Assembly (NCBI GenBank): GCA_022496185.1
Contig: WTXG01000304.1
Span: forward strand, 1 to 40,475
DNA: 40,475 nucleotides
Direction of reading: 5' to 3'
Source of the DNA: Multifurca ochricompacta
Taxonomy: Eukaryota > Basidiomycota > Agaricomycetes > Russulales > Russulaceae
Shown: piece by piece, positions 1 to 40,475 of the stretch
How positions within the stretch are numbered: position 1 is the stretch's first letter
Layout of the letters: each line of letters starts with the position of its first letter
Translations under genes and position numbers: made by a program
The notes under the pieces: model-generated
Database searches by the model: none
What the model was told of the DNA's origin: nothing
Seen by the model: the letters and a program-made list of their open reading frames with translations, nothing else

Positions 1-492
1 ATTACATCTCCCTCCTGGGACCCCTCACATGCGCTGCTTCCATCCCGTGACTGTTGTTTGGACTTGTGTACCTACTGTTTGTCTATGATTGTCTTTTCTT
101 ATCTTCTTATCTTTACGACCGGACATTTACTTAATCCCCTATCAGAAGCCAGGCTCTACGCCATCCGCTTTGCATCTTTGGGCCCACATGACTCCGATAT
201 CCTTATCTATAGACGCCCATCCATTTACGTATATAAGTCGTCTTAGCTATGCTGTAGTCTTCAGACTGACTTATTGAATACATCGGTGTTTGTCTTTCGG
301 ACTTCCCCTTGCAATCTCTGACTCGTCTGTCTCATGCTTTCGGCACTCTCCGCTCACCATCGTCCTAGGGAACAGCCCCTTCGACTTTGACTCATCCCCT
401 GAACTCCAAGAGGTCCTATTGACCTCTTACCTGAAACCCTTGATCAGCGCTGTCGCACAAGTCGTGCGGAACGTCCCACACCGGACGTAACA
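1..492 (+). repeat. 5' LTR of G1, first ~82 bp missing
   Basis: Aligns base for base with 6866-7360 and ends ...GGACGTAACA. The TATA-like TATATAAG is followed after about 34 bp by the predicted transcript start AGACTGACTT at 263-272. The only ATG downstream of that start within this LTR, at 334-336, comes from a one-base deletion relative to the 3' LTR. Confidence 0.92.
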
Positions 493-494
493 TC

Positions 495-505
495 AAGTCG
501 AGTCT
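495..505 (+). promoter_or_regulatory. Self-priming primer-binding site of G1 (Tf1-like)
   Basis: AAGTCGAGTCT begins two bases after the LTR end. Its reverse complement AGACTCGACTT is found exactly at the predicted mRNA 5' end in the related solo LTR (32156-32146, minus strand), and with one base missing in both G1 LTRs. In Schizosaccharomyces Tf1 and its relatives the first 11 nt of the mRNA fold back onto such a site to prime reverse transcription. No tRNA-like TGG start is seen here. Confidence 0.7.
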
Positions 506-511
506 CTCACA

Positions 512-829
512 GTGGCTTCCAGCCGCAGTCAGACCCTCTTCCGAGAAGAACTCATCGAGCGCAGAGACGAGAATAATCTTTCACAGCAAGTACTTGGCTC
601 TGCCGCTTGGAAAGACTTTGAAACCGAGTTTGGATACTACGTCTATCACAACGGAAGATACCAACCGGTAGAATACGACGACGAGAAAAGAGTTTGGTAT
701 TGTATCCGATACTCGGACAGTCGAAACTCTTGGGTCACAACCAGACCTGCCCCACCCGAATTTGGACTAGGCCCGTGGAGAGAAAATCCCCAGCCATCGT
801 CACGGACTCCGAACCTGAGGAGTACGTAG
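512..829 (+). CDS. AUG-less upstream ORF of G1
   Basis: About 105 open codons with no methionine codon; the first possible near-cognate codon in the frame is GTG at 512, in a context that looks like a former or non-standard start (GTGGCTTCC). The product is rich in aromatic and charged residues (for example ETEFGYYVYHNGRYQP near residue 38) and matches no family I recognise. It overlaps another frame, open from 622, that runs into gag. The two may be one protein broken by a single-base indel near 780, because sense-looking sequence passes from this frame into an acidic segment (DSEPEEYVEDPSEEEAP) of the other. No ATG occurs in any frame between the LTR end and 976. Whether it is translated is unknown. 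Confidence 0.45.
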   Translation: MASSRSQTLFREELIERRDENNLSQQVLGSAAWKDFETEFGYYVYHNGRYQPVEYDDEKRVWYCIRYSDSRNSWVTTRPAPPEFGLGPWRENPQPSSRTPNLRST

Positions 830-975
830 AAGACCCCAGTGAAGAAGAAGCACCGGCATTAGCAGCGACTACGTTTCCGGTTGCACCCGCAGTTGTCACG
901 TCCAGAGCCCCTGCTTTGACAACTCCCCAGATATCAGTACAATCCACAGACACCGTCACCTTATCTTACCTACCC

Positions 976-1905
976 ATGTCTACCATGCCGCCCAACTCCC
1001 AGATCCGCCCCGCCAGTCCCGGTAGCACCCCTACCAAACATTCCTCCCCATCGGGACGGCTGTCGGGAGTATTACCCCAGACATTCACGGGAGATCGCTC
1101 GCAAAGCAAGAAGTTCATGTTGGAGTTCACGACCTTCAAGAACTTCAATCATGATGTCCCACAAATCGTCAACCCGTTCCAGCGTGCCAATCTGTTCCTT
1201 TCGTTGATCCGAGGGGACGCGGTGGACGACTGGACGATGGAGCAGTTAGAATGGCTAAACGAGCAGGTGGAAAGCGGGCATCGTACCACAAGCGAAGGCC
1301 TTTGGGAGACCATTGCTGAAAGGTTCAAAGATGCCTTCACAGACGGGCAAGCCAAGCAGAAGGCAGCCTGGGAGTTGAAATCCCTCAGAATGGAGAAAGG
1401 CGAATTAGATGCATACGTCGCCAAGTTCAGAAGTCTGGCCAATAGGGCCGGTTACGACATGGATGAGGAGGCCACACTGGATCTCTTCTCGCAAGGGCTG
1501 CCCAACCCCTTGGTCAAAAATATTATACAGTTCCATCATCCCCACGATTGGGACACTTGGGTGGATGCTGCCCGGCGACAGCAGCAGGACTATTTAGACT
1601 TCCAAACACGATTTGGAGTCGATACCAAGAAGGGAAAAACCTGAGATCAGTGGAAGGCCGCCTTCGGAGTGAAACCTGCCCATCATACTCAGCGGGATCC
1701 AAATGCTATGGATACCTCTGCAGATCGGGCTCGAGCTCAGGCAGCACTTACAGAAGACGAGCGGCAGACATTAATGAAGGAGGGACGATGCTTCCGCTGC
1801 AGAGCACTGGGACATATGTCTCGAGATTGTCCCAAGAAGGGAGCACGAGCTGCCACGGCAACCATCACACCAGAGAGCCCCATAAGAACAACCCACCCAC
1901 CATAG
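976..1905 (+). pseudogene. gag: gag of G1 (capsid and nucleocapsid), broken by one TGA
   Basis: The ATG at 976 is the first in the predicted mRNA and starts MSTMPPNSQ. The capsid region resembles Retrotrans_gag: FTGDRSQSKKFMLEF, then FLSLIRGDAVDDW and ETIAERFKDAFTD, then ELDAYVAKFRSLA and LDLFSQGLPNPLV. A TGA at 1642-1644 interrupts the frame, which continues to one CCHC zinc knuckle, CFRCRALGHMSRDC, at about 1789-1830, the RNA-binding nucleocapsid signature. The frame ends at 1903-1905. The same frame is open upstream of 976 from 622 (acidic, Pro/Ala-rich), so an N-terminally extended form from a near-cognate codon is possible. Gag forms the virus-like particle that packages element RNA. Confidence 0.85.
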
Positions 1906-1913
1906 ACAAGAGA

Positions 1914-4900
1914 TCAAAGGAGGAAAAAGCCCAGGATATATGGGCTAATATGATGACGGAGAGTGAGGAAGTACGCGCTATATTGGTAGAAAAAGCTTTG
2001 CGAAAAAGGATTTTTGTTAGGCTCAAACCCATTGGCCTGGGCACGAGCACTCCATGTTACCTCTGTGTATGCTAGTCGATTCAAGTCATTGAAAATACCA
2101 GTACATTTTGAAACTACACAGAGGACGGCCGACCAAGACATCTTAGTGGACTCTGGAGCCACGGACAATTTCATTCATCCATGACTAATACGAACAATGG
2201 GCCTGGGAAGACTGGCACTTCCCCAGGAGAAGAATATCTGGAATATCGATGGAACGGCCAATCGTGCCGGGAAAATCACCCATTATACAGACCTGAAAGT
2301 CCAAGTTGGAGAAATGACGAAAGTTATTCGCTTCCTGATTACAGATCTAGGCGATGAGGACCTCATCTTGGGATATCCATGGCTCGCGGCTTTTGAACCA
2401 AAAATTAATTGGGCTGATGCGACCATGGATAAGGACTCGTACCCAACCATTATCACGTCGTTGGGTTATGATTATGCGATCAGGCATCCAGTAATCAGAA
2501 CTACACAAACGGAAGAAAGGGAAGACCCTGGTCGGTGTTATGCCACCAAAGCGTCAGAATTGGCCCAGAAGGCTGTGCAGGGACAAGCTGAGAAAACTTA
2601 CCAGGACGTGGTACCAAGCGTCTATCAACGGCACTGGAAGGTATTCTCCGAGGAAGAATCACATCGCTTCCCCCCAGAGCGACCATGGGACCACGCCATT
2701 GACTTCCTCCCAGACACGCCAGCCGCCATAGACTGTAAAGTCTACCCATTGTCCCAAACCGAACAGGTGGCACTTACGGAATTCCTTGAGGAACATTTAG
2801 CCAAGGGATACATTCGCCCATCCAAGTCGCAGTACGCCTCGCCCTTCTTCTTTATCAAAAAAAAGGATGGCAAGCTGCGACCAGTCCAGGACTACCGGAA
2901 AATTAACATGTATACGGTGAAAAACGCCTATCCCCTGCCTCTCATTTCCGAACTCATCGACACCATGCGGGATAAATCCCTCTTCTCGAAAATGGATGTA
3001 CGATGGGGTTACAACAACATTAGAATCAGGGAAGGCGACCAGTGTAAAGCGGCATTCAAAACGAACCAAGGATTGTTTGAGCCAAACGTTATGTTCTTCG
3101 GGCTCACTAATTCACCGGCAACGTTCCAATCCATGATGAATCACATCTTCCGAGATCTCATCCTCACCGGCGAAGTAGTAGTCTATATGGACGACATCTT
3201 GGTTGCTACTGCCAATATCTGAATCACCACCGAGAACGAGTACACCAGGTGCTTGACATACTGCATGAACACGATTTGTACCTCAAGCCCGCAAAATGCT
3301 CCTTTGAACAACAGAGCGTTGAGTACTTGGGAGTGATTCTGGAGGGAGGACAAGTGCGTATGGACCCCTCAAGGTACAAGGAATTGGGAATGGCCGACGC
3401 GACTTGTGTAAAGGATGTCCGATCCTTTATTGGGTTCTGTAACTTCTACCGGCGTTTCGTAAAGGATTTTCGGGCATCGCACGACCCCTCAATGACCTCC
3501 TAAAGAAGGATGTGCCATGGCATTGGAACACCGAACAACAACGAGCATTCGAACGAATTAGAGACCTGGTCGGCTCAGAACCAGTACTCATTCAACCTGA
3601 CCTGAGTCGCCCCTTCGAGCTAGAAGTAGACACCTCCCATTTCGCGAATGGAGCAGTATTGTATCAAAGGGACAATTGCAAGTACCGCACCCAGTGGCAT
3701 ACTACTCGGAAACCTTTTCATCCGCGGAACGAAATTACGACATTTGGGATAGGGAACTTCTAGCCATAGTCAAGGCACTACGACATTGGCAACCGTACCT
3801 CGCAGGAAATCCTCACAAAACCATCATATACACCGATCATTCCAACTTGTTGTACTGGAAGGAGCCCCACAAGATCAGCCGACGCGTAGCACGAGAGGTC
3901 CTTGAGCTTGAGGAATATGACTTTATCCTGAAGCACATTGCAGGAAGTCAGAATGCGCGAGCAGATGCACTATCACGAAGGCCAGACATGCATACAGGGG
4001 AAGACGACAATGACCACATAACTGTCCTCCCTGAGGAGGTGTTGCAAAGACAGCTGTAGTCAGCCTCCATGACATGGACCTGTGGGCACAAGTCTCACAA
4101 AATATGAACCCAGAACTATGCCGCGCGTGGGCTGATGCCCACAACCTGAAAGAGGTTAACGGTCTTTGGTGGAAGGATGGCGATTGACTTGTTGTCACCA
4201 GTGGCGACAACATTAAGAGGGGGGTGATCCATTTTCACCACGACCTCCCTTCTGCTGGTCACCCAGGCATCGCCAATACTTATGCCCTCGCCAAATGTGA
4301 TTACTGGTGGCCCAACATGAAAAGGATGTCGAAGACTACGTGAAAGGGTGCGCAGACTGCCAGGCTAACAAAGTGAATACACACCTGCACCCTCCAGCAA
4401 TGTTTCCTATTACCCCTACTGCATCCTTGCCATTCCAAACGATCGCCATGGATTTCATAGTCAAACTACCCAACTCTAGAGGCTTTGACTCCATTTTGAC
4501 TATCACCGACCACGACTACTCCAAAGCAGTGCTTTTCATACCCTGCAAGGAGTCCATCACAGCAGAGGGAGTGGCCAAGCTCTATCTTGACCACGTTTAT
4601 CGACACTATGGCCTCCCAGAAAAGATCATCTCTGACCGAGACCCACGCTTCACTTCGACGTTCGCCAGAGCATTATGCAAGGTTCTGGACATACAGCAAA
4701 ACATCTCAACAGCCTACCACCCTCAAACAGATGGACAGTTGGAACGCACCAATCAATGGTTAGAGCAGTACCTTCGGTTCTGGTGCAACGGACGACAGGA
4801 CGACTGGGCAGACTGGCTGGCAACAGCGGAGTTCGCACATAACTCCTGGCCTAACGGCACGACGAGAACCCCCCCATTCTCCCTTATCATGGGCTGGGTA

Positions 4901-5488
4901 CCATGCACCACATGGACTGATAAGCCAACCAATGTCCCCACAACCGCACAACGGCTCAGCCAATGGGATGAGATCCGGAAATCGGCCAATGAAAATCTGT
5001 TGAAGGCACAGCAAACCTTATCGGATAAACCCTCGAACTTCACACCTTATCGAGCCAATGAACAGGTTTGGCTGGAAGGGAACACATCCAACGTCGCACC
5101 CCACAGCTAAGTTGGCACCCCGACGTCACGGACCCTTCCGGATCACAAGGAAACTATCGGATGTTCATATGAACTCGAACTTCCCCCTACATGGAAGATC
5201 CACCCTGTCTTCCATGCGAAGCTTCTGACACCATACAAAGAAACGTCCATTCATGGGGAAAACTTCCCAAGACCGCCACCGGAACTAGTCAATGGAGAAG
5301 CAGAGTGGGAAGTGGAGCGGATTTTGAACTCCGCTTATCGAGGCCGAGGGCGCAAACTACATTACCTGATCAAATGGAAGGGATTCCCAGACTCTGACAA
5401 TTCGTGGGAACCAGCTGGGAATATCTTTGCCCCAGACTTGATCACAGAGTTCCACTTACGACATCCTCAGGCGCCCAGAAACAGTTAA
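1914..5488 (+). pseudogene. pol: pol of G1: protease, RT, RNase H, integrase, chromodomain; multiply broken
   Basis: Aspartic protease active site DSGATDNFIHP at about 2149-2181 is followed by a TGA at 2182 where CGA (Arg) is expected. Reverse transcriptase 2700-3222 shows YPLPLISELID, FSKMDVRWGYNNIRI, FFGLTNSPATFQ and the catalytic YMDDILVA. Frameshifts lie near 2005, 3216, 3485 and 3690. RNase H follows (ELEVDTSHFANGAVL, SAERNYDIWDRELLAI, YTDHSNLLYW). Integrase has the H2C2 finger (HHDLPSAGHPG...CADCQ), then D in MDFIV, D in ISDRDPRF and E in DGQLERTNQ; a TGA sits at 4185 and a frameshift near 4315. After a frameshift near 5085 a chromodomain (EWEVERILN...YLIKWKGF...NSWEP, 5312-5440) ends the protein at 5486-5488. 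Chromodomains usually direct integration to heterochromatin. Confidence 0.93.
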
Positions 5489-5560
5489 AAGGAGAGCACA
5501 CCCCCGACGTTTCTTCCCCAGAACAAAGCCTTACCAGCAATGTCCTAACCACAAACCAAC

Positions 5561-6709
5561 ATGTCTTCTTCCTTCATTGCTGCCTCCGCTGCTATTGACG
5601 CCTTTGCTACCACTGCGGTGGTCATGGAGGCTTTCCCTTCTGCCCATCCCTCTACTCGTCCTTCCTCTCCCATCGACTACAAAGCTGCTGAGGAGCGTGT
5701 TAAGAACCAGTCACCCAATCCGAACGACGACTTCACCCACTCTGAAGAACCCCATCCAAACGACCTCCTTGACATGGAGCAAGACAATGAAGCACCCGAG
5801 TTCCCATTCTTCGCCAACAATCCGAACTCTTCCATGTACTTCCCACTCGAAATCACAATGGCCGATGGAACAAAAGAAATAGCTAAGTACATATTCTACA
5901 CCAATGGAGGGATGGATGTCGCCGGCTGCATGAAAAAGGATGGGCCTGTGTATGGGGCCCCGGTTTACTTGGAAGAGCGATACACAGGTTGTCTTCACCA
6001 CACAATGAGCGACGAACAGCTGGGACATCTTGCAGCTGACGACCCTCGAGCCTTTGCAATCAATGAGGTGCTGAACGACATGCGACTTCTGCGTCTCAAG
6101 GCCGAAGTGATGAGACTGCGGAAGACCCTCGCACTTCGCACCACGCTCAATACCCAGTATAAGGAATATGCGAAGCAGATGACAAGGCTCACGAGAGGCA
6201 TGTTCCAAGTCGAGCAGGAGTTGACGGAGATTCGGAAAAGGTTGGAGAGAGGGGACGCATATCAGACCATTGCAGAGAGGTACGCCGACACATACGCCCG
6301 ACCCCTTCCCCCATGATCGTTAGGAGCGGCACCACAACTGCTGCCAAACCGATTCGAGATGCCACGGATGCATGAGAATCCCCGAGGAGAGACTTGCTGG
6401 CGATGCGATAGCAAGTACCACATTAGCTGGAACTGCCCCCTCAATCGCAAATGGTGTCGTCACTGCCGAAGCAACCTCCACTGGAGCAGATTCTGCATTT
6501 TCCGACGACTGGGAGTCACTCCCACCATCATCAACCCTTCGGGATGGTGTGGAAAATGTCTACGACACAATGCGGGACATCGCGAGCTCGACTGTCCAGT
6601 GTACAACCTGTGTCGCCAGTGTGGACGGCGCGGCCCATATGGTTCCTGCGTACACATCAATGCGTGGCCAAGAAACCTACACCATGGAGGATCGAAATCT
6701 GGCGGATGA
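5561..6709 (+). pseudogene. Extra ORF of G1 after integrase: coiled coil plus zinc knuckles
   Basis: An ATG at 5561 opens 251 codons ending in TGA at 6314-6316; the same frame reopens at once and runs to 6709, so the ancestral product was probably one protein of about 382 residues. Order: Ser/Ala/Pro-rich start, acidic stretch (about residues 50-80), a globular middle, a Lys/Arg/Glu/Leu-rich segment with coiled-coil character (about residues 165-235), then four cysteine clusters: CWRCDSKYHISWNC and CRHCRSNLHWSRFC are perfect CX2CX4HX4C, CGKCLRHNAGHRELDC has longer spacing, CRQCGRRGPYGSC lacks the His. Coiled coil plus CCHC knuckles suggests a second RNA-binding, gag-like protein; function is inference. 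It lies in the same frame as the chromodomain, 72 bp after its stop. Confidence 0.6.
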
Positions 6710-6769
6710 TTATGTGGACTTGATACAGGATGACGATGGTGCGCGTTTCTAGCTGGGTCAGCTCGAACC

Positions 6770-6783
6770 AGAAGGGAGGGTGA
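6770..6783 (+). promoter_or_regulatory. Polypurine tract of G1
   Basis: AGAAGGGAGGGTGA directly abuts the TGTTAGA start of the 3' LTR. In LTR retrotransposons this purine run resists RNase H and primes plus-strand DNA synthesis. Confidence 0.85.
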
Positions 6784-7360
6784 TGTTAGAACAGGGCCCA
6801 GTAGCCCTATTTTCTTCACTCTCCCCAACCAGGACCCCACTCGTCCACCGACCCTTCACTTTCTCATTACGTCTCCCTCCTGGGACCCCTCACATGCGCT
6901 GCTTCCATCCCCGTGACTGTTGTTTGGACTTGTGTACCTACTGTTTGTCTATGATTGTCTTTTCTTATCTTCTTATCTTTACGACCGGACATTTACTTAA
7001 TCCCCTATCAGAAGCCAGGCTCTACGCCGTCCGCTTTCGCATCTTTGGGCCCACATGACTCCGATATCCTTATCTATAGACGCCCATCCATTTACGTATA
7101 TAAGTCCGTCTTAGCTATGCTGTAGACTTCAGACTGACTTATTGAATACATCAGTGTTCGTCTTTCGGACTTCCCCTTGCAATCTCTGACTCGTCTGTCT
7201 CAGTGCTTTCGGCACTCTCCGCTCACCATCATCCTAGGGAACAGCCCCTTCGACTTTGACTCATCCCCTGAACTCCAAGAGGTCCTATTGACTCTTATCT
7301 GAAACCCTTGATCAGCGCTGTCGCACAAGTCGTGCGGAACGTCCCACACCGGACGTAACA
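6784..7360 (+). repeat. 3' LTR of G1, 577 bp, TGTTA...TAACA
   Basis: Complete LTR with TG...CA ends. TATATAAG at 7097-7104; predicted transcript start AGACTGACTT at 7131. The ATG at 7116 lies between TATA and the predicted start; from 7131 to 7360 there is no ATG. A diverged solo LTR of the same family is at 31927-32501. Confidence 0.95.
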
Positions 7361-8615
7361 GACGTGCACAGGTCGACGCGGGTCCATTGCCTCAGCCAGG
7401 AGCCTAGCTTGGTAAGGCTAGACTCCAGGCTACTGTCTAGCTTCGGGATGGATTAAGGGTTGGTGCTATAACCAAGCACAGAGAGAGACGGGACAAGTCA
7501 GCCAAAGGGAGCTAATCCCCTAAGGCTGTTGAGCAGGGACAGGACCCGGCCACAGTGCTAGAAGCACACCAAGTGGACCAAAGTCAGAGAGGGCGAAGGG
7601 GTTCAAAGGGAAGGGCACACACCCATTGCCAGAGGCAATGGGGGTCCCCACAGGGATCTCAAGGATGCAAAAGAGGGGAAAAGGCTTCTGATGTATTGGG
7701 GTCTAAGATCTCTAGGCTGAAGGCACAAGAGGTCAAATCTGGGGTCGTACAGACTGTCTACAGGGTCTTATATACTGTATGGGGTCTGGTCTGTAGCTAA
7801 TCAGAGATGGGGTCAGAGTCCTTATCGTCCAATAGATAAGAGGTCAAATATAGTCCATGATAAGGATAAGCCTTATCAGAAGCATAGTCATGTGGGGCAG
7901 CCCCACAGGAGTCATATCAGTGTGGGAGGATTCCCACCAGGGTCAAGGGGCGAATGGGGAGATGACAGGCCCCATAGAAGTTGGATCAGTGTGGGAATAC
8001 TCCCACAGGAGTCAGAGGAGAGGGTTGAGTGACTGATGGGTCAGATGATCTAAGGGGTCATGATCAAGGTCCAAGGTCACATGGTCAAAGGGGTCACGTG
8101 GTCTGAGGTCATGTGGTCAAGGGTCACATGACAGGTCATGGCTTTGAGTCCAGGTCACGTGGTCTGGAGGGGTAAGTACAAGCCAAAGTCGTCTTGTGTT
8201 CAGAGTCAGGTTTGGCAGGGACAGTGTCAGGGATCCCATGGGTGTCAGCCACAGGGACTGGGTACAGATGCTGGCCGAGACAGAGGCCAAGTATCAGGGG
8301 ATGAGGGAATGCAGCCATCAGCACAGTAGCTGAACTAGTAGTGAGTCAGGTGCAGGTGTCAAGGGTAGGAGGTCCTGAGAGCATCATGTCACAGGCATCA
8401 GGGTGGGGTCCTGGGCATACAAGCCACAGGCATCAGGTAAGGTCCCAAGGCAGCAGGCCAAGGGCATCAGGTCAAGGGTCCTAGGCGCAAGGCCATAGGT
8501 ATCAGGGTTCTGGGGCCAAAGTGGTCAAGAGATGGTGGGGGAGGGGAATGGACAGTCAAGTGTGGGGAAAAGGGGAAGCGCAGTATGAGGGTCAGGAAAA
8601 GAGTAGGTTCGTAAC
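7361..8615 (-). repeat. GGTCA-rich LTR-like sequence, probably a solo LTR on the minus strand
   Basis: No gene seen. The right edge reads GAGTAGGTTCGTAACA, whose complement TGTTACGAACCTACTC is like the start of the solo gypsy LTR in this window (TGTTACGAACC). On the minus strand TATATAAG (7774-7767) is followed about 34 nt later by AGATTTGACC, mirroring the TATA-to-AGACT spacing of G1 and G2. The right half is built of degenerate GGTCA, GGTCACATGG and GGCATCAGG units (8040-8520). I could not find a matching left edge or target duplication. Confidence 0.45.
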
Positions 8616-8907
8616 AGTTACGTATTGCAAAGCTATATCAAAGAAAAAGTTTGAAATGCCGTGATAAACATGATCACGTGACCCAAATCAACCACTTTGT
8701 GATCAGATTTGTACTGATTTTGATGATTGCTATTGCACTTGTATGTGCTGTTGAAAGCCGCAGCCTGAGCCGGCGGCTTTGGCTTTTAGCTTCTCTGAGC
8801 CGGGCCAAAGCCCTTGCTGGGCTGTCACAACAGCCTGGCTTGGCCCGGCCCAAACAGGCCCGGCTTGGCCTGGCTTCCGGCTTTGAGCCGGGCCAGGCAC
8901 ATCACTA
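8616..8907. repeat. GC-rich degenerate repeats ending like a hAT terminus
   Basis: 8755-8905 repeats AGCCGGGCC, GGCTTGGCC and CCCGGCTTGG in both orientations and ends ...GGCACATCACTA at 8907. TAGTGATGTGCC-type ends with GC-rich subterminal repeats are common in hAT elements. No partner terminus or 8-bp duplication was found. A 126-codon frame over this stretch (8651-9031) follows the repeats and does not look like a real protein. Confidence 0.35.
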
Positions 8908-10141
8908 CTTGACTCTGGACAGGGAAAGGGCCCTTATTGGATGTGGGTGTCTGTCTTCCCTGGAAATTGAGAGGCGGAAACCCAATGAAGAGACATCTGA
9001 CACCACCAGGTGTGCTTTTGGGTGTCCATGAAGGTCGTCTTTCTGTGAAGGTCAGTATCACTTCTATGTATGTAGCTAGCTACATTACATTTTACTGATT
9101 CTCTCGTATAGCCAATTGCTTTAGCTTCCTACATGTGTCCCCTCAATGTCTTATCATAGTTGTACGTCCTTGAATATTAATGTTTTTTTTTCTTTAAAAT
9201 AAAAACAATTCCATGCTTCACGGTTGCAATTATGAGGGATGAAAGAATATAAAGAATGACACCGGGGCGCCAATAGTAGCTATGGTTGGAGCGAAGGTCG
9301 AGATCGGGCTTGGAAACGGCTATGTCCACTACGTCCCCTTTTTTTTTTGGCCAATCAAAATAATTAAAGTTTACATACCTGGAAAGGGTGAAGTTGTGTC
9401 TATGTGTACAGCCTGAGTTACTTCCGCAAGTATTTGAAACGGTTGTGCATTGGATTGCACCCGCTTCTACAAGGCACAAGGAGAAAAGCGGATGTCAGAC
9501 ATGGAAGGGGACTGTTATGTGTGATTCCAGTCCAATAACAATAATGAAAGAAGGGATTTGATGGTCCAGTTCAGTCACTCCGATTCGTGCAGAGGTCGCA
9601 TTGATTCTGGGTTTTGAAGACCGCCCAACTTCCATGAGGACATTTCGATGCGTAGTACACCCCTTTATTTATGGCTATTTGTTCCTGTTTTCGTGTTCTT
9701 TTAAAAACTTTTATTCCGCGAGCGCGGTTGTAACTACTTTGGGGTGCCTTGTTAAATATAATGAGAATCACGGGAGGTATTAGTTGGTTAGATTGTACAT
9801 GAAAAGACTGTTTTGTGATAATGTTAAGTCCAGAGAACCCAGTCCACCTGGCACCACTGATTGTATGACACACTGGTTTGAATGTTGCATGCGTACTATG
9901 TTTTAGAAGAATAAGTCATGAACTTGGCCATAGAAGTATCAGTGGCTGCTAGACCAGGGGGGGGAGTAAATAGTAGCGAGTTGGTTACGAACCGCATAGA
10001 ATCGGGAGAACGTGTAGCTTTCGTTTCCACTCGTCTCGACTCCTAACAACAACGCCTTCAACGCGTACGACGTCATCCTTTTAGATACATCATCTGATCT
10101 CTTTCCCCTTATCTAAACCGCCATGTACAAGCTTGTGTTTG
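8908..10141. other. Stretch without recognised gene
   Basis: AT-rich DNA with poly-T/poly-A runs (9180-9220, 9340). Two frames of about 100 codons on the minus strand (9177-9479 and 9571-9873) show no motif, no repeat in the window and no splice support, so I do not call them genes. Confidence 0.5.
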
Positions 10142-10625
10142 CTAGTTTCGGGCTCTTGTTTCTAAAAAGTCCTTAGAACACTCAGAAATCCAACGTCTTG
10201 CTTTATATCTAATCACCTGAACTTTGTCGATAAGATCTTGACTTGACCTCGAACGTAACAGATTGGGCGTCACACGGGCATGTGACCTCGTCCCGGGGAA
10301 TGTCTGGCTTGAATATCTGATCTGGGTATAATCCCTCACAAAGGCATGGCCAATCGCCCACCTAAGGGCTGTCAATGTGGCTGTGGCAAGAGTAGAGGGG
10401 GGTATGATTGTTTTTGCCTCCCTTCAACGTAGCTACAGTGAAGAAGGGGTGGTTGTAATAATTAGGTGGGTTGGTAAGTAAAGGGTGTGTGTGCATATGA
10501 AAGGGTGGTCTTGTTGTCTTGAAAGAATTTTTACGAGCAATTTCTCAGCAATATGCTGTAGTGAAAACCTCGCGCAGTCTCCAGCGGGGAGTGGATTTAA
10601 TTTTCTGTGTGTGCGCCCCTTTAAG
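10142..10625 (-). pseudogene. Degraded 3' end of a LINE (RNase H tail and CCHC-like tail)
   Basis: On the minus strand the segment complementary to 10520-10620 parallels the other LINE fragment at 13560-13740 (IKSTP...VFT.AYC...AR). Further on, TALRWAIGHAFVRDYT resembles the conserved region after RNase H in fungal I/Tad-type non-LTR retrotransposons, followed in another frame by CPCDAQSVTFE, the start of the Cys/His tail. Several frameshifts and stops; a dead fragment. Confidence 0.55.
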
Positions 10626-10794
10626 CGCGTATTTGTTTTTGTTTGATTTAGATTTTACCTGTTTTCGCTCACTAATCAAGATCTTCGGCATCTCCCAACC
10701 TGATTAACAGCATCCATACAGAAACCCCGACCCCAAGTTCATCGACACATCTAGTAAGCGTTCCTAGCATGGTATTTATTTTAAAAAAGGTAAG

Positions 10795-12211
10795 GCAGAG
10801 CGAACGACAGCAGATACAGAACTACATGGATATCGAAGTTAAGAAGTGATAGCAAGAGATAAAACTAGAGTATGTCAGCTAGTTGGAGCGTGATCACCAC
10901 CTTGAAGCGACCAGTGTTGCCTGGTTCCATGCGAACCATGTCAACCAGTGAATCAGGGTGGTGTAGGTAGCGGCTGGCGAGCTGTCGAAGAAGTTCTGCC
11001 GCTGGCTCACTAGGAACGGGGGCCTGATGAGGCCATTCGTTAGGAAACACTCCAGTAGGCACTGGTGCAATGTACTGAGGAGCATAACCAAATCCACCAT
11101 TTCCTTGAATCTCCTGTCATGAAAGGGTCAGACTGTCTAAGATATGTGTATATGTGAAATAAACAATAGGGAACACACGGGAGTAACAGCTTGTGCTTGT
11201 GCTGGAATACCTTGGGCAGCTTTTACGTTGTGATATATATATGGGGGCATGGCATTCTGTGCAAAATATCACTGTTGAAAAGCATGACATCATATATATG
11301 AGTGCAAACTCACATTCAACACTGGAGGGTAATGAAATCCCATGTCGGGAGGACCTCCGCTCATGTAGAGGGGGTTGTGGGGTCGACCTTGTGCGTCCAT
11401 ATCCCCGACTGGCGGGGTTATTTGACTCTCATGAACGTCACCTGAAATGGGAATGGTCTAAAGGACAGTGGGTGTCGGTGAGTGTGTGCAGACAGGAGGA
11501 CGGATGGATGTTGATAACGGACTCTAGCAGTATGGAACATATGATCATGCGGTCCGGACTGGTGAGGGACGGAGTTTGCTGGCTGTAGAGTGTCATTGAC
11601 CATCTGGAGCTTGAAGAAGAGAACTTCTGCTGGCTTGTCATCTCCTCATGGTTATTTTATAGTTAAATGAGAGGGATGGAAAAATAAAAGGGGGGCAAGC
11701 AACATGAACCCAAACCCAACATCCATCTCGTTAGTGAAGTGAACGGTGAGTGGCGGATGTATGTGGTCCATCATCCGATTATCCGATTCAAGCAATAGCA
11801 ATCCGCGTTATTGGAACCGAACGACCCACCAGATCCCGATCCAACCTCTCGAACTGCACACCGACCGACCTTCACCATCCAAGTGGCGTTAGAGGTCCGT
11901 GGAGGAGCCCAACAAGAATCCCATGGGAAACTGAACAAACTGATGAACTCATGGCGTCTAGTAGGCGCTATTATGCCGAACTCCACGCCTTGGCCAAAAC
12001 CATGGAAAGGATAAGGGAACTTTTCGTAGTAGTGCCCCTCCCACTGAACTTGCACTTTTTCCTTAGAAATGCTGCATTCATCCAAGCGATTCAAACCAGC
12101 GCAAACAAAAATAATTTAGCTTCCATCCTAATTAACTTGAAAGCACTAAGTGAAACTTATGCAGGACTCGGCATCCATCTGGTCTGGTTTCCACACGTAC
12201 GCGACTCTGAG
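10795..12211 (+). repeat. Left arm of a ~1.4-kb inverted repeat
   Basis: Reverse complement of 13742-15235. A 131-codon stretch (11193-11588 against 14811-14416) is identical at translated level on both arms, so the arms are very similar and recent or homogenised. The arm carries a four-exon gene (minus) and a LINE RNase H fragment (plus). The spacer between arms is about 1.53 kb. Confidence 0.9.
10865..11596 (-). CDS. Four-exon small gene, copy C (minus strand), unknown function
   Basis: Exons on the minus strand: 11596-11494 (103 nt), 11441-11314 (128), 11256-11179 (78), 11113-10865 (249), ending in TAG; 185 residues. Introns start GTCTGC, GTGAGT and GTGTGT and end in CAG. Exon lengths equal those of the copy at 14408-15139. 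The product is Pro/Gln/Tyr-rich in the middle and ends in a conserved block: AAELLRQLASRYLHHPD, then a turn and VVITLQLADIL, predicted helix then strand. I do not recognise the family. It starts back to back with the LINE fragment beginning near 11750. Confidence 0.6.
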
Positions 12212-12256
12212 ACTGTAAATGAGTGTGCTAAGAAGGAATTGTGTCTAATCAACTAA
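11750..12256 (+). pseudogene. LINE RNase H fragment, arm 1
   Basis: From about 11960 the frame reads ASSRRYYAELHALAKTMERI, with the catalytic Glu context of RNase H, then FFLRNAAFIQAIQTSANKNN and GIHLVWFPHVRD, the region that in RNase H holds the third acidic residue and the His-containing loop. The usual first Asp motif is not visible. Homology to the copy at 13742-14254 stops at 12211, after which a hAT-like segment follows. No RT domain is present. Confidence 0.55.
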
Positions 12257-12289
12257 GTATTCACAGGAAGGTAAAATGCAGTCCAAGTG

Positions 12290-12569
12290 TTGCTGCACAG
12301 CACACAACTCGACTCATACAATTAGCCCATTTCCAGTGGTCAGCAACCCATCAAGCACTGTTTTTGTTCTTTGGATTTAATAATTGCTGTTGAGACAAGC
12401 CGGTAGCAACCGAATTATTGGGGACTGGACAGCTGGTGGACTCGATCAATTGATTGTGATAGAGACAATTCCACAATTGCACGCACAACACAGTTAGTAC
12501 GGCACGGGTACGGCAACAATACTACAAATCCGTCCAGACCGTGAGGTAAGGCTACGGTGTGCAGCCCTA
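12290..12569 (+). mobile_element. Right-end fragment of a hAT element
   Basis: Ends ...TACGGTGTGCAGCCCTA, a variant of the right end of the complete hAT at 19295-21591 (GGTGCGCAGCCCTA). The inner sequence (TTGTTCTTTGGATT, GCTGTTGAGA, ATTGTTGGGG-like blocks and GGCACGGGTACGG) follows the order seen at 20985-21590. No left end was found; it probably starts at the break with the LINE fragment. Confidence 0.6.
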
Positions 12570-13154
12570 GTAGAGCCCTCATCTGTCCCTCCTCCTCCCC
12601 CTGTACTTACTCTTGCGTTGATCGTCATGCCCCTGAAAGACAGAAAGGTCATATTGTATTCAGAGAAGGGTGGTCAATTCCAGATGACCACCTGAGAGAT
12701 CCCACAAGCATGTTCCGGTTTCATTCCTGTCAACATCCAGCCATGCGCGCTCAACCCAGTCGACAAGGGAAAGTCACATGACGGGTTAACTCGTTGATGT
12801 CGTACCGGGAATTGATGGAGCTGGAATTATTGGAGAGGTTAGCCAGGACGTTACGGGGTTGTGTATAAGTGATAGAATGTGTGCCGGGTAACGATAACTG
12901 TCTTTGGAGATGCCGCAGGACTAAAGCCAGGACAGCACAATCAATCCAAATCTGGGGGGAACAAGGGCACATTATAGCAATCAAATTTAGTTTACTTATG
13001 CATGATGTGTACTGCAATTGTTAATCTTGTGGCGCCCTGAAAAGACGAGCACTGGAAAGACGATGGACCTGGAAAGTATCCTGGGCAGGCCATATTCGTC
13101 CAGCTCCATAGGCCAGTGTGATACGCACATGGTCTCAGCGCTCAGCGAATCGAA
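12570..13154. other. Spacer between inverted arms, no gene recognised
   Basis: Mixed sequence between the hAT fragment and the LINE tail. A 74-codon frame at 12557-12781 has no methionine start and no motif. Nothing else supported. Confidence 0.5.
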
Positions 13155-14254
13155 TCAAGATTGATATAGTTTGACGGTCACATAAACCTCTCCAGCTTGC
13201 AAAGCTGAGCGCTTCGACCCGATCGTCACAATCGCATCCGCAGCCAACGAGTAATACTTCCGACGTATCCGGTGCGCACCACGCCGTATCATCCTGTTCT
13301 TATTGGGATTCACAAGGATCACGAAGGAGCATGTCGGCATGAGAAGGGCAGTGGAAGAGGATGTGTTCCATGGAGTGCGGTGATATGGCGTTACATAGGC
13401 ATGTGAGCTCATCACAGGAGGTCTCCCGCCAAAATCATTTTGTGTAGTCGCTTACGAACACATGACTGACGGCCCACCTTAGAGCCGTGGAGGTTGTGTG
13501 TCGTGTATAGAGTTGGTTTCTGTTGTTTTTGCCTCCAGTTTCTGTTCTGGCAATGAAAAAGGGTGGTTTTTGCCGTTAAATGCGTCTGTGATGGTGTACC
13601 AGCTAGCCAATCTGTAGCCCAGTTTTTGAAAGCACGTTTACGTGCCTCGTCGCGGCAGTATGCCTCAGTAAAGACCTTGTGCACCCTCGAAAGAGGGGTG
13701 GATTTTATTTCAGGCGGGGCTAGTTTGCATGCTTCCTGCGCCTCAGAGTCGCGTACGTGTGGAAACCAGACCAGATGGATGCCGAGTCCTGCATAAGTTT
13801 CACTCAGTGCTTTCAAGTTAATTAGGATGGAAGCTAAATTATTTTTGTTTGCGCTGGTTTGAATCGCTTGGATGAATGCAGCATTTCTAAGGAAAAAGTG
13901 CAAGTTCAGTGAGAGGGGCACTACTACGAAAAGTTCCCTTATTCTTTCCATGGTTTTGGCCAAGGCGTGGAGTTCGGCATAATAGCGCCTACTAGACGCC
14001 ATGAGTTCATCAGTTTGTTCAGTTTCCCATGGGATTCTTGTTGGGCTCCTCCACGGACCTCTAACGCCACTTGGATGGTGAAGGTCGGTCGGTGTGCAGT
14101 TCGAGAGGTTGGATCGGGATCTGGTGGGTCGGTCGGTGTGCAGTTCGAGAGGTTGGATCGGGATCTGGTGGGTCGTTCGGTTCCAATAACGCGGATTGCT
14201 ATTGCTTGAATCGGATAATCGGATGATGGACCACAGACCACATACATCCGCCAC
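13155..14254 (-). pseudogene. LINE 3' fragment: RNase H and Cys/His tail, arm 2 side
   Basis: A minus-strand frame of 280 codons holds ASSRRYYAELHALAKTMERI, NAAFIQAIQTSANKNN, LVWFPHVRDSEAQEACKLA (the His/Glu/Ala end of RNase H) and KNWATDWLAG. The next frame downstream reads CDELTCLCNAISPHSMEHI then LFHCPSHADML, the C-X-C...H...H..C tail that follows RNase H in fungal LINEs. A frameshift near 13412 separates them. The 44-bp duplication at 14083-14170 shifts the N-terminal frame. This copy keeps more of the 3' end than the arm-1 copy. Confidence 0.6.
14083..14170. repeat. 44-bp tandem duplication, two copies
   Basis: 14083-14126 is repeated at 14127-14170 (starting GGTCGGTCGGTGTGCAG). The inverted arm has a single copy, so the duplication arose after the arms separated. 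Confidence 0.9.
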
Positions 14255-14342
14255 TCACCGTTCACTTCACTAACGAGATGGATGTTGGGTTTGGGTTCAT
14301 GTTGCTTGCCCCCCTTTTATTTTTCCATCCCTCTCATTTAAC

Positions 14343-14350
14343 TATAAAAT
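14343..14350 (+). promoter_or_regulatory. TATA box of four-exon gene copy A
   Basis: TATAAAAT lies 65 bp before the proposed start codon. The equivalent position of copy B reads ACTATAAAAAAC near 23746, and it is the first well-conserved element at the left edge of the duplicated block. Confidence 0.5.
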
Positions 14351-14407
14351 AACCATGAGGAGATGACAAGCCAGCAGAAGTTCTCTTCTTCAAGCTCCAG
14401 ATGGTCA

Positions 14408-15139
14408 ATGACACTCTACAGCCAGCAAACTCCGTCCCTCACCAGTCCGGACCGCATGATCATATGTTCCATACTGCTAGAGTCCGTTATCAACATCCAT
14501 CCGTCCTCCTGTCTGCACACACTCACCGACACCCACTGTCCTTTAGACCATTCCCATTTCAGGTGACGTTCATGAGAGTCAAATAACCCCGCCAGTCGGG
14601 GATATGGACGCACAAGGTCGACCCCACAACCCCCTCTACATGAGCGGAGGTCCTCCCGACATGGGATTTCATTACCCTCCAGTGTTGAATGTGAGTTTGC
14701 ACTCATATATATGATGTCATGCTTTTCAACAGTGATATTTTGCACAGAATGCCATGCCCCCATATATATATCACAACGTAAAAGCTGCCCAAGGTATTCC
14801 AGCACAAGCACAAGCTGTTACTCCCGTGTGTTCCCTATTGTTTATTTCACATATACACATATCTTAGACAGTCTGACCCTTTCATGACAGGAGTTTCAAG
14901 GAAACAGTGGATTTGGTTATGCTCCTCAGTACATTGCACCAGTGCCTACTGGAGTGTTTCCTAATGAATGGCCTCATCAGGCCCCCGTTCCTAGTGAGCC
15001 AGCGGCAGAACTTCTTCGACAGCTCGCCAGCCGCTACCTACACCACCCTGATTCACTGGTTGACATGGTTCGCATGGAACCAGGCAACACTGGTCGCTTT
15101 AAGGTGGTGATCACGCTCCAACTAGTTGACATACTCTAG
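14408..15139 (+). CDS. Four-exon small gene, copy A, unknown function
   Basis: Exons 14408-14510, 14563-14690, 14748-14825, 14891-15139; introns of 52, 57 and 65 nt start GTCTGC, GTGAGT, GTGTGT and end CAG, with phases 1, 0 and 0. Spliced length is 558 nt, 185 residues plus TAG. I chose ATG 14408 because it is the first one usable in all three copies; copy A alone could start at 14363. The middle is rich in Pro, Gln, Tyr and Gly (MSGGPPDMGFHYPP, NAMPPYIYHN); the last 45 residues form a conserved block with AAELLRQLASRYLHHPD and GRFKVVITLQL. No signal peptide or membrane segment is obvious. An in-frame 9-nt difference in exon 1 from copy B supports coding. Family not recognised. Confidence 0.65.
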
Positions 15140-15243
15140 TTTTATCTCTTGCTATCACTTCTTAACTAGAAATTCCCTGCTTTTGTAAACGATTCGTAGT
15201 GTTGTATCTGCTGTCGCTCGTTCCGTCTCATTGCTATGAATGC

Positions 15244-15591
15244 TTATTCAATGTGTCCATGAACTTGGGATGTCGGGGTCTCTGTATGAATATGAATGCT
15301 GTTACCGCGTGAGCCGCGAGACAAGTACGGTTGCTGTAAATTCATCTTACTTGGGTTTAAGGGTATGACTGGTGGGGCGCTGGCCTGATCCAGCGTCCTT
15401 TCGTGACTGAGGGCTAACAGCTGGTGAGGTGTCTGAGTTGAATTTGTGTATTTCCCGCGGATGCGTTGCGCTCCGGCTTCCTCGTTGATTGGAACGAACG
15501 TTGCTTTTGTGCGAAATAGGAATTCCAATATGTCCCAGGCACGCTTGGTAAAGTAGAGTTGGCCCTCTGTGTGGGTCACCGCGATGATCAT
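15244..15591 (-). CDS. Conserved minus-strand ORF beside the four-exon gene, copy A
   Basis: An ATG at 15591 opens 115 codons beginning MIIAVTHTEGQLYFTKRAW. The first 70 or so residues are shared without interruption with the frame at 24964-24653 (AWDIL.FLFRTKAT..PINEEAGAQRIRG, STQTPHQLLAL.HERTL), after which the copies differ by larger indels. CTAACCTGATTAACAG just before the ATG looks like a branch point plus 3' splice site, so this may be an internal or second exon. It converges on the four-exon gene. Unknown function; it may also be a gene fragment. Confidence 0.35.
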   Translation of the reverse strand: MIIAVTHTEGQLYFTKRAWDILEFLFRTKATFVPINEEAGAQRIRGKYTNSTQTPHQLLALSHERTLDQASAPPVIPLNPSKMNLQQPYLSRGSRGNSIHIHTETPTSQVHGHIE

Positions 15592-17048
15592 TTCTTTCTG
15601 TTAATCAGGTTAGGAGATCTTAATGATGAGATTAGGGTGGGAAGTTTCCTCTTTCGGATTTCGGAAACGTTCCCAATGACTCGAAGGCCTCGAGCACTAT
15701 CTCACGTTGATCAACATCATCACGTGATCAGTCGGAAGGGACGTCCAAGAGAAGGTCAATTTTTTGTACTACCGGTAGAAGGTCCAAGGCAGCCTTCCTT
15801 CCCATCATCCTACCCAAGGAATTGACCAATTTCGAATAGCAATCCACGTTTAACCTGGAATATCTTCACATTGTGGAACTGCTTAAGAAACCCATATCAT
15901 GAACCGGGATTTAGATAGCGCAACGAGACCGCGGCCTAACACACTGGAGGGGGTTGCGGCATGAAATGGAAAGGTCTTTTGCCTTAGCGAGCTCCACTGA
16001 CAATTTTGAGCTATCGAAACTGTCCTACCGGGACACATCTACATATATTCTGGAGAGTGAGCCTTTGATGGAATGGGAATGCATTATCATGGTGATGCGG
16101 AAACACTTTGTTACAGATGAACCTGGTGATGTTTGGAATGGGGGCAGCCCATAAGTTGGAGTCGCCATTGGAGTGTTGATCACATATATCCTTCAGGAAT
16201 GGGGCCGCCAGCCTGATAAGAGTACCTCCAAGTACTTTCTACTACCAGTTAAGTGAAACATGTTAGCCTCAAGAGCGGAATTGGATCTTTCCCTTCAACG
16301 ACAGGCCCTACGTCAACAGTGGAGAGCCCCCACATTTTCATCACAAGGTGACGCAGGAAAAGGCATGCAATGCAGGTAAGCTCAAAGTGATGAGACAGAA
16401 GATGGGTGGCCTACGATTTTGTCCAAAGTGAGGTCAACGAGACTTGTCGCAGATGATAAAAGTGGGGAGATGGGAGCAATTCAATCAAAGACGCTGAAGA
16501 CGTGGGATGGAACCGACTAGGAATGTAGTTAGAAGATTGGGTTCATGTCAATCCACATTCCAACTCAGGAAATGGGCAGTTCGTTGCCTCGAAGAGGTTC
16601 TCGAAGCATCCAGATCCCACGCACATTATTGGAGATATTTAAGTGCAGTGACCAGCTGACTCTTCTCCCAGAGATTGTCGTCTACAAGAGGCAAGATGAT
16701 AGTAGGCGATGATTGGTAATGGTGGGAAACGAGTCAGCACTATTTTTTGTAAAGTAAAGACGCAAATGCAAATTGAAAGGACGAGGCGAGCACGACCAGT
16801 ATCCATTTTCTGCGCACATGTGTTCAAAGATGCATCTATAAGAATTGAATGTCTCCAAAAGAAGATTATCGACTATCTGTTCAGAGAATGTGGTTTGAAC
16901 GCTCGAAAGGTATTACACATACCGCCGTGTGAGCCTCGTGGCAGCGGCAAGTTGTGGATTCGTGCTTGCGTGCTTATTTTATTTGGCCTAGTATTTCCAT
17001 CTGAAAGTAATGAAGTCTGCTCAACACCTCACACACCTCACATAGTGC

Positions 17049-17294
17049 CAGGGCTGATCCGGCTGAGCTGGTCACTTCTGGTCCGGGTTGAGCCGGTAAC
17101 GGATCAGAGTTGGCCGGACCGGATCAGAGGTGACCAGTGTTGGCAGTGCAAGATGATATTTACACTCATTTATTATGATTAAGTACAATCCTTATGATCA
17201 CAGCACAGCACACTCATTACAGTATTTAAGAACAATATTTTTATATCTTACAATACAGTTGTTCTAACCAGATTTATCAGGCTGCATTTCTACA
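17049..17294 (+). repeat. Copia C1-family LTR fragment, internally deleted
   Basis: From 17086 (GTTGAGCCGGTAACGGATC) the order of the C1 LTR is followed: GGATCAGAGTTGGCCGGAC, GATCAGAGGTGACC, AGCACAGCACACTC, ACAGTATTTAAG, and the end GCTGCATTTCTACA at 17281-17294. GGTAATGGTTGTGCCTG next to it resembles a decayed half-tRNA primer site. At about 209 bp it is half the intact 413 bp. 17049-17085 has further copies of the GATCCGG/GGTCACTTC motif. Confidence 0.6.
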
Positions 17295-17465
17295 AGGTAA
17301 TGGTTGTGCCTGAAAGTCGACCTTTCTGAATAGGAAGGAGTTCTGACCAAAACGGTCCACCCCACACGCAATGCATGGTAGCTGCTGCTGTTCTAGACGA
17401 CACCAGTAGATACACATGAGCCCAGGTTCAGTAGATGGAATATTTTGATCACAGATAGGGATCAG
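17295..17465. other. Short stretch after the LTR fragment, nothing recognised
   Basis: Could be residual copia leader, but it does not align with the C1 leader at 31425-31782 in any way I can defend. No ORF of note. Confidence 0.3.
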
Positions 17466-18893
17466 CAAGGGTTTTCATACCCGCGCGGGTAAGCGCCGCG
17501 GGTTTTGACGGGTACGGGTACGGGTATACAACTCCCAACCCGCCAGAAACCCGTACCCGCGCAGCGGGTTTGGCGGGTATAAGTGGTCATCAGTCATTGA
17601 CAAGATCAGCAGAAATGTAATGATAAAATACATCTGTAGCAAACAAATGACAAGATTAAATTTGATGTATGCTACAGGGCTTCTGTAAATATATTCTAGT
17701 GTTATCCTATGAAATATCAAAGCAGATCAACGATGCGATGTAAAATAAAAGTGTTATCAGTGATCCACTCTCTTGAAAATCATGATGCAACTGTTTTATT
17801 AATGCGCGATCAATTCTGCCGGTCTGGCACTATCTAAAATACACTCTAGACTACTTTAGACTATTCTATAATCTAATTATCAATTTATTTTACTGAAACA
17901 AGGCCCGCGTGTATCTACAGGCTGCATAGAGCAGGGACTACATTGCATCGCATGGACCAGCATATTGGTCTGATCTCCTTCCTATTAAGGAAGGTTGACT
18001 TAACAATCACGGCTTTGATTTTCCATTGGTCCGACAAGATTGTGATCACGCATAGATAACACAACAAAAACGCGTTCACAAATTAATTAGATACATAGAA
18101 TATACATCTAAGATCTGACATATGATCAAATTACATCATTAAACGAGATAACGAGATAACGCGTTCATTTAATCTAGTAGCTGATATAGTACATCTAAAG
18201 TACAAGCCTGCGCCATGCCTGTTCCACAAAATGAAATAAAATAATAATGTAAATAAAGAATAAACTTAATCTTCTGAACCTAAATCAGCAATTATTGAGG
18301 GATCCTGAGTAGCCACAAATGAACGCGTTGTATCCAAGTGCGTATCTCCTTGACCGGGATGGACCGGGCCGGGTGTCCGAAATGCGCGATGCAAGTAAAG
18401 AACTTGCACGCGTTTCATTTTATGGGTAACCTGGGTATCAAAACAAATATCCAGGGGTTACCCCTGCCAATCACTATGCATTTGTCAATTATTTTTGCAT
18501 TCTATGCGGTTATCTGACAGGCTTTTCATCAATGTTCTATAACATCTATCTAATCATCTTTGTATATTGAGGTGGATTTTAGTTGCGCTTGTATAAAATT
18601 GAAACCAGAATAATAAAACAACAATAGAATAATGAATTATCTTAATCTTATGAATATAAAACAGGAATCTTTGAAGGATCCTGAGTAGCCACAAATGAAC
18701 GCGTTGTGCATCTCCTTGACCGGGATGGCCCGGGCCGGTTATCCAAAATGCGCGATGCAAGCAAAAAACTTGCACACGTTTACACAAATAACCCGCAGGT
18801 GACCCGCGGGTAACCCGCGGGTTACCCGTACCCGTAGCGACGGGTACAGGTACAGGTACGGGTACCAATGAAGATACCCGGGGGTTACCCCTG
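17466..18893 (+). mobile_element. Composite hAT-like non-autonomous element with doubled right end
   Basis: Left end CAAGGGTTTTCATACCCG with subterminal GGGTACGGGTACGGGT repeats; right end ...CCCGGGGGTTACCCCTG at 18893. A second right end, ...CAGGGGTTACCCCTG, lies at 18466, because a unit of about 400 bp (GATCCTGAGTAGCCACAAAT, GAACGCGTTG, GACCGGGATGG, ATGCGCGATGCAAG) occurs twice, at about 18240-18466 and 18600-18893. No 8-bp target duplication fits either end. The interior at 17700-18010 is shared with 20405-20760 inside the complete hAT. No transposase frame. Confidence 0.45.
18020..18228 (+). repeat. Copia C2-family LTR fragment
   Basis: Follows the C2 LTR at about 33797-34095: GATTGTGATCACGC, AGAATATACATCTAAGATC, CATATGATCAAATTACATCA, AACGAGATAAC, GCGCCATGCCTGTTCCACA. 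It ends CACA at 18228, which shows that the C2 LTR end CTATA at 34095 is a mutated CCACA. Confidence 0.65.
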
Positions 18894-18984
18894 CTATTCA
18901 CTAATCACAGAGTAGTCTAGAGTGTATTATAGATAGTTACAGGCCTGCAGAAATGTTTGCCCATTAGTTAGAAAGTGTATCAGG

Positions 18985-19294
18985 GTGATCCTGTACATTG
19001 CGCTCTCAATCGACACTAGAATGTATATAAAGACACCATCACTCAGCGCGTTGATCACAGCTCACACCCCCACTGCTCACACATCCAGCCTTTTGCCTTT
19101 GCTGCTCATGGTGGACCTACCCGACGTGAACATCCAAGATGCCAAAGAAGAGATGGAGATGATCAGGGCATTCCGGGGTCCAGGTAACTGATCTCGTTTT
19201 AGAGAAGGTGACATGAGCCACTGTGATGCAAGGACTTAAAGAACACAACTTGGTTCATTTCGTGTGCCATGGCCAGTTGGAAGTAAATAATCCG
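18985..19294 (+). pseudogene. CHAT-domain protein remnant, left part (with catalytic His)
   Basis: Frame-hopping translation gives TPSLSALITAHTPTAHTSS, PLLLMVDLPDVN (like the LLLVAQPD...LPGV segment of fungal CHAT proteins), EEMEMIRAFRG, then after a frameshift VTDLVLEKVT, a TGA, and GLKEHNLVHFVCHGQLEVNN. HFVCHG at 19256-19273 holds the caspase-like catalytic His. The reading frame is cut after 19294 by a hAT element and resumes at 21600. CHAT domains are caspase-related peptidases, often fused to TPR repeats in mushrooms; no TPR part is visible here. Frameshift plus nonsense: a pseudogene. Confidence 0.75.
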
Positions 19295-19689
19295 TAGGGC
19301 TGCGCACCGTCCGTTTTATGGTAATGGCCGTCCATTTGACAGTAATAGGACGGGTACAGCTGACCTGTCCACCGTCCGTTTTTTGTACTCACTGGATCGC
19401 TGATGGGTACGGTATGGGTACGGATACGGCCGTTTATGGTAGACAGTAGTAGATGGTAGTACTACAGAAAATAAAGTTGTGCAGGGCAGCATGAGCAAGA
19501 TGCTTAGAGTGATAAAGTAATTAATAGGTGCATTCTTGAGGGTATTCTAGAGAGAATAAAGAGTCGAGCGGGTAGCACGAGCAAGAGTTTTAGAGCAATG
19601 AAGCGACGGATGGGGATGTTTCTCAAACAGGATGATTTATTAGGGCTATTCTACAGCAGCCTTTATGTAGTTTATGCTGTAGTGTAGAA

Positions 19690-19990
19690 ACAGGCATGGC
19701 ACAGGCTTATATTTTAGATACTACGATACTACTATCTATCTCACCTTGTTAGCTTAAAGACTTAGATTCTCGCGATAATGTGATAGCAACTGCTTTATCT
19801 ATAGCAGATTTAGTGGCTTTATATACAATTTAGATGTACTATATCACTACTAAATTAAAGTAAACGTCTCGCAATGTGATTTGATCACATGATCAATCTG
19901 AGATGTATATACTCAGTATCTAATTAAATGTGAGATGCGTTTTGATTTCATCAATTATGTTTTCTAAATGCGATCACAATTACATTAAGG
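19690..19990 (-). repeat. Copia C2-family LTR fragment inside the hAT
   Basis: On the minus strand it follows 33800-34095: GTGATCACAATT-like start, GATTTGATCACATG, AGATGTATAT, TATATACAATTTA, GCAACTGCTTTATCTATAGC, CTATCTCACCTT, GGCATGGCACAGGC. Confidence 0.6.
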
Positions 19991-21169
19991 CCTAAATAAA
20001 GCATTGTATCTAGACTAATTGACAGCTGAACGGCCCAGTGCAGTATCAGCTTGCATGCATGCAAGATGCAACCGCTTCTTGACAGAGTGTGGATTGTAAC
20101 GGGTGCTTCTACCCCGCGCTTGCTATGTAGATAAGATAAGATGTAATGATTGTGGTAAAACTCAGTAGTGAAGATGTCCTAGTCAGAAGGCTACCCAGAA
20201 CACAGAGCTTAATGCACGCATAAGGCTTGAAGCAGTCAGAGGACTCTGCCTTGCTAATGCAGCAAGAATAGACCTATATTGAACAATTGCTAAGAGCCTA
20301 CAGTTCCAAGAGGACAAGATCAGTTGGGCCTAAGTAAATACAAAGATAGAGCGATAAAGTGCACCTACAGCCCAAAGAAAACAATATGTGGTCTGCGGCA
20401 TGATACAGGTTGTCATTAAATATGTCCTAGTACTATTCTATGAAATACCAAAGCCGATCGAGCGTGTGATGTAAATCTAATTAGTTATCAGTAGCCCACT
20501 CTTCTGAGTGCCCTGACACATCTTATTTACCAATGCGTGACCGTTTCTGCCATTCTGGCATTATCTAAAATACATACAAGACTACTTTAGACTACACTAT
20601 AATCAGATTATCATTTTGTATTACTCAAACAATGGCCGCATGTATCTACAATGTCCATTGCTGCATAGGGCAGCAACTACTTTGCATCGCGTGCGTGGAC
20701 CGGGTCAGAATGGTCCGGACTCCTTCTTATCTTATCTAAATCTAAGAAGGTCAACTTGCATAACACACGCACCCTCAGGATGGCTTTCAAGCAGTCTGGG
20801 ATGCCAAAAATGTCCAGGAAATTGACCATCTGGTCCTTGGGCGGGCTGATCTGTCATGGTAAGGCAAAGCTGTAAGACTCCACCACATGGATGGAGGATC
20901 TATTTATTGCATCTTGGGGCCTCCTTAATGCAGCGATCTCACCCTCATTTCCCAGCGGTCAACAGAAAATTGAGCATTGTCCTTGTTCTTTGGATTAAAT
21001 TTTAATAATGGTTACTTCTTGAAAATTGGAAGTGTACCTGCTGTTGAGATGGGCTGGTAGTGACAGGATTGTTGGGGCTCCTGATCTTATGATTATGATA
21101 AGATAATCTAAAGTGTGTCAGATCATTGATTCAGAGACATTGCACACAACACATTCTTTCTGTCTTGTC

Positions 21170-21370
21170 ACATTTAAATAACTATATTTATTCTACTTAT
21201 TGTCATGCTCCTCTGAGCAGTATAAAATGTTGCTACTCTGCATGCATTCACTTCAGTTTTGACCACATAAACTGAAGTGAGTATTAGTTAGTTTATCTTA
21301 TCTCTTATCTTTACCATGTTTAGCTAACACTTATCTGCTATCTAAATAGGTAAAGATACTACTATAGTGG
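21170..21370 (+). repeat. Copia C1-family LTR fragment inside the hAT
   Basis: Contains the C1 hairpin: stem CACTTCAGTTT and AAACTGAAGTG at 21249-21279, then GAGTATTAGTTAGTTTATC, TATCTTTACC, TAGCTAACA and TAGGTAAAGA in the order of the C1 LTR. A TATAAAA-like box at about 21221 precedes it. Confidence 0.55.
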
Positions 21371-21599
21371 GGGAGTTTTGGTGGCTTAATGATAAGATTA
21401 AAGCTCATTCAGTCAGTGCCGTCCATGCTGTCTAATGCCGTCGACAGCCGTTTTTTTGACAGTTTGGACAGCGTTTTCCGTACCCGTCCACCGTCCGTCT
21501 CGACATTGACTTGAGCTTGGTATGGCACGGGTACGCAACCGTACTACAGACCCATCCATACCATGAGGTACGGGTATGGTGCGCAGCCCTAATAATCCG

Positions 21600-22007
21600 T
21601 TCGATACGTCATTCTAAACTCCACAGCAATCGGCTCACTCTGCTCGACATCATTTGCTCTTGAGTTGACTTGAACACCCTATTGCGGAGTTCGTGTTCCT
21701 CGTGGCTTGCCATACTGCGGAACTGACGAACTTGAAGAATCCTGATGAAATGTTGCATCTGACCCCCGCAATGCAGTACTGTGGGTTCTGCAGTGTGGTC
21801 GGTACGATGTGGGCAATGGCAGACTTGGATGGCACCGATCTGTCCACACTTTTCTATGGGAACATATTCTCGTTGAATGGAGAGGACAACGACAGATCTT
21901 TGTGTGAGAAGTCTGCAAGGGCTCTCTGTGATGCGATATGGGGGCTCCGGAAGAAACAGGGAATAACTCTTGAAAGACGGGTAAATTTTGTCCATTACAG
22001 GGCGTGA
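21600..22007 (+). pseudogene. CHAT-domain protein remnant, right part (with catalytic Cys)
   Basis: Resumes the frame interrupted at 19294 (FDTSF, then a TAA and a frameshift), then reads EFVFLVACHTAELTN, LHLTPAMQYCGFCSVVGT, MWAMADLDGTDLSTLFY, and ends TLERRVNFVHYRA with a stop at 22005-22007. The Cys of ACHTAE (codon 21708-21710) is the CHAT catalytic nucleophile, and VGTMWAMAD and LERWVNFVHYGA-like ends are typical of mushroom CHAT proteins. The last 105 codons are uninterrupted, so decay is limited to the first part. Confidence 0.8.
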
Positions 22008-22958
22008 ATTACACTTTTAGACCTTGTTGTATTTGACTTGTCATGAGCACCCATGAAGGAGGATGATGAGGGTACTTAGTGGAGTATGAACAAATGCGGA
22101 AAGGTTGAACCATGGTGAGCACACATTATGACGGTGCTATGTCACATGTGAAGGTTGCATTGAGCGCCTGTACAACTGAGGTGACAGGCAGTCTATCATA
22201 TTACCCACAACCAACGAATATCATGATGGCCGTAGAAAGAAATGGTGTTGAGCATCATCAGCCAAACCCATGCCATGTCGACTGTCGATTTAATGAAAGT
22301 TAAATGGACCACAAAAGACAATACGTCAATACGTCCTAAAACCGCACTTTAAGCTGTCGTGTGGTCTTCGCAAAAAGCGCACACATCTATCCGCCCATCA
22401 ACAACATCATCAGCGGTTCACATGGGAAACTCACTTCCGAAGAGAAAAAGATAAAGAACGGATACTTTCATACAGTAGTTCCATACGATGATGCTCATTA
22501 AGCCCACCCATCCGCCCCCCAAAAAAAAACGAGTTATAGGACAAAAGTTGAACAATTTGTCTCTTATCCGAGAGCATTATGGTGCGGAACCACCCATTAT
22601 GACTTTGATAAATTGTCTATGTTCCTTCATCTTGTTGATTTTTGCCTGAATACGCTCCTTCCCCCAGCATCCGTGTTCGATGTGTGCATAATTTGGGACA
22701 CTCGTTCAAAGTCTATGGAAAATCTCTCACATATGTATATGTGTGTATGGCAGGAGCTATAACAACCAAAGCAGAGGAGAAAATTATATGTAGTATCGCC
22801 ATTCCTGGTTGAACTGCATTTACGATTTTATAATCTAAATGTACTAATAGTTTCATTACCTCTCCGTCTCCTCCCCGTATTTATTGCCAGGTTTTCACCT
22901 CATCTCTCTGTCTTCACCTCTATGTCTTTATTGCCTGGCTTCAGAACGCCCAACGACA
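22008..22958. other. Stretch without recognised gene
   Basis: AT-rich DNA between the CHAT end and the ALG12 remnant. A 63-codon frame at 22112-22303 has no motif. 22870-22958 may hold decayed upstream ALG12 sequence but I cannot align it. Confidence 0.5.
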
Positions 22959-23341
22959 GTGCATGTTCACATCTCCAACCTTGCCGCCCAAAGCGGCGCC
23001 TCGCTCTTCCTCCACACGCATGTGCCGCCGTACTGGTCTCGGGTGGGCACTCTCCTCCAGCCACCTCCGTCTCCTACTGATGGGTCTACAACAAGATGGA
23101 GAATCTCACACCCGTTGACGTCGCATACGATTCACCATTTACCCACGTGATCGCGGAGAGCAGACACGCCCTGCTGGCCGGCCGATGGGAGATCGTCAAG
23201 GTGATAGACAGGTTCGCGGGGTGGAAGGTTCTGAGGGATGTGCCGGGCGTTGTGAGAGAGAAGGGACTGAAGGGACTGTGGGGCATCCTGGGGATGAAGA
23301 AGGAGGATAAGTTGTGGATTTTTGAGAGGCGTATGGAGTGA
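22959..23341 (+). pseudogene. ALG12: ALG12 C-terminal remnant (mannosyltransferase of N-glycan assembly)
   Basis: VHVHISNLAAQSGASLFLHT at 22959-23018 and, in another frame, WVYNKMENLTPVDVAYDSPF, THVIAESRHALL, DRFAGW and a C-terminal KLWIFERRME (stop 23339-23341) match the order of the lumenal C-terminal region of ALG12, which in relatives reads HI..AAAQTG.S.FL, W.YDK.E, THI..E and LVLLER. A single-base loss near 23080 joins the two frames (SPTD to WVYNK). ALG12 is an ER membrane enzyme that adds the eighth mannose, alpha-1,6 linked, to the dolichol-linked N-glycan precursor. The membrane-spanning body (usually over 400 residues) is absent, so this is a fragment, not a working gene. Confidence 0.75.
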
Positions 23342-23816
23342 AGTGCAAAAAAAAAAAGAAGTGCATGCTAACGTGTTCCGGGTTCCCCTCTATTCTGTTA
23401 CCCTGTACTTGCAGATGATAATCATAACTATAACCATACACTTTGTTTGGTTGGGTGTGCCCTTGAGGGCTGTGTATGCCCTTGAGAGCTGTGTACTTAT
23501 CGGGCTATGTGTAAAGACATTTCAATTTCAATTTCAATATTTATTTTTCCTTCCCTTCCCCTACATACTCGCATTCACCCCTGACCCTGGTGGGAATCCT
23601 CCTTGCACTGGTGCCAGATTTTCGGATCAGTACATATCGGTACTTGTTCGTACATTCATCTGCCCATCCGCCTATTGGCATTGTAATTTCACATCCCGTT
23701 GTTGACGTTCATTATACATCCACATCCACCTATTTACCATCATTTACTATAAAAAACATTGACCAGGAGATGACACAAACCAGAAAGAGTTCTCTTCCTC
23801 AAGCTCCAGATGATCA
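23342..23816. other. Stretch without recognised gene; upstream region of gene copy B
   Basis: Contains an A-run (23348-23358) and TTTCAATTTCAATTTCAAT at about 23520. The duplicated block begins near 23740 with ACTATAAAAAAC, probably the TATA box of the next gene. Confidence 0.4.
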
Positions 23817-24548
23817 ATGACACTTTGCAGCCAGCAAACTCCATCTCTCGCCAGTCCGGGCCGCATGATCATATGTTCCCTACTGTTAGAGTCGATCATT
23901 GCATCCTCCTGTCTGCACGTGCTCACCGACACCCATCGTCTTTAGACCATTCCAATTTCAGGTGAAGTTCATGAGAATCAAATAACCCTGCCAGTTGGGG
24001 ATATGCATGCACAAGGTCGACCCCACGACCCCCTCTACATGAGCAGAGGTCCTCCTGACATGGGCGTTCATTACCCTCCAGTGTTGATCGTGAGTTTGCA
24101 CTCATATATATGATGTCATGCTTTTCAATAGTGATACCTTGCACAGAATGCCATGCCCCCATATATATATCACAATGTAGGAGCTACCCAAAGTATTCCA
24201 GTACAAGCACAAGTCGCTACTCCTGTGTGTTCCCTATTTTCTTTCTTTCTTTCTTTCATATATACACATATCTTTGACATTCTGACCGTTTCATGACAGG
24301 AACTTCAAGGAAATGGTGGATTTGGTTATGCTCCTCATTACACTGCACCAGTGCCTACTGGAGCATTTCCTAATGAATGGCTTCACCAGGCCCCTGTTCC
24401 TAGCGAGCCAGTGGCAGAACTTCTTCGACAGCTCGCCAGCCACTACCTGCACCACCCTGATTCACTGGTTGACATGGTTCGCATGGAACCAGGCAACACT
24501 GGTCGCTTTAAGGTGGTGATCACGCTCCAACTGGCTGACATACTCTAG
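23817..24548 (+). CDS. Four-exon small gene, copy B, unknown function
   Basis: Exons 23817-23910 (94 nt), 23962-24089 (128), 24147-24224 (78), 24300-24548 (249); introns 51, 57 and 75 nt with the same GTCTGC, GTGAGT and GTGTGT donors and CAG acceptors. The last three exons have the same lengths as in the other copies; exon 1 is 9 nt shorter, in frame. Despite many base changes no frameshift or stop appears in the 182-residue product. In intron 3 a TTTC microsatellite has expanded. An in-frame TGA just upstream (AGATGA) rules out the longer start possible in copy A. The conserved C-terminal block is kept (ELLRQLASHYLHHPD, GRFKVVITLQLADIL). Confidence 0.62.
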
Positions 24549-24652
24549 TTTTATCTCTTGCTATCACTTCTTAACTAGAAATTCCCTGCTTTAGTAAACG
24601 ATGTTTCTCTATTCCTAGTGTTCTATCTACTGTCATTCATTCCATCTCGTTG

Positions 24653-24964
24653 CTATGAATGCTTATTCGATGTGTCCATGAACTTAGGAGGTCGAGGTTT
24701 CTGAATGCAGTTTTTTTTTTTCTTTTGAATTGATTTATATACCGTGTGAGCCGCGAGACAACTCAGCGTCCTTTCGTGATTGAGGGCTAACAGCTGGTGA
24801 GGTGTCTGAGTTGAATTTGTGTATCTCCCGCGGATGCGTTGCGCTCCGGCTTCCTCGTTGATTGGAACAGATGTTGCTTTTGTGCGAAATAGGAATTGCA
24901 GTATGTCCCAGGCACACTCAGTAAAGTAGAGTTGGTCCTCTGTGTGGGTCACCACGATGATCAT
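24653..24964 (-). CDS. Conserved minus-strand ORF, copy B
   Basis: Counterpart of 15244-15591, starting MIIVVTHTEDQLYFTECAW; 103 codons. The shared part keeps frame; a 3' change replaces the last third with a Lys-rich tail over a poly-T run (24711-24725). The candidate 3' splice signal CTAACCTGATTAACA also precedes the ATG here. Confidence 0.3.
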   Translation of the reverse strand: MIIVVTHTEDQLYFTECAWDILQFLFRTKATSVPINEEAGAQRIRGRYTNSTQTPHQLLALNHERTLSCLAAHTVYKSIQKKKKNCIQKPRPPKFMDTSNKHS

Positions 24965-25346
24965 TTCTTCTTTTTGTTAATCAGGTTAGGAGATCTTAAT
25001 GATGAGATTAAGGTGGGAAGTTTCCTCTTTTGGATTTCGGAAACATTTCCAATGATACTTGAAGGCCTCGAGCACTATCTCACGTTATCACATGATCAGT
25101 CAGAAGGGACGTCAGAGAAGGTCAATTTTTTGTACTACTGGTAGAAGGTCCAAGGCAGCCTTCCTTCCCATCATCCTACCCAAGGAATTGACCAATTTTG
25201 AATAGTAATCCACGTTTTACCTGGAATATCTTCACATTGTGGAACTGCTTAAGAAACCCATACCATGAACTGGGATTTAGATAGCGCAATGAGACCGCGG
25301 CCTAACACACTGGAGGGGGTTGCAGCATGAAATGGAAAGGTCTTTT

Positions 25347-25372
25347 TGTGGAAATGCAGCTGAGGTTAGATA
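25347..25372 (-). repeat. C1 3' LTR, distal 26 bp separated by the Tc1 insertion
   Basis: TGTGGAAATGCAGCTGAGG and on to TA equals the left edge of the 5' LTR at 31783-31808 apart from one base. The remaining LTR is at 26967-27353. Confidence 0.9.
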
Positions 25373-26964
25373 CAGTGGGTCAAAAAACCGTCCCAATGTT
25401 TGCACCATTTCTAGTATTCACTCTATAGCACCTCAGCATTTAGGAATCTGGTTATGGTGTGGCTGTATGTCTGAAAGCCCTGCTTCCTGGCTACCATGCC
25501 CAATTTGGATCAAAGAGATTGGCCATGATATAAGCATTTTATGATCAAATCAAATCAATCAATCATCGGGACAGTTTTTTGACCCACATTTTAAATCCAC
25601 TATCTGCCCAATTACTCCTTTTTTCACCCCTTTTTGCCTTGGTAACTCCTTGAATCCTTTTAGTCATCCTTTCTATAACCTTTTGCCATCATTCTGGTGC
25701 ATTTTTATTCCACTCCTCCACCACCCTCTCCCACAACTCAGGTATCCCCTTGACTGGTTAAGAACCTTCTTTGGATCCACCCAGAGGTGTCCAATGGGGC
25801 TAATATTTCAAGGGATTGGGCTATTTATACCAGGCTTCAATATTCCTGTCTTAAAACTGCTGGCTTGCCTTCTTGGAATTGTGTTTTGGGTCATTGTCCC
25901 ACTGAAACATGCTTTCACCCTCCACCATTTCTTACTTTTCAAACCTTTCCACCACTCCGCCATCCAAAATATCACAGTACTGGCATGGATTCATGATCCC
26001 CTAAACCCCTGTAAGCATTCCTAGTCCATTCCACCCCATACAAGACCAATACCATAAGTTCTTCCTCCTCCATGCTTGACTGTCAGGGTGGTGGTTCTGT
26101 CAGAGAGTGGTTACCATGAAAATTGGACAGTGGATGACTGGAAAAGGATCTTGTGGTCAGGTGAGACTATAATGAACAGAATTGGTTCAGACAGAAGGAG
26201 CTACACTTGGAAAAATAAGGGAGAACCACCCTCTGACAGAACCACCACCCTGACAGTCAAGCATGGAGGAGGAAGAACTTATGGTATTGGTCTTGTATGG
26301 GGTGGAATGGACTAGGAATGCTTACAGGGGTTTAGGGGATCATGAATCCATGCCAGTACTGTGATATTTTGGATGGTGGAGTGGTGGAAAGGTTTGAAAA
26401 GTAAGAAATGGCAGAGGGTGAAAGCATGTTTCAGCAGGACAATGACCCAAAACACAATTCCAAGAAGGCAAACCAGCAGTTTTAAGACAGGAATATTGAA
26501 GCCTGGTATGGATAGCCCAATCCCTTGAAATATTAGCCCCATTGGACACCTCTGGGTGGATCCAAAGAAGGATCTTAACCAGTCAAGGGGGTACTTGAGT
26601 TGTGGGAGAGGGTGGCAGAGGAGTGGAATAAAAATGCACCAGAATGATGGCAAAAGGTTATAGAAAGGATGACTAAAAGGATTCAAGGAGTTACCAAGGC
26701 AAAAAGGGGTGAAAAAAAGGAGTAATTGGGCAGATAGTGGATTTAAAATGTGGGTCAAAAAACTGTCCCGATGATTGATTGATTTGATTTGATCATAAAA
26801 TGCTTATATCATGGCCAATCTCTTTGATCCAAATTGGGCATGGTAGCCAGGAAGCAGGGCTTTCAGACATACAGCCACACCATAACCAGATTCCTAAATG
26901 CTGAGGTGCTATAGAGTGAATACTAGAAATGGTGCAAACATTGGGACGGTTTTTTGACCCACTG
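25373..26964. mobile_element. Palindromic (snap-back) Tc1/mariner derivative
   Basis: Flanked by TA (25371-25372 and 26965-26966), ends CAGTGGGTCAAAAAACCGTC and its complement. Two 734-bp arms, 25373-26106 and 26231-26964, are inverted copies, leaving a 124-bp centre. The right arm plus centre is the distal half of a Tc1 element; the left arm is an inverted copy of that half replacing the proximal half. The hydrophobic frames at 25650-26024 (plus) and 26312-26758 (minus) are antisense reads of the arms, not genes. Confidence 0.93.
26112..26724 (+). pseudogene. Tc1-type transposase remnant (C-terminal half)
   Basis: Reading the plus strand with frame changes: NWTVDDWKRILWSGETIMNR, IGSDRRSYTWKNKGEPPSD, TVKHGGG, then MFQQDNDPKHNSKKANQQF, a stop, and later LWERVAEEWNKNA. 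FQQDNDPKHNSK holds the second catalytic Asp of the DDE/DDD domain. The first one is changed: WSGET in place of the family's WSDET. The N-terminal helix-turn-helix DNA-binding region is missing. Several stops; inactive. Confidence 0.8.
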
Positions 26965-26966
26965 TA

Positions 26967-27353
26967 AGTGCTACCTAAATGGGTAGCAAGATAATTCAGT
27001 TTGTGAATGGTCAAAACTACTATATTAATTAGTCTTTACCTAAACGGGTAGCAAGATAACTACGTGAGTAATGTTAGCTATATGCGTGGTAAAGATAATC
27101 TAAGTAAATACTCACTTCAGTTTGTGAATGGTCAAAACTGAAGTGTACAACACAGAAATAATGTCCTTAAATACTGTAAAGAGTGTGCTGTGCTATGGTC
27201 ATAAAGGATTGTATCTTTAATCATAAGTAATCATAGTAAACAAGTGGAATGTCAGTATGTATATTACAATGTCCACTTAACTCCGTCTTGCACCGGCAAC
27301 TCCGGTCACCTCTGATCCAGTCCGGCCAACTCTGATCCGTTACTGGCTCAACA
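26967..27353 (-). repeat. C1 3' LTR, main part
   Basis: Ends ...CCGTTACTGGCTCAACA on the plus strand, so the minus strand starts TGTTGAGCCAGTAACGG. Contains an 11-bp stem hairpin at 27113-27145 conserved among all C1-type LTR copies. The sequence GCTATATGCGTGG at about 27079 is the unoccupied counterpart of the solo LTR insertion site in the 5' LTR. Confidence 0.93.
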
Positions 27354-27363
27354 TCCCCCTGTG
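27354..27363 (-). promoter_or_regulatory. Polypurine tract of C1
   Basis: On the minus strand CACAGGGGGA lies directly before the LTR start TGTTGAGCC and just after the pol stop. Confidence 0.75.
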
Positions 27364-27364
27364 A

Positions 27365-30300
27365 TTAAGACAATCCTATTAGTCCTAATCCAGAGACAAA
27401 GTCCATAAGTTTCGCTTGCGCGTGTGGCTTTGTAAATCCGTCAGCGAGCATATCTGCAGTGGGTGTTCTGATGAGTTCAATAAAGCCTTGCTTGACATAT
27501 TCGCGGATGGTGTGAAATTTGATCGGGATGTGTTTTGAGCATCTGCCAGTCACAGGATTGAGTGCTAAGTCCACCGTGCCCTTGTTATCGCCGTGTAGGG
27601 GAATTGGGTTGGAGACTTCATAGCCTAGTTCAGAAAAGATGCTCCGGTACCACGCGGCTTGATTTGCCGCCTCGGCGAGTGCCATGTACTCGGCATGAGT
27701 GGTACTTTGGGCCACGGTCTTTTGCTTATGCGAAGTCCATGAGATCGCTGAGTCAGCAAGGAGGAAGACATAGCCCGAGGTTGAATGAAAGTCATCGGCA
27801 TTGTCTCCAAGGCTGGAGTCCGAGTAACCGATGAGACCGGTCCCGCGCGCTCCATCGTAGCATAGCTGTAGGTCAGCTGTACTGTTTAGATAAGCCAGTA
27901 CGTACTTGGCAAGTCGTAGATGTTGCAGGGAAGGGTTTGCTGCGTACTGTGCAAGGCACGCTACAGCGAAGGAAATGTCTGGGCGGGTCCCAATTTGCAC
28001 ATACAGTAGGCTCCCAATAATTTGTTGGAAGTGTGTTATTTCTGCTTGAGTTGCCTGACTGGTGTACTTTACCAAATGGACCTCAGCCCCAGCAGGAAGA
28101 GGCGTGCGGGTGGGGTTAGCGTCCGCCATGCCAAAGCATCCTACAATCTCTGAGATGTACCAGGATTGGTCGATCTCCAAACGCCTGGCCGATCTGTCAC
28201 AAGTGATCCGAACTCCGAGATAAGAGTCGATCTCGCCTAGATCAGTCATTTCATAGTGCCGAGATAAGATACCTTTGATCCGGTTGACTTCATCGAGAGA
28301 GTCGCCTAAGATGGTGATGTCGTCGACATAGAGGATAATAATGACTAGTCCCTCCCCTTCTTGGCAATGAGACACGTAAACTCCTGCATCGGAATGCGTG
28401 CACATGAAGCCGAGCTCTAACAGAACTCCATGGAATTGTAAGTTCCATGCGCGCGAGGCTTGTTTGAGACCGTAAATTGCCTTTTTGAGCAGGCATACCT
28501 TGTTCTCCTGACCTGATTCGACGAAACCCAGTGGTTGCTCCATGTAAATTACCTCATCCAGTAGCCCATTGAGGAATGCCGACTTGACATCCATCTGATG
28601 GATCTCCCAATCCTCTAGCGTGGCCAACGCTAGCAAGAGTCGCAAGGACTTGAACCGAGCTACTGGAGAGAATGTCTCATCGTAATCAGTTCCCTGAATC
28701 TGAGTGAAACCCTTCGCTACCAAGCGCGCGCGAAAGCGACCATCGGCTTTGCGCTTGAATACCCACTTAGACTTGATGGCCTTACAGTCCGCCGGTAAGT
28801 CCACTAGGGTCCACGTCCCATTCTTGGCTAGTGCGTCCATCTCATATTGGCACGCTTCTTGCCAGTCACCTGCAAACTCTGATTTCATTGCTTCCCGATA
28901 CGTTAGTGGGTCGCGATAAGCGGCTGCTGCTAGCAAAGCCTGTTCACCCAGGCGCCCTTGATCATCCAACTCGGCATTGTCTTTGCCGAAGTATCGTGGA
29001 TTTCTGCGAGGGTTCTCTTGCAGTCTCCGAGGGGGCACGACCTGTGAAGCAGGGTCACCGGTCCGCTGAACCCGGAAAGTCCGGTTTCATGGTGCACGGG
29101 GTGGAGGTTCTTGCAGTGTGGCACGAGAAGGTGGAGTGACAGGAATGGAAACTTGTGCGTGTTGTGTAGCATCAGGGGAAGGTGTCCTTGGCGGACAGAC
29201 CTCCCCTAGTCCCTGTGTAGAGACTGTCATAGGAAATGAAACTGCCAGGGGCCCCTCAAGGGCTGTGGGGTTCTCAGAACTAGTGGATGGCTCACCACTA
29301 TCCTGAAATGGAAAGGAACGCTCATCAAAGATCACGTCGTGAGACATGATGACCGCTCAGGTACTCTTATTCCATAACCAGTAACCCTTTGAACCCGGTT
29401 CATACCTGACAAACGTAGCCTCGATCGATCTCGGATCGAGCTTCCTGCGTTTGTCCTCAGGCACGTGTACATATGCCTTGCATCCAAAGACCCGGAAGTA
29501 TGAAACGTCTGGAGTGTGACCAGCACTCCAGAGCTCATGCAGTGTGCGCCAACCTATCATGCGGGTGGGAGTCCTGTTGTAAGTATGCACGGCAGTATCC
29601 ACTGCCAACTCCCAGAAGCCGAGGGACAATCCGGCGCCATGTAACATCGAGTGCACCTTGTCAAGGATCGTCCTGTTCCATCACTCGGCTATCCCGTTTT
29701 GTTGTGGTGAACCTGGCATCGTTAACTTGTGCTCAATTCCCTTCTCGTCCAATACTGATTGAAGAGCGCCTGACAAATACTCCCCTCCCCGGTCAGAGTG
29801 TAGCGTGCGCAGTTTTTCCGAAGTCTGGGTCTCTGCCCAGGCCAGGAACTTCTTGAAAGTGGCTGCACACTGATCCTTACTCTTTAGGAAGTACACCACT
29901 CCATGCCTGGAGTAGTCATTGATAAACATTGCGATGTAAAGTGCGCCTTGAATAGATTGGACTTGCATCAGCCCAGCCAGATCGCTGTGTACGATTTGAA
30001 GTAACCGGTCCGATCGCTTGTGAGAAGACTTGAAGGGAAGTCGCAACTGTTTCCCGAGTTCGCACCCGGAACACGGCGACTGATCGTGACTGATTGGAGC
30101 ATCGAGAGTTATACCTTTTACAGATTCATGGTATCGCTTCAGGGCATTGTATGACATGTGCCCCATGTGATGATGCCAGATGTCGATAGGAAGTGAAGTG
30201 CGCGCGTGCGCATTGAGGCCTGCCATGGAGGTGTCCAACCAGTAAAGGTTTGCCTCCAAGTAGCCTCGTGCTACTGTCTGGTCTTGGACTGAGATCTGAA

Positions 30301-31424
30301 AATGATTATCTTGGAACGAGATCCGAGCCCCCTTTTGGGCAAGAGCGCGCGTTGAGATGAAGCGCGTCTTCACGTCTGGTATGTGTAGAACGTTATTCAG
30401 TGTGATTTCAGACTCTTTGTTCCCTACAGTGGTAGTGAATACCATGGTCCCAACCCCGATCTGCTTCACATTAGAATTGTCACCTAAGCGCACTATTCCA
30501 TGTGCGAGCTTGTATGTCATGAAGTCTGATCGATGCGGGGTAATGTGATGAGTCGCACCAGAATCCATCATCCATCTGGATCTCTCAGCCGAGTACAGGG
30601 CAACACGGAGCTTGTCATTGTTGTCGGCTACCTCTACAATCGATGCCGAAGTGGTAGCTAAGTGAGCGTTCACCGCCTTATTGGCTGATGCTGCCTCCAT
30701 TGCCTTCTTGTCCTCTGCATCTTTCTTCTTCTTCCAACACTCCGTAGCCTTGTGCCCACTTTTCTGACAATAAAAGCATTTAATATTTGGTTTATTTGAT
30801 TTGTTTTTGATGGGCGCGGCTTTGTTGAGTGACGTGGAAGCTCCGGATCGCCGACCTTCCTCATTGAGAATGCGATCTTGTATGACCTGAGGTAAGAGGC
30901 CCGACGGTGCACCGGAAGCGAGTATTGTTGATGCGACAGCTGAGTAAGACTCGGGTAGAGCCTTGATGAGGATAAATGAAAATTGGAGATCAGAGATCTC
31001 CATCTCATTGTTCTTGAGACTGATGCGAGCTTCATTCAGCTTTTGTAATTGTGGGAGCATTGGCGAGGAGTCATCAAGGGCAGTGCCTGTGAGGGACGCC
31101 CAAGTGTTGAATGTAGACATAGATCCAACTCCTCCGTAGACACGGTGCAGCTTGTCCCACTTAGCTTTACAAGTAGCAAACTTAGTATCATCTGCTACAG
31201 CTGTCCAGACGTCCTTCTGAGTATAGACTTCAAGGACGCCTACAAGAACGCCTTCCTTTTCATCCCAGTCTGCTGGGAGAGTAGGGGGGCGGGGGACCGA
31301 CTAAGTGATTCCGGACGCCATTCATCCGGAAGATAGCCATCATATGTGCCGACCAAGTAGGCCAGTTTGCTCCATCGAGGATCTCAATCGTGGCTGAAGG
31401 TGGGAATGAGAATGTAGGGGCCAT
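27365..31424 (-). pseudogene. C1 gag-pol polyprotein, broken by one frameshift and three TGA codons
   Basis: ATG at 31424 starts MAPTFSFPPSATIEIL. One frameshift lies in a C-run near 31275-31296; from there to 27365 a single frame is open except TGA at 29683-29681, 29359-29357 and 29089-29087. Domains: gag (GAG-pre core, about 31400-30800); zinc knuckle CFYCQKSGHKATEC; protease WMMDSGATHHIT; integrase HHHMGHMSYN...CSGCELGK finger, IVHSDLAG, TLHSDRGGEY and NGIAE; RT with LVAKGFTQIQGTDYDETFSP, QMDVKSAFLNG and LYVDDITILG; RNase H with GYSDSSLGDN, THAEYMALAEAANQAAWYRS and LHGDNKGTVDLA. The first TGA follows NGIAE where an Arg codon is expected, so CGA to TGA fits. RT and RNase H are intact over 557 codons, so decay is recent. 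Confidence 0.93.
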
Positions 31425-31767
31425 GCTGCTAAGCGACGGTTTTCAATCTGGGTGGAGCGTTAGACCCAGATTATCAAGATCGGACCAACCCTGATGCATC
31501 CAACTGTACGCTCTGAACTCGGAAGTCCAGTCCCTTGTAAGGGATTACTCACACGTGCTTCAGCGTCGCCATGCTACCTCGCACGGCTCATGCGAAGCCC
31601 GGGTGAGGGGCCCAGTCTACACCGATCCACCGGTTCCAGGAGCCGGGGAATGGGGTTCTACAAGTGAACAGAGGCTTGCCTTTTCGGGAGATATCAAAAA
31701 ACGCGTGATCTGAAAAGGAAGCTTGTGTAATAAAATGTCGATCTTCTTCTGGATTATTCAGTTACAG
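31425..31767 (-). other. C1 leader between primer site and gag
   Basis: Non-coding on both strands as far as I can see; it should contain the packaging signal. Two direct CTGGGAC/CCGGTTCC-like pairs, nothing stronger. Confidence 0.4.
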
Positions 31768-31782
31768 CCAGGGCCCATAACC
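31768..31782 (-). promoter_or_regulatory. Half-tRNA primer-binding site of C1
   Basis: On the minus strand GGTTATGGGCCCTGG abuts the LTR end directly. GGTTATGGGCCC is complementary to the anticodon stem-loop of eukaryotic initiator tRNA-Met (GGGCCCATAACC), the site used when a cleaved half-tRNA primes reverse transcription, as in Drosophila copia. Confidence 0.75.
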
Positions 31783-32775
31783 TGTGGAAACGCAGCTGAG
31801 GTTAGATAAGCGCTACCTAAATGGGTAGCAAGATAATTCAGTTTGTGAATGGTCAAAACTACTATATTAATTAGTCTTTACCTAAATGGGTAGCAAGATA
31901 ACTACACAAGTAATGTTAGCTATACGTGTTACGTCCAGTGCGGGACGTTCCACACGACTTGTGTGACAGCGTGATATGGGGGTTCGGATAAGAAACCAAT
32001 AAGGTCTCTTGGAGTAAAGTGTGACGAGTCAAAGTCAAAGAGGCTGTACTCTAAGACAATGGTGAGTGGAAAGTGCCAGAAGCACTTGAGACAGACAGAT
32101 GTTCCAAGAGGACAAGTCCAGAAGACTAGCACTGATGTATTCAATAAGTCGAGTCTGAGGTCTACTAGGTAGCTACAGCGGACTTATATACGTAAGGCAG
32201 TGGGCGTCTACGAGATAAGGGTACGGAGTCAAGTGGGCCCAAATATCTGAAAGCGGAGGGCGTAAAGCCTGGCTTCTACTGATAGGGGATTAAGTAAATG
32301 TCCGGTCGTACGATAAGGAGATAAGCGATAAGCGAGGAAACAAGCAAGTAAACATGAATAAGCAAACGAGTCATGGGGATGGACGAAGAGCATGTGATGG
32401 ATCCCATGATGGAGATGTGATCTGGTAGTGAAGCGTAGGTGGCAGGGAGGGGTCATCGTTGGGCAAGAAAAAGAACAGTGGAAGCGATGGGGTTCGTAAC
32501 AATACGCGTGGTAAAGATAATCTAAGTAAATACTCACTTCAGTTTGTGAATGGTCAAAACTGAAGTGTACAACACAGAAATAATGTCCTTAAATACTGTA
32601 AAGAGTGTGCTGTGCTATGGTCATAAAGGATTGTATCTTTAATCATAAGTAATCATAGTAAACAAGTGGAATGTCAGTATGTATATTACAATGTCCACTT
32701 AACTCCGTCTTGCACTGGCAACTCCGGTCACCTCTGATCCAGTCCGGCCAACTCTGATCCGTTACTGGCTCAACA
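31783..32775 (-). repeat. C1 5' LTR, 413 bp interrupted by a solo gypsy LTR
   Basis: Minus strand starts TGTTGAGCCAGTAACGG (from 32775) and ends ...GCTGCGTTTCCACA at 31783. Carries the solo LTR 31927-32501 with duplicated ATACG. Conserved hairpin at 32535-32567. Confidence 0.94.
31927..32501 (-). repeat. Solo LTR of the G1 gypsy family, 575 bp
   Basis: Minus strand reads TGTTACGAACCCC to CACTGGACGTAACA. Flanked by ATACG (31922-31926 and 32502-32506). TATATAAG (32190-32183) and the transcript start AGACTCGACTT (32156-32146) keep the 34-nt spacing of G1, and no ATG occurs between that start and the LTR end. Left by recombination between the LTRs of a lost full element. Confidence 0.95.
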
Positions 32776-33668
32776 CTTTTGCCTTAGCAAGCTCCACTGA
32801 CAATTTTGAGCTATCGAAACTGTCCTACCAGGACACATCTACATATATTCTGGAGAGTGAGCCTTTGATGGAATGGGAATGCATTATCATGGTGATGCGG
32901 AAACACTATGTTACAGATGAACCTGGTGATGTTTGGAATGAGGGCAGCCCATAAGTTGGAGTTGCCATTGGAGTGTGGATCTGGTATATCCTTCAGGAAT
33001 GGGGCCGCCAGCCTGATAAGAGTACCTCCAAGTACTTTCTACTACCAGTTAAGTGAAACATGTTAGCCTCAAGAGCGGAATTGGATCTTTCCCTTCAATG
33101 ACAGGCCCTACGTCAACAGTGGAGAGCTCCCACATTTTCATCTCAAGGTGACGCAGGAAAAGGCATGCAACACAGGTAAGGCTCAAAGTGATGAGACAGA
33201 AGATGGGTGGCCTACGATTTTGTCCAAAGTGAGGTCAACGAGACTTGTCGCAGATGATAAAAGTGGGGAGATGGAAGCAATTCAACCAAAGATGCTGAAG
33301 ACATGGGATGGAACCAACTAGGAATGTAGTTAGAAGATTGGGTTCATGTCAATCCACATTCCAACTCAGGAAATGGGCAGTTCATTGCCTTGAAGAGGTT
33401 CTCGAAGCATCCAGATCCCACGCACATTATTGGAGATATTTAAGTGCAGTGACCAGCTGACTCTTCTCCCAGAGATTGTTGTCTACAAGAGGCAAGAGGA
33501 TAGGCGATGATTGGTAATGGTGGGAAACGAGTCAGCACTATTTTTTGTAAAGTAAAGACACAAATACAAATTGAAAGGACGAGGCGAGCACGACCAGTAT
33601 CCATTTTCTGCGCACATGTGTTCAAAGATGCATCTATAAGAATTGAATGTCTCCAAAAGAAGATTATC
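32776..33668 (+). repeat. Segmental duplication copy B, right part
   Basis: Aligns with 15976-16868 with few changes. Non-coding as far as seen: short frames only. Ends exactly at GATTATC, followed by the TGTTACGG start of the C2 LTR. Confidence 0.88.
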
Positions 33669-34095
33669 TGTTACGGTCGGTAGGCTGTATTGTGCGCGAG
33701 ATTGGAAGTCGTGATTCGGGGGCTCCAAAGGAGGTGTTCAGTGGTCTATGTTGAACCAAGATACCGGTACAGAGGCTCCGGGATAGCAGTACGACATGAT
33801 TGTGATCACACGTAGATAATGCAAGTAAGAACACGTTCATAATTAGCTAGATTACTTAGAATATACATCTAAGATCAGGCATGTGATCAAATCACATCAA
33901 TAACGAGATAACACACTCGTATAATTAAGTAGCCAATATAGTACATTAAATTGTATATAAACTACTGTATAACTGCTATAGATTAAGCAGTTGCTATTGC
34001 ATTAATGACTGCATCTAAGTCTCAAAGTAAAACAAAGGTGAGATAGCTAGCAGTAAAGTAGTATCTAGTGTAGGCTGCGCCATACCTGTTCTATA
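33669..34095 (+). repeat. 5' LTR of copia element C2
   Basis: Starts TGTTACGGTCGG exactly where homology with copy A of the duplication stops, and ends just before the primer site. About 427 bp; AT-rich middle with TGTATATAAAC at about 33953 as likely TATA box. The terminal CTATA replaces CCACA seen in the fragment at 18228. Confidence 0.75.
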
Positions 34096-34110
34096 GGTTA
34101 TGGGCCCTGG
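34096..34110 (+). promoter_or_regulatory. Half-tRNA primer-binding site of C2
   Basis: GGTTATGGGCCCTGG, identical to the site of C1 although the LTRs differ; complementary to the anticodon stem-loop of initiator tRNA-Met. Confidence 0.75.
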
Positions 34111-34119
34111 TGGGCATCT

Positions 34120-34341
34120 TGTGCCTTTATGGCTGCAATACACACTCTGTGCCTTTAATGGCCGCAATAAACATTTTCTGCGCCTTCAATGGCTGCGATA
34201 AGTGTCTGCGCCTATATGGCTGCAAAAGTAGATGCTACCAGTGAATGCAACATTCATGTGCCTTTATGGCTGCACTGCTAATGTGCCTTTAAGGCTGCAT
34301 AAAAACTACTAAGCTCACCATTGCACCTTTATGGCTGCATC
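34120..34341 (+). repeat. Array of seven degenerate GTGCCTTTATGGCTGCA units in the C2 leader
   Basis: Units begin at about 34120, 34149, 34178, 34207, 34257, 34282 and 34321, spaced 25-50 bp. Core: TG(T/C)GCCTTTATGGCTGCAA. Most units contain ATGGC(T/C)GC, so the array also places a series of short upstream ORFs before gag. Possible roles: RNA packaging, dimerisation or translational control; not known. Confidence 0.8.
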
Positions 34342-34473
34342 TATGGTTTCTAAGAGCCTGAGTTCTGTTTTGTGCTCTGAGTATCTTTTGTCGCATTCAA
34401 TGCTGACTATGGCTTCTTTTACAGAAACCATTTACTCACGCTTCCAAAAAAAACACTTACTCAAATCTTAACA

Positions 34474-35307
34474 ATGTTGTCTCAACTGACCATTGCCATT
34501 CCCATCTTTGACGGATCTAACTATTCTGCTTGGGCCAATGTGATGAGGGCTTTCCTTATGTCTAGTGGGCTTTGGGAGGTCACAAATGGCTCCAACCCTT
34601 GTCCTAATGCCAAGGATGAACAGAACCCTACTGAAGATGAAAAATTACTTCAGAAGGAATGGGACCGCGCTGATAACAAGGCGATCGGCACTATAATCTT
34701 GAGGCTGTCCACTGTGATCCAGCATGAGCATACCTCAACTGGCTCTTCCTTTCTTATATGGATCGGTCTAAAGAGCAAGTATGGCTCAGTGGGGCCCGCT
34801 GCGATCTTTAGGGACTTCAAAGAAGCCCTAAACTTTTGCCTGGACTCTGCCAAGCACCCCTTGCCTCAGATTAACCACCTTGAGGTCGCCTTTGAGCGCC
34901 TTGAGACCAATAGTGTCACCATCCCTGATGTCTTGCAGGGCATGCTCCTGCTCCATACGCTCCCTCCCAAATGGGAGGCCCTTATCCCCACCATCCTTGT
35001 CAGAAGATCTCCTTCCAACATTAATCTAGCCATAATCTGCAATGCTGTGCTTGCTCAGTGGGAGCAAGATCGATCCAGGGGTAAGAACCCTCATGCAGCT
35101 AATAAGCTCTCGGCAATCAAACAGAAGCGGGGTGACCCTCGCTTTAATCAGCAGAAACACTTCGGTGGCAAGCAGCCGGAGCAAGCAGAGAAACAGTCGG
35201 ATCAGAAATTCCAGCACAGGCGCCATGCCGGGAAGAAGTATAGAGATAATCAGCAGTCCAAGGGACAGCAGCATTCTCACATCACCAATCAGGCTGTCAT
35301 GAACTGA
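34474..35307 (+). CDS. gag of copia element C2 (277 residues)
   Basis: ATG after AACA at 34470-34473, MLSQLTIAIPIFDGSNYSAW at the N-terminus, the N-terminal signature of copia gag (FDG.NY..W...M...L). Then LWEVTNGSNPCPNAKDEQN, WDRADNKAIGTIILRLS, LKSKYGSVGPAAIFRDFKEA, LPPKWEALIPTIL, and a basic, Gln/Lys/His-rich tail in place of a zinc knuckle. The frame ends at TGA 35305-35307; the expected protease and pol do not follow, because the gypsy element G2 starts within about 150 bp. Intact as a frame but part of a truncated or interrupted element. Confidence 0.82.
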   Translation: MLSQLTIAIPIFDGSNYSAWANVMRAFLMSSGLWEVTNGSNPCPNAKDEQNPTEDEKLLQKEWDRADNKAIGTIILRLSTVIQHEHTSTGSSFLIWIGLKSKYGSVGPAAIFRDFKEALNFCLDSAKHPLPQINHLEVAFERLETNSVTIPDVLQGMLLLHTLPPKWEALIPTILVRRSPSNINLAIICNAVLAQWEQDRSRGKNPHAANKLSAIKQKRGDPRFNQQKHFGGKQPEQAEKQSDQKFQHRRHAGKKYRDNQQSKGQQHSHITNQAVMN

Positions 35308-35451
35308 CACCCTAGAAAACCTCCTGACCCCCCAGAAATCCTCAGACACTCCAGAGACCTTGTAAAACCCTCAGAGACGAAGATAACCCTAGATTAAGAC
35401 CAGAGAAGGGCCGGTCCGGACCAGGGCCGGACTCCTGCCAAATTGGAGACC
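35308..35451 (+). other. Spacer between C2 gag and G2
   Basis: Open in the gag frame for 30 more codons (PRKPPDPPEILRHSRD) to a TAA, then GC-rich CCGGTCCGGACCAGGGCCGG. Probably residual C2 sequence; the G2 edge is not certain. Confidence 0.3.
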
Positions 35452-35876
35452 TGTGGGAAGAGTACTAACAGAACCCCACAATGTCTAAACAGCAGTGCAC
35501 AAACTGCGGACTGCGGACTGCGGACTGCGGATTCCTAAGCCCAAAAGTGGGGCTATTCTCATTGGTGGATCAGTAGGGAGTTAGAGCGAAGTTAACCTCC
35601 CCTAAAGTGGTGCACAGACCAAAGTCCCGGTTGTAATTACGTATATAAACCCTTTGGGAATAGAATGGACAGCTCCAGACTGTCCACTTGTGATCCGGTT
35701 CCTGATTACCTAGGAGATTAGCCCCACCTTGTGGAAGGCTTCTCATCCCCTGCCCTTGAGCTGTTCGCTTCGTCTCCCTTGCACTTTCACCCTCACTCTC
35801 ATCCTTTGCCCACTTCCAAATCCCTTCCCCTTTGCATACAACCCACTGTCCAGACAGTCGACAGTGAGTTGTAACA
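35452..35876 (+). repeat. 5' LTR of gypsy element G2 (left edge approximate)
   Basis: Right edge GAGTTGTAACA at 35876 is fixed by the adjacent primer site. The left edge TGTGGGAAGAGTACTAACAG is my best candidate; no second LTR is in the window to prove it. CTGCGGA is repeated four times at about 35505-35529. Confidence 0.6.
35642..35649 (+). promoter_or_regulatory. TATA box of G2 and predicted transcript start at 35677
   Basis: TATATAAA is followed 35 bp later by AGACTGTCCA (35677-35686), the segment complementary to the primer site. The same spacing is seen in G1 (34) and its solo LTR (34). The last ATG before gag, at 35665, lies between TATA and this start and so outside the predicted mRNA. 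Confidence 0.65.
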
Positions 35877-35878
35877 TT

Positions 35879-35888
35879 TGGACAGTCT
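35879..35888 (+). promoter_or_regulatory. Self-priming site of G2
   Basis: TGGACAGTCT begins two bases after the LTR end, as in G1, and is the exact reverse complement of AGACTGTCCA at the predicted mRNA start. This fits the Tf1-type self-priming mechanism. Confidence 0.72.
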
Positions 35889-35907
35889 CCTTTGCAGCAG
35901 ACAGTGA

Positions 35908-36984
35908 CTGACAAGTGCCCTAGTGTCCCAGAACAGCTCCCCTTTGACCAACTCTTCGGATCAAGCAGACTCCCCCCCCTACGAGCTTACCCCCCCCCAC
36001 GAAATCCTCAACTTTGCTGCCTTAGTAGAGGCAGCTGCCACAGCATCCCCTGCCCCCCCTTCGTCGGTTTTGCCTCCTCTGGAACTCCCAGAACTTCACC
36101 CTTTCCCTGTGCCCTCCCCCACCCTCCAACTACCTCCCCTTGCTCCCCCAGGTCTTCTGAACGCGTCCAACACCTTTGGTACCCCCCCTCCTCGCTATAT
36201 TCGCCTTCCAACCCCTGCCCCACCCCCTCCCACCACTGCAAACGCTCTCTCCCCTCGCCACCCTGGCACTGACCATCCTCCAGCACCTCCTGCTCTTCAC
36301 CTTCATCGTCCTGTGTGCCTTGACCATCCAACCAACCCTCACCAATTTCTTATCTACCATTCGATTGACGGTAATCAAGAATCTTGGGTGCCCAGTCAGT
36401 TCTCGAGAGAAACCAGCCTTTTTGATCAATATCCCTGCTTCCTGGACGTGCTTGAGCATAGAGCTAATTACCTTCCTGGTGTGCTCGTTTCTTTCCGCTT
36501 TCCTCACTTCCATATCGTTCCTATTCGCCCTCGTATTGATCGCTTCCTTCGTTCCACTTATTACCCCCCCTCCCACTTTGTAAACATCAATCTCTGTGCC
36601 AAGGTAGGGTTCTTGGCCCCCAACATTCTTACCTTCCCCAAGGGCCTCCTTGTCTATTCCTGGAACGCTTCCATTGCCCGCCTTCATCGCTCCCTCTCCC
36701 CAGAACTCCAGGACGTCTTCAGTGGGGCTAGAGTACTGCTCCAAGGCTTTGATCTTCTGGACGGACGCTTCCTCTCTTTGTTTGGCACCCTTAACTTCAC
36801 TGACATTGGGGTCCTAGTAGAAGAAAGATACTTCACAGTACGAGATATACTTAGAGACCATCTGGAGCTTGTCCCTTTAGTTTCCCCTGTTCGTCTACCC
36901 ACCAACCCCCTCCCTTTCCTTCCCATACACCCTTCAGACGGGTACCCTTGCTTTGAAGATATAGACTTTGATATCAACCTCTAA
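35908..36984 (+). CDS. G2 leader ORF A, ~358 codons without any Met
   Basis: Open from just after a TGA at 35905 to TAA at 36982. No ATG in frame, nor in the other two frames. Candidate near-cognate starts are CTG 35908 and GTG 35923 (then SQNSSPLTNSSD). The first third is Pro/Leu/Ala-rich (LPPLELPELHPFPVPSPTLQ); from about residue 125 it looks globular: HQFLIYHSIDGNQESWVPSQ, RANYLPGVLVSFRFPHFHIV, VNINLCAKVGFLAPNILTF, LSPELQDVFSGARVLL, with an acidic end EDIDFDINL. No family recognised and no TM segment convincing. It lies between the primer site and gag, where Ty3 elements normally have only a short leader. Coding is inferred from the length of the open frame. Confidence 0.5.
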   Translation: MTSALVSQNSSPLTNSSDQADSPPYELTPPHEILNFAALVEAAATASPAPPSSVLPPLELPELHPFPVPSPTLQLPPLAPPGLLNASNTFGTPPPRYIRLPTPAPPPPTTANALSPRHPGTDHPPAPPALHLHRPVCLDHPTNPHQFLIYHSIDGNQESWVPSQFSRETSLFDQYPCFLDVLEHRANYLPGVLVSFRFPHFHIVPIRPRIDRFLRSTYYPPSHFVNINLCAKVGFLAPNILTFPKGLLVYSWNASIARLHRSLSPELQDVFSGARVLLQGFDLLDGRFLSLFGTLNFTDIGVLVEERYFTVRDILRDHLELVPLVSPVRLPTNPLPFLPIHPSDGYPCFEDIDFDINL

Positions 36985-37025
36985 ACAGTACGTTGTGCAT
37001 AACTGTAGAGGTTCCTTGTAAATAA

Positions 37026-37979
37026 AAGAGTTCTTGGGTGCGGAAAATAGTGTCCTTCCCCACAGAAAGAGAAGACCGCCTCCGACGGGTCCAAAGACAA
37101 TTTGACCACCTTTTCCAACTTCACAGAGAAGCACAGCTCGCCCTCCTGTACCCAGAACCCCTCATCAGCACCCTCCACGACGACGGACAAGCAGAAGGCT
37201 GGTGTGACGTTGATACTATCTATCTACCCCTTCGTCTTCTCCTCCCATTTGGGCGAGTTCTCACTCAAACCCAGTACAACCAATTCCTGTCCGGACCTTG
37301 CCAAAGCATTCCCCGAGACTCCCAACACCAACTCCTTTACTGGCACCTTGCTCAGCTCACCCATTCCACAGGGGACCCCCTTGAAACACTCCTGATCTGT
37401 GTCAACGACGAATATCTTTGGAAAGAGCACATCCCTCCTCGCATCCCAGAACTTGAAACACTTGTGCTCAGAGGGGAACGTCTTTATTACCTCTCTACCT
37501 TTCGTTTGGACCACATAAGAATTAATCTCACCTTTGACGAGATCCGCCTCCACTCCGCTCCCTCCCCCTCTGGCTGGCGACTGGTAGAAACAGAAGGCAT
37601 ACAAATTGAATACCTGTGGACTGCTGATTACTGGGAGACCACCTCTCGTAACCATTGCCCATTCCTTGTCAACCCTCCCATCTTCACAGACCCCCCTTAT
37701 CTCCCTACCTACGCTGAACTCTCCCCCTCCCCAGAACCAGAAGAGCTCACATTCCCTACCCTTTCCCTTGCAGCAGTCACTCAAGAAGAAGAACGCCTCA
37801 CCCAGATCCAGACAGCCTTAATTGGTACTACTACCACCTGGTCTGACCTTGAAACTCCCACAGAAAATACCTCGGACTTTGAAGAGAGTTCTCCTGTACC
37901 CAGACGGCACTGCCTCTGTGAGATTGATCTTTGCACCTGTAATTATCGCCCAGAAACCCCCCCTACCCCCCAGGCATAG
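37026..37979 (+). CDS. G2 leader ORF B, ~317 codons without any Met
   Basis: Open from 37026 (after TAA) to TAG at 37977. First near-cognate codon GTG 37038 (RKIVSFPTEREDRLRRVQ). Middle is globular-looking: QLALLYPEPLISTLHDDG, WCDVDTIYLPLRLLLPFGR, LLYWHLAQLTHSTGDPLE, RGERLYYLSTFRLDHIRI, EGIQIEYLWTADYWETT. The C-terminal part is Ser/Thr/Glu/Pro-rich with a Cys cluster CLCEIDLCTC near the end. No family recognised. It is 41 bp after ORF A and in another frame. The segment TPSERE to RVQRQFDHLFQLHREAQ could form a short amphipathic helix. Confidence 0.48.
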   Translation, partial: KSSWVRKIVSFPTEREDRLRRVQRQFDHLFQLHREAQLALLYPEPLISTLHDDGQAEGWCDVDTIYLPLRLLLPFGRVLTQTQYNQFLSGPCQSIPRDSQHQLLYWHLAQLTHSTGDPLETLLICVNDEYLWKEHIPPRIPELETLVLRGERLYYLSTFRLDHIRINLTFDEIRLHSAPSPSGWRLVETEGIQIEYLWTADYWETTSRNHCPFLVNPPIFTDPPYLPTYAELSPSPEPEELTFPTLSLAAVTQEEERLTQIQTALIGTTTTWSDLETPTENTSDFEESSPVPRRHCLCEIDLCTCNYRPETPPTPQA

Positions 37980-38071
37980 TGTTGTGGAGGCCTTCTGCCT
38001 TTGATACATACTTACCTTCACATTACTCAATCTAAGTAGGAAAAGGGAATAAAAAGAGACTCCTTTGCATC

Positions 38072-38368
38072 GTGGCTAGTATTACTGACTGGGCTATCAA
38101 CCTGGCGTCCCAACACAGAAGAAGTCAGTCCAACTCCCCCCAAGATAGAAGAAGAAACCCTAGAAGACGTAGCAGTAACGATACACCGGCCACACCTGCC
38201 CCTCATCACACCACTAGGAGGCAAAGAGCACAAACCCATCCCAGTCCCAGTGCACCCCCACCAGAGCGACCACTTCCCCCTGTCCCAGAGCCCTTCCTTG
38301 CCCATCTAAACTATTCCCCTATTCCCCAACATCCACCCAGCTCGCTTCGACATCAACACCCTTCCTAA
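38072..38368 (+). CDS. Overlapping frames between ORF B and ORF C, uncertain
   Basis: A basic frame (98 codons, from GTG 38072: ASITDWAINLASQHRR, then Arg/Pro/Ser-rich) overlaps a frame ending at 38309 that reads TEEVSPTPPKIEEETLEDVA then VTIHRPHLPLITPLGG. Both lack ATG. One of them may be the true N-terminal part of ORF C joined by an indel. Confidence 0.3.
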   Translation: MASITDWAINLASQHRRSQSNSPQDRRRNPRRRSSNDTPATPAPHHTTRRQRAQTHPSPSAPPPERPLPPVPEPFLAHLNYSPIPQHPPSSLRHQHPS

Positions 38369-38802
38369 ACCTTCCAGTTGTAGAATCAGATCAGTCCCGA
38401 TCCCGATCCCCTTCCATTGTTCACCTGGTCAACCACATCTACCCTGCCACCGATATCTACGTCTCTGGGACATTACCAACTCGAAACCCCAGTGAACTAC
38501 GAGAATTCCACCTTCACTGCTCTGCCCAACTTGCAACTCAAAGAGCCAATCACCTTGACGTCTACCATCCCTTGAGTGAAGCTAACCGTATCACCACAGA
38601 CCCCCTGTACTTTGAGAATCTCCTTTGGCGACTCCGCATTGTTATCTCTGCTCCAGGAATAGTTGAAGAGTATTACTGGATCCACAGGAACATCCGCAAC
38701 TACCGTCTAGATCGTGCTGTCCTTCGCCCCGCCTACCAAGTCTTCTACGCCTGGAACGCCCAAGGGTGGACTACATACCGCCTTAGCACCCGCTCTGAAT
38801 GA
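38218..38802 (+). CDS. G2 leader ORF C, ~194 codons without Met, overlapping gag start
   Basis: Open from 38218 (after TAG 38215) to TGA 38800-38802. The well-structured part starts about 38370: LNLPVVESDQSRSRSPSIVH, HIYPATDIYVSGTLPTRNPS, NHLDVYHPLSEANRI, FENLLWRLRIVISAPGIVEE, YYWIHRNIRNYRLDRAV, YQVFYAWNAQGWTTY. The stop overlaps the gag start as ATGA (A 38799, TGA 38800-38802). Such overlaps allow reinitiation after termination, as in some fungal totiviruses. No family recognised. Confidence 0.48.
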   Translation, partial: EAKSTNPSQSQCTPTRATTSPCPRALPCPSKLFPYSPTSTQLASTSTPFLNLPVVESDQSRSRSPSIVHLVNHIYPATDIYVSGTLPTRNPSELREFHLHCSAQLATQRANHLDVYHPLSEANRITTDPLYFENLLWRLRIVISAPGIVEEYYWIHRNIRNYRLDRAVLRPAYQVFYAWNAQGWTTYRLSTRSE

Positions 38803-40150
38803 CCTCAGAACGACCTCTTACTGCTGAAGAATTAGCTCAAGTCCCCTTTGGCTTCACCCACCCTATTTTTGACTACGACGACCGTACTTTTGTTGCTACC
38901 TGGAAAGGAGACAACTACTACACTCAGACTCTTGGACACGACTGGAAACGCCTTCGAGACAGCCGCATCCTTCCTGTAAACGAATATCTCAGTAATTTCC
39001 CCAACATTGACCTCATCAGCAACCTTGACCTCCACACATTCTACGGAACATACAATGGAAAGGAAGTCCGTTGGTCTGACACCCATACAGCGTGGGTCTA
39101 TCTTAATAACCACCGTGTCCAATTCCCAGTTGCTTCCATCACCTCAGACGAAGAAGAAGTATCTCAGTCCCTTGAAGCCGTAGAGCAATCCCTTCGTGCT
39201 ATCACCCTCAGAACCCCCCCTACTCTCCCATCCATATCCCTTGCCTCCACAACCACTGCCATTGCTTCACACCCCCCAAAGACACCAACACCTCTGAATA
39301 TCATGAGTACTACTGCCGCCTCCAGTGGAAAGATCCTGGGAGCACCCCCAGAATCTTTTGATGGTCAAGCTTCTAAAGCAGAACGTTTCTGGTCCCAACT
39401 AGCCAACTACTACTACCTAAATGAGGGTGCCTTCACTGATGAGAGTAGACGAGTCTCTGCAGCCCTCACCCACTTTAAACTTGATACACCAGCAGGCGAA
39501 TGGGCCAGAGACCGCACCAACACTGCACTCCAAGCCAACCCCCCTTCCTTTGGGACTTGGACCGCTTCAGAATTGACTTTGAAAAACAGTTCATTCCAGT
39601 AGAGAGTCGCCTCCTGTCCACCAAAGCCATGTATGAAATTCGCCAAGGCACTCGCCCCTTCAATGACTGGTACCAAGAGTGGTCCACCCATGCTACTCGT
39701 GCTACAGTGGATGAAAACACCAAGATCTATGCCTTCCGAAGCATGATCAACCAAGGTCTAGGACAGAAGCTCCTTGGACTATCCCCCCAGCCCACCACAC
39801 TCCGTGATCTTGTCACTAAGGCCAGAGAGTTTGATGCAGCATGGCAGCTCTATGGCAAGACCACCAAACCTCGGCCTCTCCATCTGCGTGTCGGAGAAGC
39901 TACCACTGATAACCCAGAAGCCCAAGTCAACTTTGTTTGCCTCTCCCCAGCCCAGAAACCCTAACACCCCTCCACGCACTACCAAGTTAACCCAGAAGAA
40001 AAGAAGTATCGACGAGAAAATAAGCTTTGCTTCTATTGTGGGAAGCCTAATCACATCGCCAATCAATGCCGCAGCAAGACCAGGGCTATCCAAGGTCAAG
40101 GACCTCCTCGCCCTACCCCAGTAAGAGCCCTGGCATCAGAAGAAACACCC
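38799..40150 (+). pseudogene. gag: G2 gag: N-terminal domain, capsid and zinc knuckle; one frameshift and one TAA
   Basis: ATG 38799 is the first in the predicted mRNA. Residues 1-125 (FTHPIFDYDDRTFVATWKGD, YLSNFPNIDLISNLDLHTFY) form a domain not seen in usual Ty3 gag; an internal ATG at 39303 (MSTTAASSGK) lies where G1 gag starts (MSTMPPNSQ). Capsid: PPESFDGQASKAERFW, TPAGEWARDRTN, then after a frameshift near 39553 FRIDFEKQFIPVESR, GTRPFNDWYQEWSTHA, GLGQKLLGLSPQPTTLRDLV. TAA at 39962-39964 (possible former CAA) interrupts; the frame goes on to the CCHC knuckle CFYCGKPNHIANQC at 40028-40069. Particle-forming and RNA-binding role by family. Confidence 0.85.
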
Positions 40151-40389
40151 CCCAAGCACCACGACCCCCCCCTGACTACCTCTCAGTATCCGCCACCAAG
40201 AGCTATGAAATCCAGTACCATACATGATGGACGAAGATGGACCTTCGGATTTTTAACACGTCCTACAGCTGCACTGTCTGTGAGGACTTCTTGTAACCCC
40301 AGTGTTCCTTGTACGAGCCGCTCTGCGGTCCTAGATAACCTTGGTTTTGAGCATGTATCCTTGTTAGTGACTAGAAATGCTAGACACCT

Positions 40390-40475
40390 TCTATTGTGCT
40401 CAAAGCAGAACTCATTGGACGAAACACTAGGAAGAAAATCAGTGCGCGTGCCCTAATAGATAGTGGGCAGAAGAT
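40390..40475 (+). pseudogene. pol: G2 protease start, cut by window edge
   Basis: LKAELIGRNTRKKISARALI then DSGQK is read from 40399. ALIDSG is the active site of retroviral-type aspartic proteases. It follows the nucleocapsid as expected for gypsy pol; the rest is off the window. Frame differs from the knuckle frame. Confidence 0.65.

Follow-up and report, generated by a model that had tools for sequence, protein, structure and literature searches.

The window analysed here, 40,475 nt of Multifurca ochricompacta contig WTXG01000304.1, contains a retrotransposon in which about 3.1 kb upstream of gag are free of ATG in all frames of the plus strand. This raises the question whether ATG was removed by selection, and at which level such selection would act. 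The initial annotation had described strand-specific avoidance of ATG and considered it to fit selection for ribosomes that scan from the cap to gag. Our count agreed exactly with the proposed limits: the ATGs at 35665 and 38799 are consecutive on the plus strand. CAT, the opposite-strand ATG, occurs 47 times between them in 35668-38798, in line with a hand count of over 40. The next-longest plus-strand ATG gap across the window is 642 nt, and the longest CAT gap is 577 nt. After the gag ATG, where about fifteen ATGs per 1.1 kb had been noted, we found 14 in the following 1,000 nt and 17 in 1,100 nt, although within the initial ~500 nt of gag they are limited to 38799, 39055, and 39303.

A comparison with dinucleotide-preserving shuffles had also been suggested. 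In 2,000 such shuffles, 27.1 ± 4.2 ATG (minimum 12) are expected where none is observed, while CAT occurs at a normal frequency (47 observed, 43.7 expected from 500 shuffles). The claim of strand-specific selection against ATG is thus supported. Base composition or a mutational bias could have removed ATG independently of translation, and the leader is indeed C-rich and G-poor (35% C, 17% G). But the shuffles preserve both composition and dinucleotides, and the near-cognate codons GTG, TTG, and CTG are common in the leader (32, 68, and 65, respectively). Moreover, within the element itself 18 and 82 ATG are found in gag and pol, respectively, and ATG is freely gained in decayed copies (see below). 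A compositional origin has a negligible probability and is already refuted in practice.

The element is a Ty3/Gypsy (Metaviridae) chromovirus, as the initial assignment to Ty3 had implied. According to Pfam, pol of the C12 copy (L061; ORF of 1,256 aa) encodes protease, RT, RNase H, integrase, and chromodomain in that order, and Retrotrans_gag and zf-CCHC score above the cut-off in gag of copy L002. The LTR pair of the C12 copy differs at one mismatch in 583 bp and is accompanied by a 5-bp target-site duplication, CCCAC. We also considered a giant LTR enclosing the leader, with a tRNA-type primer-binding site (PBS) at 38104, but rejected this idea because the LTR ends at 35876. The coordinates of all features are given in Table 1.

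Table 1. Features of the element in the window (nucleotide positions) and Pfam domains of the L061 pol protein (amino acid positions)
Feature	Position	Strand	Evidence or remark
5' LTR, 583 bp, TG...CA	35294..35876	+	5'/3' LTR comparison, C12 copy
TATATAAA box (TATA box)	35642..35649	+	35 nt upstream of predicted mRNA start
Last ATG before tract	35665..35667	+	12 nt upstream of predicted mRNA start
ATG-free tract	35668..38798	+	ATG count, copies, shuffles, substitution test
Predicted mRNA 5' end AGACTGTCCA	35677..35686	+	Self-primer, complementary to PBS
Primer-binding site TGGACAGTCT	35879..35888	+	2 nt 3' of LTR
ORF1, 358 codons stop to stop, Met-free	35908..36984	+	ORF list, dN/dS
ORF2, 317 codons stop to stop, Met-free	37026..37979	+	ORF list, dN/dS, relative P0121
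Predicted ORF2 start, ATA (A at -3, G at +4) then GTG	37047..37052	+	AAAATAGTGTCC in 24/24 copies
ORF3, 255 codons in copy L002	38036..38802	+	ORF list, copies, dN/dS
Predicted ORF3 start GTG (A at -3, G at +4)	38072..38074	+	GTG then G in 24/24 copies
ATGA, gag start overlapping ORF3 stop	38799..38802	+	ORF list, copies
gag 5' part	38799..39602	+	Frame broken in window copy; 476 codons open in L002
L061 pol, Asp protease	77-185		Pfam
L061 pol, RVT_1	357-517		Pfam
L061 pol, RNase H	581-712		Pfam
L061 pol, integrase	826-995		Pfam
L061 pol, SH3_Tf2-1	1110-1169		Pfam
L061 pol, Chromo	1194-1246		Pfam

The PBS and the predicted mRNA 5' end share a 10-nt complementarity in 23 of 24 copies, as in Tf1-like self-priming, with the 5' end itself being predicted. 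The PBS TGGACAGTCT is unchanged in 23 copies and deleted in one. In an upstream alignment, the TATATAAA box is present in 23 of 24 copies (L024 deviates). An A at -1 followed by GACTGTCCA marks the predicted mRNA start in all 24 copies, which were picked by a loose match (at most 4 errors) to the same region. The ATG at 35665, just outside the predicted mRNA, is likewise conserved in all 24. From the self-primer/PBS pairing and the TATA box, we infer that the mRNA starts at 35677. The ATG-free zone therefore coincides with the predicted 5' leader, as had been proposed.

Are other genomic copies also free of ATG? The matches listed number at least 47, with 40 of 380 candidates scored, and copy numbers are lower bounds. 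Our starting set comprised 30 loci, of which the 24 counted have both leader ends. Nine contain no ATG and belong to lineages A (five), B (three), and C (one); three contain one ATG, and twelve contain 2 to 26. The initial annotation had named other copies with many ATGs as an argument against its own reading; such copies do exist, but only decayed ones. The three zero-ATG lineages diverge by 9-13%. None of the 372, 405, and 288 substitutions between them created an ATG, where random placement would give 9.3-10.2, 10.7, and 7.1-7.8 ATG, respectively (the comparisons share branches). The remaining 15 copies carry 109 ATGs in total, of which 91 occupy sites that formerly read ACG. In decayed copies, the number of gained versus expected ATGs was 8 versus 5.1 (L010), 20 versus 13.4 (L029), and 26 versus 8.6 (L023). 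Many copies, including that of the window, have broken frames. The other six loci of the starting set are not among the 24 because one anchor is missing: the 5' anchor in L011 (16 ATG in 2,993 nt) and the gag anchor in L025-L028 and L030. Among the latter, L027 and L028 are free of ATG over 2,676 and 2,664 nt, and L030 has 5 ATG in 1,830 nt. L062, also outside the 24, has 4 ATG. Taken together, the ATG-free state is kept in three diverged lineages, in copies that look intact, and lost in decayed copies.

We subsequently analyzed the coding content of the tract, described initially as a leader with long ORFs within. The ORFs are present, but the tract is rather nearly filled by three conserved, successive Met-free cistrons of 358, 317, and 255 codons (the latter in an unbroken copy). 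In the window copy, a frame change divides ORF3 into two parts, 38036-38365 and 38218-38802. About 40 nt separate ORF1 from ORF2 and about 60 nt ORF2 from ORF3, while ORF3 and gag overlap by 4 nt. In undisturbed pairs, dN/dS was 0.023-0.034 for ORF3 (12 A-B pairs), 0.076 for ORF2 (L001-L015), and 0.183 for ORF1 (L001-L013). Values of 0.7-1.1 were obtained for several close pairs of ORF1, ORF2, and gag, in which an indel puts a segment of one ORF into another frame. Judged by these ratios, the tract consists of three conserved coding ORFs under constraint and is not non-coding.

Met is found in 0 of 930 codons of ORF1-3 versus 24 of 1,732 in gag and pol. Ahead of a G, codons ending in AT (NAT) account for 0 of 23 cases in ORF1-3 versus 53 of 58 in pol (Fisher, 1e-15); inside the leader, their share is 0 of 23 before G versus 49 of 129 before other bases. 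Shuffling of synonymous codons gave means of 4.0, 3.6, and 2.4 ATG for ORF1, ORF2, and ORF3 with a minimum of 0, which is weak evidence taken alone. As indicated by synonymous positions and codon boundaries alike, the avoidance acts on nucleotides.

One relative was found for the ORF2 protein, P0121 (37% identity over 97%, 0 Met in 323), and none for the ORF3 protein among 723 candidates. That P0121 is Met-free suggests an old arrangement not confined to this genome. Pfam returned nothing convincing for ORF1-3, with part of ORF3 matched below the cut-off only. Among PDB sequences, ORF3 had two weak matches (E 0.23 and 0.62) and ORF1 and ORF2 none. Single-sequence structure predictions (mean pLDDT 36.3 and 39.8) were of insufficient quality for use. 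In DNA from other species, no relatives were detected by four scans of viral contigs and two of genome contigs. The idea that ORF1-3 are duplicates of each other or of the gag N-terminus received no support (hhalign probabilities 0.2-0.9%).

The presence of three conserved Met-free cistrons makes polycistronic expression by leaky scanning the likely logic, and the AUG purge from the predicted mRNA start to the gag AUG in three lineages points to scanning. We therefore consider it probable that the 3.1-kb stretch is a polycistronic leader purged of AUG and translated through leaky scanning, which would also be the cause of the ATG avoidance. Ribosomes would load at the mRNA 5' end, and part of them would begin ORF1, ORF2, and ORF3 at non-AUG codons, predicted to be AUA or GUG. 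The remaining ribosomes would scan onward as far as gag, whose AUG is the first in the message. The G-poor, low-structure sense strand would aid scanning: its mean folding energy is -18.0 kcal/mol per 120 nt, compared to -28.9 for the antisense strand and -26.5 for the sampled remainder of the window, and the gag/pol sense strand also folds weakly (-20.5).

The tract contains 13 near-cognate codons with A at -3 and G at +4. Two of these, ATA 37047 and GTG 38072, are in frame with ORF2 and ORF3, respectively, and located where these ORFs begin, and CTG 38102 offers an alternative in-frame ORF3 start in the same context. We predict that ORF2 starts at AUA 37047 or GUG 37050 and ORF3 at GUG 38072 or CUG 38102. 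ORF1 has no in-frame near-cognate codon in this context; its GTG at 35923 is in a weak context and is present in all 24 copies. The gag start position is common to 16 homologues, chosen from at least 120 listed (top matches plus some with long coverage) and not a random sample. The context of the gag AUG is weak (T at -3, A at +4), and the next AUG, at 39055, is out of frame. The gag AUG should therefore itself be leaky. Its weak context and the lack of a good ORF1 start codon are counter-points to leaky scanning. Hence, the proposed selection for scanning from cap to gag agrees with the purge over the predicted leader in three lineages, but plain scanning alone does not explain the weak gag AUG.

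The same weak context leaves room for termination-reinitiation from ORF3. Ribosomes that began ORF1-3 at non-AUG codons could resume at each next cistron and reach gag mainly via the ATGA overlap, in keeping with the close spacing of the ORFs and an ORF3 end and gag start nearly invariant among the 19 displayed copies. But such coupling alone needs no AUG-free ORF bodies: out-of-frame AUGs would be tolerated there because elongating ribosomes do not see them, and the purge covers the ORF bodies as well as the region before ORF1. Coupled reinitiation as the main route is therefore unlikely, but within a scanning-based leader the ATGA overlap may add reinitiation from ORF3 to gag.

Clearly less probable is a spliced gag mRNA, with the leader ORFs expressed from unspliced RNA. 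The sequence does offer a potential splice donor, GTGAGT (35864), and a pair resembling branch point and acceptor at 38582/38599, but a leader-less mRNA would leave no reason for a three-frame ATG purge, and introns upstream of gag had not been reported for any LTR retroelement as of 2005, according to the portion of PMC1142308 we drew on. Least credible among the translational alternatives is delivery of ribosomes to gag by an IRES or by shunting, with ORF1-3 read from other transcripts. Shunting past long leaders is known from CaMV and RTBV (PMC5902531, in part), but AUGs in a bypassed region become harmless, and the purge would then be unexplained.

Leaky scanning through an AUG-purged leader has a precedent outside Ty3. 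For RTBV, leaky scanning over 900 nt was demonstrated experimentally, and the first ORF starts at AUU (sections of PMC5902531). Like the element, RTBV and the badnaviruses (Caulimoviridae) are reverse-transcribing and carry accessory ORFs without internal AUGs before a gag-pol-like ORF; the upstream ORFs of the element lack AUG in all frames. Unlike the element, RTBV has a structured leader bypassed by shunting and an ORF II with an AUG start, and its purged distance is 0.9 kb (same source); at 3.1 kb, that of the element is about 3.5 times longer. The element has no AUG for any of its three ORFs and is an LTR retrotransposon with a chromodomain integrase. Caulimoviridae have a circular DNA genome and are not known to carry LTRs or integrase. 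The element carries both and thus falls outside that family. To our knowledge, ~3.1 kb is the longest such AUG-free tract.

The Tf1/Tj1-type self-priming Ty3 elements of fission yeasts share a PBS that can pair with the 5' end of the mRNA, the Ty3 domain order, and the SH3_Tf2-1 match, but no three-cistron AUG-free leader is described for them in the part of PMC4600332 consulted. The plant Ty3 elements Ogre and Diaspora, compared by description only, resemble the element in their very long LTR-gag region, with an ORF of 550 codons in Ogre; the consulted part of PMC1142308 describes no AUG purge or start-codon analysis and calls function and translation of this region unknown. In Shallot virus X, an allexivirus and, unlike the element, an RNA virus, the downstream protein p42 is reported to be made via leaky scanning (PMC12389679, in part). 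The initial remark that no Ty3 element of this kind was known holds insofar as AUG-free leaders were not listed for any LTR retrotransposon in our searches of the open-licence PMC literature, but RTBV and the badnaviruses provide the precedent.

The evidence tips slightly in favor of a truly polycistronic LTR retrotransposon lineage, in which three non-AUG-started accessory proteins precede gag and ~3.1 kb are kept AUG-free for one scanning stream serving four cistrons. For several Ty3 elements with a very long region ahead of gag, the mode of gag translation is an open question, as stated for Ogre and Diaspora (PMC1142308, in part). If our reading is true, RTBV-type leaky scanning would extend to LTR retrotransposons and to 3.1 kb. 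The element would then offer a natural experiment on the distance that eukaryotic ribosomes can scan past many near-cognate codons, and ORF1-3 would represent a class of proteins that lack Met, begin at non-AUG codons, and are overlooked by gene finders requiring an ATG.

Consecutive plus-strand ATGs lie at 35665 and 38799, 3,134 nt apart, so the initial annotation was right that no frame holds an ATG from 35668 to 38798; no other plus-strand gap in the 40 kb window exceeds 642 nt. Dinucleotide-preserving shuffles of this tract (n = 2,000) contained 27.1 ATGs on average and always at least 12, whereas CAT occurs 47 times vs 43.7 expected. The avoidance is thus strand-specific beyond base composition, as had been claimed. 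Zero-ATG copies of other lineages behave alike, with shuffle means of 26.3 (L012), 26.1 (L017), and 24.7 (L019). The ATG desert is real and strongly non-random.

We searched the 53.8-Mb genome containing the contig with positions 35400-38798 and obtained at least 47 DNA matches. One copy (contig C12) is near-identical to that in the window. Its 583-bp LTRs differ by one mismatch, a 5-bp target duplication (CCCAC) flanks it, and its pol ORF (1,256 codons) encodes protease, RT, RNase H, integrase, SH3_Tf2-1, and chromodomain in Ty3 order. In gag (476 codons), a capsid domain and a CCHC domain are present. By the features tested, the element is a Ty3 chromovirus. In the window, its LTR begins inside a copia-type gag ORF (Retrotran_gag_2, 34474-35307), a nested insertion.

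Features of the element and its leader in window coordinates
Feature	Position	Strand	Remark
LTR	35294-35876	+	
AGACTGTCCA, predicted mRNA 5' end	35677-35686	+	
TGGACAGTCT, primer-binding site (PBS)	35879-35888	+	2 nt after LTR; complement of AGACTGTCCA
ORF1	35908-36984	+	without Met codon
ORF2	37026-37979	+	without Met codon
ATA, proposed ORF2 start	37047	+	in frame at ORF2 beginning; A at -3, G at +4
ORF3	38036-38802	+	without Met codon; in the window copy interrupted by a frame change
GTG, proposed ORF3 start	38072	+	in frame at ORF3 beginning; A at -3, G at +4
CTG, another candidate start in the ORF3 frame	38102	+	A at -3, G at +4

In the fission yeast element Tf1, and probably in Tj1, a PBS of this type is complementary to the 5' end of the mRNA, as described in PMC4600332, and on this basis the mRNA start is predicted at 35677. 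The pairing is unbroken in 23 of 24 copies, which were chosen by a loose match (up to 4 errors) including the motif at 35677-35686, and a TATATAAA box lies 35 nt upstream of the predicted start. The ATG at 35665, retained in 24/24 copies, falls 12 nt outside the predicted mRNA, and the first AUG on this message is that of gag, whose start position is common to 16 chosen homologues (38-45% identity). The proposed coincidence of desert and predicted leader therefore holds.

Among 24 copies with both leader ends, nine have no ATG (L001, L002, L003, L005, and L006 of lineage A; L012, L014, and L017 of B; L019 of C), three have one, and 12 have 2-26. ATG-rich copies, named beforehand as counter-evidence, thus exist, but three lineages include ATG-free leaders and the high counts are in decayed copies. 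Between lineages the leaders diverge by 12.0% (A-B), 13.0% (A-C), and 9.3% (B-C; L001, L012, L019). Random placement of these substitutions gives 9.3-10.2, 10.7, and 7.1-7.8 ATGs, respectively; none is observed. Within lineages, new ATGs number 0 vs 1.2 expected (L001-L006), 0 vs 0.7 (L012-L017), and 1 vs 2.0 (L019-L013). Decayed copies match or exceed expectation (L010, 8 vs 5.1; L029, 20 vs 13.4; L023, 26 vs 8.6). Of the 109 ATGs found in the 15 ATG-bearing copies, 91 correspond to an ACG in the nearest zero-ATG copy, as CpG deamination would give. In lineages that transpose, selection thus renews the desert, which then decays.

In B-lineage copies of the leader, identity to the window copy is 97-99% for the LTR and 87-88% for the leader itself, which suggests, from sequence, recombination between subfamilies. 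L027 (C238) and L028 (C482) retain ORF1-ORF2 and have lost the same segment, which reaches from inside ORF3 to within RT; they lack ATG over 2,676 and 2,664 nt, respectively. L027 sits between LTRs ~6.4 kb apart, with similar spacing on C171; this type is possibly a non-autonomous derivative that spread. A second, inverted 5' LTR region near the leader in L012, L023, L024, and L025 marks head-to-head insertions.

The window's second-longest gap (334-976) is closed by the ATG of a second, highly divergent Ty3-like gag (~20% identity) and contains an ATG-less 112-codon ORF (491-829). A partial copy of 512-1000 in L002 (84% identity) has one ATG inside (775), and a 74% copy in L023 has many. It is possibly a second AUG-poor leader.

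Codon usage in ORF1-3 places the selection at the nucleotide level. None of 23 NAY codons before G ends in AT, vs 49/129 before other bases; the AT form before G makes up 53/58 in pol and 10/17 in gag. A-ending codons before TG are likewise absent (0/29). Synonymous-codon shuffling within ORF1, ORF2, and ORF3, a weaker control, gave 4.0, 3.6, and 2.4 expected ATGs with a minimum of 0. Since in-frame and out-of-frame ATGs are both removed, amino-acid preference is ruled out as the explanation.

ORF3 is uninterrupted in L002, L003, and L008 (255 codons) and in four B copies (253 codons), with dN/dS of 0.023-0.034 in 12 A-B pairs (61-71 synonymous vs 7-8.5 non-synonymous changes). Values are 0.076 for ORF2 (L001-L015), rising to 0.18-0.19 against L014 and L019, whose C-termini lie in a different frame, and 0.183 (L001-L013) and 0.203 (L001-L024) for ORF1, with 0.21-0.32 in other cross-lineage pairs. 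Several close pairs in which an indel has thrown part of one partner's ORF out of frame give 0.7-1.1, values that point to homopolymer errors or to individual copies having decayed. Among 5.8 billion proteins, ORF2 has one relative (P0121, 323 aa, 37% identity over 97%), also Met-free, which chance would give in ~1% of cases if Met were as frequent as in gag+pol; no ORF3 relative was found in that collection (723 candidates). The beginning of ORF3 (38050-38130) is nearly invariant between lineages even at synonymous sites, unlike the rest of the leader, and judged by sequence may be an RNA signal or start-site element.

Because any AUG would capture scanning ribosomes, leaky scanning demands that all frames be cleared of it, and such a purge extends here from the predicted mRNA start across three coding ORFs. 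By leaky scanning, ribosomes would pass the leader, some translating ORF1-3 from non-AUG starts and the rest moving on to gag. The whole tract contains 13 near-cognate codons with A at -3 and G at +4; AAAATAGTGTCC at the ORF2 start and AT(C/T)GTGG at the ORF3 start occur in 24/24 copies, and ORF1 has weak candidates only. The sense leader folds weakly (mean -18.0 kcal/mol per 120 nt vs -28.9 for the complement), as does sense gag/pol (-20.5). The context of the gag AUG (T at -3, A at +4) counts against a simple scanning picture. This AUG overlaps the ORF3 stop (ATGA), and reinitiation after ORF3 may therefore contribute.

Our literature searches, which covered open-licence papers in PMC, turned up no AUG-free leader in any LTR retrotransposon. 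The plant Ty3 element Ogre likewise has a long ORF-bearing region ahead of gag, whose translation mode is called unclear in PMC1142308. Leaky scanning has been shown for rice tungro bacilliform virus (RTBV), where ORF I starts at AUU and no AUG occurs inside ORFs I and II over 900 nt, according to PMC5902531. Although the element is not itself an RTBV-type pararetrovirus, by analogy we propose that it may work like one.
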